The notes under the pieces: generated by a model
What the model was told of the DNA's origin: nothing
Seen by the model: only the letters and a program-made list of their open reading frames with translations
Databases searched by the model: none
Shown here: piece by piece, positions 1 to 64,000 of the stretch
How the letters are laid out: each line of letters starts with the position of its first letter
Numbering within the stretch: position 1 is the first letter of the stretch
Position numbers and translations under genes: made by a program
Source: an uncultured Verrucomicrobiota bacterium
Lineage (GTDB): Bacteria > Verrucomicrobiota > Verrucomicrobiia > Limisphaerales > UBA9464
Assembly (NCBI GenBank): GCA_903910585.1
Contig: CAIWAH010000190.1
Span: forward strand, 1-64,000
Direction: 5' to 3'
DNA: 64,000 nucleotides

Positions 1-4
1 ATCT

Positions 5-78
5 CCGGTAGCCGCCGACGTCAGGAGGCGGACTCCGCGGGGGCGCTCATGGTCCGCCTCGTCACCTCGGCGGCTACG
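5..78. repeat. GTAG-headed long hairpin repeat, copy A1
   Basis: The sequence opens with GTAGCCGCCGA and closes with the near-complementary TCGGCGGCTAC, and AGGCGGA near the left arm pairs with TCCGCCT near the right arm, so the unit folds into one long imperfect hairpin. A second copy lies at 764-837. No gene starts in bases 1-469; the rest of that stretch shows nothing apart from this repeat and the one at 233-334. The GTAG head followed by a stem is the usual look of REP sequences mobilised by RAYT transposases, and a RAYT gene is present at 40809-41399. Confidence 0.7.
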
Positions 79-232
79 TTCGGCCGGCCCCCCGGCCTCC
101 TGTCAGCCAACCGGATGGATTGGGAGCAACGAGCGCCCCGGCCCAACCCGGTGGGGCCGCGGTGCCCCGCGGCCGTCGAAACCCGTCCGACACCGCCGGT
201 GCCGGACGAAAAGACAGGGCGGCGCCGCAGCA

Positions 233-334
233 CCGCCCCACCTCGATGGCCCAGGAAGTCACTCAGCCATTTGCTGTAGCGGCGGTCTATGACCGCCCCG
301 AGGCCGGCGAACGGCGCTCACAGAGCGCCGCTAC
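233..334. repeat. Composite two-hairpin repeat, copy B1
   Basis: Positions 276-334 read GTAGC, then the perfect hairpin GGCGGTC-tat-GACCGCC, a GC-rich spacer, the perfect hairpin GGCGCTC-aca-GAGCGCC, then GCTAC, so the outer ends are also complementary. The homology with the second copy (850-956) begins upstream near 233. Order A then B is the same in both places, so A and B seem to have been copied together, with about 120 extra bases between them here. Confidence 0.7.
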
Positions 335-469
335 AGAGCGCCGGTGAAGCCGGCGCCTGCCCCCCAACCGGGCGCCGCCGCACCCGGCCGGATCCGGCGA
401 GCCCGCTTTCCCGTCAACCTGGCTCATCGTCCATAGCGCTCCGCGACGTTCCGGCATCGACTATCCGTC

Positions 470-748
470 ATGCCGAAACGTGCCGCCGTCCTCCCCGCAG
501 GGAGTGCGGACAGTCCAGTTCGCTCCCGCCGCCGCCCCGTGCTGGCTGCGCTCGGGCTCAGCGTCCGCCGCTGGCGCGAGGAACGCGCCCTGACCCAGGA
601 AAAGCTGGCCGAAAAGGCCGGGCTCGACCCCACCTACATCTCCGGCATCGAGCGCGGGCTGCGCAATCCCGGCATCCTGAACGTCGCCCGGCTGGCCAAG
701 GCCCTGGGCCTCACCACCGCCCGCCTTTGCGAGGGGGTGGACGCATGA
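470..748 (+). CDS. XRE-family (Cro/CI-type) DNA-binding regulator
   Basis: A 92-residue protein with one helix-turn-helix domain at about residues 29-82 (VRRWREERALTQEKLAEKAG, then the recognition helix region TYISGIERGLRNP and LAKALG). The first 27 residues are basic and probably unstructured. Its stop overlaps the start of the methyltransferase remnant by ATGA, so the two were translationally coupled. Small XRE proteins in this position next to a methyltransferase and a nuclease are usually the controller (C) proteins of restriction-modification systems. It looks intact, but its partner methyltransferase is not. The domain is clear; the C-protein role is inferred from context. Confidence 0.8.
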   Translation: MPKRAAVLPAGSADSPVRSRRRPVLAALGLSVRRWREERALTQEKLAEKAGLDPTYISGIERGLRNPGILNVARLAKALGLTTARLCEGVDA

Positions 749-1134
749 GCGCCCGCGCCAAATCCGGTAGCCGACGACGTCAGGAGGCGGACTCCGCCAA
801 GGCACCCGCGGTCCGCCTCGTAACCTCGGCGGCTACGGCGGCGCAGCCGCACCGCCCCACCGTGACGGCCGCGCAGGAAGCCACCCCGCCGTATGCTGTG
901 GCGGCGGTCGGTGACCGCCCCGAGGACGGCGACCGGCGCTCACAGAGCGCCGCTACCGGAGCGGGCGAAGGCTCCACCCTGCGCTTCATCGACCTGTTCT
1001 GCGGCATCGGCGGGTTCCGGCTCGCCTTTGAACGGGCGGGCGCGCAGTGCGTGTTCTCCAGCGACTGGGACCGCTTCAGCCAGCAGACCTACGCCGCCAA
1101 CTTCGGCGAGAAACCCCAAGCTGCCCGGTGTTGA
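745..1134 (+). pseudogene. Truncated DNA (cytosine-5) methyltransferase, N-terminal fragment
   Basis: The frame starts at an ATG overlapping the stop of the XRE gene and runs 129 codons. Residues about 79-123 match the start of C5 cytosine methyltransferases: motif I is FIDLFCGIGGFRLAFE and motif II-like sequence (CVFSSDWD) follows. The frame then breaks after FGEKP near 1122, before the PC catalytic motif IV, and runs into the 3' end of the convergent HNH gene. A real enzyme would need about 250 further residues. Residues about 8-75 are encoded by the composite A2/B2 repeat, so the repeat entered in frame between the start codon and motif I. The remnant cannot methylate DNA. Confidence 0.85.
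764..956. repeat. Composite hairpin repeat, copies A2 and B2
   Basis: Bases 764-837 repeat the A unit (5-78) and 850-956 repeat the B unit (233-334), including both perfect B hairpins (GGCGGTC-ggt-GACCGCC and GGCGCTC-aca-GAGCGCC). The unit lies entirely inside the open frame of the methyltransferase remnant and contains no stop in that frame. Confidence 0.75.
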
Positions 1135-1898
1135 AGGAGGAAAGCCATCTCCGGTAACGCCGCATCATCCGGTAGCCGAAGGAATTCGCCTTCGTAGGCG
1201 GCGAAATTGTCGGCCACGGCTTGTTGTTCCAATTCCGCTTTGAGACGCGGTGACACCAGCAGTCTGAGATTGTCGTCGAAGGCGATCAGGCCGCGGTCAA
1301 ACGCGGCATCGTGCAGGCGGGAAAGGCTCAGACCGTTGCGAACATTGAGGCGCTGATCTGGGTGTTTCCCCCACGGCAGAATGTGAGACGCAATCAGCAG
1401 CTCTCTGATGGCGAGTCCGGTAATGCCGCAGCGTCCTCCGAAGTTGTTTAGGACCGCATCCCGGAAGAATTCCTGCCCCCGCCGTTGCTTCACTTGGGCG
1501 ATGGTTTCGGTCGGGCCAGCCGGTGGAAGCCTGCGAATTCGGACTCCTTCTTTGGGCAGGACCTCCAGTTCGGATTGTTCGTCCGCGGCGAAAAGGACTC
1601 GGAGCGCCTCTTCGCTCGCGGGGACGGTTTCGTTAAGGTCGTTGTGAAATTCCGTCCACACCGCCCGATCCAAGGCGCTGGCGCCTTCGAGTCCCCGGAT
1701 GCCCCGGAGTTTCAAGGCCGGGTCCAGCGAGGCGAAGTTGCAAAGCTTCATGGCGACGCTGCCGTGTTTGCGTTTGAGTTTGTCAGCCAGGGCGATGATC
1801 GCCGGATTGCGGCGGTGGAGCTGACCAAAGGTGAGCTTGTGGTAAAGGTTCAGCGCGACGAACAACTCGTCACGGGTCCAGCGGCGTCCGGCAGCCAT
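1089..1898 (-). CDS. HNH endonuclease, probable restriction enzyme
   Basis: A 269-residue protein. The C-terminal half carries an HNH_2-type nuclease centre: CGITG near residue 157, the ASHILPW histidine near 172, NVRNGLSLSRLHD with Asn and His near 186-196, then FDRGLI. The N-terminal half (WTRDELFVALNLYHKLTFGQLHRR) is the helical region usual in HNH restriction enzymes paired with a Dcm-type methyltransferase. The gene is convergent with the broken methyltransferase, and its last codons (about the final 10) lie in sequence derived from that gene, so the real C-terminus has probably been replaced at the deletion junction near 1122. The nuclease core looks complete. Whether it cuts DNA unmodified by its lost partner cannot be told from the sequence. 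Confidence 0.8.
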   Translation of the reverse strand: MAAGRRWTRDELFVALNLYHKLTFGQLHRRNPAIIALADKLKRKHGSVAMKLCNFASLDPALKLRGIRGLEGASALDRAVWTEFHNDLNETVPASEEALRVLFAADEQSELEVLPKEGVRIRRLPPAGPTETIAQVKQRRGQEFFRDAVLNNFGGRCGITGLAIRELLIASHILPWGKHPDQRLNVRNGLSLSRLHDAAFDRGLIAFDDNLRLLVSPRLKAELEQQAVADNFAAYEGEFLRLPDDAALPEMAFLLQHRAAWGFSPKLAA

Positions 1899-1988
1899 GA
1901 CGGGCAGCGTGCCAGGGGCACCGTGGAGAGCGAAGCGAGAAGGTGCTTGTCACAGATGGCAAACCTGGCCAGGTAGTGTTGCCGGAAC

Positions 1989-2657
1989 ATGACCAGCGAA
2001 CCCCTATCCGGCCCTTCCGAGGCCGATCCCGCCGCAGTCTTTGCCGCCGCCCTTTCATTATGGAAGGCGGTCCACGAGCACAGGTCCCGCAATCCCGACT
2101 TCAACCTCAGCGAGGCCTACAACGGCGGGGACGAGTTCATGCGGGTCGTGATGCGCATCGGGCGTCAATTCGAAGAGTGGGCCTGCGTTCACGTCGTCTT
2201 CGAGGCAACCGAAGAAGTCTGGCCCTACGATCTGGAAGACCGCTTTGGCGCCGCGTGTCTCGCAACCATGGGCGCCGGGGCGCTGGCGAGTTTTGAAGAA
2301 GCGGATTGCCTGCGCGTAGCGTGGCGGCTTGGTCTCCCGCTGCGGGCGGACGGAAAGCTGCCGGTCCCGGTCTGCGTCAGCGCCCAGAATCCGGTAGTCG
2401 GTTCCGGTTTTCGCGCATTTCGCATCCACACCTTCCGCCGTCCGGTCGACGACGACGGCGTGGAGGCGTTCACCATGTCGGACGAGGTCTGCGATGATGA
2501 GTTCGGGCCGCCCGGGTTTGGACTCTACGGCGTCGAAGCATCGGGCTTGCTCGAACACATCGCGGATCGGGCGACCTACCTCGAAGCCGTGGCTTTGGCT
2601 CGCAAGCTGGCCCCCGGATTGGAACTGCCCGATTGCGCGGTTGTTCGGCGTTGCTGA
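1989..2657 (+). CDS. Uncharacterised acidic protein
   Basis: An intact frame of 222 residues with clear codon bias toward GC in third positions. I do not recognise the family. There is no signal peptide or membrane segment. The sequence is acidic and rich in Trp and Phe (LSLWKAVHEHR, RIGRQFEEWACVHVVFE, VWPYDLEDRFG, EADCLRVAWRLGL), which suggests a compact globular alpha/beta protein. It is divergent from the HNH gene, with 90 bases between the two starts, so the two may share regulatory DNA. A link to the restriction remnant is possible but unsupported. Confidence 0.6.
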   Translation: MTSEPLSGPSEADPAAVFAAALSLWKAVHEHRSRNPDFNLSEAYNGGDEFMRVVMRIGRQFEEWACVHVVFEATEEVWPYDLEDRFGAACLATMGAGALASFEEADCLRVAWRLGLPLRADGKLPVPVCVSAQNPVVGSGFRAFRIHTFRRPVDDDGVEAFTMSDEVCDDEFGPPGFGLYGVEASGLLEHIADRATYLEAVALARKLAPGLELPDCAVVRRC

Positions 2658-3041
2658 ACGGTCGCTGCGATTTTTCGGCCCGGAGCCTGTTTGGGAACGG
2701 AATCTGCCCGCCGCGCCGACCACGCGGGGCTGACTTCGGATCCGTTGGCGTCCAAGGAACGGGAGCGCGTGCGCCCGCCAATCCCGCTCCTGGGGGAGTG
2801 ATTCCCCAAGCCGCTGAGGCTCGCGCTTGGTGCCCCTGAACCCGGGCGGACAACCCGGGAGCGCCGGCGGCTCGCCGGCCGCTTTCGCCACTGGGTGCCG
2901 GCGGGACGCCGGCGCTCCCAGACCCGGTTCATGGGTGGGGTTACGGTGAGGGGTGCGTCCCCGTCAGGTTGCCGTGGGCTGTCTGCGCTCATTCACGGGG
3001 TCTGCCGGTTGGAAACCGGCAGCACGTTGGGGACGCCGCGC
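2658..3041. other. Repeat-filled intergenic region
   Basis: No gene is seen here. Bases 2792-2843 share sequence with 11379-11427, which lies inside the rapA reading frame (common core GCGCTTGGTGCCCCTGAACC). Bases 2940-2965 carry an inverted match to the GGGGACGCACCCCTCACC stretch at 11432. Bases 2860-2920 hold GCGCCGGCGGCTCGCCGGC and GCCGGCGGGACGCCGGC palindromes, and 3002-3022 is a 9-bp stem (CTGCCGGTT-gga-AACCGGCAG). The region behaves as a landing place for the dispersed repeats of this genome. Confidence 0.6.
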
Positions 3042-3170
3042 TCACCACGGCAGGCTGAACGTCTTCACGTAGCGGTAGCCCTTCATGGCCTCGATCACGC
3101 CTTCCTTGATATCGAGCCCGGAATCCTTGATGCCGCCGAAGAGAGACTTCTCCCCGCGGAAGCCGGGCAC
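3042..3170 (-). pseudogene. 3'-end fragment of aldehyde dehydrogenase, copy 1
   Basis: Read on the minus strand, the 129 bases encode a close match to the last 42 residues of the intact dehydrogenase at 6326-7747 ([18 protein letters not shown], then [20 protein letters not shown] and LPW), ending in TGA at the same place. There is no start and no upstream part of the gene. On its left the match ends at the former stop codon; on its right it stops abruptly at the GTAG head of the next repeat. Confidence 0.85.
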
Positions 3171-3172
3171 GC

Positions 3173-3305
3173 GTAGCGCAGATTTTCAATCTGCCGTGTC
3201 GCCGGCTTGCAGCCGGCAGCGGCACAGAATCTTCTATCCGGCGCCAAATTCCTGCGGCCCGCGGATTTCAAATCCGCGATACGGCAGGATGCAATCCTGC
3301 GCTAC
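3173..3305. repeat. BIME-like cluster of GTAG-headed palindromes
   Basis: The unit starts GTAGCGCAGATT-ttc-AATCTGC and ends with the mirror form GCAGGAT-gca-ATCCTGCGCTAC, so two REP-type hairpins face each other. Between them lie GCCGGCT-tgc-AGCCGGC and GCGGATT-tca-AATCCGC. All stems are 7-8 bp with 3-base loops. The cluster fills the whole space between two dehydrogenase 3'-end fragments. Confidence 0.75.
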
Positions 3306-3306
3306 C

Positions 3307-3433
3307 TCACCACGGCAGGCTGAAGGTCTTCACGTAGCTGTAGCCCTTCATGGCCTCGATGACGCCTTCCTTGATGCCGAGGCCCGAATCTTTGATGCCG
3401 CCGAAGGGGGAGTTCTCCCCGCGGAAGCCGGGA
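3307..3433 (-). pseudogene. 3'-end fragment of aldehyde dehydrogenase, copy 2
   Basis: On the minus strand this encodes [19 protein letters not shown] followed by [19 protein letters not shown] and LPW, nearly identical to the C-terminus of the intact dehydrogenase, and it stops at TGA at the same place as copy 1. The upstream part of the gene is absent. The match ends about 20 bases before the stop codon of the DUF5615 gene. Confidence 0.85.
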
Positions 3434-3453
3434 GGCAGGACGCGGAACCAGCG

Positions 3454-3777
3454 CTATTGCGGTTCCTCCAGCACGACGTAGTCGCCCGATTGGATGCGGT
3501 CCACGGACCGCCGGATTGCGTCCGAATGCAGTTCCAGCGTCGGCCGGTGATTGGTCCACAGTTCCAGAATGGCCAGCCGTCGGTCGGAGAGGTTCTGCTG
3601 ATACCGAAGGTTCTTGTCGGCCACGATGAAGAGGTCGAAGCCGGCGGCTTCGGCCAAGCCCAGCAACTCGCCATTGGTGACGCCCGCCCAGCCCATCTTC
3701 GGCACCGTCATGACTTCGTGCCCCTCCAGCGCCTTCCGCACCTGGACCGGCACGCACTCGTCGAGCAGGATTTTCAC
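3454..3777 (-). CDS. DUF5615 PIN-like toxin of a toxin-antitoxin pair
   Basis: A 107-residue protein starting MKILLDECVPVQVRKALEGH, with the conserved GW (PKMGWAGVTNGELLGLA), the acidic-lysine block FIVADKNLRYQQNL, and a C-terminal helix. This is the DUF5615 (PIN_5-like) pattern, in which the Asp residues of LLDE and VADKNL stand where PIN RNases bind metal. It begins inside the stop of the DUF433 gene (ATGA overlap), in antitoxin-first order. Its likely job is an RNase toxin held in check by the DUF433 partner. The pair sits as cargo between two dehydrogenase 3'-end fragments. Confidence 0.8.
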   Translation of the reverse strand: MKILLDECVPVQVRKALEGHEVMTVPKMGWAGVTNGELLGLAEAAGFDLFIVADKNLRYQQNLSDRRLAILELWTNHRPTLELHSDAIRRSVDRIQSGDYVVLEEPQ

Positions 3778-4016
3778 GCGGCCAGCTCGTGCTCGATCCG
3801 CTCCAGGCCGTAGCGCAGGACTTCGGTGGCCTGTTGCCGTTGAACGGACGGAAAGGTTTCGAGGAAGTAGTCGAGGGTGAGTCCGTCGGCCAGATACTCG
3901 AACAGCGTGACCACCGGGAGGCGCGTGCCGCGGAAGACCGGCTTGCCACCCAGTATTCCGGGATGACTCACCACGAGTCCGTGGGCTGCTTCATGGATGT
4001 CGGCGGCTGCGTTCAC
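3774..4016 (-). CDS. DUF433 antitoxin-like protein
   Basis: An 80-residue protein with the DUF433 signature VVSHPGILGGKPVFRGTRLP followed by the helical part VVTLFEYLADGLTLDYFLET. DUF433 proteins carry a winged-helix-like fold and are commonly encoded just before DUF5615 toxins, as here with a 4-base overlap. It is expected to bind the toxin and the promoter of the pair. No clear operator is seen in the 42 bases between its start and the next dehydrogenase fragment. Confidence 0.8.
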   Translation of the reverse strand: MNAAADIHEAAHGLVVSHPGILGGKPVFRGTRLPVVTLFEYLADGLTLDYFLETFPSVQRQQATEVLRYGLERIEHELAA

Positions 4017-4058
4017 GGGGAAAAGCTATCCTTGGTCGGGGCTGAAGCCAAGCAGCGC

Positions 4059-4110
4059 TCACCATGGCAGGCTGATCGTCTTCACGTAGCGGTAGCCCTT
4101 TATGGACTTG
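4059..4110 (-). pseudogene. 3'-end fragment of aldehyde dehydrogenase, copy 3 (short)
   Basis: Only the last 13 codons are recognisable ([13 protein letters not shown] then TGA). The end is the same as in copies 1, 2 and 4, but the internal breakpoint is nearest to the stop of all copies. It separates the toxin-antitoxin pair from the acyltransferase. Confidence 0.75.
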
Positions 4111-4221
4111 GAGGGTGCTGCATGGGCGCCAACGGCGGGCATCGGTCCGCCGCGATCCCTGTGTTGCCCGGATGTAACAATTTCAGTGAAACGTCCGCGG
4201 TGATGTCCGGTCACGCATGGG

Positions 4222-6225
4222 GTGGATTCAGCCAACAACGTTCCGGCCGTCAACGCGCCGTCCCCGTCTCCGCGCTTTCACCCCCTCGACAGTCTGCGGG
4301 CGATCGCAATGCTGCTCGGGGTGATCTATCACGCGCTGCTGTTCGGCGGCGGCATGATGGCGATGTTCGGCGGCACGCCGGGGCCGGACGCCCGGCTGAT
4401 GGAATGGATCCACAGCTTCCGGATGCCGATGTTCTTCCTGATCTCCGGCTTCTTCTGCCACATGATGTTCGCGAAGTATGGCGCCGGGAAATACCTCTGG
4501 CGCCGCTGGTGGCGGCTGGGCGCGGCGATGCTGATCTACCTCTTCGTCGTGGCCGGAATCTCGAAGCTGACCGGCGGCGGCAACAGCCCCTTTGGTCCTC
4601 CGGGTGGCGGACCGCCCGGACAGACCCGTGGGCCTGGCACTCCCGGATTTCAACCCGGCCCCGGCGGTGACGGTGCCCCGCGGGGTCCCGGTGGTGACTT
4701 TGGCCCGGACGGAGCGGCACCGGGTCGTCCCCAAGGTGCGCCGCCCGCTATGGCCGGCGGCCCGCGGCCTAGTGGCCCCGGCGGCTTTCCCGGCGGCGGT
4801 GGTGGGCCCGGCGGACCTCCCCGTGGACCGGGGGGTCCGGGCGGTTTCGGACCGGGCATGATTCTGGGCGGCACGATTCTGGAACAAGCCGATGGCAACG
4901 CCGACCAACAGGTCAGCCGCGAGGAGTTGGCCACGCTCGCCGAGACGTGGTTCACGCAACTTGACACGGACAAGACCGGCAAGCTGTCGGCCGACCAGTT
5001 TGCGGCGCGCTTCGGCGGCGTGTTTCGGATGCCGCCGGGGATGGGGCCTCCGGGTGGTGGTGGCGGTCCCGGTGGCGGCGGGCCGGGTGATTTTCTGGGC
5101 CGGATGTTCGGCCCGGGCGTGTTCAGAGCGCTGGATGCCGACGAAGACGGCTCGCTGCTCCGCGACGAGATGAAGGCGGGCTTCAACAAATGGTTCGGCG
5201 AATGGGCCGACGGCGGCGCGGCCACGCTGTCCCGCGAGGCGCTGAGTGCGGGGCTGACCAAAGCCTTGCCGCAACCGCAATTTGGCCCGCCAGGCGGGCG
5301 GGGCGGCGGTGGTCCGGGCGGCCCGGGCGGGATGCCTTTCGGCATGGCCAGCCCGCTGGCGGACCGCCTGTTTGGCGACATGGCCCGTAGCTTCAACCTC
5401 GGGCCCATGTGGTTCATCTGGTATCTGCTGGTGTTCGCGACCGCCGCCCTCCCGGTGTCGTGGGCGGCCGGAAAGCTCAGGCTGGGCGACTCGGAGAAAT
5501 TCCGGAACATGGTGCCGTGGGCGCTGCGGTTCGGGTTGGTGGCGTTGGTCCTGGCGGTGATCAGCCTGCCGGCCCGGATGCAGACCGGCGGTTACGGCGG
5601 CTGGACGCTGGGCGGGGCGATGGGGATCTTCCAGGCGATCCCGGACGTCTTCCTCCGCTATCAGGCCGACTGGCCGTTCTACTTCTCCTACTTCCTCGTG
5701 GGCTGGTGGCTGTTCACCGCGCGGACGGCTCTGGGTGAAATCGGGCGCACCTGGCTGCCGGCGCTGGTCATCGGCTTCGGTGCCTACGTGGCCGCGGTGA
5801 AATTCTCGGAAGCCTACTCGCGCGACACCGGGGCGGCGAACTATGCCCTCCTGCGGGTGGCCGGCCACGGGCTCTTCACGTTGAGCGGTGCGTTCCTTTC
5901 CTTCGGTTTCCTGGGCTTCTTCCAGCGGTTCTTCGACCGGCCGACCAAACTGGGCCGCTACCTGGCCGACACGGCGTTCTGGTTCTACCTCCTGCATCAG
6001 GAACTGCTCATCCAGGTCATCTTGCCGCGGCTCCGGCCCTACGGACTGCCGTGGTGGGCGCAGTGCTCGCTGGCCGTGCTCATTGTGGCGCTGGTGGCCG
6101 CGGTGACCTTTGAACTGTTCATCCGGCGCACGCCGCTGACGCACCTGTTCGGACCACCGCCGAAAAAGAAGCCCGCCGCAGTAGCTGTTCCGGGGGCGAC
6201 TGGTGGCGTCACCACGGCAGGCTGA
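4222..6225 (+). CDS. Acyltransferase-3 family membrane protein with inserted EF-hands
   Basis: A 667-residue protein with a GTG start. Residues 18-125 open as acyltransferase family 3 / OpgC proteins do (FHPLDSLRAIAMLLGVIYHA, then MRMPMFFLISGFF-like sequence), with the catalytic-type His in VIYHA. A Gly/Pro-rich linker follows (about 126-212). Three calcium-type EF-hand loops come next: DGNADQQVSREEL near 223, DTDKTGKLSADQF near 248 and DADEDGSLLRDEM near 306. More Gly/Pro sequence leads to the remaining membrane helices (about 394-640). The last codons, including the stop, read into dehydrogenase fragment copy 4, so the original C-terminus may have been lost. It probably O-acylates a periplasmic glycan or small molecule; the substrate is unknown. 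Calcium control is an inference from the EF-hands. Confidence 0.8.
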   Translation: MDSANNVPAVNAPSPSPRFHPLDSLRAIAMLLGVIYHALLFGGGMMAMFGGTPGPDARLMEWIHSFRMPMFFLISGFFCHMMFAKYGAGKYLWRRWWRLGAAMLIYLFVVAGISKLTGGGNSPFGPPGGGPPGQTRGPGTPGFQPGPGGDGAPRGPGGDFGPDGAAPGRPQGAPPAMAGGPRPSGPGGFPGGGGGPGGPPRGPGGPGGFGPGMILGGTILEQADGNADQQVSREELATLAETWFTQLDTDKTGKLSADQFAARFGGVFRMPPGMGPPGGGGGPGGGGPGDFLGRMFGPGVFRALDADEDGSLLRDEMKAGFNKWFGEWADGGAATLSREALSAGLTKALPQPQFGPPGGRGGGGPGGPGGMPFGMASPLADRLFGDMARSFNLGPMWFIWYLLVFATAALPVSWAAGKLRLGDSEKFRNMVPWALRFGLVALVLAVISLPARMQTGGYGGWTLGGAMGIFQAIPDVFLRYQADWPFYFSYFLVGWWLFTARTALGEIGRTWLPALVIGFGAYVAAVKFSEAYSRDTGAANYALLRVAGHGLFTLSGAFLSFGFLGFFQRFFDRPTKLGRYLADTAFWFYLLHQELLIQVILPRLRPYGLPWWAQCSLAVLIVALVAAVTFELFIRRTPLTHLFGPPPKKKPAAVAVPGATGGVTTAG

Positions 6226-6284
6226 AGGTCTTCACGTGCCGGTAGCCCTTCATGGCCTCGATCACGCCTTCCTTGATGCCGAGG
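6209..6284 (-). pseudogene. 3'-end fragment of aldehyde dehydrogenase, copy 4
   Basis: Minus-strand sequence encodes [20 protein letters not shown] and SLPW followed by TGA, matching the end of the intact gene. The stop and last four codons (TCACCACGGCAGG on the plus strand) are like those of copies 1-3 and unlike the intact gene, which ends TTACCAGGGAAG. The first 17 bases also encode the C-terminus and stop of the acyltransferase on the other strand. Confidence 0.85.
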
Positions 6285-6325
6285 CAAAGTGAAGTGCGAA
6301 GTCGGAAGTGCGAAGTGCGAGGTGG
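6285..6325. repeat. Short tandem GAAGTGC-type repeat
   Basis: Imperfect direct repeats of GAAGTGCGAAGT-CGGAAGTGC fill the 41 bases between fragment copy 4 and the stop codon of the intact dehydrogenase. They resemble the simple 7-base repeat found inside argJ (39749-39776). Confidence 0.6.
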
Positions 6326-7747
6326 TTACCAGGGAAGCGAGAAGGTCTTCACGTAGCTGTAGCCCTTCATGGCCTCGATCACGCCTTCTTTGATACCGAG
6401 CCCGGAGTCCTTGATGCCGCCGAAGGGCGAGTTCTCCACGCGGAAGCCGGGCACCTCGTTGATGTTCACCGTGCCGCAACGGAGCGTGCGGATGGCCTTC
6501 ATCGCGCTGTTGAGGTTGGTCGTGACCACGCCGGAGCTCAGGCCGTAGGCGGTCGAGTTGGCGAGCGTGAGGGCGTCGTCGAGGTCGCTCACGGTGAGGA
6601 TGGGCGCGAGCGGGCCGAAGCTCTCGGCAACGACCATGCGGCAGTCGCGCGGCACGTCGGCGATGACGGTGGGCTGGAGCAGTGCGCCGCGGCGTTCGCC
6701 GCCGATGAGGACCTTGGCGCCGGCGGCCACGGCTTCCTTCACCACGGTCTCCAGGTAAACGGCGGAGGCCTCGTCGATGACGGTGCCGACCTTGGTGGCT
6801 TCGTCGAGCGGGTTGCCGCACACGTATTCGCGGGTCTTCTCGACAAGGCGGCGGGTGAACTCGGGCGCGATGCCGTCCTGGACGAGGATGCGCTTCACGG
6901 CGGTGCAGCGCTGGCCGGAATTCCGGTAGCTGCCCTCGGCGGCGAGCGTGACGGCGAGGTCGAGGTCGGCGTCGTCGAGCACGATGAGCGGGTCGTTGCC
7001 GCCGAGCTCGAGCACGAGCTTCTTGTAGCCGGCGGTCGCGGCGATGCGTTTGCCCACGGGCACGCTGCCGGTGAAGGCGACCACGTCCACGTCGGGATGC
7101 TTCACGAGGACCTCCGCGACGTCGGCGGTGGGCCCGAGGAGGACGCTGAGCATGGGGCCGGGCAGGCCGGCGGCGTAGAGGAGTTCGGCGAACTTGAGCG
7201 CGACCAGCGGGGTCTTCTCCGACGGCTTGAGGATGATGGGCGTGCCGGCGGCGATGGCGGGCCCGAGCTTGTGGGCGACCTGGTTCAGCGGGTGGTTGAA
7301 CGGCGTGATGGCGACGGCGCAGCGGAGCGGTTCGCGCGTGGTGAAGATCTTCCGCGGCTTGCCCTGGGCGGAAATGTCGCAGGAGAAAGTCTGGCCGTCG
7401 TCGCGCAGGGTTTCCATCGCAGCGAAGCGCAGCACGTCAATGGTGCGGCCGACCTCGTAGCGGCCTTCGCGCAGGGCGAGGCCGGCTTCGCTGGAGATGG
7501 TGCGGGCGAATTCCTCGCGGCGGGCTTCGAGGGCGGCGCGGGTCTTCTCCAGGATCTCGGCGCGCTGATACCGGCTGGGGGTGTCGCGAAAGGCGGTCGC
7601 GGCGGCAATGGCAGCCTCGGTGTCGGCACGGGTGGCGAGGGTGACGGTGCCGGAGACCGAGCCGTCAAACGGGCTGCGGATGGTCAGCGTGTCCGCGGAG
7701 CGGATCGGCTGGCCGGCGAGGAAGCAGGTGAGCGGCGGCGGTTGCAT
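6326..7747 (-). CDS. phnY: Aldehyde dehydrogenase, phosphonoacetaldehyde-dehydrogenase type
   Basis: A 473-residue NAD(P)-dependent aldehyde dehydrogenase. The catalytic residues are present: Asn in TPFNHPLNQVAHKLGPA, Glu in LELGGNDP (about 247) and Cys in NSGQRCTAVKR (about 281), plus ESFGPLAPI. The C-terminus (GTVNINEVPGFRVENSPFGG, then [12 protein letters not shown], ending KTFSLPW) is that of the PhnY group, which oxidises phosphonoacetaldehyde to phosphonoacetate; the glyceraldehyde-3-phosphate and lactaldehyde groups are close alternatives. CATCCT lies 6 bases upstream of the ATG, where a -10 box would give a leaderless message. The only phosphonate-type neighbours are 36 kb away (44783-46446). 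Four partial copies of its 3' end follow it. Confidence 0.75.
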   Translation of the reverse strand: MQPPPLTCFLAGQPIRSADTLTIRSPFDGSVSGTVTLATRADTEAAIAAATAFRDTPSRYQRAEILEKTRAALEARREEFARTISSEAGLALREGRYEVGRTIDVLRFAAMETLRDDGQTFSCDISAQGKPRKIFTTREPLRCAVAITPFNHPLNQVAHKLGPAIAAGTPIILKPSEKTPLVALKFAELLYAAGLPGPMLSVLLGPTADVAEVLVKHPDVDVVAFTGSVPVGKRIAATAGYKKLVLELGGNDPLIVLDDADLDLAVTLAAEGSYRNSGQRCTAVKRILVQDGIAPEFTRRLVEKTREYVCGNPLDEATKVGTVIDEASAVYLETVVKEAVAAGAKVLIGGERRGALLQPTVIADVPRDCRMVVAESFGPLAPILTVSDLDDALTLANSTAYGLSSGVVTTNLNSAMKAIRTLRCGTVNINEVPGFRVENSPFGGIKDSGLGIKEGVIEAMKGYSYVKTFSLPW

Positions 7748-7810
7748 GGGGCGAGGATGCTGGGCGGGGCGGCGACCGCATTCCCTTGTTCCGGGGACCG
7801 GGGCCTCGAA

Positions 7811-8974
7811 TCAGGCGGTCGCGGGGCGCGGCCGCAGGGCCAGTCCCACCCGCACCAGGAGGCCGACCAAGGCCCCGATCAGGGCGCCCTGGGCGATGAT
7901 TTTGGGCCGGTTGGGGCCGACCGGAACCTGGGGGCCGGTGCCGGCGTCCACTACCATGTAGGGTTCGGATTCGCCGACGTAGGACAGAGTCGTGAGGCGC
8001 TGGCGCGCCAGAACGGCGAGCTGGTCCTTGGCGGCCCTGGCCTCGGCTTCGAGGTATTCCTGCCGGTTCCGGCGGACGGCGTCCGGATCCTCCTGCCGCA
8101 GTTCTTCGAGCCTGCGGGAGAGGGCCCGGTGCTGGGCATCGAGTGCGGTCAGGCGGACCTGCTTGGCCTCCTCGAGCAACCGGAGCAGGGACGCCGTGTC
8201 GGCTTCGCGCACCTTCAGCTCGGTCTCCATTTCGGTGCGGGTCGCGTCCGGGGTGCCGGCGGGCAGATGGGCGAGGCGGTGGGCGAGCCGGCGTTGCTCC
8301 AGCCGCAGTTCCAGGAGTTTGCCGGCGCCCGGTTCCGCCAGCTCCGGAGCCAGTTCCTGCAGGGCGAGGCGTTCGGTTTCGAGGCGCACCCGCTGCCGCT
8401 CCAACTCGGTCGCTGCGGTCTGCCGATCGGCGCCGGGCGGGTTTTCCCGTCGGAACGTCGCCAGTTCCTGCTGGCGGCGTTCCAGCTCCCGTTACAGAGC
8501 GAGGATTCCCTGCTCGATTTCGGCGAGGGCGGTGCTGCGGGCGCCGCGCCGTTGTGCCGCGGCGAACTCCACCAACTCCGAGGCCCAGGCGGTGACATAA
8601 TCCCGCGCCAGCGAGTAGTTGGTGGAGTTGACAGAGAGCAGCAGCAGGCGGTTCTGCAGGCGGGCCTCCGTTCCCAGGGAATTGAAGGGTGAATCCAGCG
8701 TGGTATCCGAGCTCGCCTGCAGCTTTTCCCGGACCCGCTCGTGGATCACCCGCGTCTGGGCCAGCACCAGGAATTCCTCGAAAATGGGTGCGGAACCCAA
8801 GGCTTCGCGATGCTTGTCATCAAAGCGGAACGTGGCGGCAATCCGGGCCTGGCTTTGGAAGCGGTCCGGCCGGCGCCAGGCGATGGTGGCGGCGATCGCG
8901 GCGCCGAGGATGATTCCCAGGAGCACGCAGCGGAAGGTTCGATGTCGCGGGGGCAGGGCAGGGGCCGTGGGCAT
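7811..8974 (-). pseudogene. Wzz-like chain-length/tyrosine-kinase-adaptor protein, interrupted by a stop
   Basis: Two open segments lie in one frame: 8974 to 8495 (160 codons) and 8491 to 7811. They are separated by a single TAA codon at 8492-8494 and nothing else. Joined, they give a protein of about 387 residues with an N-terminal membrane helix (CVLLGIILGAAIAATIAW), a periplasmic domain, a long Glu/Arg/Leu coiled coil (about 170-310) and a C-terminal helix (IIAQGALIGALVGLLV). This is the plan of Wzz/GumC polysaccharide co-polymerases. A CAA to TAA change would explain the stop. Either the gene is recently inactivated or the base is a sequencing error; no other exopolysaccharide gene is adjacent. 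Confidence 0.75.
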
Positions 8975-8998
8975 GGCGGGAGAGGAGCGGCGAAGGCG

Positions 8999-9021
8999 GG
9001 AAATTGTTCAAACCAATTTCC
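8999..9021. promoter_or_regulatory. Inverted repeat upstream of the Wzz-like gene
   Basis: GGAAATTG-ttcaaac-CAATTTCC is a perfect 8-bp inverted repeat with a 7-base spacer, 25 bases before the start at 8974. It is A/T-rich compared with its surroundings. An operator is plausible. Nothing else is seen between 8975 and 9183. Confidence 0.35.
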
Positions 9022-9183
9022 GCGGTCCGCGGGCACCGGTCCGGCCGCGGCGAGGCCGAATGAGCCCGCCTTTTCCGCGCTCACTTTCGGGTGACCGTGG
9101 AACACGGGGCGAAATTCGTGGTTCTGCCGGCGGGACTCACGCGGCCGTGACCGTCTGCGCTCCGTCTGCGGCCTCGTTCCGCT

Positions 9184-12100
9184 TCAGACTCGTTGGATCA
9201 GGCGCACGGCTTCCAGCCGCAGCCGCGCGGTCGCGAGGTGCTGGTCCAGGGCCGCCCGCTGCGCGGACAGTTCCGCGACCTCCTCGGGCCGGACGGTGGG
9301 GTTGACCGCCTGCAGCGACTTCAGCCGGGCCAGCTCATGGTCGAGCTGCGCCGCCATCTCCTTCCGGGCCTGGGCGATGAACGTGGGCACGTGGCGCTGG
9401 ACGATCTCCTCCGCGGATTCGAGCAGCGACGGCAGCAGTTCCTCGCGGACCTCGCGCCGGCCGACGACGGCGTGGACATCCGCCGGCCGGAGCTGCGTGA
9501 CGAGAATGTCGCGCGGAATCGCATTGGCGGCGTCGCGGCCCTGCTGGTCCACGAGCACGCGCAACGGCGTGGGCGGGAGGAAGCGGTCCACGTGCAGCGG
9601 TGGCGGCGCGATGCTTTCGAGCACGAAGAGGGCTTCGAGGAACAGCCCGGGGCCCTTGCCGTCGCGCAGTTGGCCGAAGCTGCTGTTGCCCTTGTCCCCG
9701 CCCAGCACCAGGTCGAGCGCCCCGGTGACCAGCGGATGATCCCACGTCAGGAACTGCACGTCCTCGCGGGACAGCGCGCGGGTGCGGTCGCCGGTGACGG
9801 TGAGGCCTTCGGTCGGCAGGCCCGGGAATGAGTCGGCGAACACGCCGGCGGAGCCGAGCTGGTAGGTGCGCGGCGCCAGTTCCTCGACGTGGATGCCGAA
9901 GTGGTCGAACACGGAGAGCAGGAACTGGTCGAGCGCGGGATCGGCGTCCTGCTTTCGCACCTCGTCCACGATCCGGGCGGCGACCTGCGGCCGGAAGGAA
10001 TTCAGCTCCAGCAGCCGGTCGCGTCCCTGTTCAAGCCGGGCGGTCAGCTCGGTGCGGGCGGTCCGGGTCTCGGCGATCAGCGCGGCCAGTTCCCCGCGGC
10101 CGGCCTCGGCGCGTTCATGGAATTCGTGGGCGAGCGCGCTCAACCGCGGGCCGAACTGCTCCAGGATTGCGCGGCCGCCCTGGAGGTTCCGTTCAAACGA
10201 ATTGAGGCCCTCGTGATACCAGCGCACGAGCACCTCCTGCGCGCTGCCGACGACGAACGGCAGGTGGAGCTGGATCTCCAAGGTCTGGCCAATGCGGTCG
10301 AGGCGGCCGATGCGCTGCTCCAGCAGCTCGGGATCGAGCGGCAGGTCGAACATCACGAGATGGTGTGCGAACTGGAAGTTGCGGCCCTCGCTGCCGATCT
10401 CGGAGCAGATGAGCAGGCCGGCGCCGTCCTCCTCGGCAAACCACGCGGCGTGCCGGTCGCGTTGCACCAGCGTCAGGCCCTCGTGGAAAACGCCCAGCTT
10501 CACGTTGATCCAGACGCGCAGGGCCTTCTCCAAGGTTTCGGCCTTGGCGCGCGTGCGGCAGATGACCAGCACCTTTTCCTCGCCGAGCGAGCGCAGCAGT
10601 TCGACCAGCCAGTGGACGCGCGGATCGGCCGAGAAGTCGGGCTCAAAATGCTCCGCGAGGCTGGCATCGGAATCGGCGGAGAACTCCTCGGCGAGCCGCT
10701 CGAACAGCTCCACGTTGTCGCCATCCTCGTAGAGCGGACACAGCCGGGCGATGCGCCGCGGGAAACCGGTGATGGTCGCCCGCGTGTTGCGGAACATGAC
10801 CCGGCCGGTGCCGTGCTGGTCGAGCAGCGCCTCCATGAGTTCGGCACGGCCCGAATCGTCGGCGAGCCGTTCCAGTTGTCCGCGGAGGCTGGCTTCGGAT
10901 TCCGCAAGGATGCCGGCAAGGGCCGTCACTTCCGTCGGCGCGAACGGCTGACGTTGCTGGACCTTGTCGGCGAGCCGGGCGACTTCGCGATAGCTGTCGG
11001 CTTCCGCGATGAACTCCGCGAGGTCGTAAAATCGGTCCGGGTCGAGCAGGCGCAGGCGCGCGAAGTGGCTGGCCATGCCGAGCTGCTCCGGCGTGGCGGT
11101 CAGCAGCAGCAGCCCCGGCGTTTCCCGGCCAAGGGCCTCGACCACGGCGTATTCGGCGCTCGGCGCCTCCGGTGACCAGCCGAGGTGATGGGCTTCGTCC
11201 ACGACCAGCATGTCCCAGCCTGCGGCGAGCGCCTGCTGCCGGCGGCGCTCGTTGCCGGTGAAGAGGCTAAGGCTCGCCAGCACGAGCTGGTCATCGAGAA
11301 AGGGGTTGGTCGCGGCGTTGTCGCGGTTGGAGTTGGGTTCCGCGTCGGCTGTCTCCCTCGCCTCGCGAGACACGGGCGGGGAGAGATTCCACGAGCCTTC
11401 CAGGCTGGCGCTTGGTGCCCCTGAACCTGCTGGGGACGCACCCCTCACCCCGTCCCTCTCCCCTCCGCCGCGGAGGGGAGAGGGTGCCCGCAGGGCGGGT
11501 GAGGGGAGGTCGGACGCCCCCGGGTTCAGGGGTAGGGCCGGGGAGAGGGGCGCTTCCGCTGACTGACGGCCATCCTCTCCCCCGCCCTCTCCTCCCTTGG
11601 CGGGAGGCGAGGGAGTCCGCCCGTGGTTTGCTGACGTGGGCTTTGAGGGGGTTCCGCTGATGCCCTCGATCGCGGCGCAGCGTTCCTCGTCGAAGATGTG
11701 GAACCACAGGTTGAAGCGCCGGAGCAGTTCCACGAACCACTGATGCACGAGCGAGTCCGGCACGACAATCAGCACGCGCTGGGCGCGGCCGGTGAGGATG
11801 AGCCGGTGGACGATCAGGCACGCCTCGATGGTCTTGCCCAGACCCACCTCGTCGGCGAGCAGCACCCGCGGCAGCAGGCGGCCGGCGACCTCGGCGGCGA
11901 TGCAGAGCTGGTGCGGGATGAGGTCGATGCGTCCACCCACGAAGCCGCGGACCGGTGACTTGCGGCGCCGGTGCTGATTGCGGAGGGCGGCCAAGCGCAG
12001 GTCGAACACGGCGGGTTCATCCACCTGGCCGGCGAACAGACGCTGCTGCGGCTGGTTGAAGCTGATCGTGTCGCTCAGCTCCGTCTCGCAGACCTCGCGG

Positions 12101-12366
12101 CCCTCGCCCCGGTAAAGCAGCAGCGCGCGCCGTTCGGCGACGCTTTCGATCACCAGAGCCGAGCCGTCGCGCAGCTGCAGGCTGTCGCCCGCGTGGAAGC
12201 GCACCCGGCGCAACGGGGCGTTCTCCAGCGAGTATTCGCGGGACTCCTGCGCGGCGCCAAAGGTGACGGCCACCGTGCGGGCGGTGACGTGGCGGATGGA
12301 ACCCAAGCCGAGCTCGGGCTCGCTTTCGGAGACCCAGCGCTGGCCGGGATGGAACAGGACGGACAT
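9184..12366 (-). CDS. rapA: RapA, RNA polymerase-recycling SWI2/SNF2 ATPase, with a repeat-derived insertion
   Basis: A 1060-residue homologue of RapA, which binds RNA polymerase and helps recycle it after termination. The start chosen is the ATG at 12366 because MSVLFHPGQRWVSESEPELG aligns with the start of E. coli RapA; the open frame extends 32 codons further upstream. Motifs: LIPHQLCIAAEVAGR, ADEVGLGKT (Walker A, about 171-180), VVDEAHHLGW (DEAH, about 385), LLLTATPEQLGM, FRNTRATITGFPRR, SEIGSEGRNFQF and QRIGRLDRIGQ. The C-terminal RapA-specific half is complete (LLELNSFRP, FLPPTPLRVLVD, LKSLQAVNPTVR). Between FDEERCAAIEG and NPFLDDQLV it carries about 117 extra residues rich in Pro, Ser and Gly, encoded by dispersed repeats. 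Confidence 0.9.
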   Translation of the reverse strand: MSVLFHPGQRWVSESEPELGLGSIRHVTARTVAVTFGAAQESREYSLENAPLRRVRFHAGDSLQLRDGSALVIESVAERRALLLYRGEGREVCETELSDTISFNQPQQRLFAGQVDEPAVFDLRLAALRNQHRRRKSPVRGFVGGRIDLIPHQLCIAAEVAGRLLPRVLLADEVGLGKTIEACLIVHRLILTGRAQRVLIVVPDSLVHQWFVELLRRFNLWFHIFDEERCAAIEGISGTPSKPTSANHGRTPSPPAKGGEGGGEDGRQSAEAPLSPALPLNPGASDLPSPALRAPSPLRGGGERDGVRGASPAGSGAPSASLEGSWNLSPPVSREARETADAEPNSNRDNAATNPFLDDQLVLASLSLFTGNERRRQQALAAGWDMLVVDEAHHLGWSPEAPSAEYAVVEALGRETPGLLLLTATPEQLGMASHFARLRLLDPDRFYDLAEFIAEADSYREVARLADKVQQRQPFAPTEVTALAGILAESEASLRGQLERLADDSGRAELMEALLDQHGTGRVMFRNTRATITGFPRRIARLCPLYEDGDNVELFERLAEEFSADSDASLAEHFEPDFSADPRVHWLVELLRSLGEEKVLVICRTRAKAETLEKALRVWINVKLGVFHEGLTLVQRDRHAAWFAEEDGAGLLICSEIGSEGRNFQFAHHLVMFDLPLDPELLEQRIGRLDRIGQTLEIQLHLPFVVGSAQEVLVRWYHEGLNSFERNLQGGRAILEQFGPRLSALAHEFHERAEAGRGELAALIAETRTARTELTARLEQGRDRLLELNSFRPQVAARIVDEVRKQDADPALDQFLLSVFDHFGIHVEELAPRTYQLGSAGVFADSFPGLPTEGLTVTGDRTRALSREDVQFLTWDHPLVTGALDLVLGGDKGNSSFGQLRDGKGPGLFLEALFVLESIAPPPLHVDRFLPPTPLRVLVDQQGRDAANAIPRDILVTQLRPADVHAVVGRREVREELLPSLLESAEEIVQRHVPTFIAQARKEMAAQLDHELARLKSLQAVNPTVRPEEVAELSAQRAALDQHLATARLRLEAVRLIQRV
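11309..11660. repeat. Dispersed palindromic repeats inserted in frame in rapA
   Basis: This stretch holds CCTCTCCCCTCCGCCGCGGA and its mirror GGAGGGGAGAGG, further CCCTCACC/GGTGAGGG pairs, and a segment (11379-11427) shared with the intergenic region 2792-2843. It is about 352 bases, keeps the rapA frame open, and has no counterpart in RapA proteins from other bacteria. Confidence 0.75.
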
Positions 12367-12501
12367 GTCGTTGTTGAACCGGCAGTTTTCGCCGGGCCAC
12401 CATGCACAACAAGTCCGGAACCGCGCCGGCCGAAAACCGCCAGTGACGCAGGTCAACTTCACTTTGCCTTTCCGGGGACCGGCCGGCAGCTTCCGGCGCA
12501 G

Positions 12502-12987
12502 ATGGATTCCTCAGCGAAGGTGCTTTCGGCGGAGGCGTTTCCCGCGTGGCGGGCGGCGCTGCTGCAGGCGGGACGCAAACTGGTCGTCACCAACGGGTGC
12601 TTCGATCTCCTGCATGCCGGCCATGTCACGTATCTCGAGGCGGCGCGGTCGCAGGGGGACGCCCTGCTCATCGGCCTGAACGGCGACGAGAGCGTCCGCG
12701 AGCTGAAGGGGCCGTCCCGTCCGCTCAACGTCGAGGCGGACCGGGCCCGGGTTCTGGCGGCGCTGGGCTGTGTGGACGGGGTGATGGTTTTCCCGGAAAA
12801 GCGGGCGACGCGGTTTCTCGCGTTCGCTGCGCCGGACATTTACGTGAAGGGCGGCGATTACACGCTGGAGACCCTCGACCAGGATGAGCGGCGGGCGGTG
12901 GAAGGGGCCGGCGGCCGGATTGTCTTCATCCCGTTCGTCGCCGGAAAGTCCACGACCGGACTCGTCGAAAAGATCCAAAGGCTGTAG
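12502..12987 (+). CDS. rfaE2: D-glycero-beta-D-manno-heptose 1-phosphate adenylyltransferase
   Basis: A 161-residue nucleotidyltransferase equal to the C-terminal half of HldE. Motifs: VVTNGCFDLLHAGHVTYLEA (the HxGH nucleotide-binding site), LLIGLNGDESVRELKGPSRP, and the C-terminal PDIYVKGGDYTLETLDQDER with FIPFVAGKSTTGLVEKI. It makes ADP-heptose for the LPS core from heptose 1-phosphate, which points to an outer membrane. The kinase half is not fused and is not in the window. It is divergent from rapA, with 135 bases between the starts, and is followed 11 bases later by yhbY. Confidence 0.9.
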   Translation: MDSSAKVLSAEAFPAWRAALLQAGRKLVVTNGCFDLLHAGHVTYLEAARSQGDALLIGLNGDESVRELKGPSRPLNVEADRARVLAALGCVDGVMVFPEKRATRFLAFAAPDIYVKGGDYTLETLDQDERRAVEGAGGRIVFIPFVAGKSTTGLVEKIQRL

Positions 12988-12998
12988 GTTCCCGCCCG

Positions 12999-13304
12999 AT
13001 GTCTGCTGCTCCTGTGGTTCCCCAACCGGCGTCCGGCGCCGAGCTGCGTGCGCTGAAGTCCCGTGCCCAGCACCTCGATCCGATCCTGAAGATTGGCAAG
13101 GCCGGCCTGTCGGACGCCTTTTACGTCGCCCTGGACCGGGCGCTGCTCCAGCACGAGCTGGTGAAGCTGAAGTTCGACGACTTCAAGGAGCAGAAGAAGG
13201 AGCTGGTGCCGCAGATCGTCGAGCGCTCGGGCGCGCAGCTGGTGCAGCGCGTGGGCAACGTGGCGGTCCTGTTCAAGCGGCGCCCCAAGCCGGCCGCGGA
13301 GTGA
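12999..13304 (+). CDS. yhbY: YhbY-type RNA-binding ribosome assembly protein
   Basis: A 101-residue CRS1/YhbY-domain protein: LRALKSRAQHLDPILKIGKA, GLSDAFYVALDRALLQHELV, KLKF and GNVAVLFKRR. The family associates with pre-50S ribosomal particles. It lies 11 bases after rfaE2 and 33 bases before the histidine kinase, so the three are probably co-transcribed. Confidence 0.85.
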   Translation: MSAAPVVPQPASGAELRALKSRAQHLDPILKIGKAGLSDAFYVALDRALLQHELVKLKFDDFKEQKKELVPQIVERSGAQLVQRVGNVAVLFKRRPKPAAE

Positions 13305-13337
13305 GCCGACTTGCCGGTTGGTCGCCGCACGGACTCC

Positions 13338-15065
13338 ATGGACAGCTCCGAACAGCTGCAGGCCCGGTTCGAACGGCTGGAAGCGCTCTACCGCGTCAGC
13401 CAGGTGATCCATTCGACGCTGGATCTGCGGGAGTCGCTCCAGCTGATCGTCGCCGAGGCGGTGCGCCTGATGCGGGCGACCAGCGGCTCGGTTGTGCTCG
13501 TGAATCCCACGACCGGCTTCCTCGACATCGAGGCCGCGCACGGACTCCCGGTCGGCGCCCAGAAAATGAAACTGCGCGTGGGCGAGGGCATCACCGGCTG
13601 GGTGGCGCGGCACGGCCGGCCGGCGCGGGTCGGCCGGGTCGCCGGGGATCCCCGTTACTTCGCCCTGCGCTCCGGAGTCGGTTCGGAACTCGCCGTGCCG
13701 TTGCGGGTCGGTGACGAGGTCCGCGGCGTCATCAACGTGGATTCGGACCGGGAGGACGCCTTTTCCGAGGCCGACGAGGAACTGCTCGGTGAACTGGCGA
13801 CCCTGGCGGCGCCGGCGATCCGCAACACGTGGCTCTATGAGCAGGCCCGTTCCAAGGCGCGGTTGCTGGAGTCGCTCGCCAAAGTCGGGCAGATCATCAA
13901 CTCGCCGCTGGCCCTCGACGACACGCTCCAGGTCATCGCCCGGGAAGCGAAGAAGCTGCTCTCGGCGAAGATGTGTTCCCTGATGATGCTCGACGAGTCC
14001 GGCCGGTCCCTGGTGACGCGGGCGAGCGCCGGGGCGGGAAAGTCCTATCTTTCGCGGCCGCCGGTGAACATCGAGGAAAGCTTCGTCGGCATCGTGCTGC
14101 GCCGGCGGAAGGCGATGCAGCTGGAGAACGTGCAGTCGTCCGGAAGATACCAGAACGTCTCCGTGGCCCGGCAGGAGGGATTGGTTTCGCTGCTGAGCGT
14201 CCCGTTGCTCTTTGGCGAAAAGGCGACCGGCACGCTCAACCTCTACACCGGTGAACCGCACACGTTTTCCGACGAGGAGGTGCGCGTGGCCCTGGCCTAT
14301 GCCGAACTGTCGGCGCTCGCCCTCGAGAAGGCCCGGCTCTACGAACGGATCGTGTCGGTGGAGGACGAACTCCGGCAAAGCGAGCGGCTGAGCGCGCTGG
14401 GCCTGCTGGCGGCGGAGATCGCCCATGAGATCCGCAATCCGCTCACGGTGATGAAGATGCTCCATCACTCGCTCAACTTGGAGTTCCCGCCAGGCGATCC
14501 GCGGCACACCGACGTCCGCATCATGGGCGAGAAGATGGACCACCTCGCGCGGATCGTGGAACGCGTCCTTGACCTGGCCCGCGGTCAGGAGCCGCAGGTT
14601 GCCGAGGTGGATGTCAACCGGCTGCTGGCGGACCTGACCCTGCTCACGCGCCACAAGCTGAAGGCCTCCGGCGTGGCGCTGGTCCAGAACTTTGCGGCCG
14701 ACCTGCCGCTGATCCAGGGCGACGCGACCCAGCTCGAGCAGGTGTTCCTGAACCTGACCCTCAACGCGGCCGAAGCGATGCCCCAGGGCGGCACCCTCAC
14801 GGTCCGGTCCAGGGCCTTGCCGTTGGGCGTCGCCCCGGAACTGGTGACGCATGTCCTCGTGCGTTTCAGTGATACCGGGGTGGGCATGAGCGAGGAGCAT
14901 CGGCGGCGGGCCTTCACCTCGCTGCTCAGCAGCACCAAGCCGAAGGGGACCGGACTCGGGCTGGCAATTGTCGCCCGGGTGGTGGAGGCCCATCGCGGGC
15001 AGGTCCGCGTGTGGTCACGACTCGGCAAGGGCACGACCATTTCGGTGATCCTGCCGCTCGCGTGA
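13338..15065 (+). CDS. Soluble sensor histidine kinase with two GAF domains
   Basis: A 575-residue protein. GAF domain 1 covers about residues 18-165 (GITGWVARHGRPARVGRVAG, SELAVPLRVGDEVRGVINVD) and GAF 2 about 185-335. The dimerisation and phosphoacceptor region is LAAEIAHEIRNPLTVMKML, with His at about 363. The ATP-binding domain has the N box (QLEQVFLNLTLNAAEAMP), G1 (FSDTGVGM), F box and G2 (KGTGLGLAIV). There is no signal peptide or membrane helix, so it senses a cytoplasmic signal. No response regulator is adjacent, and the partner is unknown. The first Met before the GAF domain (13338) was chosen as the start. Confidence 0.9.
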   Translation: MDSSEQLQARFERLEALYRVSQVIHSTLDLRESLQLIVAEAVRLMRATSGSVVLVNPTTGFLDIEAAHGLPVGAQKMKLRVGEGITGWVARHGRPARVGRVAGDPRYFALRSGVGSELAVPLRVGDEVRGVINVDSDREDAFSEADEELLGELATLAAPAIRNTWLYEQARSKARLLESLAKVGQIINSPLALDDTLQVIAREAKKLLSAKMCSLMMLDESGRSLVTRASAGAGKSYLSRPPVNIEESFVGIVLRRRKAMQLENVQSSGRYQNVSVARQEGLVSLLSVPLLFGEKATGTLNLYTGEPHTFSDEEVRVALAYAELSALALEKARLYERIVSVEDELRQSERLSALGLLAAEIAHEIRNPLTVMKMLHHSLNLEFPPGDPRHTDVRIMGEKMDHLARIVERVLDLARGQEPQVAEVDVNRLLADLTLLTRHKLKASGVALVQNFAADLPLIQGDATQLEQVFLNLTLNAAEAMPQGGTLTVRSRALPLGVAPELVTHVLVRFSDTGVGMSEEHRRRAFTSLLSSTKPKGTGLGLAIVARVVEAHRGQVRVWSRLGKGTTISVILPLA

Positions 15066-15088
15066 ACCGCTTTATGCGGTGGCGGCGG

Positions 15089-16900
15089 TCAGGCCTTGCC
15101 CGATTCCTTCGCCCACGCGTCCTTCAGGGAGATGGTGCGGAGGAACACCGGTTTGCCGGGCGTTGAATCCACCGGGTCGGGCCAGAAATAGCCGAGGCGT
15201 TCGAACTGGTAGCGTTCGTCGGGGCCCGGCCGGGCCAGCGAGGCCTCGAGCTTGGCGGTCACCACCTCCAGTGAACGCGGATTCAGCACGCTGCGGTAGT
15301 CGCGGCCGTCCTTTTCCGGCTCGGCTTCGGTGAACAGGCGGTCGTAGAGGCGGACCTCCGCGTCCACGGCATGCGCCGCGCTCACCCAGTGAATCGTTCC
15401 CTTGACCTTTTTGGCCGCATTGGCGCCGCCGCTGCGGGTTTCCAGATCCGCGGTGCAACGCAGCTCGGTGGCATTGCCCGCGGAATCCTTCACGACCTCG
15501 TCGCAGCGGATGATGCAGGCGTATTTCAGGCGCACCTCGCCACCGGGGCGCAGGCGGAAATACTTCGGGGGCGGGACTTCCATGAAGTCGTCCTGCTCGA
15601 TCCAGAGTTCGCGCGTGAAGGCGAGCTTCCGCGTGCCGGCATTGGGGTCCGTCGGATTGTTGCCGGCCTCGAACTCGATGGTTTCGCCCGGCGCGAGGTT
15701 GGTGAGCACGACCTTCAGCGGCCGAAGCACGGCAAGCCGGCGCAGCGCCCGCTGGTTGAGGTCCTCGCGGACGGCGTGCTCGAACACGGCAATGTCGGTG
15801 GTGCTGACAAATTTCGTCACGCCGACCCCGATGGCGAAGTTGCGGAGTGCTTCGGCCGGGACACCGCGGCGGCGGATGCCGGAGATCGTGGGCATGCGGG
15901 GGTCGTCCCAGCCGGAGACAATGCCCTCGTTGACCAGCGCGATCAGCTTGCGCTTCGATACGATCAGGTAGGTGGGGATCAGCTTGGCGAACTCGAACTG
16001 GTGCGGCAGCGGGCGCGGCAGGCCGAGCGATTCGAGAATCCAGTCGTAGAGGGGCCGGTGCACCTCGAACTCCAGCGTGCAGACCGAGTGGGTGATGCCC
16101 TCCAGGTAGTCGCTCAGGCAGTGGGCGAAGTCATAGAGCGGATAGATGCACCATTTGTCGCCGGTGTGATGATGCGCCGTGTGGCGGATGCGGTAGATGA
16201 GCGGGTCGCGCAGCCAGATGTTGGGCGCGGCCATGTCGATCTTGGCCCGGAGCGAGCGGGCGCCGTCCGGGAATTCCCCGGCCTTCATGCGAGCGAACAG
16301 ATCCAGATTTTCCGCCACGGAACGGTCGCGGAAGGGGCTGTTGGTGCCCGGCCGATCCGGTGTTCCCCGGAACTTGTCCGTGTCCTCGGGCGACAGGTCG
16401 CACACGTAGGCGAGGCCCTTTTCGATCAGCCGCACGGCGTAGGCGTGGATCTGCTCGAAGTAGTCGGATGCGTAGAACGGCTCCAGTTCGGCGCCGTTGG
16501 CCCCGCCCGGAACCACCGCGGGAAGGTAGAAGTCCGCGGTGCCGTTCACGGGGCGCGATTCCGGGGTCTGGCCCCTGGGCTTCAGGCCGAGGCAGTGATC
16601 GGCCCAGCCGGCGATCAGCCACTTCACGTCGGCGATGATGGACTCAACATACTCGACGTCCTCCTTGGCGGGATTGGTGTCGTCCATCCGCAGGTTGCAC
16701 AGGCCGCCGAACTGCCGGGCGATGCCGAAGTTGAGGCAGATGGATTTGGCGTGGCCAATGTGGAGGTAGCCGTTGGGCTCGGGCGGAAAGCGGGTGTGGA
16801 CGCGCTGGTGGCGTCCCGCCGCGAGGTCGGCGGCGACGATGTCGCGGATGAAATCGCTGGGAGCAGCCGGTGCGGCGGACGGAGCGGAAGAATCAGGCAT
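15089..16900 (-). CDS. glnS: Glutaminyl-tRNA synthetase
   Basis: A 603-residue class I synthetase that charges tRNA-Gln. The HIGH motif is in FPPEPNGYLHIGHAKSICLN, followed by MDDTNP. The KMSKS counterpart is LIVSKRKL with GWDDPRMPT downstream, and the C-terminal anticodon-binding beta-barrels are complete (WVSAAHAVDAEVRLYDRLF, near-end VFLRTISLKDAW). The ATG at 16900 precedes the conserved DFIRDIVAADL. Between WLIAGW and FYASDYFEQIHAYA it has about 40 residues (around 110-150) where E. coli GlnRS has a short loop. Having GlnRS suggests direct glutaminylation rather than the amidotransferase route. Confidence 0.95.
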   Translation of the reverse strand: MPDSSAPSAAPAAPSDFIRDIVAADLAAGRHQRVHTRFPPEPNGYLHIGHAKSICLNFGIARQFGGLCNLRMDDTNPAKEDVEYVESIIADVKWLIAGWADHCLGLKPRGQTPESRPVNGTADFYLPAVVPGGANGAELEPFYASDYFEQIHAYAVRLIEKGLAYVCDLSPEDTDKFRGTPDRPGTNSPFRDRSVAENLDLFARMKAGEFPDGARSLRAKIDMAAPNIWLRDPLIYRIRHTAHHHTGDKWCIYPLYDFAHCLSDYLEGITHSVCTLEFEVHRPLYDWILESLGLPRPLPHQFEFAKLIPTYLIVSKRKLIALVNEGIVSGWDDPRMPTISGIRRRGVPAEALRNFAIGVGVTKFVSTTDIAVFEHAVREDLNQRALRRLAVLRPLKVVLTNLAPGETIEFEAGNNPTDPNAGTRKLAFTRELWIEQDDFMEVPPPKYFRLRPGGEVRLKYACIIRCDEVVKDSAGNATELRCTADLETRSGGANAAKKVKGTIHWVSAAHAVDAEVRLYDRLFTEAEPEKDGRDYRSVLNPRSLEVVTAKLEASLARPGPDERYQFERLGYFWPDPVDSTPGKPVFLRTISLKDAWAKESGKA

Positions 16901-17024
16901 ATGCGGGCACGAACGCGGCCGCAGTGATACGGGGCGGGGCAGGGGAAGTCGAGTCGCGGGGAGTGCGGGGACCGCGCGGCGAATCCGGATGGACCTTGGC
17001 GGGAGCGACGTTAGCCTGCGCCCC

Positions 17025-17810
17025 GTGTTCGCGATTCTTGAGCTTTCCTCGCTGGTGGAAGCCTTCACGCACCCGGTGGGCCTGCTCTTCGTGGCGTTTC
17101 AGGTGTGGATGCTGGTGGATGCCATCCGCCGGGACGAAACGTGGTGGGCGGTTTGGCTCGGGCTCTCGATCATCTTTTTCTTCATCATCACGCCGCTGCT
17201 CTACTTTTTCCTCGTTTACCGGCAGGAGGGGCCGGCCGGCGGGCGGGGAATGCGCGGGTTCGAACTGCCGGGAGCGGGCGAGCGCCGCCGGATCAAGGAA
17301 CTCGAGGGGCGCATCCATCACCTCGACAAGGCCCGCGACCATCTCGACCTGGCGGACATCTACTTTTCCCAAGGCAAGCTGGCGAAGGCGGAAGCCAGTT
17401 ACCGGGCGTCGTTGGAGCGCGATGCCAGCGATCTCGACACGGTGGCCCACCTGGGCCAGTGCCTGCTCCGCCAAAACCGGCCCGGCGAGGCCCGGCCGTT
17501 GCTGGAGCAGGTGATCGCGGCCGATCCCAGGCACGATTACGGACACACGCTGATGGCGCTGGCGGAAGCCCAGACCGCACTCGGCGACAAGGATTCCGCC
17601 TTTCAGGCGTGGCAGCGGGTGCTGGCGAATCACGGCTACGCACGGGCCAAGGTGCAATACGCGGAACTGCTCATCGAACGCGGCGACAAACCGGGAGCGC
17701 GGCGGGAGCTCGCGGAGGTCATTCAGGACGACCAACACGCCCCGAAATTCCAGCGCCAGCGCGAAAAGGTCTGGGTCAACCGCGCCAAATCGCTGCTGGG
17801 GCGGGTCTGA
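17025..17810 (+). CDS. Membrane-anchored TPR protein
   Basis: A protein of about 261 residues. Two N-terminal membrane helices (about 3-27 and 35-60, WWAVWLGLSIIFFFIITPLL) are followed by a basic linker and TPR-like repeats (ARDHLDLADIYFSQGKLAKA, AHLGQCLLRQNRPGEARPLL, LMALAEAQTALGDKDSAFQA). The N-terminal part resembles the PLDc_N domain of cardiolipin synthases, and the next gene, 9 bases on, is one. GTG at 17025 was chosen because TAGCCT lies 7 bases upstream as a likely -10 box; an ATG at 16989 in the same frame is the alternative. Confidence 0.7.
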   Translation: MFAILELSSLVEAFTHPVGLLFVAFQVWMLVDAIRRDETWWAVWLGLSIIFFFIITPLLYFFLVYRQEGPAGGRGMRGFELPGAGERRRIKELEGRIHHLDKARDHLDLADIYFSQGKLAKAEASYRASLERDASDLDTVAHLGQCLLRQNRPGEARPLLEQVIAADPRHDYGHTLMALAEAQTALGDKDSAFQAWQRVLANHGYARAKVQYAELLIERGDKPGARRELAEVIQDDQHAPKFQRQREKVWVNRAKSLLGRV

Positions 17811-17819
17811 GGCGCGTTC

Positions 17820-18953
17820 ATGGACGGCCCCCGGCATCAGTATCGGTGGCTGCAGAACGGCCGGCAGTTTCTTCGCCGGCTGCTCGCGGTGATCGGTCGC
17901 GCCCGGCGCTCGGTGCGGATGGAGTTCTACATCTTTGCCCCGGATCATGCCGGTCATGCCGTCTGCGAGGCCCTGATCGACGCGGCGCGACGGGGCGTGG
18001 AGGTCCGCGTGCTGGTGGATGCCCTGGGCTCGGACGCCTTGCCGCCGGGGTTCTGGACCCCATTGGTCACGGCCGGCGGCCAGGTGCGCGAGTTCAATCC
18101 GCTCAAGCTGCGCCGGTTGCCGATCCGCGATCACCGCAAGCTCGTCGTGATCGACGAGGAACATGCCGGCGTGGGTGGCTTCAACGTGGCCGAGGAATAT
18201 GCGGGCGACGGCGTGACCCATGGCTGGGCGGATGCTGGACTGGCCATCACCGGTCCGGTGGCGCGGGTGTTGGCGAAGGAATTCGACCGCATGTGGCGGA
18301 TCGCCAAGGCGCCCCAGCAATGGTTCGCGCGCATCCGGCGCGGACAGCGGCCCCCATCGATTTCGGTATCCCCGGAACTGGAGCTGCTGCTGAGCGGCCC
18401 GGGCCGGTTCGCGAGCGCCTTTCAGCTGCGCCTCCGGGAGGACCTGGCCACCGCGGCGCGTATCCAGATCGCGTCCGCCTACTTCCTGCCCACGTTGCGG
18501 CAGCGACAGCTCTTCCGCATGGCCGCCCGGCGCGGAGTGCCGGTGCAGATCGTGGTGCCCGGAAAGTCCGACGTGGCCCTGTCGCGCCGGGCAGCCCGGC
18601 ATCTTTATGCCCGTTTGCTCCGGGCCGGAGTTGAAATCTACGAATACGAGCCGCAGGTGATGCACACCAAACTGGTCGTCACCGAGCGGGCGGTTTACGT
18701 GGGCTCGGCCAACCTCGACACCCGCTCCCTGCACATCAACTACGAGCTGATGCTGCGCCTGACCGACCCCGAGGTGGTCGCGGGCGGTTCGGCGATTTTT
18801 GAGCAGCTGCGACAGCGCTCCCGGCGGATTCTTTGGCCTGAATGGCAGCGGTCGCGATCTTGGTTCAGCCGGCTGCGCGACGGGTTCGCCTACTGGATTT
18901 TGGCCCGGGCCGACCCGTATGTAACCCGTTGGCTGGCGGTCGCTCCGCGCTAG
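17820..18953 (+). CDS. Cardiolipin synthase-type phospholipase D family protein
   Basis: A 377-residue protein with two HKD sites: HRKLVVIDEEHAGVGGFNVA (His near 105) and HTKLVVTERAVYVGSANLD (His near 282). In the second site the usual Asp is Glu. GGFN and GSANLDTRS after the motifs are typical of bacterial cardiolipin synthases, which join two phosphatidylglycerols. The protein has no N-terminal membrane helices of its own; the TPR protein encoded just upstream carries a PLDc_N-like helix pair and might supply the anchor. It is followed by a small hairpin (CGGACA-gaaaa-TGTCCG, 18964-18980). Confidence 0.85.
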   Translation: MDGPRHQYRWLQNGRQFLRRLLAVIGRARRSVRMEFYIFAPDHAGHAVCEALIDAARRGVEVRVLVDALGSDALPPGFWTPLVTAGGQVREFNPLKLRRLPIRDHRKLVVIDEEHAGVGGFNVAEEYAGDGVTHGWADAGLAITGPVARVLAKEFDRMWRIAKAPQQWFARIRRGQRPPSISVSPELELLLSGPGRFASAFQLRLREDLATAARIQIASAYFLPTLRQRQLFRMAARRGVPVQIVVPGKSDVALSRRAARHLYARLLRAGVEIYEYEPQVMHTKLVVTERAVYVGSANLDTRSLHINYELMLRLTDPEVVAGGSAIFEQLRQRSRRILWPEWQRSRSWFSRLRDGFAYWILARADPYVTRWLAVAPR

Positions 18954-18988
18954 CTTGAGGAAGCGGACAGAAAATGTCCGAAACGGGT

Positions 18989-19016
18989 TTGACACACCGA
19001 ACTTCATTTCTACTTT
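18989..19016 (+). promoter_or_regulatory. Sigma-70-type promoter of the rrf2-iscU operon
   Basis: TTGACA at 18989-18994 is a perfect -35 box. After 16 bases comes TACTTT at 19011-19016. The predicted start of transcription, about 19023, falls on the first base of the palindromic operator, so a bound regulator would block initiation. Confidence 0.7.
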
Positions 19017-19022
19017 GCAGCC

Positions 19023-19045
19023 AAGCAGACGAATTCAGTCTGCTT
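19023..19045. promoter_or_regulatory. Palindromic operator, probably for the Rrf2 regulator
   Basis: AAGCAGAC-gaattca-GTCTGCTT is a perfect 8-bp inverted repeat with a 7-base spacer. It lies between the promoter and the rrf2 start, 6 bases before the ATG. The position fits autorepression by the Rrf2 protein, as IscR does. Confidence 0.6.
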
Positions 19046-19051
19046 AAACCG

Positions 19052-19549
19052 ATGCAAGTCACCCGTGCCAGTGAATATGCCGTGTTGGGCCTGATCGCCC
19101 TGTCCCGCCGACCGCAGGGCGAGGTGGTCATGCTCGACGTGCTGGCCAACGAGGAGGACGTGCCCCCGAGTTTCCTCGGCAAGATTTTTCAAAGCCTGTC
19201 CAAGGCCGGACTCGTGAAATCTGCCCGCGGTTCGGGCGGCGGTTTTTGCCTGGCACTGCCCGCGGAGAAGATCTCCGCCCTGACGGTGATCGAGGCGGTC
19301 GAAGGCCCCTTGGCACTGACCCGGTGTCTCGACGAGGACCTCGGCTGCGAACACGCCGGCGGCTGTGCCCTGTGCGGGCTGTTCTCCTCGGCCCAGGAAC
19401 GGGTTCGCGAAGTGTTTGCGCAGGCCAACATCGCCGAACTGGCCGGCCGCCACATTCCGGGCGGGGCGGTGCGCAATGCCCGCGAGCGCACCCCGATCGT
19501 GTTCCGTTCCGACGGCACCCGGATTCCCGTCACCCAGGTGACAAACTGA
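19052..19549 (+). CDS. Rrf2-family transcription regulator (IscR-like)
   Basis: A 165-residue protein that starts at the typical Rrf2 sequence MQVTRASEYAVLGLIALSRR. The winged helix covers about 1-80, with the recognition part PPSFLGKIFQSLSKAGLVKS and the wing RGSGGGFCLA. Three cysteines at CLDEDLGCEHAGGCALCGLF give a C-x5-C-x5-C-x2-C series, where IscR-type proteins bind a [2Fe-2S] cluster. Upstream in-frame codons (from 18974) are rejected because the promoter and operator lie there. The genes downstream code for an Fe-S scaffold and a NifS-like protein, so it most likely senses cluster status and controls them. Confidence 0.85.
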   Translation: MQVTRASEYAVLGLIALSRRPQGEVVMLDVLANEEDVPPSFLGKIFQSLSKAGLVKSARGSGGGFCLALPAEKISALTVIEAVEGPLALTRCLDEDLGCEHAGGCALCGLFSSAQERVREVFAQANIAELAGRHIPGGAVRNARERTPIVFRSDGTRIPVTQVTN

Positions 19550-19585
19550 CTTTCTAGAAGTAACCACACAGCATTGATTCGAGCC

Positions 19586-20014
19586 ATGAGCGATACCTAC
19601 ACCCTCTACAATCCCACGGTCATGGAACACTTCATGAACCCGCGGAACATGGGCGACCTGAAGGATGCCGACGGCGTCGGCGAGGTCGGGGCCGCCGCCT
19701 GCGGCGACATCATGAAGATCAGCCTGAAGATCAAGGACGGGAAGATCGAGGACGCCCGGTTCAAGACGTTCGGCTGCGGTTCGGCCATCGCCAGCTCCAG
19801 CATGGCGACGGAACTCATCAAGGGCCGCACGATCGACGAGGCGCTGAAGTTCTCGAACCAGGAAGTCGTGGATGCCCTGGGCGGCCTGCCGCCGGTGAAG
19901 ATCCATTGCTCGGTGCTCGCGGAGGAGGCGCTCAAGGCGGCCCTCGAAGACTACGTGAAGAAGCACCCTGAAGCGGCCTCCCAGGTTGGTGCAGTGTCCG
20001 CGGTGGCCGCCTGA
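19586..20014 (+). CDS. iscU: Fe-S cluster scaffold protein IscU
   Basis: A 142-residue scaffold with the three cluster cysteines in AACGDIMKISLKI, FKTFGCGSAIASSSMATEL and KIHCSVLAEEALKAAL. The Asp next to the first Cys, which tunes cluster release, is present. The start NPTVMEHFMNPRNMGDLKDA is family-typical. The C-terminus has about 15 extra Ala/Val-rich residues. It lies 36 bases after rrf2 and 116 bases before the NifS-like gene. It assembles [2Fe-2S] and [4Fe-4S] clusters using sulfur from a desulfurase. Confidence 0.9.
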   Translation: MSDTYTLYNPTVMEHFMNPRNMGDLKDADGVGEVGAAACGDIMKISLKIKDGKIEDARFKTFGCGSAIASSSMATELIKGRTIDEALKFSNQEVVDALGGLPPVKIHCSVLAEEALKAALEDYVKKHPEAASQVGAVSAVAA

Positions 20015-20130
20015 ACCGCGTTCGCTCGCAATCCCCTGGCGCCGCCGCGATGTGCCGGGCCGTCAGGGGATTTTTCGTTCCCAGTCCGGTTGCCAGTTCC
20101 GGTTTTGCCGATTCCCTTTCCCTGTCCGAC

Positions 20131-21396
20131 ATGCGCCAAGTCTTTCTCGATCACCAGTCCGCGACGCCCCTGCTGCCCGCCGTTTTCGAGGCGATGCGGC
20201 CCTACTTCACCGAGGCCTTCGGCAATCCGTCGTCGCTGCATCACCATGGATTGCGCGTGCGCGACGCCCTCAAGCAGGCGCGGCAGCAGATGGCCGCGCT
20301 GATCCGGGCGGACAGCGAGGAGGAGATCTTCTTCACGTCCGACGGCACCGAGTCTGCCAACTTGGCGATCAAGGGCGTTGCCTACGCCAATGAGCGCAAG
20401 GGCAAGCACCTGGTCATTTCCGCCACCGAACATCCCAGCGTGATGAATTCGGTGGAGTTCCTCGAAAAGCAGGGCTGGACCTGCACGCGGGTAGGCGTGG
20501 ATTCCGAGGGCATCATCCGGCTGGACGAATTGCAGGCCGCGATCACGCCGCAGACCGTGCTGGTGGCCATCCATCACGTGAACCACGACATCGGCGCCAT
20601 CCAGCCGATCCGCGAGGTGGGGCGCATCTGCGCCGAAAAGGCGGTGCCGCTCTACGTGGACTGCGAGGCGAGCGCGGGCTGGCTGCCGGTGGATGTGAAG
20701 GAGTTTGGGGCCGCGCTGGTGAGTTTTTCGCCCCACCGGTTTTACGGGCCGAAGGGAGTTGGCGTGCTCTACCGGAACAAGAAGGCGCGCCTAGTGAGCA
20801 TCATACACGGCGGCGTGCAGGAGGGCGGGCGCCGGGCCGGCACCGAGAACGTTCCGGCCATCGTTGGAGGAGGGGTCGCCGCCGCGGTCGCGGTCACGGA
20901 GCTGGACTCGCGGGCGAAACATGTGGCCGAACTGCAGGCCCGCCTGTGGGAAGGGCTTCGCTCGAAGATCCGCTTCATCAAGCTCAACGGCCCGGAGCCG
21001 GGACCGAAGCGCGTGCCGACGAACATCAACATTTCGACCGAATTCATCGAGGGCGAGGGGCAGTTGCTGATGCTCGATCATCAGGGCTTCGCGGTGGCGA
21101 GCGGTTCAAGCTGCGTGAGCAAATCGCTTAAGATTTCCCACGTGCTCGGCGCCATCGGCCTCGATCACGCGCTGGCGCAAGGCAACATCATCATGACGCT
21201 GGGCAAGGACAATACCGTCGAGGACGTGGATTACACCGTCGAGACCTTCGCCAGGATCGTCACCAAGTTGCGGGGCATGTCCCCGATGTGGGATGAGTTC
21301 GAGCGTGGTGTGATTGACTCGGTGATCGCGCCGACTGGTCGCGGAAAATCGTTCTCCCAGCACGCGGCGGACGTCTCCGGCAAACCGGCGCACTGA
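20131..21396 (+). CDS. NifS/IscS-like protein lacking the PLP lysine
   Basis: A 421-residue class V aminotransferase-fold protein closely similar to cysteine desulfurases: TEAFGNPSSLHHHGLRVRDA, TSDGTESANLAIKGVA, ATEHPSVMNS (His that stacks on PLP), GGRRAGTENVPAIVGGG, and the loop ASGSSCVSKSLKISHVLGAI with the catalytic Cys. In the PLP site, however, the sequence is SFSPHRFYGPKGVGVLY where desulfurases have SGHKxxGPKG: the Schiff-base Lys is Arg203 (codon CGG at 20737). DAAQSAG is DCEASAG, so the Gln that holds the cofactor is also changed. The C-terminus is about 30 residues longer than usual. Position after iscU suggests a role in sulfur transfer, but normal catalysis is doubtful. ATG 20131 was chosen from homology. 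Confidence 0.85.
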   Translation: MRQVFLDHQSATPLLPAVFEAMRPYFTEAFGNPSSLHHHGLRVRDALKQARQQMAALIRADSEEEIFFTSDGTESANLAIKGVAYANERKGKHLVISATEHPSVMNSVEFLEKQGWTCTRVGVDSEGIIRLDELQAAITPQTVLVAIHHVNHDIGAIQPIREVGRICAEKAVPLYVDCEASAGWLPVDVKEFGAALVSFSPHRFYGPKGVGVLYRNKKARLVSIIHGGVQEGGRRAGTENVPAIVGGGVAAAVAVTELDSRAKHVAELQARLWEGLRSKIRFIKLNGPEPGPKRVPTNINISTEFIEGEGQLLMLDHQGFAVASGSSCVSKSLKISHVLGAIGLDHALAQGNIIMTLGKDNTVEDVDYTVETFARIVTKLRGMSPMWDEFERGVIDSVIAPTGRGKSFSQHAADVSGKPAH

Positions 21397-21493
21397 GCGC
21401 TCCACGCGCCGGCATGGCCGCCCTCCGGCAAAAAATGTGGATGGCGTCGCCGTTGACCCGATCCACAGTTCTGTTCTCGCACACGTTTTCACC

Positions 21494-22522
21494 ATGAACC
21501 TCAAGAGCATTACCGTATCGGTCGCCGCGATCGCGGCACTGTCGTCACTGAACACCCGGGCCGCGGACGCGGCCTCGCTGCGCAAGCAGGCACTGGAAGT
21601 GGTCGCCCCTATCCCGGAGCGGATGCCGGGCGCCGAGAACGACACCAAGGAGCAGATTTCCCTGGGCAAGAAACTGTTCTTTGAGAAGCGCCTCTCGAAG
21701 AACGAATCGCAGTCCTGCAATTCCTGCCACGTCGTGGACAAGGGCCGGGGCGGGGTGGACAACGAGCCGACCTCGCCGGGCGCGTTCGGCAAACGGGGTG
21801 GCCGCAATTCGCCGACGGTTCTGAACGCCGGTTTCCATCTGGCCCAGTTCTGGGATGGCCGGGCCGAGACGCTCGCCGACCAGGCCAAGGGACCGGTGCT
21901 CAACCCCATTGAGATGGCGATGCCCGCCGAGGCCGAAGTGATTGCCCGCCTCACGGCCGACAAGGGCTACGTGAAGGCGTTCGGCAAGGCGTTCCCCGGC
22001 CAGACCGCGCCGGTCAGCTATGATAACATGGCCAAGGCCATCGCGGCGTTCGAGCGCACGCTCGTCACGCGGGACCGCTTCGATGATTTCCTGAAGGGCA
22101 AGGATTCCGCGCTCACCGCGGCCGAGCAGCAGGGGTTGCATGAGTTCCTCACGGTCGGTTGCACGACCTGCCACACCGGCCCGCTCCTGGGCGGAAACGG
22201 CTACCGCAAGATCGGCATTCTCGAGCCTTACTCGAACACCGCCGACAAGGGGCGTATCGAGGTCACCAAGGACGAGGCCGACGAGTATGTCTTCAAGGTT
22301 CCCAGCCTCCGCAACATCGCGCTGACCGCGCCGTATTTCCACGACGGCAAACACGCGAAGCTCGCGGACGCCGTGCGGGAAATGGCGAAGCTCCAATTGG
22401 GCAAACAGCTCACTGATGATCAGGTGAACGCCATTACTACGTTCCTCGGTGCGCTCAGTGACAAGGGCCGCAAGGCGCCGAAAACCGCTGCAATGGGCGG
22501 TTCCACGGCCGGACAGCCCTGA
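21494..22522 (+). CDS. Periplasmic di-haem cytochrome c peroxidase
   Basis: A 342-residue protein with a cleavable signal peptide (about 1-23, ending NTRAADA). It has two haem c sites, CNSCH near residue 75 and CTTCH near 226, and the family sequences LGKKLFFEKRLSKNES, GRNSPTVLNAGFHLAQFWDG, QAKGPVLNPIEMAMP and VPSLRNIALTAPYFHDG. This is the bacterial CcpA/MauG group that reduces hydrogen peroxide with electrons from small cytochromes. It sits between two Fe-S genes, perhaps as part of an oxidative response. An intrinsic terminator follows. Confidence 0.9.
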   Translation: MNLKSITVSVAAIAALSSLNTRAADAASLRKQALEVVAPIPERMPGAENDTKEQISLGKKLFFEKRLSKNESQSCNSCHVVDKGRGGVDNEPTSPGAFGKRGGRNSPTVLNAGFHLAQFWDGRAETLADQAKGPVLNPIEMAMPAEAEVIARLTADKGYVKAFGKAFPGQTAPVSYDNMAKAIAAFERTLVTRDRFDDFLKGKDSALTAAEQQGLHEFLTVGCTTCHTGPLLGGNGYRKIGILEPYSNTADKGRIEVTKDEADEYVFKVPSLRNIALTAPYFHDGKHAKLADAVREMAKLQLGKQLTDDQVNAITTFLGALSDKGRKAPKTAAMGGSTAGQP

Positions 22523-22545
22523 AGGGTTCTGATACCGCGACTGTC

Positions 22546-22578
22546 AGGCCCGCGTCGCTCCGGCGCGGGCCTTTGCGT
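22546..22578 (+). terminator. Intrinsic terminator after the peroxidase gene
   Basis: A perfect 9-bp stem, AGGCCCGCG and CGCGGGCCT, with a 9-base loop is followed by TTGCGTT. The stem starts 24 bases after the peroxidase stop. The U-run is short, so termination may be partial. Confidence 0.65.
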
Positions 22579-22664
22579 TCCCGAGTCTGCGATCCGGATG
22601 CGGTTTGCGGACGTCTGGAAAGGCGCGTAGTCTCGCCGCTCAGTTCATCGCTGCCGCACTCCCC

Positions 22665-23708
22665 ATGACACAGGAAGCCGTCCTCGCCGCCCTCCGCCTC
22701 GTCAAGTATCCCGGCTACAGCCGCGACATCGTGTCCTTCGGGCTCGTGAAGGAGATCCAGATTGATGGCGATGCGGTGGGCGTGCTGATCGAGCTCACGA
22801 CTCCCAATCCCGAGCTCGGGGAAAAGATCGCGGACGCCGCCCGCCTGACCTTGCGCGAGCAGTTTCCCGCGCTGAAGGACGCGCATGTGCAGGTGCGCGT
22901 GCCCACGCCCCAGCAGGCCGCCGCGACGGCTCCGGGAATGGCGGCCCGCAACAAGGTGCCGGGCCTGGCGCGAATCGTCGCCGTCGCCTCGGGCAAGGGC
23001 GGAGTGGGCAAGTCCACCTGTTCGGTCAACTTGGCGTGCGCCCTCGTGAACCTGGGAGCGAAGGTCGGACTGCTCGACTGCGACATCTACGGCCCGAGCG
23101 TTCCGCTGATGATGGGACAGCGCGACCGGCCCCAGATCACCGAGGACGAAAAGCTCGTTCCGCCGGTGGCACATGGCGTGAAGGTGATGTCGATGGGGTT
23201 GCTCGTGCAGGACGATCAGCCGGTCATCTGGCGTGGGCCGATGATCCAGAAGACCATCCAGCAGTTTGTGCATCAGGTGGACTGGGGCACCCTCGACTAT
23301 CTCATTGTGGACCTTCCGCCCGGCACCGGTGATGCCCAGCTTTCCCTCTGCCAGACGGTTCCGCTGGATGGCGGGGTCATCGTGACCACGCCGCAGGAGG
23401 CGTCCATTGGCGTCGTCCGGAAGGGCATCGCGATGTTCGAGAAGGTAAACGTGCCGATCCTCGGGATCGTGGAGAACATGAGCTATTTCATCGCGCCCGA
23501 CGGCTCGCGCGTGGAGATCTTCGGCAACGGCGGTGGTTGCATGGAGGCTGGGCGCCGGGGAGTGCCGTTCCTCGGCGAAGTGCCGATCTACACGGCGATC
23601 CGGGAAGGGGGCGACGCGGGCGTCCCGGTGGTGGCCGGTGCTCCGGACAGCGCCCCGGCCGAAGCGTTTCTCGCGGTCGCGCGCCGCCTGCGCGAACGGC
23701 TCGGCTGA
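22665..23708 (+). CDS. mrp: Mrp/ApbC Fe-S cluster carrier ATPase
   Basis: A 347-residue protein. The N-terminal MIP18-type (DUF59) domain covers about 1-90 (VLAALRLVKYPGYSRDIVSF). The ParA-like ATPase follows, with the deviant Walker A VASGKGGVGKSTCSVNLACA near 109, LLDCDIYGPSVPLMMG, and the switch region LPPGTGDAQLSLCQTVPLDG. The C-terminal MSYFIAPDGSRVEIFGNGG lacks the CxxC found in many homologues, as in some alphaproteobacterial forms. It transfers clusters to target proteins. TAGTCT at 22628 may be its -10 box, giving a leader of about 30 bases. Confidence 0.9.
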   Translation: MTQEAVLAALRLVKYPGYSRDIVSFGLVKEIQIDGDAVGVLIELTTPNPELGEKIADAARLTLREQFPALKDAHVQVRVPTPQQAAATAPGMAARNKVPGLARIVAVASGKGGVGKSTCSVNLACALVNLGAKVGLLDCDIYGPSVPLMMGQRDRPQITEDEKLVPPVAHGVKVMSMGLLVQDDQPVIWRGPMIQKTIQQFVHQVDWGTLDYLIVDLPPGTGDAQLSLCQTVPLDGGVIVTTPQEASIGVVRKGIAMFEKVNVPILGIVENMSYFIAPDGSRVEIFGNGGGCMEAGRRGVPFLGEVPIYTAIREGGDAGVPVVAGAPDSAPAEAFLAVARRLRERLG

Positions 23709-23841
23709 CCGGAAGGCTGTCCCAAGGGCGGCTTCGGAACTCACCGGCCGTTTTGAGATTCGGACTTGGGTGTCGGTTCTCGCTGAGGGTTTCGCAAAAT
23801 CCGGCTTGAGCTGCGGACCTTGCCGGCCGATTAATCCTTCA

Positions 23842-23868
23842 GCGCGAGCACTGCTCGCCGGCTCTTTT
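23842..23868 (+). terminator. Possible terminator downstream of mrp
   Basis: GCGAG-cactg-CTCGC, within the larger palindrome GCGAGCACTGCTCGC, is followed by CGGCTCTTTTC. It lies about 135 bases after mrp and just before the structured RNA candidate. The bases between 23709 and 23841 show no gene. Confidence 0.45.
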
Positions 23869-23871
23869 CAA

Positions 23872-24062
23872 GTTTCCCTGCCCGGTGCGTGTATCGAGAC
23901 AACGTCCTTCGACCTTGTAATCCGAAAGGGAGCGTTGAAGCGGTTCCAAGCAATCAACGCCAGGCCTCCATAACAGGAAGGCGAGCGTTGCCCGCTGCTC
24001 CCACCTGGTGCCTTCTGGTAGAAGGGACCTGTTTCCCACGGCCATGGCGGGGTTTTCTTTTT
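23872..24062 (+). ncRNA. ssrS: Rod-shaped structured RNA, 6S RNA candidate
   Basis: A series of nested long-range pairings folds about 185 bases into one rod. From outside in: CCCTGCC (23877) with GGCGGGG (24046); CGTG (23888) with CACG (24037); GTCCTTCGACC (23904) with GGTAGAAGGGAC (24017); GGGAGC (23928) with GCTCCC (23997); AGCGG (23939) with CCGCT (23992); CAACGC (23955) with GCGTTG (23985); and GCCT with AGG near the tip. An unpaired 13-base stretch (ttgtaatccgaaa) faces the 3' side where a local hairpin can form, as in the central bubble of 6S RNA. TTTTCTTTTT directly after the closing stem serves as a terminator. No convincing protein is encoded here. The 6S identity rests on shape and length only. 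Confidence 0.5.
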
Positions 24063-24096
24063 GGCGGGGCGTCCTGCGCCGGTCACAGTGCCGGCG

Positions 24097-24987
24097 ATGG
24101 ACGCCCCGCCTCTTTTGGACACCGCCCCGCCGCCGGTTCAGGGAGAACCGCTCCCGCTTCCCCGGCACCCCCGGTGGCGTAGCTGGCTCGCGTTGTTCGT
24201 GCTGGCGCCTTACCCGCTGCTGCTCGGCGTGATTCTCCCGTGGGTGTTTCGGCAGGAATGGTTCCTGCGGCTTACCGGACAGAAATCGGCTCCGGAAGGC
24301 TCGATCCTGCCAAAGACGGTCGGTGAGCTCTTTCTCGTCGCCGCGGAGAATCTGGTCATCTTCGCCGTCATTTTCCTGATCGCGTGCGCGATCCGCGGCT
24401 TTAACCGGGACGAACTGTTCGCGCGGACCAAAGGCTGGTGGCAGCCGTGGGCCTGGGGACTGCTGCATTCGGTGGCGCTGCGGATTGCCGTGGCCGCGGT
24501 GGTTCTGGGCGTGGGCGGAATCCTGCTCGTCGGGGCCAAGGTGACGGGAACTGACCCGGAGTCGTTCAAGGGTCTCCGACCGAACGTCGAAAAGCTGGTG
24601 GAGCCCGGGGCCCTGCAGGATCCCGTGTATCTGCTGGTGGCCATGACGCTGATCAGCTTTGTGGTGGCCGGACTGCGGGAGGAACTGTGGCGGGCGGGCG
24701 TGTTCCGTTACCTGTTCGACCTGCTGCCGGACCGGGGCCAGACCACGCGGGGCAAGGTTGTCGCGGTGGTGCTGACGGCGGCCGTGTTTGGAATGGGCCA
24801 CTGGCCCCAGGGTGTCGTCGGAGTCGCCCTGACCGGCACGCTCGGCTTGGGGCTGGGGACGATTCTGCTCTACCACCGGTCCCTCTGGGTCGCGGTGCTG
24901 GCACATGGATTCTTCGATGCGACTTCGTTTGCCCTGCTTCCGCTCGTCGAAAGGATGGGCCTGCTGGAAAAACTGAAAGGGGCCTGA
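24097..24987 (+). CDS. CPBP-family intramembrane glutamic protease
   Basis: A 296-residue protein with about eight hydrophobic segments. The CPBP (Abi, Rce1-like) motifs are present: GLREELWRAGVFRYLFDLLP with Glu-Glu near 195 and Arg, then FGMGHWPQGVVG, then VAVLAHGFFDATS. This family cleaves prenylated or peptide substrates within the membrane; some members confer bacteriocin self-immunity. The substrate here is unknown. The ATG at 24097 was preferred to an in-frame TTG at 24061, which overlaps the terminator of the RNA candidate. Confidence 0.85.
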   Translation: MDAPPLLDTAPPPVQGEPLPLPRHPRWRSWLALFVLAPYPLLLGVILPWVFRQEWFLRLTGQKSAPEGSILPKTVGELFLVAAENLVIFAVIFLIACAIRGFNRDELFARTKGWWQPWAWGLLHSVALRIAVAAVVLGVGGILLVGAKVTGTDPESFKGLRPNVEKLVEPGALQDPVYLLVAMTLISFVVAGLREELWRAGVFRYLFDLLPDRGQTTRGKVVAVVLTAAVFGMGHWPQGVVGVALTGTLGLGLGTILLYHRSLWVAVLAHGFFDATSFALLPLVERMGLLEKLKGA

Positions 24988-25053
24988 AGGCTCGGTCGCC
25001 GGCCGGGCCGCTTCCTGGCTGGCATCGCCGGTCGGGTGTGATTTACTGCCGCC

Positions 25054-25935
25054 GTGCAGATTCAAAGCTTCAAGGTCTTCTGTGATCTCGCTGAAACCGA
25101 GAGCTTCACCAAGGCCGCCCAGATCAACGGCGTGACGCAAAGCGCCGTCAGCCAGCAGGTGAGCTCGCTCGAAAAGCAGTTCAAGACGTTGCTGATCGAG
25201 CGCAGCAAGAAGAAGTTCCGCCTGACCCGCGAAGGCGAGCTGCTCTACGAATACGGCAAGCAGGTCATCCACACCTACGAGTCCCTGATCAGCCGGTTGC
25301 AGGAGGTGAAGGACATCGTCAGCGGCACCATCCGCGTGGCGACGATCTATTCCATCGGCCTGCACGACCTGCCGCCCTACCTCAAGAAGTTCCTCAAGGG
25401 CTTCCCCACGGTGACGGTCCACGTCGAATACCAGCGGGCCAACCAGGTTTACGAGGATGTGGTCGGCAATGTCGTGGACCTCGGCCTTGTGGCCTATCCC
25501 AACAAGGATTCCCGGCTCGAAGTCATTCCGCTGCGCGAGGAGACACTGGTGCTCATCTGCCATCCCAAGCACCCGCTCGCGAAGGAGAAGAACCTCCGGC
25601 TTTCGCATCTCGAGGGGCAGAAGTTCATCGCGTTTGAATCTGACATCCCCACCCGAAAGGCGATCGACAAGATCCTGCGCGATTCCGGCGTGGCGGTGAA
25701 GACGACCATGGAATTCGACAACATCGAGACCGTGAAACGGGCCGTGGAGATCGAGGCCGGTGTGAGCATCGTGCCGGAAAGCACGGTAGTGCAGGAGGTC
25801 TCCAAACAGACGCTGGTGGCGCTGAAGTTTGCGGATGCGCTGCCGACCCGCCCGCTGGCGATCATCGCCAAGAAGACCAAGGTGCTGTCACCGGCGATGC
25901 GGCAGTTCATCCAGCTGCTCAAGGAACCGATCTGA
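25054..25935 (+). CDS. LysR-family transcription regulator
   Basis: A 293-residue protein with a GTG start. The N-terminal winged helix (FKVFCDLAETESFTKAAQIN, GVTQSAVSQQVSSLEKQF) is followed by a linker helix and a two-lobed effector domain (IRVATIYSIGLHDLPPYLKK, LGLVAYPNKDSRLEVIPL). It is nearest to CysB/CbbR-like members. TTTACT ends 6 bases before the start codon, so the message may be leaderless. No divergent target gene is adjacent; 12 bases downstream is a lipoprotein gene it may be transcribed with. Confidence 0.85.
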   Translation: MQIQSFKVFCDLAETESFTKAAQINGVTQSAVSQQVSSLEKQFKTLLIERSKKKFRLTREGELLYEYGKQVIHTYESLISRLQEVKDIVSGTIRVATIYSIGLHDLPPYLKKFLKGFPTVTVHVEYQRANQVYEDVVGNVVDLGLVAYPNKDSRLEVIPLREETLVLICHPKHPLAKEKNLRLSHLEGQKFIAFESDIPTRKAIDKILRDSGVAVKTTMEFDNIETVKRAVEIEAGVSIVPESTVVQEVSKQTLVALKFADALPTRPLAIIAKKTKVLSPAMRQFIQLLKEPI

Positions 25936-25947
25936 CCGTCCGTCCGC

Positions 25948-26475
25948 ATGAAGCCGAAGTGCACCCTCTCCGCCGTGCTGCTTGTCCTCGTGGGCGCCGG
26001 CTGCGCTTCCACCGCGCCGAAGGGCGGCGGCTCCGTGACCGTCAAATGGGAGGATGCGGCGAAGTTCACCGACTTCGTCCCCGTCCGGGCGGAGTCGAGC
26101 TACACGCTCATCGCCGAACAGCGCCGGCTGGAGAACGACCTGATCGACCTGGCGGACGCCTTCATCCCGGAAGGCTGCAATGTCCGCATCACCTTTCGCG
26201 ACATCGACCGAGCTGGCTGGATCGACCCTCTCGCGCCGCGGGCTGTCCGGGTCGTGACCGACCAGTGGCCCGCCCGGGTGGAATTCGACTACCGGGTGAC
26301 CGATGCCGCCGGTGAAGCCCTGCGTTCCGGCACGGCGACCCTGCGCCTCGCCTTTCCGCAATACCTGCGTTCCCGGACCGAGCCCGAATCCGAGATGCCG
26401 GACATGCGCGAGATGTTCGCGCCGTGGTTCCGGCAATTGGGACGGCAGCTTCCGCGGGAGCCGAAAAATGGCTGA
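25948..26475 (+). CDS. DUF3016 lipoprotein
   Basis: A 175-residue protein with a lipobox (LVGAGCAS, Cys20), so it is lipid-anchored in the envelope. The mature part starts with the DUF3016 pattern VTVKWEDAAKFTDFVPVRAE and continues with LIDLADAFIPEGCNVRITFR, DIDRAGWIDP and VEFDYRVTDAAGEAL. The function of the family is not known. It overlaps thiS by 8 bases. Confidence 0.8.
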   Translation: MKPKCTLSAVLLVLVGAGCASTAPKGGGSVTVKWEDAAKFTDFVPVRAESSYTLIAEQRRLENDLIDLADAFIPEGCNVRITFRDIDRAGWIDPLAPRAVRVVTDQWPARVEFDYRVTDAAGEALRSGTATLRLAFPQYLRSRTEPESEMPDMREMFAPWFRQLGRQLPREPKNG

Positions 26476-26677
26476 CCTCCAACTCACCGCGAACGGCCAG
26501 CCCCTGATGACCGCCGCCCCCTGCACGCTGGAGGAGTTCCTGGTCCGGCAGGGGTTGCTGCCACGGTCAGTGGTGGTCGAGCTCAACGGCGAGGCCGTTG
26601 CGCCGAGCGAGTTCTCCGGCCGTTGGCTCACCGACGGTGCCCGTCTCGAAATCGTGAAGATTGTCGCCGGCGGCTGA
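26468..26677 (+). CDS. thiS: ThiS sulfur-carrier protein
   Basis: A 69-residue ubiquitin-like protein ending in the Gly-Gly that is adenylated and thiocarboxylated (IVKIVAGG). Other family marks are LTANGQPL at the start, TLEEFLVRQGL, and VVVELNGEAVAPSEFSGRWL. It delivers sulfur for the thiazole part of thiamine. Its start overlaps the DUF3016 gene, and no thiG or thiF is near, so its partners lie elsewhere. Confidence 0.85.
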   Translation: MADLQLTANGQPLMTAAPCTLEEFLVRQGLLPRSVVVELNGEAVAPSEFSGRWLTDGARLEIVKIVAGG

Positions 26678-26691
26678 AGGCGCCGCGCGGT

Positions 26692-27222
26692 TCAGAACGG
26701 GCGCCCGCTGCTCCAGCGCATCTGGGTCCGGCGGGGCTTCGGTGGCAGGGGAGTTTCGTCGAGGGCGAACTGGCGTTTGGCGATCCACTCCCGGGCACAA
26801 CGGTCGAGTGCGCGGTCCCGAAATGCCAGCCAGTCATGCCGCATGCCGAGCTGATCCAATGTCTCCTTGAACTTTCGGAAGGCCCCGCGCGCCTTGACCG
26901 CTTGGGCGAGATCAAACGCCAAAGTCCGATCCGTCAGGAACGCGATGTAGTCCTGCATCGCCCGGTATTCGGGGAAATCCGCCGGTCCGGGGCCGATGAC
27001 GAATCGCCGGCCTTTGTCCGCCACGATGGTCCGGGCCAATTCCAGGTCCTGGCTGCCAGTTTCCGCCAGATCCTCGCCCCCCGATCGTTTGGTCTTGGCC
27101 GCGCGATAGAGTTCCAGATCCACAGCCACCAGACGGCCGGACTCCCGGTCCACAAAGCGCACCACGTTGGGCGATCCCTGAAGGGCGGCGATCACGGCGA
27201 ACAGATTGACGGCAGGATTCAT
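26692..27222 (-). CDS. UPF0158 family protein
   Basis: A protein of about 176 residues without signal or membrane segments. The central part has the UPF0158 pattern: PNVVRFVDRESGRLVAVDLE, PGPADFPEYRAMQDYIAFLT, LAQAVKARGAFRKFKETLDQ and the C-terminal block LGMRHDWLAFRDRALDRCAREWI. The function is unknown. It is convergent with thiS, with 14 bases between the stops. Either Met at 27228 or 27222 could be the start. Confidence 0.75.
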   Translation of the reverse strand: MNPAVNLFAVIAALQGSPNVVRFVDRESGRLVAVDLELYRAAKTKRSGGEDLAETGSQDLELARTIVADKGRRFVIGPGPADFPEYRAMQDYIAFLTDRTLAFDLAQAVKARGAFRKFKETLDQLGMRHDWLAFRDRALDRCAREWIAKRQFALDETPLPPKPRRTQMRWSSGRPF

Positions 27223-27412
27223 CGGCAAAGCGGGATCAAACCCGCGTCGGAAACGCTACAGACTTCGACGCCCGGCGCGAGCTTTGAGCGAGCGTAAATA
27301 GCCTTCGCCCTTCAATTGCCCCCAAACCGCTGGCTCTGTCATCAGGCAAAGTCTATTTCCCGAAGACCCCTACAAATAACTGCAAACACGTCCCCGCCTA
27401 GGGCGTGGGTTG

Positions 27413-30106
27413 TCAACCCCTTGTCAAACCAACAGTTTGTGTCTTAAATTCAAAGCCAGCCTCCTTACCAAAGAAATAGAGGGTCCCACGGAGCAGTTGC
27501 CGAAGGCCGTTCTCGGGCTTTTCTGAGTCAGATCGAACTTCCGTCGTGGTCAGCTCATCCAACAGGAATGCTTCGCCGGTTGCCCTTCGGATGGTAGCCC
27601 TGCTGTTTTTGCCGGTGTGGATTCTGTCGCCGTCCTGCAAGACCATGTCGGTTACGGCTGGGTCAGCCGTAGCTGACTGCTTTCGCTGCACCCGCACGTC
27701 CCCCTGGATAGCGACTACGGTTACATTCCCCAGTGACATGCTTACTTTCGAGCCTATATCTCCGCCCTTGGTCAGGGGCACGTTGACCTCAAATGGCAGC
27801 CCCGCCCTGACGGATGCCTGAACGGTCTGGGCCGCGAACCCATCCTTCACGAGTGTCAGGGCGACTGGTCGGGGTCGGACAAAATAGCTCGCGTAGGGCG
27901 TCACTCCCCATTCCTTGCCCTCCACGGAGATTTTCGCCCCCGGTGGCTCACTCGTGACGATCAGGATTCCCAGCCGGTGGCTGATCGTATAGGAGGTCGC
28001 GGCGATCGCCAGGATCAACCCGGCCAGAATGCCCCCGGCCCAGCCCACCCGGATCAAGGTCCACCGTTGCAGTGATGCGCGGACATACCGGGCCAGCGGC
28101 TGGTTATCCTCGCCGCCAAACCTCGCGGCCTGTCTAAGAAACTGGCGGCCTTCATCCAGCTTGAGCCCGTGGGGCAGCAGCAGCGTGCGGCGGTGTTTCC
28201 TGTCGGCGTTGGACCACCGCTGGCAGTCCCGTTCCAGATTGGCGCGCAGCCGCAGGAAATCGTGGTGCTCGCGGATCCAGCCGGCCAGCCGGGGCCACGC
28301 GTGGAAAAGGATCTCATGGGCCAGCGCCACGGTGGAATGGCCTTCCTGTTCATGGGCCGTAAGCAGCCGTTCCCGGATGAGGCTTTCCACGAGGGCTTTC
28401 TTTTCCGGCGTGTCCGTGAGGACGCTGGTTTGCGCGTGGCGGCGGACCACGCGGTCTTCCGGGCCGGAACTCACCGCCACCAGCGCCGGCGCGATCTGTT
28501 CAAACACCTTTTGAACCTCCGGCGACAGGCCGAAAAAAACGGCCTCCGCCCGCCGCCCGAGGGCGCCCTCCACACCGCCCATCTGCCGGTAGCTGGCAAA
28601 GGTGAGCGTTCGGCCTCCGTTGCGCCGGTCGTAGAGTTCGCGCAGAGCATCTTCAATCAGGGGCAGCGCATCGCCCAGTTTCTGGGCGTCATCCAGCAGT
28701 TCCTCATCGAGCGGTTTACGGCCGCCTTCCGGCCGTTCAAAATGCAACCCCGCCCGCCGGGCCGGTCCGCTGATGAGCCGTTGAACGGCTGACGCACCCG
28801 GCGGGGACAGGTCCACCTGGCCGGTCGCACCCTTGAGTCGCAGGAACGTCCTTGAGGATTGGGCAATGGGGTAAAAATCACTCCGCAGCGTGGCCAGAAC
28901 CCAGACTCCCCCGGAGCGGGCGAGACTTTCCACTGCCCGGAGAAACACCTCCCTTTCTGCGTCGGACAGGCGGCTGTCGGTGTAGAGTTCCTCCAGTTGA
29001 TCAAGAATGAGAAGGATCCGCACCGGGCCGCCGACCGTCCCCGCGGCGTCCGCCAGGGCCGCCTTCAGCGCCAGCCCGGTCGCGGTTTCCGGAGCCGTTT
29101 GGAACGTTTCTGCGAGCGTGTCGTTCTCACCGCTTCGGTTTCGCAGTTCCTTCAGGGCTGCCTCTAGGCTCCGGACTAGGCCGTGGATCAGCCGTCCTTG
29201 GCTTTGCGCGGGGGTAAAGATGGCGCAACGCCACTGGCGGACCGTGTCGTCAAGGTTTTGCCGAAGCAGTTCCGACGCGACGCCCGCCCGGGCCAGTGAC
29301 GACTTGCCGGACCCTGACGGACCGACAATGACTGCAAAGGCGCAGTGTTCTTCCGTCGCCCGCCGGCGCAGCAAGGTCTCGATCCCGAGTGTTTCCTCTT
29401 CCCGGCCAAAGAATATCGGCGCGTGCGCGACGTCAAAAACCTGCAGGCCCCGATAAGGGGCATCGCTCCACATCTCCAGCGGGCTGTTGCTTTCACCCAG
29501 CCGATCTTCCAGCAATTCTCGGAGGTGTGCCTTGAGGCGTTGGGCAAAGGTTACCGGCTCGCGATAAGAGTGGTAGGCGCGGAGGTTGCGCCCCTGCTCA
29601 TCGTGGAAGCGTTCTCGGACGAACTGTTCAGCCAGTCCCCGCTGCCGAATCATCTCGCCCAGCGCATCGGTCCCCTTGGGATGCTCCCCGCCCATGCGTT
29701 TTAGAAACCCATCCGGATCGTCGCGGCAATAGGCCAGAATCTGGGGACGCTTCCCTTGAGACTGCGCCCGGGCCATGAGCATCAGGTCGAACTCCCTTTC
29801 CGTGCCCGAACGGTAATGCGACCCATCGGGTTTCCGTGTGGCACCTCCGACAACCGAACCGAGGCGTGACCACAGGATGAAGATGGCGATGTCCATGCCG
29901 TTCTGCTCGGAGAGCACCAGGTCAATGCCCTCCTGGAACGAAGTGTCAGCCTGCAACGGCAGGTCTTCCCATAGCACCGCTTGAAGGGTGAGCCGTTCCC
30001 CATACCAGCGGCCGAGCAACTCCACTACCTGCCGGGCCTTGGCGCGCTCCTCCGCCACATCACCCGGACTTGAGATGAAGATTCGTATTGTCTCGGGGGA
30101 TTTCAC
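27413..30106 (-). CDS. DUF4062-STAND NTPase with membrane helix, PEGA and FecR-like domains
   Basis: An 897-residue protein. Residues 1-205 form a DUF4062/TIR-like module (RIFISSPGDVAEERAKARQV, DIAIFILWSRLGSVVG). From about 215 a novel-STAND (nSTAND1) NTPase begins: PYRGLQVFDVAHAPIFFGRE, Walker A VGPSGSGKSSLARAGV, Walker B RILLILDQLEELYTD, sensor LATLRSDFY. A helical part follows, then one membrane helix near 690 (GGILAGLILAIAATSYTI), a PEGA domain (LIVTSEPPGAKISVEGKEWG) and a FecR-like domain (VTVVAIQGDVRVQRK, LLRGTLYFFGKEAGFEFKTQ). The protein ends at TVGLTRG, just where FecR domains have RGTxF, so the domain is cut short. The predicted topology puts PEGA and FecR outside the cytoplasm and the STAND module inside. 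DNA here is visibly less GC-rich than its neighbours, which suggests transfer. A defence or envelope-signalling role is inferred. Confidence 0.8.
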   Translation of the reverse strand: MKSPETIRIFISSPGDVAEERAKARQVVELLGRWYGERLTLQAVLWEDLPLQADTSFQEGIDLVLSEQNGMDIAIFILWSRLGSVVGGATRKPDGSHYRSGTEREFDLMLMARAQSQGKRPQILAYCRDDPDGFLKRMGGEHPKGTDALGEMIRQRGLAEQFVRERFHDEQGRNLRAYHSYREPVTFAQRLKAHLRELLEDRLGESNSPLEMWSDAPYRGLQVFDVAHAPIFFGREEETLGIETLLRRRATEEHCAFAVIVGPSGSGKSSLARAGVASELLRQNLDDTVRQWRCAIFTPAQSQGRLIHGLVRSLEAALKELRNRSGENDTLAETFQTAPETATGLALKAALADAAGTVGGPVRILLILDQLEELYTDSRLSDAEREVFLRAVESLARSGGVWVLATLRSDFYPIAQSSRTFLRLKGATGQVDLSPPGASAVQRLISGPARRAGLHFERPEGGRKPLDEELLDDAQKLGDALPLIEDALRELYDRRNGGRTLTFASYRQMGGVEGALGRRAEAVFFGLSPEVQKVFEQIAPALVAVSSGPEDRVVRRHAQTSVLTDTPEKKALVESLIRERLLTAHEQEGHSTVALAHEILFHAWPRLAGWIREHHDFLRLRANLERDCQRWSNADRKHRRTLLLPHGLKLDEGRQFLRQAARFGGEDNQPLARYVRASLQRWTLIRVGWAGGILAGLILAIAATSYTISHRLGILIVTSEPPGAKISVEGKEWGVTPYASYFVRPRPVALTLVKDGFAAQTVQASVRAGLPFEVNVPLTKGGDIGSKVSMSLGNVTVVAIQGDVRVQRKQSATADPAVTDMVLQDGDRIHTGKNSRATIRRATGEAFLLDELTTTEVRSDSEKPENGLRQLLRGTLYFFGKEAGFEFKTQTVGLTRG

Positions 30107-30300
30107 AGACCTCCTCTTCGGCCTGAAGTTTGCGACAGATCAAGGTTCATCAGGTGAATTGTTCCCCCCTGTTTCCGGGCGCGGACTGCCAGGTGCTCAT
30201 GATCCAATTTCATCTGAATCCCATCGGTCAGGTCCAGTCCTTGACTCCGCAGCCAAACTAGAAACCCGCCCCAACAACTCTGAGCGGGCCTTGAATCTGC

Positions 30301-30324
30301 GGCGGAGCGGCAGCTCCGCCCTAC
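30301..30324. repeat. REP-type hairpin (GTAG-headed on the minus strand)
   Basis: GGCGGAGC-ggca-GCTCCGCC is a perfect 8-bp stem followed by CTAC, so on the minus strand it reads GTAG then the stem, like the other palindromes of the window. It lies 11 bases beyond the stop of the oxidoreductase gene. Bases 30107-30300 show no gene. Confidence 0.6.
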
Positions 30325-30334
30325 CAGTGATTGC

Positions 30335-31486
30335 TCAGCCTTTGACCTGCTTGACCTTGACCCACTTGTGGGTCTTGGCCGAGGCGAGCACGGCGTCCAC
30401 GACGTAGTCGGTGGCGAGGCCGTCCTTGAAGTCGGGCTTGCAGCCCTTGCCGCTCTCCAAGCCCTGGATGAACTCGACCATCGCGTGGACGAAGGAGTGT
30501 TCGTAGCCGAGCTGGAGGCCGGGCACCCACCACTTGCCGCAGTAGGGATGATCACCATCGCTGACGTGCACGCTCTTCCAGCCGCGCTCGGTGCCTTCGT
30601 CGCTGTAGTCGAAGATCTGGAGCCGATGCAGGTCGTGGAGGTCCCACTTGAGCGACATCTTCTCGCCGTTGATCTCCAGCGTGTAGAGCGCCTTGTGGCC
30701 GCGGGCATAGCGGGTGGACTCGAAGAGGCCGAGCGAGCCGTTGTTGAAGTGACAGTGGAAGAGGCAGGCGTCGTCGATGCTGACCTTCTCAACCTTGCCG
30801 GTGAGGTTGTGTTTGCGCTCCTTGACGAAGGTTTCGGTCATCGCGCTGACGTCCTTGATGCCGCCGTTGAGCCACATGGCGGTGTCGATGCAGTGCGCGA
30901 GCAGGTCGCCCGTGACGCCGGAGCCAGCGACCTTGGCGTCGAGGCGCCAGAGGCCGGTGCCGCCCTGCGGAAGGTCGGCGTTGATGGTCCAGTCCTGGAG
31001 GAAGTTCGCGCGGTAGTGGAAGATGCGGCCGAGCTTGCCGGAATCGATGATCTGCTTGGCGAGGACGACGGCGGGGCAGCGGCGGTAGTTATACCAGACC
31101 ATGTTCGGCACGCCGGCCTTCTCGACGGCCTTGAGCATCTTCTCCGCTTCCTTGGAGTTCAGGCCGAGGGGCTTTTCGCAGAGGATCATCTTGCCGGCCT
31201 TGGCGGCGGCGATTGCCTGCTCGGCGTGCATGTTGTTCGGCGTGGCGATGTCGATGACGTCGATATCGTCGCGCTCAATAAGCTTGCGCCAGTCGGTCTC
31301 GATGGACTTGTAGCCCCACTTGTCGGCGAAGGCCTGCACCGCCGCGGCATCGCGGCCGCAGACGGCCTGGGGGACCAACTCGTAGGAGGAGGGGAAGAAG
31401 TGGTTGACCTGGTGGAAGGCGTTGCTGTGGGCGCGGCCCATGAAGCTGTAGCCGATGAGACCGATGCGGAGTTGTTTCTTGGCCAT
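30335..31486 (-). CDS. Gfo/Idh/MocA family oxidoreductase
   Basis: A 383-residue NAD(P)-dependent sugar or cyclitol dehydrogenase. The Rossmann part is [20 protein letters not shown], with [20 protein letters not shown] and the cofactor-site [15 protein letters not shown]. The catalytic region is [20 protein letters not shown] with the His in [15 protein letters not shown]. The substrate cannot be told; the LLAHCIDTA pattern and DLPQGGTG are common in Verrucomicrobia and Planctomycetes paralogues. The ATG at 31486 directly precedes the Rossmann strand. It seems to be a single-gene unit. Confidence 0.85.
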
Positions 31487-31773
31487 AACGTTGTCGTGGA
31501 AACTGGGAAAACGGTCAGCGTGAACCCGCCGTCCGGGCAAGCCCGAAGTCGGGGACGATCTGGCCGAAGTTGTTCCGGTGAAAAGCGGGCGGCCGGCCGC
31601 GGATCAAGGCGACAGCAACTGACCTCAAGCGAGGACAGTTGTCGGGAGCGGTATCCCTGAAAAAAGCTCCGTGGACGCCCATCGGCGGCAATTTGCTGAT
31701 TTGCAGACTGCGGAGCGTCCAATAAACCCAAGCTGAGGGCGAATGGAGATTGGCGTAACTCTCTGGGGGAGAG

Positions 31774-31850
31774 TGGTGCATCCGTGAAGAGTCGAACTTC
31801 AAACCTGCTGATCCGTAGTCAGCTGCTCTATCCAATTGAGCTACGGATGC
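31774..31850 (-). tRNA. tRNA-Arg (anticodon ACG)
   Basis: The minus strand reads GCATCCG (acceptor), D-arm GCTCAATTGGATAGAGC, anticodon stem GCTGA/TCAGC with loop CTACGGA (anticodon ACG), T-arm TGAAG-TTCGACT-CTTCA, acceptor CGGATGC, discriminator A and an encoded CCA. All stems pair perfectly. A34 is expected to be deaminated to inosine to read CGU, CGC and CGA. Confidence 0.95.
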
Positions 31851-32009
31851 ACAACGCGGCGCGAAAATAGGGAGGAGCCGGTTTAGGGCAAGCCGTAATT
31901 TGATTTTTGCTTCAGTTCTTCGGCGCAGTTGTGGGCAGCGGTGCCGGTTTGCCCCGCGTTCCGAGATTTTCGGACTGGCCCCCGCGTCGTCGATCGCTTC
32001 ACTCGCGAC

Positions 32010-32930
32010 ATGATGTTCCCCGGATTCAGGAAGTGCGCGTGGGTTGCCATCGGAATGCTGGTTGGCTCGATTGCCGGCGGGGCAGGCACTCCGGCGGTGG
32101 TGTTGGACCTTTGGCCAGGAAAGCCGCCGGGTGAAGCCGGCGTGATCGGGGAAGAGGCGGACCTGACGAAGCCCACGGACCAGCTGATCGCCGGTCAGCG
32201 GGTGATCCGCCTCGGCAACGTCACGAAACCCACGCTGAGCGTCTATCGGCCGGCGCCGGCTCGCGATACGGGCGCCGCGGTGCTGGTCTGCCCGGGAGGC
32301 GGTTACCACATTCTCGCGCTCGACTTGGAAGGAACCGAGGTGTGCGAGTGGCTCAACTCGATCGGCGTGACCGGGGTGCTGCTCAAATACCGGGTGCCCA
32401 AACGTCCCGGACTCGAAAAGGATGCGGTCGCCTTGCCGGATGCCCAGCGCGCGCTCGGACTGATGCGCCATCACGCCAAGGAATGGGGGCTGGATCCCGA
32501 TCGGATGGGCGTCCTCGGGTTTTCTGCCGGCGGCCACCTCTCCGCGGCGTTGAGCACCCGTTCGTCGGCGCGGACTTATCCCGCCGTGGACGCAGCCGAT
32601 CAGCGGAGCTGCCGGCCGGATTTCGCCGTGCTGATCTATCCGGGCTATCTGACTGACAAAGAGCAGGGGGATCGGGTCGCCGCCGACCTGCCGTTGTCGA
32701 CGAACACCCCGCCGATGTTCATCGCCATGAGCCAGGACGATCCGGTCCGGGTCGAGAATGCGCTCGGGTTCAGCGCCGGCCTGAAGCAGGCCAAAGTGCC
32801 GTTCGAGCTGCACATCTATCCCTTCGGGGGGCATGGCTACGGCCTGCGCCGGACAGACAACCCGGTGACCACGTGGCCGGACCGGGCGGCGGATTGGATG
32901 CGCGCCAATGGTTGGTTGCGTCGCCGTTGA
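32010..32930 (+). CDS. Secreted alpha/beta-hydrolase (acetyl-xylan-esterase-like)
   Basis: A 306-residue protein with an N-terminal signal peptide (WVAIGMLVGSIAGGAGT). Alpha/beta-hydrolase features: oxyanion sequence LVCPGGGYHILALDLEGTEV, nucleophile GFSAGGHLSAA (Ser), acid SQDDPVRVENA and His in YPFGGHGYGL. The HGGG-type CPGGGY and the domain order fit the BD-FAE/xylan esterase group common in polysaccharide-degrading Verrucomicrobia. A second ATG at 32013 is equally possible as the start. Confidence 0.85.
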   Translation: MMFPGFRKCAWVAIGMLVGSIAGGAGTPAVVLDLWPGKPPGEAGVIGEEADLTKPTDQLIAGQRVIRLGNVTKPTLSVYRPAPARDTGAAVLVCPGGGYHILALDLEGTEVCEWLNSIGVTGVLLKYRVPKRPGLEKDAVALPDAQRALGLMRHHAKEWGLDPDRMGVLGFSAGGHLSAALSTRSSARTYPAVDAADQRSCRPDFAVLIYPGYLTDKEQGDRVAADLPLSTNTPPMFIAMSQDDPVRVENALGFSAGLKQAKVPFELHIYPFGGHGYGLRRTDNPVTTWPDRAADWMRANGWLRRR

Positions 32931-32942
32931 GACCGGCTGGGC

Positions 32943-33326
32943 TCACTTGGGTGCGGGGAGGTCGCGTCCGGTCGCGAGCTGGATTCGCCGGCGCCACTCG
33001 TCCGGTGCCACTTCAACCGGCTTGGCGCGGCAGATCCCCTCGGACCCGGGATAATTCCAGAGGTTCGGGAAATCCCGGCACTGCTGCGGCTTCACCGGAT
33101 TTACCCGGCAGTTGTCGCCCTCGAGGAACACGCAGGCGCCGTTGGCCTGATCGGTTAATGCGAGGCCGCTGCGATTGGCGTTCAAGCGGGTGAAGCGGCC
33201 GATGAAGTCGCCTTCTGAGAGACCCATGTGAGCGGCCATCTGGGTGATCTCGGCCTCCGAGACCTTCACCTGACCGGGCCAGCGGCAACAGGCGGTGCAG
33301 CGGTCGCATTCCAGGAAGATCGGCAT
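32943..33326 (-). CDS. YkgJ-family cysteine-cluster protein
   Basis: A 127-residue protein with CDRCTACCRWPG near the N-terminus and CVFLEGDNCRVNPVKPQQCRDFP in the middle, the metal-binding pattern of the YkgJ/Fli-B-type cysteine cluster family (zinc or Fe-S). The function is unknown. Met at 33326 lies directly before the first cysteines; longer in-frame starts run back into the next gene's start region. It is convergent with the esterase, 12 bases apart. Confidence 0.8.
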   Translation of the reverse strand: MPIFLECDRCTACCRWPGQVKVSEAEITQMAAHMGLSEGDFIGRFTRLNANRSGLALTDQANGACVFLEGDNCRVNPVKPQQCRDFPNLWNYPGSEGICRAKPVEVAPDEWRRRIQLATGRDLPAPK

Positions 33327-33471
33327 CGGGGCAAGGGAATCGCCCTGAACGAACCTGGAGGCAAGCATTCGGTGTGGGCCTGCACCGGTATGATGATCGG
33401 CGGCCGCTGGCCTGAGACCGGTCGAATTCGGCATTCTGGCCGGCGTTGCGATTTGCTGTCTTCGTGGGGTC

Positions 33472-35535
33472 ATGAAAGGTCCCAACCGTCCCCAATACTT
33501 CCGTCTTTTCCGGGTCGGCATTGCCGCGGCGCTGTTGACCGCTTCCGGTTCCGTCCAGGCTGGAGTCACCGCCTATGGCCTGTTCAAGGGCCGAGGTTAC
33601 AACCAGACCGGGCCGGGAACCATCGTCCTCGATTCCGGTGGCGAGGCTTACAGGGTGTTCTCGTTCATCGCCACCGCGGGTCCCGACGAAATCACGCTGG
33701 GGCAGGCCAACATTCCGGGGAAGCTGTTCCCGATCTTTTTCAGCCCCGGCGACGATCCGACGTCCTCCATTTTCGAGCAGGCGTATTCCTCCCAGGCGGA
33801 GTTGGACGGGGACATCCCGAACGGTCCGGTCAACTATCAGATCATCGATTCCGATTTCGCGACCCTGAACGCGTCGCTTTCAGTCAATGGCGATGCCTAT
33901 CCGACGGCTAGTCCCATCTCCAATTACGCGGCGGCGCAGTCAATTGATCCCGCGCAGCCATTCACGGTCCAGTGGACCGCACCGGCCGGGTTGACCGCGA
34001 GCGACTATGTGGTCGTCAGCGTGCACAGTGCCGACGGCGAACTGACCCGTTCCCCCATGCCGTGGCAGGCCGGGGCTCTTGCCGGCACGGCGACCTCATT
34101 CACCGTGCCCGCCAACACGCTCGCAGGCGGGGATCTGGAAGTGAACCTGACCTTCGTCAAAGTCACCGGCCGCAACACTTCCGCAATTCCGGGGGCGGTC
34201 GGACTTACCGGCTACTTCAGTGGGTTGGACGTGCCCTTGAAAGTCAGCGGAGGAAGTTCCGGGGGCGACACCACCAAGCCGGCGCTCGCCGGTTACACCC
34301 CGGCGCTGGCCTCGCAGGTGGACCCGGCCACGCCGCTGGTGCTGAACTTCAGTGAAGCCATGCAGGCGGTGCAGGATGTGGTGTGGATCAACCTGCCGAA
34401 CTTCGGCAATGTCACCTACACGTGGAGCAATGGTGGCCAGACGTTGACCTGCGCGATGCCCGGGGGCTTTCCCGCCGGGGCGGCGATCATCTGGGGCCTG
34501 AATCCGGACGGGTTCAAGGACCTCGCGGGCAACACCCTGGCGGGCGAGGGCGTTGGCGGTTCGTTCACGGTCAAAAATCCGGTGACGGAGCCCTGTGCCA
34601 ACGGCCCCGCTGAACGCAGCAACTTCTTCTTTGTGATGAAGGATGTCGGATTCATGCAGACTTCCGCGGCCGATCCGGTGGAGGGGCGTTCCGGAGACGA
34701 TTCCATCGGCCAGTTCGGTGCCTTCTTCACCCCGGGAACCGGGGGCACGGTTTCCGCGGCGTCCGTCCGGCTTCCGGGCGGCACCGTTCGGACCATGTCT
34801 GCGGTGGTGGGCCAGTATTTCACGATCGGTTCGGCCGCCTCGGCGGCGGCGCTGAACACCGCCTTTCCGGCCGGCAATTACACGGGCACGGTCACCATCG
34901 GCGGGCAGACCGGAAACCTGTCGCTGGCGATGGCTGGCGCCCCGCCGGTGCCCAAGTGCGCCAACTATGCGGCGGCGCAGGCCGTGGACCCGAAGGACGC
35001 CTTCACGCTCCAGTGGAATCCGTTCACCGGGGCCGCCGCCAACGACCGCGTGGAAATCGTGATCACGGATGACCAGGGACGCACCGTTCTCCAGGCACCC
35101 AATGAATGTGCCACCCCGCCGGTGACGCTCGCCAACAGCGCCACGTCCATCACCCTGGCCGCCAATCTCCTGGCTGAAGGGAAGACCTACGATGTGGAGC
35201 TCCGCTTCGCGAAAATCGGCGCGACTGCGTCCAACGCCGCCCCGGCATACGAGGGCACCAGCGGTTACGGCCATGTCACCCGGTTTACGCTCAAGACCAC
35301 CGGGGGCGTGCCGGACACCGTGACCATTACCGGCTACCGCGTCGCCGCCGACGGACGATTTGAGGTGGATGTGCTGACGGGTGCAGGGAAAACCGTGTTC
35401 CTCGAGGCGTGGACGAACTTCGCCACATGGGAGCAGGTGAACGGCGCCGTCGCAGGAGCCAATGGGCAGGCGACGTTGAAGGATCAACGCACCGTGGTGC
35501 CCGATACACAGGTCTATCGCGTCCGGACTCAGTAA
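33472..35535 (+). CDS. Secreted protein with Ig-like (Big_5) domain and internal duplication
   Basis: A 687-residue protein with a signal peptide (about 1-30, FRVGIAAALLTASGSVQAG). A module starting SNYAAAQSIDPAQPFTVQW (about 155) recurs as CANYAAAQAVDPKDAFTLQW (about 500), in both cases followed by a beta-rich stretch with SADGELTRSP or TDDQGRTVLQAP. Between them is a Big_5-type domain (PLVLNFSEAMQAVQDVVWI). There are few charged residues and many Thr, Gly and Ala, as in exported beta-sandwich proteins. No catalytic motif or sorting signal is seen. Many such long secreted proteins of unknown use are found in Verrucomicrobia. Confidence 0.7.
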   Translation: MKGPNRPQYFRLFRVGIAAALLTASGSVQAGVTAYGLFKGRGYNQTGPGTIVLDSGGEAYRVFSFIATAGPDEITLGQANIPGKLFPIFFSPGDDPTSSIFEQAYSSQAELDGDIPNGPVNYQIIDSDFATLNASLSVNGDAYPTASPISNYAAAQSIDPAQPFTVQWTAPAGLTASDYVVVSVHSADGELTRSPMPWQAGALAGTATSFTVPANTLAGGDLEVNLTFVKVTGRNTSAIPGAVGLTGYFSGLDVPLKVSGGSSGGDTTKPALAGYTPALASQVDPATPLVLNFSEAMQAVQDVVWINLPNFGNVTYTWSNGGQTLTCAMPGGFPAGAAIIWGLNPDGFKDLAGNTLAGEGVGGSFTVKNPVTEPCANGPAERSNFFFVMKDVGFMQTSAADPVEGRSGDDSIGQFGAFFTPGTGGTVSAASVRLPGGTVRTMSAVVGQYFTIGSAASAAALNTAFPAGNYTGTVTIGGQTGNLSLAMAGAPPVPKCANYAAAQAVDPKDAFTLQWNPFTGAAANDRVEIVITDDQGRTVLQAPNECATPPVTLANSATSITLAANLLAEGKTYDVELRFAKIGATASNAAPAYEGTSGYGHVTRFTLKTTGGVPDTVTITGYRVAADGRFEVDVLTGAGKTVFLEAWTNFATWEQVNGAVAGANGQATLKDQRTVVPDTQVYRVRTQ

Positions 35536-35689
35536 GCCCGGCGGGAACATCGAATTCGAAGTGGCGGCCACCCGGCCGCCACTTGTGTTTTCAGTGCCTG
35601 AACCTTCCTCGCCGGGTGGATGACATGGCGCGCGGCCGGATTACCGGTTCGACTTCGCGGTGGCGGTTCTGCTTCTGTCGGCGCCAGCA

Positions 35690-36511
35690 ATGCCCGCCGT
35701 CCTAGCGCTGTTCGCCCATCCGGATGACATCGAATTCCGTGCCGCCGGCACGCTCCTGCTCCTGCGCGAACGGGGCTGGGAGCTGCATTGCTGCAATGTC
35801 TCCCGCGGCAACCTTGGCAGTTCTACCATGTCGTCGGCCCGCACGGCCACCGTCCGGCGGCAAGAGGCTCAGGCCGCCGCGAAAACGCTGGGAGCGAATT
35901 GGCACCCGCCTTTCTGCGACGACCTCGCCATCTCCTACAACGCGGCGAACCTCGCGCGCGTCGTTGCGCTGGTTCGCCAAGTTCGCCCGACCATTTTGCT
36001 CACGCATCCGCCGGTGGATTACATGGAGGACCACACCGAGACGTGCCGCCTCGCGGTCAGTGGCGCCTTTGCCCGCGGTATGCCGAATTTCCGTCCCCGT
36101 CCCGCTCGCGCTCCATGGAACGGTCCGGTGACGATCTATCACGCGACCCCGCACGGACTGCGCGGGCCGCTCCGGGAGCCCGTGAAGCCGGAACTTCTGG
36201 TGAACACCGCCTCGGTCCACGAACAGAAGCTGGCCGCGCTTGCCTGCCATCAGAGCCAGCAGGAATGGCTCGACGCGAGTCAGGGCATGAACAGCTACCT
36301 CGCCGCCGCGGACGAGGAATCCCGCACCGTCGCCCGGCTGGGGAAGAGGCTCACTCACGCCGAAGGCTGGACGCGCCATTCGCATCTGGGTTTCTGCGGC
36401 GAGACGGATGATCCGCTGCGGGATGCCTTGGGGCGACTGGTCGCAACATTTGGCGGACTGGAAAGTCCGCCCTCCCGGGAGCGCGGACTTTCCAGTCCGC
36501 TGCGGCGATGA
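35690..36511 (+). CDS. PIG-L family deacetylase
   Basis: A 273-residue zinc-dependent deacetylase. The metal motif is ALFAHPDDIEFRAAGTLLLL, with the later His in LLTHPPVDYMEDHTETCRLA. The family removes acetyl groups from N-acetylglucosamine-type substrates. The start is ATG 35690 (a GTG at 35660 is in frame). The last 19 codons are made of a double-hairpin repeat (36452-36500), so the natural C-terminus may have been altered. The stop overlaps the tlyA start by ATGA. Confidence 0.8.
   Translation: MPAVLALFAHPDDIEFRAAGTLLLLRERGWELHCCNVSRGNLGSSTMSSARTATVRRQEAQAAAKTLGANWHPPFCDDLAISYNAANLARVVALVRQVRPTILLTHPPVDYMEDHTETCRLAVSGAFARGMPNFRPRPARAPWNGPVTIYHATPHGLRGPLREPVKPELLVNTASVHEQKLAALACHQSQQEWLDASQGMNSYLAAADEESRTVARLGKRLTHAEGWTRHSHLGFCGETDDPLRDALGRLVATFGGLESPPSRERGLSSPLRR
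36452..36500. repeat. Double palindrome at the pig-L/tlyA junction
   Basis: GGCGGACT-ggaa-AGTCCGCC and GCGGACT-ttcc-AGTCCGC are two hairpins, and each is also the inverse of the other, so the 49 bases can fold as one long hairpin or two short ones. It encodes the end of the PIG-L protein and ends 8 bases before the tlyA start codon, so it could affect tlyA translation. Confidence 0.65.
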
Positions 36512-37257
36512 AATCCCGCCTCGACCAAGCGCTGGTGGACCGCGGCCTGTGCGAAAGCCGGGCGAAGGCGCAGCGCGCCATCATGGCCGGGCAGGTCCGG
36601 GTGAACAGGCACCCGGCAAAAAAGGCGAGCGATTCCGTGCGCGATGGCGACCAGGTCGAGTTGCTCGCCGGGGACAGGTTCGTGAGCCGCGGCGGCCACA
36701 AGCTGGAGCACGCCCTCGCCCACTTCGGCGTCAGTGTCACCGGCGTCACCGCGCTCGATCTCGGCGCGAGCACGGGCGGTTTTACCGACTGCCTGCTGCA
36801 ACAGGGCGCCGCGCGGGTCTTCGCCGTGGATGTCGGCACCAACCAGCTCGCGTGGAAACTCCGCAACGATCCCCGGGTCGTGGTCATGGAGCAGACCAAC
36901 GCCCGGCATCTGACCCCGGCCTCGTTTGGCCCGGACTGGCGGCCGTTCGATCTGGCAGTGGCCGATTGTTCCTTCATCTCGCTGCGCCGGATACTTCCGC
37001 CCGCAGCGCCGCTGGTGCGGGCGGGCGGGCGGCTGGTGGCATTGGTCAAACCGCAGTTTGAGGCCGGCAAGGAAGAGGCCGACCGGGGCGAGGGCGTCAT
37101 TACCGATCCGGCGGTTCACGCCCGCGTGCTGGCGGAATTGGAAGGATTTGTCGCCGCGGAGCCGCTGGGCTTAGTCTGGCGCGGCGTCACGGAAAGCCCC
37201 TTGCTCGGTCCGGCCGGCAACCGGGAGTTCCTCGCACTGATCGAGAAGACCGCTTGA
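36508..37257 (+). CDS. tlyA: TlyA-family rRNA 2'-O-methyltransferase
   Basis: A 249-residue protein with an S4 RNA-binding domain (about 1-60, RLDQALVDRGLCESRAKAQR) and an FtsJ-like methyltransferase: FVSRGGHKLEHALAHF, the SAM site ALDLGASTGGFTDCLLQQGA, and the K-D-K-E type residues in DVGTNQLAWKL, VADCSFISLRRILPP and VKPQFEAG. TlyA methylates cytidines in rRNA. The hemolysin name in databases is historical. It is coupled by 4-base overlaps to both neighbours. Confidence 0.85.
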   Translation: MKSRLDQALVDRGLCESRAKAQRAIMAGQVRVNRHPAKKASDSVRDGDQVELLAGDRFVSRGGHKLEHALAHFGVSVTGVTALDLGASTGGFTDCLLQQGAARVFAVDVGTNQLAWKLRNDPRVVVMEQTNARHLTPASFGPDWRPFDLAVADCSFISLRRILPPAAPLVRAGGRLVALVKPQFEAGKEEADRGEGVITDPAVHARVLAELEGFVAAEPLGLVWRGVTESPLLGPAGNREFLALIEKTA

Positions 37258-38138
37258 AGAACGTCGCCACCAGCATCCGCCGTGTGGGCCTCATCGCAAA
37301 TCCGGAAAAGCCGGACGTGGCCCGGCTGGTGCGTCGTGCCCAGAAACTCATCACGGCCGCCCGGCGCAGCGTCTTGCTGGAGGCGAACACCGCGTCAATG
37401 CTCGGCGGGAAATTCCGCTCGGTCTGTTCCATGCCGGAGCTGGCGGCCGCGACGGACCTGATCCTAGTCTTCGGCGGCGACGGCACGATGCTCAAGGCCG
37501 CCCGCGAGATTGCGGGGCACGCGACGCCGGTGCTCGGCATCAACGCCGGCCACTTGGGTTTCCTTACGGGGGTCTCTCCCAACCATCTGCAGGCCGCGCT
37601 GCACCGGGTCTGGGAAGGGCGGTTTCAGCTGGAGGAACGGGCCCTGCTCGACGGCACCGTTTGTCGCGGGCAGGAATCCACCACGCTTCTGGCCCTGAAT
37701 GATTTCGTGCTCAGCCGCGGGCTTACGTCGCGCCTGATCGAGCTTGAGGTGCGGGTGAATTCGGAACTCCTCACGCGTTACCGCTGCGACGGTTTCATCG
37801 CGAGTTCGCCGACCGGGTCCACCGCCTACTCGCTAGCGGCCGGCGGCGCCATCGTCAGTCCCGACACCGAGGCATTGACGCTCACGCCGATCTGCCCGCA
37901 TACGCTGAGCATCCGGCCGGTCGTCGTGAACTTGGCCTCGACCGTTTCGGTGCGCCTGATCAGCGCCCGGCTTGTGGCCACCGTGGCCGCGGACGGCCAG
38001 CAGCAGGTGGAGCTGACGGCGGGCGACACCGTCACGATTCGCCGTAGCGCCCGGTCGGTCCGGCTGCTCCGGCTGGAAGGCACCAACTTCTTCAGCACCC
38101 TGCGCCAAAAGCTCGGCTGGTCCGGTTCCAACGTATGA
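37254..38138 (+). CDS. nadK: NAD kinase
   Basis: A 294-residue ATP-NAD kinase that makes NADP. It has the GGDG motif in LVFGGDGTMLKAAR, NAGHLGFLTG, the NE-like ALNDFVLSRG, and the substrate loop FIASSPTGSTAYSLAAGGAI. The start is a TTG that overlaps the tlyA stop (TTGA); no other start is available before the first conserved strand VGLIANPEKPDV. Coupling to TlyA is common in many phyla. Confidence 0.9.
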   Translation: MKNVATSIRRVGLIANPEKPDVARLVRRAQKLITAARRSVLLEANTASMLGGKFRSVCSMPELAAATDLILVFGGDGTMLKAAREIAGHATPVLGINAGHLGFLTGVSPNHLQAALHRVWEGRFQLEERALLDGTVCRGQESTTLLALNDFVLSRGLTSRLIELEVRVNSELLTRYRCDGFIASSPTGSTAYSLAAGGAIVSPDTEALTLTPICPHTLSIRPVVVNLASTVSVRLISARLVATVAADGQQQVELTAGDTVTIRRSARSVRLLRLEGTNFFSTLRQKLGWSGSNV

Positions 38139-38187
38139 ACCTCCCGCCAACCCGCTTCTCCTCCCGCCATTCGCCCCACACTCAACC

Positions 38188-39210
38188 ATGATCCGCCTCA
38201 AAGACATTGCCCAGGCCGCGGGCGTCTCCGTCATGACGGTCAGCAAGGCGCTCCGCGACAAGCCCGATCTGGCCGTCGCCACCAAGGAGCGCATCCGCAA
38301 GCTGGCGGACCAGATGGGCTATGTGCCCGACGTCTCGGCCCAGACGCTGCGCACCCGCAACACCCGGGTGCTTGGCCTCGTGCTCTCCACGAGCACCAAT
38401 CCGGTCAATGCCCGCATCTGCCTGGCCATCGAGGAGCAGGCCTATGAGCTCGGATACGAGGTGCTGCTGGCCCACACGCTCAACCGCACCGACCGCGAGG
38501 AAGCCGTGTTGCGCCGCATGATTGCCCGGCGGGTGGACGGGGTCTTCATCTCCCCGGTGTATCGGCTCGAACCGAGGGCGCCGATCTACGATGAGCTGGA
38601 GCGCCGCCGCATTCCCGCCGTGCTCCTGGGCCATGGTGCGCCGTTCTGCGAGGCGTTTCCGGCCGTGGAGACCGAGGACGTCGCCGCCTCCGAAGCGGTG
38701 ACGCGGCACCTGATGGAACTGGGCCACCGGCGGATCGCGTTCTTCGCCGGGCCAATGATTTCGCCGTGGGCCAAGGAGCGCCTCGAAGGCTACCGCCGCG
38801 CCCATCGCGAAGCCGGCGTGCCGCTCGAGGACACGCTGGTCTTCAATGCGGGTTCGACCATCGAGGAAGGGGCCGCTGCCGCCCTCCAGTTTCTCCAGGA
38901 GCAGCCCGGGGCCACCGCCATCCAATGCGTGAATGACCTCGTGGCCATCGGTGCGGGCGAGACGTTGCTGAACCAGGGCCAGCGGATTCCGCAGGACTTC
39001 AGCCTCGCGGGCTACGGCAACGTGCTCACGAGCGAATACTTCCGGGTGCCGCTCACCACGGTGCGCCAGCCGAAACTGAGAATGGGTTCCGTGGCGATGG
39101 ACCTCATGCAACGGCGGCTCCGCGGTGAAGAGGTCAAAACGGTGCGCCTGCCCGCCGAACTGGCGATTCGGGCCAGCACGGGATCGCCCAGGACGGATCT
39201 TCCGGTCTGA
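38188..39210 (+). CDS. LacI-family transcription regulator
   Basis: A 340-residue regulator. The N-terminal helix-turn-helix and hinge are MIRLKDIAQAAGVSVMTVSK and LRTRNTRVLGLVLSTSTNP. The periplasmic-binding-protein-like domain has GYEVLLAHTLNRTD, the subunit sequence GHRRIAFFAGPM and CVNDLVAIGAGETLLNQGQR. It probably senses a sugar, but no sugar genes are next to it, so its targets are elsewhere. It lies 49 bases after nadK. Confidence 0.9.
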   Translation: MIRLKDIAQAAGVSVMTVSKALRDKPDLAVATKERIRKLADQMGYVPDVSAQTLRTRNTRVLGLVLSTSTNPVNARICLAIEEQAYELGYEVLLAHTLNRTDREEAVLRRMIARRVDGVFISPVYRLEPRAPIYDELERRRIPAVLLGHGAPFCEAFPAVETEDVAASEAVTRHLMELGHRRIAFFAGPMISPWAKERLEGYRRAHREAGVPLEDTLVFNAGSTIEEGAAAALQFLQEQPGATAIQCVNDLVAIGAGETLLNQGQRIPQDFSLAGYGNVLTSEYFRVPLTTVRQPKLRMGSVAMDLMQRRLRGEEVKTVRLPAELAIRASTGSPRTDLPV

Positions 39211-39261
39211 GCCAGCGAGGCACTTGCAGAGCCGGGAAAGCCGGTGGCCCGGCGGCTCGTG

Positions 39262-40650
39262 TCAGCCTCCCAACGTCGTCGGATCGGTCACGTCGCCCTT
39301 GTTGAACTCGACGTATTCCTCCGTCAGGTCGGCTGCATACATCAGGGCGGCGCCCTGGCCGAGGTTGAGGCGGATGTGCAGGTCGAATTCCTTCGGTGCG
39401 GCGGCGGAACACAGTTCCTTGTAGGTGGCTTTCGTCGGCTGACCGCGCTTCAGGCTCCACAGCACCTTGCGGCTGCCCGGCGCGCTGTAGCCGATGTCCA
39501 CCTTGCTCTCCACAATGGTCGCCGGACTGTAACCCAGGGCGTCGATAATCCGGCCCCAATTCGGATCGCCGCCGTGCCAACTGGTCTTCACCAGCGCGCT
39601 GTTCGCCACGGCCCGGGCCGCGGCATCCGCGTCGGCAATGCTCTTCGCGCCTTCGACCCGCACAGTCACCACCCGGTGCACACCTTCGCCGTCGCAGACG
39701 ATCTTCTTCGCCAGCACGAGGCAGACATGGGTCAACGCGGTCTGGAACACTCCGAACTCCGAACTCCGAACTCCGAACTTCTTGTTTCCCGCGAGCCCGT
39801 TCGCCAGCACCAGCACCGTGTCGTTGGTGCTCATGTCGCCGTCCACGGTGATGCGGTTGAAGCTGTTGGCCACCGCCTCGCGCAAGGCGGCCTGCAAGAC
39901 CTTGGCCTCGATCGCCGCGTCGGTCGTGATGAAGCCCAGCATCGTGGCGTGGAGTCCCTGCGGCAGCGCGGCCGGCCGCGCCCCGGTGGCGCTCATGCCG
40001 GGCTGGATCATGCCCGCGCCCTTGCACATGCCGCCGAGGCGCACGGTTTTGCCACCCAGCTTGAACTCGATGGCCACCTGCTTCGGCTTCGTGTCGCTGG
40101 TCATGATCGCCTCGGCCGCCTGCGCGGCGTGATCGGCCGTGTCCCCGAGCAGCGGTGCCGTGGCCAGGATGCCAGAGCAGACCTCCTCCATCGGCATGGT
40201 CACGCCGATGCGGCCGGTGGAGCCGACGAGCGCGTAGCCGTCCTTGATGCCCAGGGTCTTCTCGGTCAGGCGCACCATGGCGAGGGCATCCTTCATGCCC
40301 TGCTTGCCGGTGCAGGCATTCGCGTTGCCGGAATTCACCACGACAGCCTGGGCGATGCCCTTGGCAACGCGCGGCACGCAGACCTTCACCGGCGCGGCGC
40401 AAATCTGGTTCGTGGTGAACATGCCTGCCACCGAGCAGGGCACGTCGGAGACGATCAGTGTCAGGTCCCGCTTCTGCCCCTTGTTGGAACCCTTGCCAGT
40501 GCCCAGGCGCTTGATGTCGCAGAACACGCCGGCGGTGCGGAATCCCGGCGGCGCCACGATCGCGCCCTCCACGTCTTTGAACTTCAACTTCACGGGCGCG
40601 GATGAACTCACACGCGGCCCTCGAATCAATCGCGAAATGGGTCCTCGCAT
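39262..40650 (-). CDS. argJ: Ornithine acetyltransferase / N-acetylglutamate synthase ArgJ
   Basis: A 462-residue protein of arginine synthesis that moves the acetyl group from acetylornithine to glutamate. Family marks: VVNSGNANACTGKQG, SDTKPKQVAIEF, the self-cleavage region with ATMLGFITTDAAI, DGDMSTNDTVLVLANG, and KTSWHGGDPNWGRI. Two oddities stand out. About 15 residues (SATGARPAALPQGLH) are inserted just before the Ala-Thr cleavage site, where other ArgJ proteins read PxMATML directly. A run of four 7-base repeats encodes KFGVRSSEFGV. The first 16 residues are unlike other homologues, so a start nearer VKLKFKDVEG is possible. Confidence 0.9.
   Translation of the reverse strand: MRGPISRLIRGPRVSSSAPVKLKFKDVEGAIVAPPGFRTAGVFCDIKRLGTGKGSNKGQKRDLTLIVSDVPCSVAGMFTTNQICAAPVKVCVPRVAKGIAQAVVVNSGNANACTGKQGMKDALAMVRLTEKTLGIKDGYALVGSTGRIGVTMPMEEVCSGILATAPLLGDTADHAAQAAEAIMTSDTKPKQVAIEFKLGGKTVRLGGMCKGAGMIQPGMSATGARPAALPQGLHATMLGFITTDAAIEAKVLQAALREAVANSFNRITVDGDMSTNDTVLVLANGLAGNKKFGVRSSEFGVFQTALTHVCLVLAKKIVCDGEGVHRVVTVRVEGAKSIADADAAARAVANSALVKTSWHGGDPNWGRIIDALGYSPATIVESKVDIGYSAPGSRKVLWSLKRGQPTKATYKELCSAAAPKEFDLHIRLNLGQGAALMYAADLTEEYVEFNKGDVTDPTTLGG
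39749..39776. repeat. Heptanucleotide microsatellite inside argJ
   Basis: Four perfect copies of ACTCCGA stand in tandem within the argJ coding sequence. The unit is not a multiple of three, so gain or loss of one copy would shift the frame. Confidence 0.85.
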
Positions 40651-40677
40651 TCATCTGCCGGCTGGCATCGTGGAATC

Positions 40678-40782
40678 TGGACTGCGGGGCCATGGCCCCG
40701 CTTTGGCTTCACGGTAGAAAGTGCAGCACCGGTGGACTGTCCTGATGGCGCTACCAACGCGGCGTTATGCCGCCGCAGTCCA
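40678..40782. repeat. 105-bp REP/BIME-type repeat, left of the transposase
   Basis: The unit begins TGGACTGCGG and ends CCGCAGTCCA, a perfect 10-bp terminal inverted repeat. Inside are the palindromes GGGGCC-at-GGCCCC and GGCG-ttat-GCC. A second copy with the same length and orientation lies at 41403-41507. Confidence 0.85.
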
Positions 40783-40808
40783 AGAAGATTCCGGCGTGAC
40801 GCCGCCGA

Positions 40809-41399
40809 ATGAAACCACACCATTCGCCCATGCCTGAGCCGAAAACCCGCTGGCCTCACGCACCGCCGCACATCCTCGGTGCGGCGGGAACCTACTTCGT
40901 CACTGCGGGCACCTACCTGCGCCAGCACCACTTTCGGGGACCGGAACGTCTCGCGATTCTTCACCGCGGCCTCCTGTCGGTTGCCGCCGAGTTCGGGTGG
41001 CAGTTGGAAGCGTGGGCGGTCTTCTCCAACCATTACCACTTCGTTGGTCACTCGCCTCCCTCTGTAGAACAAGCTGAATCGCTGCGAGTCATGCTGGGAA
41101 AACTTCACGGCAAGCTATCCGCCTGGGTGAACCGGCTGGATTCAACCGCCGGCCGGAAAGTCTGGCACAACTTCCGGGAGACCCGGTTGACCTTTGATCA
41201 GTCCTTTCGCGCCCGCCTGAATTACGTCCATCAGAACGCGGTTCACCACGGACTGGTGCCCGTGGCCAATCAATACCCTTGGTGCAGCGCGGGGTGGTTC
41301 GAACGCACGGCCACTCCAGCTCAAGTGAAAACGATCTACGGGTTCAAGACCGACCACCTTGAGGTCTATGATGCCTACTCGCCAACACCGGAATGGTGA
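40809..41399 (+). CDS. REP-associated tyrosine transposase (RAYT, Y1 family)
   Basis: A 196-residue transposase. The HUH metal site is HYH in WAVFSNHYHFVGHS, and the catalytic Tyr lies in ARLNYVHQNAVHHGLV. Further family features are AGTYFVTAGTYLRQHHFRG and KVWHNFRETRLTFDQSF. RAYTs cut and join single-stranded REP hairpins and are single-copy domesticated relatives of IS200/IS605. The gene is bracketed by two 105-bp palindromic repeats, 26 bases before the start and 3 bases after the stop, the usual setting for a RAYT and its REPs. It appears intact. Confidence 0.9.
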   Translation: MKPHHSPMPEPKTRWPHAPPHILGAAGTYFVTAGTYLRQHHFRGPERLAILHRGLLSVAAEFGWQLEAWAVFSNHYHFVGHSPPSVEQAESLRVMLGKLHGKLSAWVNRLDSTAGRKVWHNFRETRLTFDQSFRARLNYVHQNAVHHGLVPVANQYPWCSAGWFERTATPAQVKTIYGFKTDHLEVYDAYSPTPEW

Positions 41400-41402
41400 A
41401 TT

Positions 41403-41507
41403 TGGACTGCGGGGCCACGGCCCCGCTTTGGCTCCGCGATGGCGACCGGTGCGACAGCGGATCATTCCTCGGGCGTAGCCAAAGCGGCGTCATGCCGCCG
41501 CAGTCCA
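41403..41507. repeat. 105-bp REP/BIME-type repeat, right of the transposase
   Basis: The ends TGGACTGCGG and CCGCAGTCCA and the inner palindromes GGGGCC-ac-GGCCCC and GGCG-tcat-GCC match the left copy; the middle of the unit has diverged. It ends 8 bases from the cysS stop codon. Confidence 0.85.
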
Positions 41508-41514
41508 AGGCGAG

Positions 41515-42975
41515 TTACGCCCGCTTCAGCTTCGGCCCCTTGGCCGTATCCTCGACCGTCCACCCCTTGGCTTTCAGTTCATTCCGGATCGCGTCGGCGC
41601 GGGCGAAGTCCTTGGCCTTCTTGGCGGCGACGCGGTCGTTGGCGAGGGCGACAATTTCCGCGGGTGCCTCGTCCGAAGCCTTCGTGCCGAGGCCGAACAC
41701 CGAGTCGAGCCTGGCCCACTCCCCCAGCGCGGCCGCGGCGTGGGCGGGTGACAACTGGCCGTCAGCCAACGCCCGGTTCGTGTCCCGCACCCAATCGAAC
41801 ACCACGGCCCAGGCCTTGGAGACATTGAGGTCATCATCCATCGCGGCGATGAAGTCGGCTACCAGTTCAGGCGAGGGCGCCTGAGCGACGGACTCAGGCG
41901 AGGGCGCCTGAGCCACTAGTTCGCGCAGTTTGGCGAGACATTCATCAATCCGTGCGAGCTGCGCCCGGGCACCGTCGAGACCGGCAAGGGTGAAGTTGAA
42001 CGTCTCGCGGAAGTGCGCGCTGAGGAGCAGCGTGCGAACCTCACGGCCGGTGTAACCCTTGGCGAGCAGGTCGCGCACGGTGAAGTAGTTCCCGAGCGAC
42101 TTGCTCATCTTCTTGCCTTCGACGAGCAGATGCGCCCCGTGGAGCCAGTGCTTCACGAACGGCCGGCCAGGCGTTTGCACCCCGGCGCCTTCGCTTTGGG
42201 CGATCTCATCTTCGTGATGCGGGAAGGCGAGGTCCTCGCCGCCCAAGTGCACGTCGAAGCTGGGTCCAAGGATCGTCATGCTCATGGCGCTGCACTCGAT
42301 ATGCCAGCCGGGCCGGCCCTGGCCCCACGGGCTGTCCCAGAACACGTCGCCATCGTCCGGCACGCGGGCCTTCCACAGGGCGAAGTCGGCGAGCGATTCC
42401 TTGTCGTATTCGTCGTTGGCCACGCGCTCGCCGACACGCATGGCGTCGAAATTCAGGTTCACCAGTTGGCCGTAACGGCAGCCGCAGCCGCGGTATTTCT
42501 CGATGCTGAAATAGACCGAGCCGTCGGCTGCCCGGTAGGCGATGCCGCGCTGTTCGAGCTTCTCGATGAGCGCGATGATCTGCGGCATGAACTCGGTTGC
42601 CCGCGGCAGGTGATGCGGCCGGAGGCAGCCCAGTGATTCGAGGTCGCGCAGGAACTCCGCCTCGTAGTGGCCGGTGAACTCCCGGAGCGTTTTGCCCGAT
42701 TCGCGGACGCGGCGGATGATCTTGTCCTCCACATCCGTGATGTTCATGACGTGGTTCACGCCGAAGCCGCGGAACTCCAGGTAGCGGCGCACGAGGTCGG
42801 CGAACACGAAGGTGCGGAAGTTCCCGATGTGGCCGAAGTCATAGACGGTGGGACCGCAGCAATACATCCCGATGGCGGGCCGGCCGGCGGCGTCGCGGGC
42901 GTCGGGAAAAAGCGGTTCGAACGGCTCGACGCGGCGCGTGAGCGTGTTGAAGAGCTGCGGACGGGAATCACCCAT
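41515..42975 (-). CDS. cysS: Cysteinyl-tRNA synthetase
   Basis: A 486-residue class I synthetase. Zinc and HIGH motifs are in MYCCGPTVYDFGHIGNFRTF, then NITDVEDKIIRR, the catalytic-site GRPGWHIECSAMS, HLGGEDLAFPHHEDEIAQSE, and KMSKSLGN. The DALR-type helical end is present. In the helical domain the sequence VAQAPSPES/VAQAPSPEL is a duplication of 27 bases (41867-41913) containing a palindrome. ATG 42975 precedes PQLFNTLTRRVEPF, where homologues begin. It charges tRNA-Cys. Confidence 0.93.
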   Translation of the reverse strand: MGDSRPQLFNTLTRRVEPFEPLFPDARDAAGRPAIGMYCCGPTVYDFGHIGNFRTFVFADLVRRYLEFRGFGVNHVMNITDVEDKIIRRVRESGKTLREFTGHYEAEFLRDLESLGCLRPHHLPRATEFMPQIIALIEKLEQRGIAYRAADGSVYFSIEKYRGCGCRYGQLVNLNFDAMRVGERVANDEYDKESLADFALWKARVPDDGDVFWDSPWGQGRPGWHIECSAMSMTILGPSFDVHLGGEDLAFPHHEDEIAQSEGAGVQTPGRPFVKHWLHGAHLLVEGKKMSKSLGNYFTVRDLLAKGYTGREVRTLLLSAHFRETFNFTLAGLDGARAQLARIDECLAKLRELVAQAPSPESVAQAPSPELVADFIAAMDDDLNVSKAWAVVFDWVRDTNRALADGQLSPAHAAAALGEWARLDSVFGLGTKASDEAPAEIVALANDRVAAKKAKDFARADAIRNELKAKGWTVEDTAKGPKLKRA

Positions 42976-43200
42976 AGGTTGCGGCGCGCAAGGTAGGGCG
43001 CGGCCGCCAAGGGGGAAGCGGGAACTGCGGACGTTCCGGAAGGATCGCTGGGGCCTGTTCGGGACCAAAGGTCGCCCGGCGGCGGGTGGAGACGAAGACC
43101 CCAAATCCCAATGGGTGTCGGGGCCGGGGTCCGTATGCTGCGCCGCACGTCGAGATTGGCACCCGCAATGGGCGGCGCCTTATCCGGCGATTGAACTCCG

Positions 43201-43449
43201 ATGAATGCTGCCGACCTCATGCCGTTCGCCAAGACCGTGAAATCCATCCGCTTCCTCTTTGTCGGACCGTGCGTCCTGGCACTGCTGGTGGTGATCAATG
43301 CCATGACTTCGCCGGGACACTGGTGGGTGAAGTGGCCGGCGCTGGGAATGGGCATCGCCTGGGTGATCAGCCTCTTTCGCGTGCTGCGACTGTTGGTCTT
43401 GGTGGGCGGCATCGGCGCGCTGATCGCGTATCTGCGCCGGCGCCGGTAA
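43201..43449 (+). CDS. Small membrane protein
   Basis: An 82-residue protein with three hydrophobic stretches (about 17-36, 42-60 and 62-77: IRFLFVGPCVLALLVVINAM, WPALGMGIAWVISLF, LLVLVGGIGALIAYL) and an Arg-rich end (RRRR). I do not recognise the family. TATGCT at 43134 could serve as a -10 box, with a 50-base leader. It is convergent with the DUF5690 gene, 4 bases apart. The frame could be chance, but hydrophobic pattern and codon use favour a real gene. Confidence 0.6.
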   Translation: MNAADLMPFAKTVKSIRFLFVGPCVLALLVVINAMTSPGHWWVKWPALGMGIAWVISLFRVLRLLVLVGGIGALIAYLRRRR

Positions 43450-43453
43450 GTCC

Positions 43454-44764
43454 TCAGCCCGGGCGTGATTCGACGGACGGGGAAACCGCGCAGCTGCTCC
43501 TGGAGAAGAAAAGCCCGGCAAGTCCGAACGCGAGGATGGCCAGGCTGAGGGTTGTCGCGGCGGCGGTTTGGAAGAACCCGAGCAGGTTCCCGTCAGGCTT
43601 CAACGCCAGCCGGAAGAGCATGACCCCGACGTATCCAAGGTAGCCGAAGGCGTCGGCCAGATACATGAGGTAGCCAATGTTGCCCTGGTCGCGGGTGAGG
43701 GCGATCAGCCGCTCAAACATGGTCGTGTGGACGGCCACATAGGGCAGGTAGAGCCCAAGGCCGAGCAGCACCATGTAGGGGAATCCTCCGAGGCCGAGTC
43801 TGCGGCCCGCGACGGCCGCCAGTCCGAGCGCGAGTCCGCCGATGGCCACGGCCAGCGAAAGAAAAAATGACCGCCGGTTGTCCCGGACCAAAAAGACGGC
43901 CCCGTTGGCGGCCATGACACCGAGTGCGACCCAGAATTCGGACCGTGTAAACACGCCCGGCTGACCGGTGGTTCCCAAAGCCGCCCAGAGTTCGGGAGCG
44001 AAGTCCGCGCGCAGGCTGCGCAGCACCGTGACCAACAGGTAGGCGGTGGTGATGAGGGCCAGTCCCGGACCATGTCGGCGCAGCCAGCGCAGGCGGTCGT
44101 CGCGGTTCATCGGGGCGCGGGCGGATCGGGCATGGATGTCGGCGTGGTCGGGCGGGGGAATCCGCTGAAGCATCCAGACAAATCCCAAAAGCGGAGCCAG
44201 AAACACCAGTCCGGCCACCGCCGGCATCCACCGTTCGGTCACCCCGGCCCCGAGCAGGGCCGCCCCCACGGACTTGGCGAACCCATCGGCGAGAATGAAG
44301 CTGGCGCACAGTCCGGCAACGAGCGCTTCCGTCATTCTCCGTCCTTCCAGAAATCCAAGCACGAGGCCGAAGACCATCCCCAGCGGCAGGCCGTTGAGGA
44401 ACAGGCCCGCGACATTCCATGGTGTGGGCAGCACGCCGAAGAGCAGCAGTGCCAGTTCCGCGAGCCCGATCAGGGAAAGCAACGTGACCGCCCGCCGTCC
44501 CGGGGGCATCTCCGCGATGACACGGATGCCGATGAACTTCGACAGCGTGTAGCCGAGCACCTGCGCGGTGACGAGCCAGACCTTGAATCCGGCGGGGAAG
44601 TCGGTCCCGGCAAATCCGGCGGCGGTGAACGGTTTGCGGAAGCCATACATGCACGCATACGTGCCGAAGGCGGCAACGATGCTCCAGAGCGCGAGGACTA
44701 GCGGATGCCGCAGTCCGCCGGCACGGACTGAGGTGGTCGTATTCACGGCCAATTGCCCCTCCAT
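43454..44764 (-). CDS. DUF5690 MFS-like membrane protein
   Basis: A 436-residue protein with about 11-12 membrane helices. It opens WSIVAAFGTYACMYGFRKPF, like sugar-phosphate and phosphonate MFS carriers, and continues QVLGYTLSKFIGIRVIAEMP and GLPLGMVFGLVLGFLEGRRM. The end has NIGYLMYLADAFGYLGYVGV. DUF5690 genes are repeatedly found with phnZ-type HD genes, and here the HD gene is 18 bases upstream, so uptake of a phosphonate or related compound is likely. Transport has not been shown for the family. Confidence 0.8.
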   Translation of the reverse strand: MEGQLAVNTTTSVRAGGLRHPLVLALWSIVAAFGTYACMYGFRKPFTAAGFAGTDFPAGFKVWLVTAQVLGYTLSKFIGIRVIAEMPPGRRAVTLLSLIGLAELALLLFGVLPTPWNVAGLFLNGLPLGMVFGLVLGFLEGRRMTEALVAGLCASFILADGFAKSVGAALLGAGVTERWMPAVAGLVFLAPLLGFVWMLQRIPPPDHADIHARSARAPMNRDDRLRWLRRHGPGLALITTAYLLVTVLRSLRADFAPELWAALGTTGQPGVFTRSEFWVALGVMAANGAVFLVRDNRRSFFLSLAVAIGGLALGLAAVAGRRLGLGGFPYMVLLGLGLYLPYVAVHTTMFERLIALTRDQGNIGYLMYLADAFGYLGYVGVMLFRLALKPDGNLLGFFQTAAATTLSLAILAFGLAGLFFSRSSCAVSPSVESRPG

Positions 44765-44782
44765 GGCGGTCAGGGCTGAAGG

Positions 44783-45337
44783 TCAGCGGGGCGCGACCAG
44801 CGACTCCAGCAGGGGGCGATAGTGCGCGAGGTCCGGGGTCGTCATGTCCGGCACCTTCCCCTGGTCATCGTAGCGCCGGACGCGCACGGCGAAATCGTAG
44901 TGGGCACCCAGCTCGAACTCCGCGGCCTCAGTGTCATTCATCGGGCCGCCTTGGAGCGCCAGGCTTTTGCGGGAAGCTTCCGAAAGCCCGTCGTAGTAGC
45001 CCGCCTCCTTCCAGCACAGATAGCGCTTGGAGGCCGCGTGCAGGCGCACCGGTTCCACCACCTCGGCCGGAAACCACTCCTGGAGCCGGTTCGCGCCGAT
45101 GCGCTCGTGGCGGGCGTCCACGCCCTGGTCGGCGATGTCCTCGCCGAGATCGTGCAGCAGGTGGCCATAATCGTGCAGCAGGCAGGCGGCCACCACGGCC
45201 GGAGGTTCGCCGGCCTGCTCGGCAAAGGTTGCGCATTGGAGCGCGTGCTGAAGTTCGGTGACGTGTTCGCCGTAGCTGCGGTGGCCGCGCTCGGCGAAGA
45301 CCCGACAGATTTCATCCACGATGGCGGAAGCTGACAT
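44783..45337 (-). CDS. phnZ: PhnZ-type HD-domain oxygenase
   Basis: A 184-residue HD-domain protein. The features match PhnZ, a mixed-valence di-iron oxygenase that cleaves 2-amino-1-hydroxyethylphosphonate: SYGEHVTELQHALQCATFAE (with the Tyr and Glu of the cap), the metal-binding LLHDYGHLLHDLGEDIAD, ERIGANRLQEWFP, VRLHAASKRYLCWKEAGYYD and SEASRKSLALQGGPMNDTEA. The hydroxylase partner of the known pathway, a 2-oxoglutarate dioxygenase, is absent here. ATG 45337 was chosen by homology; the open frame continues upstream without resemblance to the family. Confidence 0.8.
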   Translation of the reverse strand: MSASAIVDEICRVFAERGHRSYGEHVTELQHALQCATFAEQAGEPPAVVAACLLHDYGHLLHDLGEDIADQGVDARHERIGANRLQEWFPAEVVEPVRLHAASKRYLCWKEAGYYDGLSEASRKSLALQGGPMNDTEAAEFELGAHYDFAVRVRRYDDQGKVPDMTTPDLAHYRPLLESLVAPR

Positions 45338-45402
45338 CGGCCGAGAGTGCTGTCCCCGGGCCGGCGAAGGGCAGCGACGATTGGGTGACAGCGGGGCGAC
45401 AG

Positions 45403-46446
45403 TCAGGGGGCGACACCAACCCGGGCCCAGCGGCCTGACCGCGCCAGTTGCATGGCTTCGCCCAGACGGGCCAAGGGCAGCGGATCCGCGACCAGGTCCG
45501 CCCAAGGATGTTCGGCGGCATGGGCGGCGAGGAAGTCCACCGCGGCCTGGAGGTGGCGCGGCGAGTAGTTGTGGGTGCCGCGCAGGGTGAGGCACTTGCG
45601 AACGACCGTCTCGCCGGTGAGGTCCAGCCGGGTATCGGGATGCACCATCCCGACGAAGGCATAGTGGCCGCCGGGGCGGAGCAAACGGAGGCCCTGGGGG
45701 ATCACGGCCGCAGTGCCCGCCACTTCAATGACGGCATCGGCGACGGCCGACGGGCTGAGCGCCAGTTCATCGGGGGCAAACACCTCGGCGCCGAACCGGC
45801 CCGCCAATACCCGCCGGCCAGGGGTCGGGTCGGTGACCAGAACCCGTTTCCAGCCGAGTTCACGGAGCAGCACCGCGCCGTAGATTCCCAGCAGACCCGC
45901 TCCCTGGATAAGCGCGGTTTCACCGCCCTGGGCAAGGGGTTCGGTAGCGGCAACCATGGTGGCCAAGGCGCAGTTGGCCGGGGCGGCGAGGCGATCCGAG
46001 ACCGAATCAGGAACCGGCACCACGACGGTGCCCGCCCGCAGGACCACATGGGAAGCGTAGCAGCCGTTGAGTCCGGAGCCCGAGCTCAGCGCGGCGTGGC
46101 CGTATTTGAAGAGCCGTTCGCATTTCTGGGGCAGCAGCCAGTCGCGGCAGGGCCGGCAGCTGCCGCAGCTGTCGGCCAGCGTCCAGGTCACCCGTCGGTT
46201 CAGCAGCAGAGGATCCCGGTCTGGTCCTACGGCCACCACGCGGCCGACCGCCTCGTGCCCCAGCACGCTCGGTGCGGGTTCGGTGCGCCGGCCCTCGACG
46301 GTGTGCAGGTCGGAGCCGCAGATCGTGGCGAGGGAAACCGCGACGAGCAGTTCGCCCGGGCCCGGGGCCGGACAAGGGACGGTGCGAAACTCGAAGTCGC
46401 GGTTGGGCCCGAGGAAGACCGCGAGGGTGGCTTGGGGAAGGCTCAT
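45403..46446 (-). CDS. Zinc-dependent alcohol dehydrogenase, phosphonate-catabolism type
   Basis: A 347-residue medium-chain dehydrogenase. The catalytic-zinc residues are in ATICGSDLHTVEGRR and VLGHEAVGRVVAVG. The structural-zinc cysteines are in DSCGSCRPCRDWLLPQKCER. The Rossmann motif is GAGLLGIYGAVLLRELG. The pattern GLNGCYASHVVLRAGT and the chain length fit the group annotated as phosphonate catabolism-associated alcohol dehydrogenase, and it lies one gene upstream of phnZ. The substrate is unproven. Confidence 0.8.
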   Translation of the reverse strand: MSLPQATLAVFLGPNRDFEFRTVPCPAPGPGELLVAVSLATICGSDLHTVEGRRTEPAPSVLGHEAVGRVVAVGPDRDPLLLNRRVTWTLADSCGSCRPCRDWLLPQKCERLFKYGHAALSSGSGLNGCYASHVVLRAGTVVVPVPDSVSDRLAAPANCALATMVAATEPLAQGGETALIQGAGLLGIYGAVLLRELGWKRVLVTDPTPGRRVLAGRFGAEVFAPDELALSPSAVADAVIEVAGTAAVIPQGLRLLRPGGHYAFVGMVHPDTRLDLTGETVVRKCLTLRGTHNYSPRHLQAAVDFLAAHAAEHPWADLVADPLPLARLGEAMQLARSGRWARVGVAP

Positions 46447-47783
46447 GGCCGGGAAAGGCTCTCCTGCCAGCCCACCGGCTGCGTCCAGGCCCGCTTGAAC
46501 GGGAATTCGGTGGAGGGCACCTCTGGCGGGCCGGACGAGGTGACCACCGCCCGGACGTAAAGTTCGTCGCCCCGCAGCGTGTAAGCCGGGGACCGGCCGG
46601 CCACTTCCGCGAACACTTCGCCGATCTGCGGCCCTGACCCCGTCGCGTAGTCCAACGTCGTTTCCAGCACGTTTCCGGCCGCATCCAACCGGGGGCGACC
46701 GTGCAGGTTCGCGCCGCGGCGGGTGCCGATGAACCGGGTGACGAAGCGTTCTCCCCGGCTCGGCGCGATGCGCAGGGACAATCGTCGGGTGCGGGAATCA
46801 AACCTCACATCGGAAAGCGTCACGCCGGTGGAGCCGTAGAAATCGCCCGCATCCATGGCCCGGATCAGGGATTCCGGGCTCAGATGTGGACTCCGGACCA
46901 TGACCCAGGCGCGGCCTGGCTGAGCGCGAAGTTTCGTGCCCTGATAGTCGTGCGAGTCGTCGGTGGCGACCGCATACAGGGGCGCGGCGTTGAAGGCGGC
47001 GAGGCGGAGCGTATTGGCGATGTCCCACAGCACTTCGGTAGGCGGATGAAACGCATCGCCGGGGTCGTTGTCGCCGTCCACGCCGTTCCACACTTCAAAG
47101 AAGCGTTCCTCGATCACCGTCGCCAGGTCCTCGGCGGTTACACCCCACTTGTAGTTGGGATGGTTCACATGCACCAACACCGGGGTGCCGAGGCGCACGG
47201 CGGATTCATTGACGGCGCGAAGCGTCCGGGCGAGCACCTCCGGCACCGTGGCCCCGTCCTGCGTGGGCATCCATTCCTGGAGGTTGATGGCGCCGATGTG
47301 AATCGCCCGTCGGTTGGCGGCGCTGTGGGTGATCTCCTCGGCGGGCATCAGCAGAAACCGGCCCGCGGTCTCCACCCGTGCTCGAACTTCCCCCAGCGGC
47401 TTCAGGCGCACCTGGGGTTCGCCGTTCGTGGGGTTGGTCCGGGTTTCAACCCAGTTGGAGCCGTAACGCCGGAGGTAATTGCCAATGGCATCTGCCGGGC
47501 GTTTCGAAACGCCCCGCCACGGTTCGCCTTTCGCCCGGGCAGCGACATTGGACACGTTCATCCAGCGCCCGCCCTGGCTCAGGACATTGTGGTCCGAAAG
47601 TGCGAGGAAGTGATAATTGTGGGCCCGATACCATTCGGCGACGACCTCCGGAAACTCGTCGCCGTCCGACCACAGGGTGTGGGTGTGCAGATTGCCCTTC
47701 CACCAGCGGGCGGCTGTTTCGGCGGTGGCGGACCACGCCAGCAGCAATCCCGGCAGGGTGAGACGCCAGATCCATCGGGTCAT
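46443..47783 (-). CDS. Secreted PHP-domain metallohydrolase (CehA/McbA-like)
   Basis: A 446-residue protein with a signal peptide (about 1-21, LTLPGLLLAWSATAETA). PHP motifs: WKGNLHTHTLWSDGDEFPEV, HNYHFLALSDHNVLS, MPAEEITHSAANRRAIHIGA, VHVNHPNYKWGV, VWNGVDGDND and YAVATDDSHDYQG. All metal-site His, Asp and Glu residues seem present. It starts the operon and overlaps the alcohol dehydrogenase by 4 bases, so a phosphoester or phosphonate ester substrate outside the cytoplasm is plausible. The gene order suggests coordinated use with PhnZ. Confidence 0.8.
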   Translation of the reverse strand: MTRWIWRLTLPGLLLAWSATAETAARWWKGNLHTHTLWSDGDEFPEVVAEWYRAHNYHFLALSDHNVLSQGGRWMNVSNVAARAKGEPWRGVSKRPADAIGNYLRRYGSNWVETRTNPTNGEPQVRLKPLGEVRARVETAGRFLLMPAEEITHSAANRRAIHIGAINLQEWMPTQDGATVPEVLARTLRAVNESAVRLGTPVLVHVNHPNYKWGVTAEDLATVIEERFFEVWNGVDGDNDPGDAFHPPTEVLWDIANTLRLAAFNAAPLYAVATDDSHDYQGTKLRAQPGRAWVMVRSPHLSPESLIRAMDAGDFYGSTGVTLSDVRFDSRTRRLSLRIAPSRGERFVTRFIGTRRGANLHGRPRLDAAGNVLETTLDYATGSGPQIGEVFAEVAGRSPAYTLRGDELYVRAVVTSSGPPEVPSTEFPFKRAWTQPVGWQESLSRP

Positions 47784-47887
47784 TTGGCGAGTCAAGGGTG
47801 CGGGCCGGAGGTGAGGCAAGCATGAGTCAGTGAAAATTGCGTGGCGGGACGTGACGCGCCGACGGACATCCGCCAAACTGCGCGGGC

Positions 47888-48574
47888 GTGGCTTCTCCAG
47901 CTGCAATTCGATTCTCCCCCGGACCGATGGCCCGCACCGTCCGGGATGCCGGAGGCCGGGTGCTGCCGGTTCCGGATGGCTGGGAGTTGCTCCCGCCCGG
48001 CGACGCTGCCCTGACTCGGCGGGTGAAGGAGGCCGGCGAGTTCTGGGCGGTGGCCGAGCCGGTCGGGCGGAAGGTCTTTTCCCGTGGGATTTGGGCGCCC
48101 GGATCTGTCATCGCGGCAACGCGGGCGGGCCTGGCGGTGGAGCGATCCGATCCGGCGCACGCCCGCAAGCAGGCGGCGGATCGCCAGCGACGGGAACGGG
48201 CCCAGGAGGATTACGCGGCGGATTTCCAACAGGAAGTGATCCGGTTTCTGGCGTTTGCGCCGGTTCATGCTGCCTTCGCCGAACGTCTGGCGGCGGCAGT
48301 CACTGCCCACGCGACGCCGGTGGGAAGCGGCACGGTGGCCCGCACGCAACGAATCCCGGTGGAGGAGCGGGCAGCGGCCGCGGTGATCGCGTGGATGCGC
48401 CACCAGACTACCGGTTATGACTCGCTGGTGATCCCGCGGGTCAAAAGACAACGGCGGGAGGTCCGACGACTGTTGGCCGAACAATCCCGCCGATTGCTCG
48501 ATCGCTACCGGCGCGGGGAAGCCCCCGGGGCGAACTGTCCGCTGGGGCGCGCGCTTGGCATCCGTGCGGTCTGA
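47888..48574 (+). CDS. DUF2293 protein
   Basis: A protein of up to 228 residues, without signal or membrane segments. The C-terminal part (HQTTGYDSLVIPRVKRQRRE and VRRLLAEQSRRLLDRYRRGE) is the DUF2293 pattern; the middle is a basic, helical region. GTG 47888 gives the longest form; ATG 47930 is an alternative. The function is unknown. It is divergent from the PHP operon and convergent with fliN. Confidence 0.7.
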   Translation: MASPAAIRFSPGPMARTVRDAGGRVLPVPDGWELLPPGDAALTRRVKEAGEFWAVAEPVGRKVFSRGIWAPGSVIAATRAGLAVERSDPAHARKQAADRQRRERAQEDYAADFQQEVIRFLAFAPVHAAFAERLAAAVTAHATPVGSGTVARTQRIPVEERAAAAVIAWMRHQTTGYDSLVIPRVKRQRREVRRLLAEQSRRLLDRYRRGEAPGANCPLGRALGIRAV

Positions 48575-48628
48575 GGTCCCAAAAGCTGCCGATGGAAGGA
48601 ATGGCAGCGTTCTGCCGCGCTGGCCCGA

Positions 48629-48889
48629 TCACTTCACGTTGCCGAGCAACTCGGTGATCTTGATGCCGAAGCGGTTCTCCACGACGACGACTTCGCCGCG
48701 GGCGACCCGCTTGCGGTTGACGAGGAGCTCCACCGGGGCGTCCGCGATCTTGTCGAGCTGCACCACGGAGCCGTTGCCGAGCTGGAGCACGTCGCGCATC
48801 GGCAGATGGCAGGAACCCAGTTCGACGGTGACCTCCACCGGAACGTCGAGGAGGATTTCCAGGTTGGGGGAGTCGGTGTGCATGCTCAT
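48629..48889 (-). CDS. fliN: Flagellar motor switch protein FliN
   Basis: An 86-residue SpoA-domain protein: LEILLDVPVEVTVELGSCHL, MRDVLQLGNGSVVQLDKIAD, APVELLVNRKRVARGEVVVV, ENRFGIKITEL. It is a minimal FliN without the N-terminal extension of E. coli FliN, and forms the lower C-ring. It is the last gene of the flagellar operon. Its start overlaps the fliM stop. Confidence 0.92.
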   Translation of the reverse strand: MSMHTDSPNLEILLDVPVEVTVELGSCHLPMRDVLQLGNGSVVQLDKIADAPVELLVNRKRVARGEVVVVENRFGIKITELLGNVK

Positions 48890-49923
48890 GAGGTGATTTG
48901 GGCGACGGGTTTCAGCACCTGGCCGATTTCGACGGCCCATTTGCCGCTGCGGGTGCCGAGGCGCCCGGTGAATTTGGGTAGCGTGGCCAGGCGGAGGCGG
49001 ACGCGTGAGGGAAGGTCCTCGTCGAGTTCCAGCACGTCGCCGACCTGGAGGTTGGCGAGGCGCCGGGCGGACATGGACATGCCCGGAAACTCGGCGGTGA
49101 CGGGAATCTGGACGTCATCGAGGGCGTCTTTCCACTGCGATCCGCCGGAACGTTCCGGGGCACTGTCGTGGATATGCGTATCAATGTCCTGACTGAGGCG
49201 ATTGATCAGTGGCTCGAGCGTCATGTAGGGGAATCCAATGTGGATCTGCTCGAAGCAGTCGCCCAGCTGCGCTTCCAGGGTGAGGGCGAGCATGACGCTG
49301 TCGAAGGGAGCCGTGTTGAGGAAGCGGGCGTTGCTCTCGTGGCCGAGGAGAAGGGGGCGGAGTTCCTCGTATTCGGCCCAGTGGCTGCACCATTCTCCGA
49401 CGATGATCTGAATGATTTGGTCAAGGAGCGCGACCTCGATCTCGCTGAGGTCGCGGTCGGTCTGAACCGAATGCCCCGGACCGCCCATGACCCGGTCCAC
49501 AACCGTGAGGCCGAGTCGTTGCTTGATTCCGAGGACGCAGATTCCCCGCAACGGTTCGGCCTTGAAAAGAATGAGGTGGCCGGGATTGGGCAGGCTCTCG
49601 ACGAACTTGCTGTAGGTGATGGTGCTCAGCTGGGACATCTGGAGCACGAACTCGACCCGGAGAAAAATGGACAGACGCGCGGCCAGGGAGCGGATGAACT
49701 CCTCATGGTGGAGGCGCAACTTCCGAAGTTCCGGCGCCGAGAGGAACACCGGGTTGCGGAAGTCGTAGGGTTGGATCGCCTCCTTGCTCTGGTGCGATTT
49801 GGTGCCGTCCGGCTGGTGGATGACCGTCTTTGATTCCAGCTCGGCAACCTGGGCCAGCAGGTTCTCCACCTCGCTTTGCGAGAGGACTTCCTGGCCGCCC
49901 GCCAAATTGTCCAGAGGGTTCAT
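48886..49923 (-). CDS. fliM: Flagellar motor switch protein FliM
   Basis: A 345-residue protein. The N-terminal CheY-binding segment is LSQSEVENLLAQV, a linker and YDFRNPVFLSAPELRKLRLH lead into the middle domain with LFKAEPLRGICVL and VDRVMGGPG, and the C-terminal SpoA domain ends with LEVGQVLKPV-like sequence. It links phospho-CheY binding to rotation switching. The CheY motif implies chemotaxis genes elsewhere. Confidence 0.92.
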   Translation of the reverse strand: MNPLDNLAGGQEVLSQSEVENLLAQVAELESKTVIHQPDGTKSHQSKEAIQPYDFRNPVFLSAPELRKLRLHHEEFIRSLAARLSIFLRVEFVLQMSQLSTITYSKFVESLPNPGHLILFKAEPLRGICVLGIKQRLGLTVVDRVMGGPGHSVQTDRDLSEIEVALLDQIIQIIVGEWCSHWAEYEELRPLLLGHESNARFLNTAPFDSVMLALTLEAQLGDCFEQIHIGFPYMTLEPLINRLSQDIDTHIHDSAPERSGGSQWKDALDDVQIPVTAEFPGMSMSARRLANLQVGDVLELDEDLPSRVRLRLATLPKFTGRLGTRSGKWAVEIGQVLKPVAQITS

Positions 49924-49936
49924 CGGTCAGGGAAGG

Positions 49937-50587
49937 CTACTGGACCGCGAAATCGGTCAGGAAGACGTCGGTGACCGAACCCTGTCCGAGCACGTGGTTG
50001 AAGGCGCCGACGAGCTCGGCCTTGATCAGATTGCGGGATCCGGTCTTTTCAAGATCCGCCAAGGTCTTGGCGGCCAGCACGCTGCTCGCGGTGTCACGGA
50101 GCTGGGCATCGAACTCCTCCACCAGCGAGGAGAGGTTCTTCTTCGCCCCGACTACGGAGATGTTGGCCTGGAGAAACCGGCTTCCCATGGTTCCGGAGAC
50201 GTTGACGAGAATCTTGCTGCTCAATGGGACCGGCGCCTTGGCGCTCTTGGCAGCCTTGCCGCCTCCGCCGTGAGCATCTCCGCCGCCGCCACCGTGGGCG
50301 TCTTCCTTGGGCGCACCATGTCCATCGTCCTTGGCCCCGTGACTGTCTTCCGCCGCGCCGTGTCCGCCATCGTCCTCGGTGGCGTGGGCGTCTTCGCCTT
50401 CGGCCGGGGCGCCGTGGGCGGCGGGTGCCGGTGCCTTCAATTTGGGCAGGAGCACAAACTGGGTGAGCGCAAAGGCGACCGCCGGCATCAGCACAAGGTT
50501 GAGGATCAGCGGCAGCATCGCCTTGATGCCGCCTCCGCCGGCGGGGGCGGCGGCCGCAGCGGGGGCTTCTTTGGCCTCGGTGGACAT
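49937..50587 (-). CDS. fliL: FliL, stator-associated flagellar protein, with His-rich linker
   Basis: A 216-residue protein with one membrane helix (about 24-48, MLPLILNLVLMPAVAFALTQ) and a C-terminal periplasmic FliL domain (LSSKILVNVSGTMGSRFLQA, then NLIKAELVGAFNHVL, ending VTDVFLTDFAVQ). Between them, residues about 55-120 are unusually rich in His, Gly, Ala and Asp (HGAPAEGEDAHATEDDGGHG and more). This could bind metal ions or act as a flexible spacer. FliL supports the motor stator. Confidence 0.88.
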   Translation of the reverse strand: MSTEAKEAPAAAAAPAGGGGIKAMLPLILNLVLMPAVAFALTQFVLLPKLKAPAPAAHGAPAEGEDAHATEDDGGHGAAEDSHGAKDDGHGAPKEDAHGGGGGDAHGGGGKAAKSAKAPVPLSSKILVNVSGTMGSRFLQANISVVGAKKNLSSLVEEFDAQLRDTASSVLAAKTLADLEKTGSRNLIKAELVGAFNHVLGQGSVTDVFLTDFAVQ

Positions 50588-50610
50588 AGGGGTTACTCGG
50601 CGGTTGGGGG

Positions 50611-51477
50611 TTAACGCTTGAGGTTCACCACTTCCTGCAGGATCTCGTCACTCGTGGTGATGATCCGGGCGCTGGCCTGGAAGCCGCGCTGGGTCGTGAT
50701 GAGGTTCGCGAACTCGTTGGTCAGGTCCACATTGGACGATTCGAGGGCACCGGCCTGAATCTCGCCCAGACCGTTGGTCGAAGGCGGCGCCGGCGTGGGG
50801 GAATCGGCACCGCCCAGGGGGCCGGCAGCCGAAAGTCCGGAGTAGAGATTGTTGCCTTCCTTGAGCAGGGCCTGCGGGTCGCTGAAGCTCTGCAGCAGGA
50901 CCTGTCCGCGATTGTATTCGGTCGAGTCCGTGAGGCGGATTTTCAGGTGGCCGGTCGGCGTGATGCTGTAGGCCGCCAGCTTGGCATCGGCGCTCGCGGT
51001 GTCCGGCCGGGCCGCGGCGTCCACTCGGAGGTCGCCGACGGTCGAAAGGCCGAGGTCGTTGTAGCCCTGCAGGCGGTAACCCTGGCTGGTCACCAGATAG
51101 CCGTTGTCGTCCACCCGGAAGTTGCCCGCCCGGGTCGCGAATTCCGAACCCGTGACGGGATCCTTCACCATGAAGTAGCCCTCCCCGTTGATCGCGAGGT
51201 CGGAGTTCACGTAGGTCTGGTTGACCGAACCCTGGTTGAAGATGTTGCGGATGGCCGTGGTGGTCACGCCCGACCCGACCTGCTGGCCCGGAATGGACCC
51301 GCGGCCGCCGGCCCCGCCGCTGGAGGCCTGCAAGGTCTGGCTGAACGAATCGCCAAAGTCGGCCCGCCCGGCCTTGAAGCCCAGCGTGCTGGAGTTGGCG
51401 ATGTTGTTGCCGATGACGTCCAGACGGGTCTGGAACTGGTGAATGCCGCTGACGCCGGCGTTGAGGGAACGGATCAT
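50611..51477 (-). CDS. flgE: Flagellar hook protein FlgE (short form)
   Basis: A 288-residue rod/hook protein. The N-terminus is MIRSLNAGVSGIHQFQTRLD with VIGNNIANSSTLGFKAGRAD, and the C-terminus has NVDLTNEFANLITTQRGFQA and SARIITTSDEILQEVVNLKR. It follows flgD with a 4-base overlap, as FlgE usually does. At 288 residues it lacks most of the outer hook domains seen in the 400-residue E. coli protein, so FlgF or FlgG is an alternative name. Confidence 0.8.
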   Translation of the reverse strand: MIRSLNAGVSGIHQFQTRLDVIGNNIANSSTLGFKAGRADFGDSFSQTLQASSGGAGGRGSIPGQQVGSGVTTTAIRNIFNQGSVNQTYVNSDLAINGEGYFMVKDPVTGSEFATRAGNFRVDDNGYLVTSQGYRLQGYNDLGLSTVGDLRVDAAARPDTASADAKLAAYSITPTGHLKIRLTDSTEYNRGQVLLQSFSDPQALLKEGNNLYSGLSAAGPLGGADSPTPAPPSTNGLGEIQAGALESSNVDLTNEFANLITTQRGFQASARIITTSDEILQEVVNLKR

Positions 51478-51914
51478 GGTCTTTCCGAGACGTTGACTTG
51501 GGGCGACAGGTATTCGACCGAGAGCAGCTGCTCCATGCCGTAGGCCTTGCCTCCCACAATGAGTTTGGGCGTCCCTGCGACCAGTTTGACGGCTTCCACG
51601 ACTCCCTGGGCCGTCTCCTCCTTGTCTGCCTGCAGGACGACGCGCTGCCCGAGCAGCGTTCCGGCCTGCAAAGATTCGATGTCCTGCTGCATCGCCTGGC
51701 TCTGCTCGAGCGAGCTGAACTGGGCCATCTGCGCGATGAACGACGTGTCCTGCATCGGCTTCATCGGGTCCTGCGTGCTCATCTGCGTGGCGAGCAGTTT
51801 GAGAAAATCCTGCTGGCCGAGGGTCTGGACCAGCTGGCGTTCGGCCCGGGTGCCGTTGTAGGAAACCGAGTTGCTGAAGGCGGCGTTGGCCGAGACGTTG
51901 GGAACGGTGGACAT
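51474..51914 (-). CDS. flgD: Hook-capping protein FlgD
   Basis: A 146-residue protein with the N-terminal FlgD signature QDFLKLLATQMSTQDPMKPM followed by DTSFIAQMAQFSSLEQSQAM. The C-terminal tudor/FN3-like part found in longer FlgDs is reduced to a short strand-rich end (GQRVVLQADKEETAQGVVEA). It caps the hook while FlgE is added. It overlaps flgE and follows fliK by 17 bases. Confidence 0.9.
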   Translation of the reverse strand: MSTVPNVSANAAFSNSVSYNGTRAERQLVQTLGQQDFLKLLATQMSTQDPMKPMQDTSFIAQMAQFSSLEQSQAMQQDIESLQAGTLLGQRVVLQADKEETAQGVVEAVKLVAGTPKLIVGGKAYGMEQLLSVEYLSPQVNVSERP

Positions 51915-51931
51915 AAAAGCGGGTGGTGTGG

Positions 51932-53374
51932 TCAGGCCCAGGACTCCAGGCTGCGGCGGGAACTGCCGCCGGGGTTGATCCGGATCGGCCGGACGGATTC
52001 CGTGGCGATTGCCGGGGCTGCGGTCGCGGGCCGGGTGCGGTTACCGGAAAAGACGAACGGGGTCTCCGCTCGGGATTGGGGCGGCGGATTGAATCCCTGC
52101 CGCGAATGCTCGCCGGCAAAGCTCATGGAAGTCTCGTTCAGCGGGGCGAGGCGGACGCCTTGCTGCGCCAGTGATTCCTGCAGCCGTGCCCAGCTGCTGC
52201 CCAGAGCTTGGGCGTCGCCGCGATCACAGCGGACACTTGCTTCGATCTGTCCGGAGCGCTGCACCAACTGCACATGCAGTTCCGTCTTGCTGTCGGGTTT
52301 CAGCACCACTTCCACGGCTTCGCGGGCGGTTTGGCGGAAGCGAACGACCTGGTCCTGCAGCAGGGAGGTGACCTTGGCGGCCTGATCGGCGGGCGAAGTG
52401 CCGGGGATTTCGGACGGATTCGCCAACGTGGCCGATTCGCCGAAGTGCTCGGCGCTGAGCACCGGAGCGAGCGGTGCCTCAGTGGTCGATCCGCCAGCGG
52501 GCTCTTGGTCTTCGCGAGCCTCCTGGGACGGCACGGCCATGACCGCGTCCTTTCCCGCGTCTGACGACGTCGAGGCGGCAAATTCGTCCCGTTGGAACCA
52601 GCTTTTCACTTCGACCACCGGTAAAGCAGCGCGTGTGCCACGTAGTGATTCTCCCTGTTTCCCAGTGATTTCCGCGAATTCTTCCGAGGTTGTGGTAGCC
52701 TCCGGTCCGGACTTGTCCGAAGCGGTCGGCAGATTTGTCTCGGTGTCCGTCTTGGGCACTGGAACCGCGCGGGAGAGCAGGGCGGCTTCCGCGGCCTTGG
52801 CCACGGCCGGCGAATTGGCGGAGGAGGTGTCGGTTGGCCCGGCGGGAGCGACGGCGGCTTGGGCGGACGAAGCCTGAGACCGAAGGGTATCGCGCCAGTC
52901 GCCTTTCGAGGGGGCACTGTCGGCGGTGAACGAGGTCAGGTCGGAAAAGGACGGGGCGCCGACTGCGGGTTCCGAGCCTACGCTTGGAACCGCCGGAGCG
53001 GCCGCTTCGGTTCCCCCGTCGGCTTCGGTGAGTTCGACAGCTGGGGGCGGCAAAATGGCAACCGCGCAGGGGCAGGACAGCAGTTTGTCGGCAGGCTCCG
53101 GGTCGGTGCCGTCTTCGGGGCGGGCTCGGCGCGGGCGGCGTTCGGTGGAGACGGGTTCGGCGGCGTCGGTTTCAGCCGCCCCCTTCGCCGAACTCTCCTT
53201 GGATTCATCCGGCTTTGACCGGGACGCGGACTGATCCGGACGCGGCTCCGAGCGCAGGTTGAATTCCGCGAAGGAACGTGAGCCGGCCGGATTCGGAATC
53301 CGGCTGAAACTTGCACCCGCGGAGGGTTCGGACGACAACATCGCGGGCGGGAAGGCGGAGACAGCGGCGCTCAT
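51932..53374 (-). CDS. fliK: Flagellar hook-length control protein FliK
   Basis: A 480-residue protein. The first 360 residues are of low complexity, rich in Ala, Ser, Pro and Glu, as FliK rulers are. The last 120 residues form the Flg_hook domain (VVRFRQTAREAVEVVLKPDS, KTELHVQLVQRSGQIEASVR, LGSSWARLQESLAQQGVRLA). It measures hook length and switches export from hook to filament. Its position before flgD and after the MotE-like gene supports the call. Confidence 0.85.
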   Translation of the reverse strand: MSAAVSAFPPAMLSSEPSAGASFSRIPNPAGSRSFAEFNLRSEPRPDQSASRSKPDESKESSAKGAAETDAAEPVSTERRPRRARPEDGTDPEPADKLLSCPCAVAILPPPAVELTEADGGTEAAAPAVPSVGSEPAVGAPSFSDLTSFTADSAPSKGDWRDTLRSQASSAQAAVAPAGPTDTSSANSPAVAKAAEAALLSRAVPVPKTDTETNLPTASDKSGPEATTTSEEFAEITGKQGESLRGTRAALPVVEVKSWFQRDEFAASTSSDAGKDAVMAVPSQEAREDQEPAGGSTTEAPLAPVLSAEHFGESATLANPSEIPGTSPADQAAKVTSLLQDQVVRFRQTAREAVEVVLKPDSKTELHVQLVQRSGQIEASVRCDRGDAQALGSSWARLQESLAQQGVRLAPLNETSMSFAGEHSRQGFNPPPQSRAETPFVFSGNRTRPATAAPAIATESVRPIRINPGGSSRRSLESWA

Positions 53375-54000
53375 GGTTTGCCCTTGGTGGCCGCCGGCTG
53401 CTTGGCGAGGCGGATCTTTTCAGTGAGGGCCGCCGCGCGGGTCGCTTCGGTCGGCCCCATACGGGTCAGGGCCTCAAGGATTGGTCCCACTTCGGCCTCC
53501 TTCATCACCGCGAGCGTCTTCACGACCGGCACATCATCGAGCTTGCTGAGGAGCTCCGCGGCGCCGGCCGGAGTCATGGTGGAGTAGGTCTTGGCGAGGC
53601 GCTTCAGATTCGGGATTTCCTCCGCCTTGATGTCGGTGAGCTGCTGGTCGATTTCCGACTGCATCTTCTTCACCGAGGCGGCGACCTGGTCGAGTTCGGT
53701 GCGTTCGGCCTTCAGGCGGTCGGCGAGGGCCTGCAATTCCTGCTCCTTGGTGGCCAGTGCCTTTCGCTCGGACTTGAGCTCCTTCATCAGCAGGTCCACC
53801 TCGGGATTGTAGTAAACCCAGGATTCCACCGGATGGCTTGGCGCGGCGACGACGGTGCCGTCCGGCGCGATGATGGTCTTGGCGGGCGCCGCCGCGGGGC
53901 GGATGGACGGCGCTGCGGAAAGCAGCGTGAAAAGCCACGTGGCCAGAAACGCGACACCGCCGACGACCGACGAGACGAGGGGGGATTCGAGGGCTTTCAT
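53371..54000 (-). CDS. MotE-like flagellar coiled-coil protein
   Basis: A 209-residue protein with one N-terminal membrane helix (VVGGVAFLATWLFTLLSAAP), a coiled coil (about 70-130, LMKELKSERKALATKEQELQ) and a C-terminal MgtE_N-like helical part (YSTMTPAGAAELLSKLDDVP, AVMKEAEVGPILEALTRMGP). This is the plan of MotE/YlxF-type proteins encoded between fliJ and fliK, which are thought to aid motor or export-gate assembly. It overlaps fliK by 4 bases. Confidence 0.75.
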   Translation of the reverse strand: MKALESPLVSSVVGGVAFLATWLFTLLSAAPSIRPAAAPAKTIIAPDGTVVAAPSHPVESWVYYNPEVDLLMKELKSERKALATKEQELQALADRLKAERTELDQVAASVKKMQSEIDQQLTDIKAEEIPNLKRLAKTYSTMTPAGAAELLSKLDDVPVVKTLAVMKEAEVGPILEALTRMGPTEATRAAALTEKIRLAKQPAATKGKP

Positions 54001-54018
54001 GGGTTGCGAAACGTGATT

Positions 54019-54465
54019 TCAGCCGAACATGCCGGCGAGCGAGCGCAGGGGAAGATCATCGAGGATGTGCTGTTCCTCGCGCTGCTGTTCCTGGAGGTGG
54101 CCGGAGCGCGCCTTTTCGTGGTGCTTGCGGACGGCCTCGGCTTCGCGCCGGGCGGTAAGCATCACTCCGAGGGCCTGATTCAACTGGATCTCCGCCTGTT
54201 CAAGCAGGCGGGCAGCCTCATCGCGGCGTTCCTGCAGCACGGCGCAGAACGACTGCCGCTGACGGATGTCACCCGCCGGGGCGCCGTTGCCGAGGAGGTT
54301 GGAACATTCCAGCTGGCCCGCGGCCAGTTCCCGTTCGGCGCGGTCAACCGTCTGGACGGCGTTGGCCCGCATCGCGAGCGCGCGCGCGTATTGTTCGGTC
54401 GCCTCGTTCTCACGGCGGTCACGGACCCGTTGCACGGCGGTCAGGCGATAGCGGAAGGGTTTCAT
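54019..54465 (-). CDS. fliJ: Flagellar export chaperone FliJ
   Basis: A 148-residue, all-helical protein beginning MKPFRYRLTAVQRVRDRREN with coiled-coil heptads throughout, the FliJ pattern. It follows fliI by 10 bases. FliJ works with the export ATPase and escorts substrates to the gate. Its sequence is weakly conserved, so the identification relies on size, composition and place. Confidence 0.82.
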   Translation of the reverse strand: MKPFRYRLTAVQRVRDRRENEATEQYARALAMRANAVQTVDRAERELAAGQLECSNLLGNGAPAGDIRQRQSFCAVLQERRDEAARLLEQAEIQLNQALGVMLTARREAEAVRKHHEKARSGHLQEQQREEQHILDDLPLRSLAGMFG

Positions 54466-54475
54466 CGGGATTCAG

Positions 54476-55852
54476 TCAGCGGGTGTTGGCGGGACGTGGC
54501 CGGGCGGGTTCCGGAAGGGCCATGGTCTGGGCGAGCTGTTTCCAGCTCTCGCCGGCGCTGAAGCCCTCGCGGACGTTCTGGCGCAGGAACTGGTTCAGCG
54601 GCGCATGCAGCTGGATGGCGCGATCCACCAGGGGATTCGTGCCCTGCGGATAGGCGCCGATGTTGATGAGATCCTGGTTGGCCCGGTAAACCGCCATCGC
54701 CTCGCGCGCCTTCGCGGCGAGTTCGACCTGCTCGGCGGTCGTCAGGTCGCGGACAAGGCGGCTGACGCTCTGGAGCACGTCGATCGCCGGGTAATGGTTG
54801 GCGTGCGCGAGTTCGCGGGTGAGCACGATGTGGCCGTCGAGAATCGACCGCACCGCGTCCGCGATGGGCTCGTTCATGTCATCGCCCTCGACCAGGGTGG
54901 TGAACAGGCCCGTGATGGAGCCGCGCTCGCCGGTGCCGGCGCGTTCGAGGAGCTGCGGCAGATAGGAAAATACCGACGGCGTGTAGCCGCGGGTTGCCGG
55001 CGGTTCACCGACGGCCAGCCCGATCTCGCGCTGGGCCATCGCGAAGCGGGTCACCGAGTCCATCATCAGCAGGACGTTCTGTCCGGCATCGCGGAAATGT
55101 TCCGCAATGGTCATCGCCACAAACGCGCCCTTGAGGCGGGCCAGTGCGGGGTCGTTGGAGGTCGCCACGACGATCACGGACTTCTTCCGGCCGGCCTCGT
55201 CGAGGTCCTTTTCCAGGAACTCCCGGACCTCGCGCCCCCGTTCGCCGATCAGGGCGATCACGTTGACGTCGGCCTCGGCGCGGCTCGCCATCATGCCGAG
55301 CAACGTGGACTTGCCCACGCCGCTGCCGGCGAAGATGCCGAGGCGCTGGCCACGGCCGCACGGGATGAAGGTGTCGAGCGCCTTGATGCCGGTCTGGAAC
55401 GGCAGCTTGATGCGCTGACGCCGCAGCGGGTGCGGTGGCTGGACGTTCACGCTGACATAATTTTCCGCCTGAAGCGGACCGCAGCCGTCAATCGGGTTGC
55501 CGAGGCCGTCAATGACCCGGCCCTTGAGTTTGGCGCCGACCGGAGCCTGCAGCGGCCGGCCGAGCGCGACGACCTCGCAGCCGGGATGGATGCCGTGAAT
55601 CTCGCCGAGCGGCATCAGAAGGACGTGCCGGTCGCGGAACCCGACGATCTCGGCGAGCGTGGAAGAATCGTGCCGGGGCGATTCGATCCGGCAAATTTCG
55701 CCCACCGAAGCCATCGGTCCCTCGGCCTCGATGATGAGCCCGATCAGCTGGGCGACGCGGCCGCGGTTCTGCAACGCCCGCGTGTGCCGGACGCGGTGGA
55801 GCAGCGTCCGCAGGCGGATGTGCGCATGGCTGGTTGGCAGGACGGGAGGCAT
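54476..55852 (-). CDS. fliI: Flagellar export ATPase FliI
   Basis: A 458-residue F1-beta-like ATPase. Walker A is GIFAGSGVGKSTLLGMMASR, Walker B is NVLLMMDSVTRFAMAQREIG, and the family-typical PSVFSYLPQLLERAGTGERG and SITGLFTTLVEGDDMNEPIA follow. It energises protein export through the flagellar type III system. Its start and the fliH stop share one base. Confidence 0.95.
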   Translation of the reverse strand: MPPVLPTSHAHIRLRTLLHRVRHTRALQNRGRVAQLIGLIIEAEGPMASVGEICRIESPRHDSSTLAEIVGFRDRHVLLMPLGEIHGIHPGCEVVALGRPLQAPVGAKLKGRVIDGLGNPIDGCGPLQAENYVSVNVQPPHPLRRQRIKLPFQTGIKALDTFIPCGRGQRLGIFAGSGVGKSTLLGMMASRAEADVNVIALIGERGREVREFLEKDLDEAGRKKSVIVVATSNDPALARLKGAFVAMTIAEHFRDAGQNVLLMMDSVTRFAMAQREIGLAVGEPPATRGYTPSVFSYLPQLLERAGTGERGSITGLFTTLVEGDDMNEPIADAVRSILDGHIVLTRELAHANHYPAIDVLQSVSRLVRDLTTAEQVELAAKAREAMAVYRANQDLINIGAYPQGTNPLVDRAIQLHAPLNQFLRQNVREGFSAGESWKQLAQTMALPEPARPRPANTR

Positions 55853-56439
55853 CAGGTGAGGAGGGTGTCGCGCAGGACTTCGAACTTCGTCTCCCGGCGA
55901 CCATCAATCGTGCCAAATGACGTCTGCACCATGCAGCCGCCGCGGGAGACCGTGTCGGAGACCTCGAACGTGACCTGGTCCGAACCGCTGGCGGGACGGA
56001 GCAGGGGAGAATCGGCCTCCTGCAGCAGGGCGAGATCCTCCGCATGGAGCTGCACGCGGACGGCGGTCTTGGTCTCGACCTCTTCGAGCGCCTCGCGCAC
56101 CGACGCCTCCACCTGGGTCTGGTTGATGGGCAGTCCCGCCACCATCTTGCGGGCGACCTCCAGGGCCAGCGAAACGAGGGTGCCCTCGCATTCCCGGGCC
56201 ACCTGGCCGACGGAATTCTTCAGCGACGTGAGGATGCCGTTCTGGAGGGCGGCGAACTGCGTTTTCTGCCGTTCGAACTCGGCCCGGGCAGCGGCTTCGC
56301 CTTCGGCCCGGCCGCGGGCATAGGCCTCCTGCTCGATTTTTGGGTCGGGAGCGGCGACTGAAGTGGGACGCGGGGAGCCGGCCAGCCGGACGTCGTAGAG
56401 GGGCTGGGGCAGGGTGATCGTTTCGCGCCCGGAATTCAT
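55852..56439 (-). CDS. fliH: Flagellar assembly protein FliH
   Basis: A 195-residue protein: an N-terminal region followed by EQEAYARGRAEGEAAARAEF, with the GxxxG-type helix of FliH, and a C-terminal domain (VSLALEVARKMVAGLPINQT, VRVQLHAEDLALLQEADSPL, GGCMVQTSFGTIDGR). It restrains FliI and brings it to the export gate. It overlaps fliG by 4 bases. Confidence 0.88.
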   Translation of the reverse strand: MNSGRETITLPQPLYDVRLAGSPRPTSVAAPDPKIEQEAYARGRAEGEAAARAEFERQKTQFAALQNGILTSLKNSVGQVARECEGTLVSLALEVARKMVAGLPINQTQVEASVREALEEVETKTAVRVQLHAEDLALLQEADSPLLRPASGSDQVTFEVSDTVSRGGCMVQTSFGTIDGRRETKFEVLRDTLLT

Positions 56440-57512
56440 TTGGAGCCCGGCTTCCCGCCGGAATCGCCGAGGTCGATCTCGCCTTCGCTTTCGAGCCGGC
56501 GGACGCTTTCGATGATGCGGAGTTGGGCGGCCTCGATGTCGCGCAGCTTGAGCGGTCCCATGAGGGAGATTTCCTCGGCGACCGTCTCGGCCGCGCGCTT
56601 GGAAATGCAGCCAAGGAGCTTGCCCTTGAGGTCGTCGGAGCAGGTCTTGAGGGCGACGGCGAGGTCCCGCATGTCCACTTCGCGGAGGATGCGCTGGAGG
56701 GCCGGCACATCGAGGTTCCGCAGGTCCTCGAAGGTGAACATCTTCTGGCGGATCGAGAGCCCGAGCTCGGGATTGCGTTCCTCGAGGGTCATCAGCAGCG
56801 ACTTGCTGACGTTCTTGTCGAGGGCATTCAGCAGGCTGGCCGCGGACTTGACGCCGCCGGTCTGGTTCAGCGCGCGGGTGTGCTTGCCGCCCATGCGCTG
56901 GATGATGACCTCGATGATTTTCTCGACCACCTCGATGGGCGTCGGTCCCAAGGTGGCAAGGCGCTCAATGACGTCTTCGCGCAATTCGGAGCGGAGCATC
57001 ATGAGGAGCTCGGACGCTTTGTCGGGCGGAAGGTAGCTGATGACCAAGGCGATGGTCTGTGGCTGTTCGGTTTTCAGCAGGTTGAAGAGCTGTCGGGCCT
57101 CCAGGTCAACGATCTGCTGGATGGCGGCGACGGGTGCGCGCTGGGGGGCGACGCGGCTGATGATGTTCGAGGCCTTGAACAGGCCGACCGCCTTTTCGAG
57201 CGTATTCTGGGTGAATTCCACTCCGCCCCGGATCGATGTGCTGGCGTGGACCGCGATTTCGCCGAATTCCTTCAGCACGGCCACCTGGAGCTCGTGCGTG
57301 AGCATGCTCATCTTGGCAGTCTCGCTGCACACGGCCTCGATCTCGTGCTCATCGAGCTGCTTGAGGAGCATCGACGCGCTTTCGGGTCCCAGGACGACGA
57401 GGAGGGCGGCCAGCTTCTGGACCTTGGTCATCTTGGCGACCTCGGCGGCAGCGGCCTCGGCGGCCGGATTGGCGGGCGGGGCGGCTTTCTCGGCAATGGC
57501 GGCGGCGGACAT
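56436..57512 (-). CDS. fliG: Flagellar motor switch protein FliG
   Basis: A 358-residue protein with the three armadillo-like FliG domains. Key parts are LAALLVVLGPESASMLLKQL, the middle-domain EHPQTIALxxSYL-like TEQPQTIALVISYLPPDKAS, and the C-terminal torque helix region VDMRDLAVALKTCSDDLKGK, SKRAAETVAEEISLMGPLKL, RDIEAAQLRIIESVRRLESE. An Ala-rich tail of about 25 residues precedes the first domain. It couples the stator to the C-ring. Confidence 0.95.
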   Translation of the reverse strand: MSAAAIAEKAAPPANPAAEAAAAEVAKMTKVQKLAALLVVLGPESASMLLKQLDEHEIEAVCSETAKMSMLTHELQVAVLKEFGEIAVHASTSIRGGVEFTQNTLEKAVGLFKASNIISRVAPQRAPVAAIQQIVDLEARQLFNLLKTEQPQTIALVISYLPPDKASELLMMLRSELREDVIERLATLGPTPIEVVEKIIEVIIQRMGGKHTRALNQTGGVKSAASLLNALDKNVSKSLLMTLEERNPELGLSIRQKMFTFEDLRNLDVPALQRILREVDMRDLAVALKTCSDDLKGKLLGCISKRAAETVAEEISLMGPLKLRDIEAAQLRIIESVRRLESEGEIDLGDSGGKPGSK

Positions 57513-57520
57513 GGTTCAGA

Positions 57521-59134
57521 TCACTTGGGGTTGCCGCGGTCCATCCAGGTGCGGACCGCCTGGGCCATGTTGCTGGGGTTCTCGCGGATCAGGCGGTTGA
57601 GCACCTCCACGGAGACGACGCCGGGAGCGAGCTCCTCCTCGTCGGCATGGCCGTTGCCCTTGCCCTTGCCGTGCCCATTGCCGGCCAGCTGGCCGACAGG
57701 GATGCCAAGCGGGATGTCCTCCATCGGGGTCTTCTTCACGGCGCGCCAGAAGAAGCCGAGGACACCGAGGCCGAGGGCCGGGTAGGCGAGCTTCGCGAAA
57801 AGCTCGATCCAGAACTGCTTCTGGCTGTCCTTCTCCAGCCTTTGGGCCATTTCCAGGGCCGGCTGGTCATTGAACGGAATCTCCTCGAGCGTGATCTCGT
57901 CGTTCCGGGTCGCGTCCCCCTCGACGATCCCGAGGGCGCTCTGAACGGTCTTGCGGAGCTTTTGGATTTCCTCGGGCGAGCGGGGGGCGGCGACGCGGTT
58001 GGTGCCCGAGCCGGTGAATCGGGAAGCGATGAACACGGCGGCGGAGAGCCGCTTCAGGCCGCCGGCGGCCTGGGTCAGGCTACTGGTGGTCTTGTTGATC
58101 TCGTATTGGTTGTTCGTGACCTTCTTCTTGGTGTTCGTCTGGTTGGTCGAATTCAGCGCGGAGACGCTGTTGGTCTCGCCAGTGTTGAGGCTGATGCCGG
58201 GAGCGCTGCCGGAACCGCTGGGCGTGGTGACCAGCGAATCGGTGTTCTCGTCGTTCATCGTCGCACTGCGGAGCACCTGACCCTCAGGATCGAATTTCTC
58301 CTCGGTGCGGATGATGCTGTCGAAGTTGATTTCGGCCGAGACCCGGACGACGGCCTGGCCGGGACCGAGAACCTTTTCGAGCATGCCCTCGACCTTCTTG
58401 GTGAAGTGATCCTCCAGCTGCTTGCGGGCGCCGAGCTGGGTGGTGGTCAGGCCCGACATCGAGTTGTCCTCGTTGCTTTCACTCAGGACGTTGCCGAAAT
58501 TGTCCACGACGGAGACAAAGTTGGGCGAAAGGCCTTCCACGGCGTTGGCGACGAGGGAACGGATGGCGTTGACGGTCTGGGGCGGCAACTGCGGGTTGCT
58601 CGTGCGCACAAAAACCGACGCGGTGGGACGTTTGGGACGGTCGGCAATCAGGCGGTTCTCCGGCATCACGATCAGCACCTGGGCCTTCTCGATGCTGTCC
58701 ACCTCCTCGATGGTCCGGGAAAGCTCGCCCTGGATGGCGCGGAGCAGGTTGGCCCGCTGGACCAGGTCCGAGATGCCGAACGCCGGCTTGTCGAACAGCT
58801 CATAGCCGACCGCGGAACTGCTCTTGCCAATGCCCTTGGCGGCGAGCTGCCAGCGCATCAGGTGAACCTTGTCGGAGGGAACGTAGATGCTGCCGTTGCG
58901 GATCTGGTGATCCACCTTCGCGTCATTGAGCGCGGAAACGACCTTGGCCGACTCGGCCTCGTCCAGCTTTCCGTAGAGCAGCGAGTAGTCGGGCCGGGAC
59001 GACCAGAGGCCGACGCCGACGAGCCCGATGACGAGGGCCAGTCCGGCCAGCACGATGGACACGCGCTGGTTGAGGCCGAGCTCCTTCCAGGTGGTGAGCA
59101 GTTGCTGACCGAAGTTTTGCGGATTGGCGTTCAC
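57521..59134 (-). CDS. fliF: Flagellar MS-ring protein FliF
   Basis: A 537-residue protein with two membrane helices (about 25-45 and 440-460) and the ring-building domains between: YSLLYGKLDEAESAKVVSAL, MRWQLAAKGIGKSSSAVGYE, VQRANLLRAIQGELSRTIEE, SVRTSNPQLPPQTVNAIRSL-like sequence and PGQAVVRVSAEINFD. The C-terminal tail, SVEVLNRLIRENPSNMAQAV and RTWM, is the FliG-binding segment. It is the first structure of the basal body. Confidence 0.95.
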   Translation of the reverse strand: MNANPQNFGQQLLTTWKELGLNQRVSIVLAGLALVIGLVGVGLWSSRPDYSLLYGKLDEAESAKVVSALNDAKVDHQIRNGSIYVPSDKVHLMRWQLAAKGIGKSSSAVGYELFDKPAFGISDLVQRANLLRAIQGELSRTIEEVDSIEKAQVLIVMPENRLIADRPKRPTASVFVRTSNPQLPPQTVNAIRSLVANAVEGLSPNFVSVVDNFGNVLSESNEDNSMSGLTTTQLGARKQLEDHFTKKVEGMLEKVLGPGQAVVRVSAEINFDSIIRTEEKFDPEGQVLRSATMNDENTDSLVTTPSGSGSAPGISLNTGETNSVSALNSTNQTNTKKKVTNNQYEINKTTSSLTQAAGGLKRLSAAVFIASRFTGSGTNRVAAPRSPEEIQKLRKTVQSALGIVEGDATRNDEITLEEIPFNDQPALEMAQRLEKDSQKQFWIELFAKLAYPALGLGVLGFFWRAVKKTPMEDIPLGIPVGQLAGNGHGKGKGNGHADEEELAPGVVSVEVLNRLIRENPSNMAQAVRTWMDRGNPK

Positions 59135-59153
59135 GGGGGAAAATCAATGGGGC

Positions 59154-59639
59154 TCAGACCTGCATCCGCATGAGTTCCTGATACGACTCGAGCAGCTTGT
59201 TGCGGACTTCGACCATGAGCTGAAACGACACGCTCGCCTCCTCCATCGCGATCATGGTCTGGTGCAGCGACACGTCCTTGCCGGACAGCAGGCCCTTCAC
59301 CGACTCGCTGGCGGCGGCGCCCTTGGCGTTGACCTCGCCGACCATGTCGCTGAGCAGGTTGCCGAAGACATCGGGGCCGCCGGTGCCGGTGATGGGGGTG
59401 AACGACGCCGGCTTGGCGATGGCCGGGGTGTCCATCGCCGGCTGGCCGGCCGGAAAGAGGGAGGAAAGCTGCTGGAGATTGGGGGCGCCCTGCGGGCCGG
59501 CCGCGCCGCCGGTGGGGCCCACCAGCGAGGAGAGCTTCTGCAATTCCGCCTGCGGAATGGCCCCGCCCTTGCCCGCTCCCGGCTGGAGGGACTGGAACTG
59601 GGACATCGGCAGTGAGCCGAGGGCGGAAAGCGGGTTCAT
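59154..59639 (-). CDS. fliE: Flagellar hook-basal body protein FliE, extended
   Basis: A protein of 161 residues. The last 75 residues match FliE (FGNLLSDMVGEVNAKGAAAS, LLSGKDVSLHQTMIAMEEAS, VSFQLMVEVRNKLLESYQEL). FliE is normally about 100 residues; here a Gly/Pro/Gln-rich stretch of about 60 residues is added in front. A later start at the internal Met near 59606 is possible but would still leave an extension. FliE joins the MS ring to the rod. Confidence 0.85.
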   Translation of the reverse strand: MNPLSALGSLPMSQFQSLQPGAGKGGAIPQAELQKLSSLVGPTGGAAGPQGAPNLQQLSSLFPAGQPAMDTPAIAKPASFTPITGTGGPDVFGNLLSDMVGEVNAKGAAASESVKGLLSGKDVSLHQTMIAMEEASVSFQLMVEVRNKLLESYQELMRMQV

Positions 59640-59658
59640 GGCGCGGCGGGTTCAGGGC

Positions 59659-60090
59659 TCAGCGGCGGCCGATCGACAGCGTTTGCAGGGCCATGGAACG
59701 GGCGTTCTTGACGACCGCGAGGTTCGCCTCGAAGGCCCGGGACGAGGAAATGAGGTCCGCCATCTCCGAATGCACGCTGATGTCCGGGAGCGAGACCATC
59801 TTCGTGTTCGGGTCGGCGTCCGGATGGTCGGGCGCATAGACCAGGCGGGGCGGGCGTTTGTCGGACGTGATGCCCGTCACCCGGACCATCGTGGGCGCCG
59901 TGTCGGCGAAGTCGCCCATCTGGTTCGCGAGCACACTTTCGAAGTTCACCACCTGCCGCTGGTAGGGCTTGCCGTCGGGGCCGCGGGAGGAATTGGCGTT
60001 CGCAATGTTCTGGGAGACGACCTCCATGCGGATGCGCTCGGCATTGAGCGCGGAGGAGGTGGTCGTGACGCCGGGAATGAGGTTGATCAT
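59659..60090 (-). CDS. flgC: Flagellar rod protein FlgC
   Basis: A 143-residue rod protein with the family N-terminus (TSSALNAERIRMEVVSQNIA, NANSSRGPDGKPYQRQVVNF), the centre VRVTGITSDKRPPRLVYAPD and the C-terminal VSLPDISVHSEMADLISSSR, AFEANLAVVKNARSMA. It follows flgB by 11 bases. Confidence 0.95.
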   Translation of the reverse strand: MINLIPGVTTTSSALNAERIRMEVVSQNIANANSSRGPDGKPYQRQVVNFESVLANQMGDFADTAPTMVRVTGITSDKRPPRLVYAPDHPDADPNTKMVSLPDISVHSEMADLISSSRAFEANLAVVKNARSMALQTLSIGRR

Positions 60091-60101
60091 ACGCGGGGAG
60101 G

Positions 60102-60485
60102 TCAGGCCGGACGGCCGGTGATGGCGAGGCGCAGTCGCAGGAGGGAACCGGTCACCAGTTGGGTCTCCAGCGAATGGGCCAGCGAGTTCTGGGTGAGCTG
60201 CATCAGCTCGCTTTCGAGCTGCACGGTGTTGCCGTCGGCAGCCGCGGCGACCGCCGTGGTGTCCACCGAGACAACCGGCTTCAGGGCCGTCATCTTGGCG
60301 GCGTCGCCGTTTCCAATGGCGGTCTGAAGCTGGGTTTGGAATGACGGTGCCAGATCTACGCGCCGGTAGCCGGGCGTCTCGAGATTCGCCAGGTTCGCGG
60401 CGATGGCCTGATGCCGGGCGGCCGTGGCGTCCAGCATCTGCTTGCTGGCGACATAGGTCGGTTGGGCAAAGATGGCGTTGATCAT
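60102..60485 (-). CDS. flgB: Flagellar rod protein FlgB
   Basis: A 127-residue rod protein: MLDATAARHQAIAANLANLE, TPGYRRVDLAPSFQTQLQTA and VQLESELMQLTQNSLAHSLE. It is the first gene of the 15-gene flagellar operon running to fliN. The ATG at 60485 is about 20 bases downstream of the predicted sigma-54 start of transcription. Confidence 0.93.
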   Translation of the reverse strand: MINAIFAQPTYVASKQMLDATAARHQAIAANLANLETPGYRRVDLAPSFQTQLQTAIGNGDAAKMTALKPVVSVDTTAVAAAADGNTVQLESELMQLTQNSLAHSLETQLVTGSLLRLRLAITGRPA

Positions 60486-60517
60486 GGCAGGCAATTCCTG
60501 TTCGACGCCTGCGGCAA

Positions 60518-60533
60518 AGCACCCGTTGTGCCA
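60518..60533 (-). promoter_or_regulatory. Sigma-54-type promoter of the flagellar operon
   Basis: On the minus strand the sequence TGGCAC-aacgg-GTGCT has the GG-N10-GC spacing of -24/-12 promoters, with a perfect -24 half and one mismatch (G for T) in the -12 half. Transcription would begin near 60506, just ahead of flgB. An enhancer-binding activator would be needed and is not in the window. Confidence 0.6.
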
Positions 60534-60595
60534 TCAGGGCAAACACGCGGATTTGCAGGGGTTTCCGGACATTTCGGCTAACGGCAGGATGCCTA

Positions 60596-60614
60596 CCCGG
60601 AAATTCTTTCCGGG
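60596..60614. promoter_or_regulatory. Hairpin or operator upstream of flgB and the lipoprotein gene
   Basis: CCCGGAAA-ttc-TTTCCGGG is a perfect 8-bp stem with a 3-base loop in the 218-base divergent region between flgB and the lipoprotein gene. It is about 65 bases upstream of the -24/-12 promoter, a usual distance for an activator site; it also resembles the short-loop REP palindromes of this genome. Confidence 0.4.
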
Positions 60615-60703
60615 CGCCTCCGACCGACTAGGCAAACGACGCATGACCGAGCTTTGACAGGATCGGACCGTGACTTTCAGGGGAGCGGGCGCAGGTTGAA
60701 GGC

Positions 60704-61282
60704 ATGAAGGTCCCGAACGTCATCGGCGCTCTGGCGGGGACTTTTTGGTTGGCGGCACTGGTGGTTCTGGCGGGCTGCGAGCGGCCGGTCGAGGAGGCCA
60801 ACGACCGCGCCCACCTGTCCTCGCACGAACGCCAGTTGCTGGGGCCCAAGCTGGATGAGCGTTCCGGCGGGTTCTCCTACTACATCCCCCGCAACTGGGA
60901 GATCATCGACGTGGAGGACAGCGCCTACCGCGTCGCCATCGGTCCGCGCCGCAACGGTTACCTTGCCAACATCCGGGTCAGCCGCGAGTCGGCACAGGTC
61001 AACTTCAGCTACTATCTCCAGTTGGCCCGCCGGGAACTCGGCGAGCAGTTTATGAGCACCGGGGTCGAGGAGGACGACAGCTTCACGACTGTGGCCGGCG
61101 TGAAGGGCCGCCGATGGATCACCCACACGCTGCAGGCGGGGGAACGGGTCTGGCACGCCCATTATCTCTTTCCGGGACCGGGCAACGTCAAATTCGTCGT
61201 GTCCGCTTCGGCGACGCAATCCGACGCGAGGAAAGTTGCGGAAATGTCGGATGCGGCGGTGAAGACCCTGATCATTCGCTGA
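60704..61282 (+). CDS. Lipoprotein with PsbP/DUF1795-like domain
   Basis: A 192-residue protein with a lipobox (LVVLAGCER, Cys24), so it is lipid-anchored. The mature part has SGGFSYYIPRNWEIIDVEDS and AYRVAIGPRRNGYLANIRVS, then a GRRWITHTLQAGERVWHAHY strand series and VKFVVSASATQSDARKVAEM, similar to PsbP/DUF1795-like folds. The function is unknown. Its 3' end overlaps the convergent rbsK by 11 bases. Confidence 0.7.
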   Translation: MKVPNVIGALAGTFWLAALVVLAGCERPVEEANDRAHLSSHERQLLGPKLDERSGGFSYYIPRNWEIIDVEDSAYRVAIGPRRNGYLANIRVSRESAQVNFSYYLQLARRELGEQFMSTGVEEDDSFTTVAGVKGRRWITHTLQAGERVWHAHYLFPGPGNVKFVVSASATQSDARKVAEMSDAAVKTLIIR

Positions 61283-62198
61283 CGGCGGCCACGCGAGGAT
61301 CGGCCTCGACTTCGGCGCGGTCCGGAATGCTGGTCTGGGCGCCGCGTCGGGTGACGGCAATGGCGGCCGCCAAGTGCGCAAACCGGGCGGCGGCGATCAC
61401 CGATTTGCCCTCCAGCAGTTCGGTGGCAAAGGCTCCGATCCAGGCGTCTCCCGCGCCCACGGTGTCCACGGTATCCACCTGAAAGCCAGGCAGATGACCG
61501 GTGAATGAAGGGCAGTCGATCCACGCGCCGCCCGCGCCCAGCGTGATGACCAATCCCGGATGGGGCAGCCGTTGGCGAAGGGCCGTGGCGGCAAAGGCGG
61601 CCTCGGCCGGGGAGGTGACCGTTTGCCGGACGAGCATTGCCGCCTCCTGCTCGTTGGCGATGATCCAGGTGCAGCGGTTCAGCACGACGTCGGGCAGGGG
61701 CAGGCACGGCGCGGTGTTGAGGAACACCGGCACGCCCGCGGCATGCCCGAGCTCAATGGCCTTTCGGACGGCATCCAACGGCACTTCCAACTGGAGCAGC
61801 AGCGCCCGGCAATCCCGCAGGTCGCCGAGGGCGGCTTCGATGTCCGCCGGCGTCAGGGTCTCGTTCGCACCGGCCGCGACCACGATCTGGTTCTGGCCGG
61901 CACCATCCACGGTGATGAGGGCCGTGCCCGAGGCCTCCGTTTCGCGCCGCAGGATACGGGAGGTATCCACGCCGACCTCCGCCAACCCCGCCACCATCTC
62001 GCCACCAAAGGTGTCGGCTCCCACGGCCCCGATCATCGCGACCGGCAACCCCATCTTGGCGACCGCGTAGGCCTGGTTGGCACCCTTGCCACCGTGCGCG
62101 CTGCGAAAGTTTCGGCCCGGCACCGTTTCGCCCGGCTGGGGAAACCGGCCGACTTCCAGGGTGAGATCCATGTTGACGCTGCCGATGACCGTGAACAT
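61272..62198 (-). CDS. rbsK: Ribokinase (PfkB family)
   Basis: A 308-residue sugar kinase. The first signature is GSVNMDLTLEVGRFPQPGET and SAHGGKGANQAYAVAKMGLP, the second VDTVDTVGAGDAWIGAFATE with the catalytic Asp in GAGD. AAGANETLTPADIEAAL fits ribokinase rather than fructokinase. It phosphorylates ribose at C5. TAACCT lies 6 bases before the ATG as a likely -10 box. Confidence 0.87.
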   Translation of the reverse strand: MFTVIGSVNMDLTLEVGRFPQPGETVPGRNFRSAHGGKGANQAYAVAKMGLPVAMIGAVGADTFGGEMVAGLAEVGVDTSRILRRETEASGTALITVDGAGQNQIVVAAGANETLTPADIEAALGDLRDCRALLLQLEVPLDAVRKAIELGHAAGVPVFLNTAPCLPLPDVVLNRCTWIIANEQEAAMLVRQTVTSPAEAAFAATALRQRLPHPGLVITLGAGGAWIDCPSFTGHLPGFQVDTVDTVGAGDAWIGAFATELLEGKSVIAAARFAHLAAAIAVTRRGAQTSIPDRAEVEADPRVAAVSE

Positions 62199-62241
62199 GC
62201 CCCGAGGTTAGCCGAAGTCGGCCGGTTGGCGAGCGTTGCGC

Positions 62242-62269
62242 TTGCCGCTTTCGGGGCGCCTCCGATACT
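62242..62269 (+). promoter_or_regulatory. Promoter of the ACT-domain gene, start-codon-adjacent
   Basis: TTGCCG (62242-62247), a 16-base spacer and GATACT (62264-62269) form a sigma-70-type promoter. Only 6 bases separate the -10 box from the ATG, so the transcript should start at or next to the first codon. Confidence 0.55.
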
Positions 62270-62275
62270 CGCGCC

Positions 62276-62734
62276 ATGCCAGTGGCCACCCTGCGCAGTC
62301 GCGATTCCGAGCCGGTGATCCAGTTCAGCGTGTTCATGCCGAACCGCCTCGGCCGGCTCCATGAGCTGACCCGGCGCCTGGCTGATCGCGAGGTCCACAT
62401 CCTCGCGCTGACGGTGCTCGACACCACCGAGAGCACGATCCTGCGCTTCATCTCCGACGATCCGGATGCGGCCCGCCGGCTTCTGGAGGAGCACGGGTTT
62501 CCCATTACCGAAGTGGAGGTGCTGGCCGTCGAGGTGGATGGCGAAGGACGGCTCAAGGACGTGCTCGCGGCCTTGGTCGAAGCGGAGCTGAACATCCACT
62601 ACGTCTATCCGTTCCTCACCCGACCGGGCGGGAAATCCGCGCTGGTGATCAGCATCGAGGATCAGGAAGTCGCCGAGCAGGCCCTGCGTGCCCATCAGTT
62701 CACGGTCCTGTTCCAGCCTGACCTGAGCCGCTGA
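62276..62734 (+). CDS. Double ACT-domain protein
   Basis: A 152-residue protein with two ACT domains: VIQFSVFMPNRLGRLHELTR and VHILALTVLDTTESTILRFI (about 14-85), then VEVLAVEVDGEGRLKDVLAA and LNIHYVYPFLTRPGGKSALV (about 85-150). ACT domains bind amino acids. With no catalytic part, it is a regulatory or sensing protein. It is followed 4 bases later by the MOSC gene, so the two are co-transcribed. Confidence 0.85.
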   Translation: MPVATLRSRDSEPVIQFSVFMPNRLGRLHELTRRLADREVHILALTVLDTTESTILRFISDDPDAARRLLEEHGFPITEVEVLAVEVDGEGRLKDVLAALVEAELNIHYVYPFLTRPGGKSALVISIEDQEVAEQALRAHQFTVLFQPDLSR

Positions 62735-62738
62735 ACCC

Positions 62739-63560
62739 ATGCCCACCGCCACCCTGACGGGACTCTGGATTTATCCGGTCAAATCCTGCGGCGGACTTCG
62801 CCTCAATGAGTCCGTGCTCACTCCGCATGGTCTTGCCCACGACCGCGAGTGGATGGTTGTGCGGCCCGACGGAGGCTTCGTGACCCAGCGGGAGGAACCG
62901 CGGATGGCGCTGATCGAATCCGAACTGGGATCCGAAACCCTCGTGTTGCGGGCACCGCGGATGGAAGCCCTCGAAGTGCCCCTCAATGCCGCCTCTCGGA
63001 AGGCCCATCCGGCGACGGTTTGGGCCGACACCGTGAGCGCGTGGGACGAAGGCGGGCGGGCGGCTGCCTGGTTGGGGGAGTTTTTGCAGGGGAACTTCCG
63101 GCTCGTCCGCTGGGATCCGGCACAGCGTCGGCGCACCGATCCGAAGTGGACGGCGGACAGCCCGGGCGAAGCCTACTTCGGCGATGCGTATCCGTATCTG
63201 CTGCTGGGCGAGGAAACCTTGGCCGACCTGAATGAGCGGCTGCAGCCCGGCCATCCAATGCCGTTGGACCGCTTTCGCACGAACCTCCTGGTGACCGGAC
63301 TCGGTGTCGCCGGCGAAGACCGGGCGGCCACCTTGCGTGGCGGTGCGGTCGAGTTTCGTGTCGTGAAGCCCTGCACCCGGTGCGTGATGACGACCACCGA
63401 TCAGCAGACGGGCGTCCGCGGCAGCGAGCCGCTGCGCACCCTGGCTGGCTACCGCCACGACCCGCGGTTCAGCGCGCCGGTGTTCGGGCAGAACGCCGTG
63501 CTGGTCCGCGGCGCCGGCCTCATGTTGCGGGTCGGAGAAACGTTCGAGGCAGCCGCCTGA
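62739..63560 (+). CDS. MOSC-domain protein (YcbX/mARC-like)
   Basis: A 273-residue protein with the N-terminal MOSC beta-barrel (LTGLWIYPVKSCGGLRLNES, LAHDREWMVVRPDGGFVTQR) and the MOSC core (DRFRTNLLVTGLG, VEFRVVKPCTRCVMTTTDQQ). The Cys in PCTRC is the expected molybdenum ligand. E. coli YcbX and eukaryotic mARC reduce N-hydroxylated compounds and share this plan. The [2Fe-2S] domain of YcbX is absent, so an electron-transfer partner is needed. Confidence 0.85.
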   Translation: MPTATLTGLWIYPVKSCGGLRLNESVLTPHGLAHDREWMVVRPDGGFVTQREEPRMALIESELGSETLVLRAPRMEALEVPLNAASRKAHPATVWADTVSAWDEGGRAAAWLGEFLQGNFRLVRWDPAQRRRTDPKWTADSPGEAYFGDAYPYLLLGEETLADLNERLQPGHPMPLDRFRTNLLVTGLGVAGEDRAATLRGGAVEFRVVKPCTRCVMTTTDQQTGVRGSEPLRTLAGYRHDPRFSAPVFGQNAVLVRGAGLMLRVGETFEAAA

Positions 63561-63595
63561 CTTCGCTCACGCGAGGCGCCATTGATCAAAATGGC

Positions 63596-64000
63596 TCAGG
63601 GCACCACTGCCCGGAAAAACTGGGGTGAGATTTGAGCTGAGGGAGGCAGTGGAACCGGTTGGGTATTCGGTTCGGCGGTAAGATCGCTCACGGTTTCCCA
63701 GTTTCTCAGGTCCGACGAGTGCTCGATCCGATAGACGGCGCCCGGGGTGCCGCTCAGTGTCAACTGGAGGCCGGCACCGGTCTCCGAGGTTGATGCGGTG
63801 AGAATTGCCGGTGCTGCGACCACGGCCGGCACAGGCTCGACCGCAAAGACGACGGGTGTTTCCAGACTCCATGCATTGGTGCCGTCCACGGTGGCCCGGG
63901 CTTGGAACCAAAGTGTGTAGAGTCCGTTGGTGCTGAAACCAAGGTTGTGGTGTTCGTGACCGCCCGCCACCGGCGTAAAACGGTCTGTCTCGGTCAGTCC
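63596..64000 (-). CDS. Surface-anchored protein, C-terminal part (runs off the window)
   Basis: The frame is open to the right edge and lacks its start. The first visible codons read TDRFTPVAGGHEHHNLGFST and NGLYTLWFQARATVDGTNAW, the repeat found in choice-of-anchor M / P_Ac_wall-type surface proteins. A Pro/Ala linker follows, then a strand-rich end with YRIEHSSDLRNWETVSDLTA and FFRAVVP, a C-terminal pattern common in secreted Verrucomicrobia proteins. The upstream part is not in the window. Confidence 0.75.
   Translation of the reverse strand, partial: GLTETDRFTPVAGGHEHHNLGFSTNGLYTLWFQARATVDGTNAWSLETPVVFAVEPVPAVVAAPAILTASTSETGAGLQLTLSGTPGAVYRIEHSSDLRNWETVSDLTAEPNTQPVPLPPSAQISPQFFRAVVP

What the first reader, a model, noticed from the sequence alone, without database searches (positions are those of the whole stretch)
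27413..30106. DUF4062-STAND-TM-PEGA-FecR protein: an unusual membrane-spanning STAND architecture
Seen: one 897-residue protein joins an N-terminal FISSPGD module, a complete P-loop STAND NTPase, one membrane helix, a PEGA domain and a FecR-like domain that ends at its RG motif. Known: STAND NTPases with DUF4062/TIR-like ends are common in bacterial defence and signalling, and PEGA and FecR occur in envelope sensing. Inference: the outer domains could sense an envelope event and trigger the inner NTPase, or the reverse. It stands alone in lower-GC DNA, which suggests mobility.
Basis: partly seen in the sequence, partly recalled or inferred. Interest (0 to 1): 0.65.

Follow-up and report, generated by a model that had tools for sequence, protein, structure and literature searches.

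The report
Membrane-anchored TIR-like STAND receptor
This bacterial gene encodes a membrane-anchored alarm protein, with a probable NAD-destroying domain and an ATP-driven switch inside the cell and a swapped-in, partly missing sensor outside; the anchored layout turns out to be the rule in its family, and only the outer part is unusual.

Summary
The 897-aa ORF is real and in one frame: DUF4062/TIR-like domain (1-216), nSTAND1 NTPase (217-638), membrane helix (684-702), PEGA (713-780) and a FecR domain that stops at its RG motif. All 58 aligned N-terminal domains match Pfam DUF4062 and keep one glutamate (E105), which aligns with the catalytic Glu of human TEP1 (numbering inferred). 49 of 57 long relatives have a hydrophobic helix at the same place, with the N-terminal side predicted inside. 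What varies is the part after the helix: WD40, TPR, Sel1, HEAT, FGE-sulfatase or nothing recognised. PEGA-FecR was found only here. The FecR domain is truncated: relatives carry about 50 more residues, and no remnant lies downstream in any frame. Best explanation: an outside-in STAND receptor whose oligomerisation activates a TIR-like NADase, probably for defence. A 2026 preprint shows DUF4062 proteins to be NADases in phage defence and in TEP1 (DUF4062-NACHT-WD40). No clear defence gene lies next to it here. NADase activity, topology and ligand are untested, and the clipped sensor may be non-functional.

The parts
27413..30106 (-). Whole gene, 897 aa, GTG start, TGA stop
   Evidence: Open frame; single copy in own genome
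30110..30116 (-). Shine-Dalgarno-like GAGGAGG, 3 nt before the GTG
   Evidence: Sequence
29495..30094 (-). N-terminal DUF4062/TIR-like domain, residues 5-204
   Evidence: 58/58 members match PF13271; AlphaFold pLDDT 91.7; TIR and nucleoside deoxyribosyltransferase folds lead the PDB second look, Z 9-11.6; only PDB sequence hit is the TEP1 TIR, 11gz
29792..29794 (-). Codon of E105, predicted catalytic glutamate at the start of helix alpha-C
   Evidence: Invariant in 58 sequences; helix 101-115 after strand 73-78; aligned to TEP1 chain position 115, inferred to be E1008
28193..29458 (-). nSTAND1 NTPase, residues 217-638
   Evidence: PF20703 E 6.6e-87; invariant motifs in alignment A1
29300..29323 (-). 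Walker A GPSGSGKS, residues 262-269
   Evidence: G262, S264, G265, G267, K268, S269 invariant
28001..28057 (-). Membrane helix, residues 684-702, Arg-rich on its N-terminal side
   Evidence: Hydropathy; conserved position in 49 of 57 relatives
27767..27970 (-). PEGA domain, residues 713-780
   Evidence: PF08308 E 3e-8, 34 bits vs cut-off 20.8
27416..27721 (-). Truncated FecR domain, residues 796-897, ends at ...GLTRG before the TEF of the family motif
   Evidence: Relatives' profile E 8.6e-22, positions 2-97 of 147; 19/19 relatives continue; GC 54.8%

Best explanation
It is a membrane-anchored STAND receptor of a modular bacterial family: [TIR-like DUF4062 effector]-[nSTAND1 switch]-[membrane helix]-[exchangeable outer module]. 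Most likely mechanism: at rest the nSTAND1 module holds the TIR-like domains apart. An event felt by the C-terminal module outside the inner membrane (here PEGA, probably touching peptidoglycan, plus what is left of a FecR domain) lets the STAND exchange nucleotide and oligomerise. This brings the TIR-like domains together so that E105 hydrolyses NAD+, stopping growth or killing the cell, most plausibly as abortive defence. Shown here by computation: domain order, TIR-like fold, invariant glutamate, intact NTPase motifs, conserved helix position, swapped C-termini, FecR truncation. Inferred: topology, oligomerisation, NADase activity, direction of signalling, defence role. In this copy the outer module was probably acquired by domain swap and is clipped, so its ligand range may be changed or lost.
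For: Core architecture: Pfam nSTAND1 and PEGA, DUF4062 in 58/58. TIR-like model at pLDDT 91.7; SPARTA TIR-APAZ, RPP1, AbTir and TIR-STING lead the structural second look, together with deoxyribosyltransferases. E105 invariant in 58 sequences, aligned to the second E of TEMEV in the TEP1 TIR chain; if that 220-residue chain ends at 1113, as the construct does, this is E1008, needed for TEP1 NADase activity (PMC13174449). The preprint shows NADase phage defence for bacterial DUF4062 (Swarozyc) and proposes an APAF-1-like WD40-NACHT-TIR mechanism for TEP1. Helix conserved in 49/57, versus 9 of 285 upstream background slices, with K/R excess on its N-terminal side in 47/49. C-terminal modules swap: at least 12 changes among 23 members on the core tree (domains). 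PEGA behind a membrane segment is described in other conflict systems (PMC7159879).
Against: No clear defence gene beside it: of 10 neighbours only one partial PADLOC hit (52 residues of a 438-position candidate model). No NADase, defence or topology assay. Human NWD1, NWD2 and NPHP3, which have DUF4062 next to a STAND module, showed no NADase activity in the preprint, so architecture does not ensure activity. The FecR end models poorly (pLDDT 41-46 over the last 38 residues).
Confidence: 0.55

Rival explanations
1. Decaying chimera: the core came by transfer, recombination replaced its sensor with a piece of a FecR protein, and the break left an unfolded tail. The gene no longer works as a receptor.
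For: FecR lacks about a third of its profile with no downstream remnant; GC of that part 54.8%, lowest 0.3% of window slices; poor model of the tail; no relative has this architecture.
Against: All 897 codons are open; effector and NTPase residues that are invariant in the family are all intact; a good ribosome-binding site remains.
Confidence: 0.2
2. The PEGA part only tethers the protein to the cell wall; sensing is cytoplasmic through nSTAND1 or a partner, as in cytosolic Avs proteins.
For: PEGA domains in membrane-associated conflict systems were called peptidoglycan-associating (PMC7159879); the outer module is short (about 190 aa) next to WD40 or TPR relatives.
Against: The outer module is the part that varies most in the family, as expected of a sensor; STAND sensors usually lie C-terminal.
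Confidence: 0.15
3. The N-terminal domain is not an NAD-depleting executioner but a nucleotide-processing or signal-making enzyme (deoxyribosyltransferase or hydrolase type) in envelope-stress signalling.
For: RCL/DNPH1 and other nucleoside deoxyribosyltransferases score about as well as TIRs (Z 9-11); neighbours are metabolic or regulatory genes, not defence genes.
Against: The only PDB sequence hit is the TEP1 NADase domain; the bacterial DUF4062 protein tested depletes NAD+ (PMC13174449).
Confidence: 0.1

Closest known systems
Human TEP1 (DUF4062-NACHT-WD40; also NWD1, NWD2, NPHP3), PMC13174449
   Same: DUF4062 TIR-like domain directly before a STAND NTPase, then a C-terminal sensor; WD40 in many close relatives of this gene; the catalytic Glu position aligns
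   Different: TEP1 has NACHT rather than nSTAND1 and sits in the vault; the preprint describes no membrane helix, PEGA or FecR
Swarozyc (KpSwz) DUF4062 antiphage system, PMC13174449
   Same: TIR-like DUF4062 domain with a required Glu (E97 there), C-terminal auxiliary sensor
   Different: No STAND module or membrane helix described; its auxiliary domain is a winged fold that binds phage portal
nSTAND1 conflict proteins with TIR/DRHyd effectors and FGS, WD40 or lectin ends (PMC8195603, PMC10907252)
   Same: Effector-nSTAND1-variable sensor order; some relatives here end in FGE-sulfatase (FGS) domains
   Different: The passages read do not describe a DUF4062-nSTAND1-helix layout with PEGA-FecR
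Avs antiviral STANDs
   Same: Tripartite effector-STAND-sensor logic
   Different: No Avs model matches; this protein has a membrane helix and a non-repeat end

Membership tests
DUF4062 TIR-like domain family | Match to Pfam PF13271 | tested here: met
   58/58 aligned members match; window itself 23.2 bits, E 8e-5, slightly under the 24.7-bit curated cut-off; the close relative L059 is above it
DUF4062 TIR-like domain family | TIR-like alpha/beta fold | tested here: met
   pLDDT 91.7 model; TIR structures lead with Z 9-11.6 over about 140 residues. Plain Foldseek ranking was uninformative
DUF4062 TIR-like domain family | Conserved catalytic Glu | tested here: met
   E105 invariant in 58, aligned with the inferred TEP1 E1008
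DUF4062 TIR-like NADases | NAD+ hydrolysis | not testable with these tools
   Needs an enzyme assay
nSTAND1 STAND NTPases | Profile match with Walker A and other NTPase motifs | tested here: met
   293 bits over positions 1-378 of 379; motifs invariant
PEGA domain | Match to PF08308 above cut-off | tested here: met
   34 bits vs 20.8
FecR (PF04773) | Complete domain, incl. the GTEF...DG strand region | tested here: not met
   Matches only 1-56 of 97 Pfam positions and 2-97 of 147 of a local profile; homologous but truncated
Swarozyc | Winged portal-binding auxiliary domain | not tested
   No KpSwz sequence was compared; the C-terminus here is PEGA-FecR
Avs antiviral STAND | Match to PADLOC Avs models | tested here: not met
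   No Avs model among hits at E up to 1
Defence island resident | Known defence genes among neighbours | tested here: not met
   10 neighbours: one partial hit only

The most novel reading that the evidence does not exclude
DUF4062-nSTAND1 proteins form a broad class of bacterial single-pass membrane receptors, architectural cousins of human TEP1, that read the envelope through exchangeable outer modules and fire an NADase inside; this gene carries a PEGA-FecR module so far seen nowhere else in the class.
Probability: 0.4. Interest if true: 0.65.

Novelty: new variant of a known kind. Interest (0 to 1): 0.45.

Why it matters
Characterised antiviral STAND proteins sense phage parts in the cytoplasm. 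A widespread family with the same logic but a conserved membrane helix would put the sensor outside, where adsorption, wall damage or DNA injection occur, and it shares the effector-STAND-WD40 order of human TEP1, whose role in the vault is still open. The invariant glutamate and simple layout make that directly testable.

Tried and rejected
First genome-contig scan with the single sequence found nothing; the N-terminal alignment found 220 relatives, of which the best 80 were kept. Frameshift or assembly join as the cause of the short FecR: rejected, no FecR remnant in any frame of the 3' flank and no second copy of that DNA in the genome. Plain Foldseek ranking of the N-terminal model gave unrelated alpha/beta proteins; only the second look sorted TIRs to the top. 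A search for other PEGA-FecR ends in 388 genomes of the phylum and in plasmids found only FecR proteins or nothing. Integration signs: no flanking direct repeats of note; the tRNA-Arg at 31774-31850 is separated from the gene by an oxidoreductase gene. The C-terminal model was too poor for a fold search. PEGA could not be aligned reliably with L005. Paper searches for PEGA with FecR found nothing relevant.

Full report
Observation. The gene at 27413-30106 (-) is a single open frame of 897 codons with a GTG start behind GAGGAGG. Pfam gives nSTAND1 at 217-638 (E 6.6e-87) and PEGA at 713-780 (E 3e-8). One hydrophobic helix lies at 684-702.

The N-terminal domain is TIR-like. A model from 57 sequences has pLDDT 91.7. 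Plain Foldseek ranking was uninformative, but the structural second look put SPARTA TIR-APAZ, RPP1, AbTir and TIR-STING near the top with Z 9-11.6, mixed with nucleoside deoxyribosyltransferases. The family profile hits one PDB sequence, the TIR domain of human TEP1, 11gz (E 5e-4). Invariant residues include F10, S12, S13, P14, D16, E20, R21, W46, W79, R81, G83, G101, T102 and E105. E105 lies at the start of the helix that follows the third strand, where TIR enzymes keep their catalytic Glu (established knowledge of TIRs; position). In the TEP1 alignment it pairs with chain position 115. The chain has 220 residues; if it ends at 1113, as the construct in the preprint does, that is E1008, the residue needed for TEP1 NADase activity (the numbering is my inference).

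The architecture is a family trait. Relatives come from Verrucomicrobiota, Planctomycetota, Bacteroidota, Pseudomonadota, Chloroflexota and others. Of 57 long ones, 49 have a hydrophobic helix at 641-760, against 9 of 285 slices of the same length upstream, and in 47 of the 49 K/R are more frequent on the N-terminal side. So the TIR-like and STAND parts are predicted inside and the rest outside.

The C-terminal module is what changes. Close relatives end in WD40 (L062/L027, L063, L064, L069, L073 and others), FGE-sulfatase (L072, L082), TPR (L066, L075), Sel1 (L080), HEAT (L061, L081) or nothing recognised. On a tree of the core, at least 12 changes of module are needed among 23 proteins (several forks weakly supported). 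None of the other 77 proteins compared, some of them fragments, has PEGA of this type or FecR, and 388 genomes of the phylum gave no second such end.

The FecR part is incomplete. All 19 aligned relatives, including ones in the same genome, run on through (R/L)GTEF and about 45-50 more residues; this protein stops at RG. In Pfam terms it has positions 1-56 of 97, while two intact relatives have 1-97. No FecR remnant exists downstream in any frame. The FecR part has GC 54.8%, within the lowest 0.3% of equal slices of the window, while the STAND part has 65.2%. I read this as a recombined, clipped module. Whether it still works is open; its last 38 residues model poorly.

Context. The genome is a draft assembly (411 contigs), and its close core relatives L027/L062 and L028/L064 are labelled Verrucomicrobia subdivision 3 (now Limisphaerales) and Verrucomicrobiia. 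The core is absent at close similarity from 34 same-genus and same-family genomes and found at about 50% identity in 2 other genomes of 320 in the order, which fits horizontal spread. Neighbours are an oxidoreductase, a weak UPF0158-like protein, a LysR regulator, DUF3016 and an Rce1-like protease; none is a clear defence gene. No flanking repeats suggest a recent insertion.

Mechanism. The best reading is a single-pass STAND receptor: an outer module senses an envelope event, nSTAND1 oligomerises, and the TIR-like domains deplete NAD+. The steps after the anatomy are inferred. Support comes from the 2026 preprint on DUF4062 NADases (Swarozyc and TEP1; PMC13174449), from nSTAND1 conflict proteins with TIR/DRHyd effectors and FGS ends (PMC8195603) and from PEGA domains behind membrane segments in conflict systems (PMC7159879). 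Main cautions: three of four human proteins with DUF4062 next to a STAND module showed no NADase activity in that preprint, and the sensor here is clipped.

Verdict. Real, correctly read, a new variant of a known kind. The more general point, that DUF4062-nSTAND1 proteins are usually membrane-anchored with exchangeable outer modules, is more interesting than this single gene.

Noticed in passing
L087-L093 (Bacteroidota relatives): A Bacteroidota branch of the same family has several hydrophobic helices after the STAND core instead of one.
   Followed up: no
L061, L081: HEAT-ended relatives lack the helix at the usual place but have at least five hydrophobic segments nearer the C-terminus, so membrane anchoring may have arisen more than once.
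   Followed up: no
window 30301-30325: A 25-nt GC-rich palindromic stretch upstream of the gene recurs once elsewhere in the genome (C252) at 96%; may be a REP-like repeat.
   Followed up: no
window 40809-41399: ORF that from its sequence looks like a REP-associated (Y1-type) transposase; not tested against Pfam.
   Followed up: no
window 27380-27450: The stop codon lies among short palindromes (CAAACTGTTGGTTTG, GGGTTGACAACCC) just where the FecR domain is cut; may mark the break or act as a terminator.
   Followed up: partly
L002, L019 and other FecR loci: FecR relatives in this order sit in long open frames (mostly about 1150-1280 codons); two examined are FecR followed by TPR repeats.
   Followed up: partly
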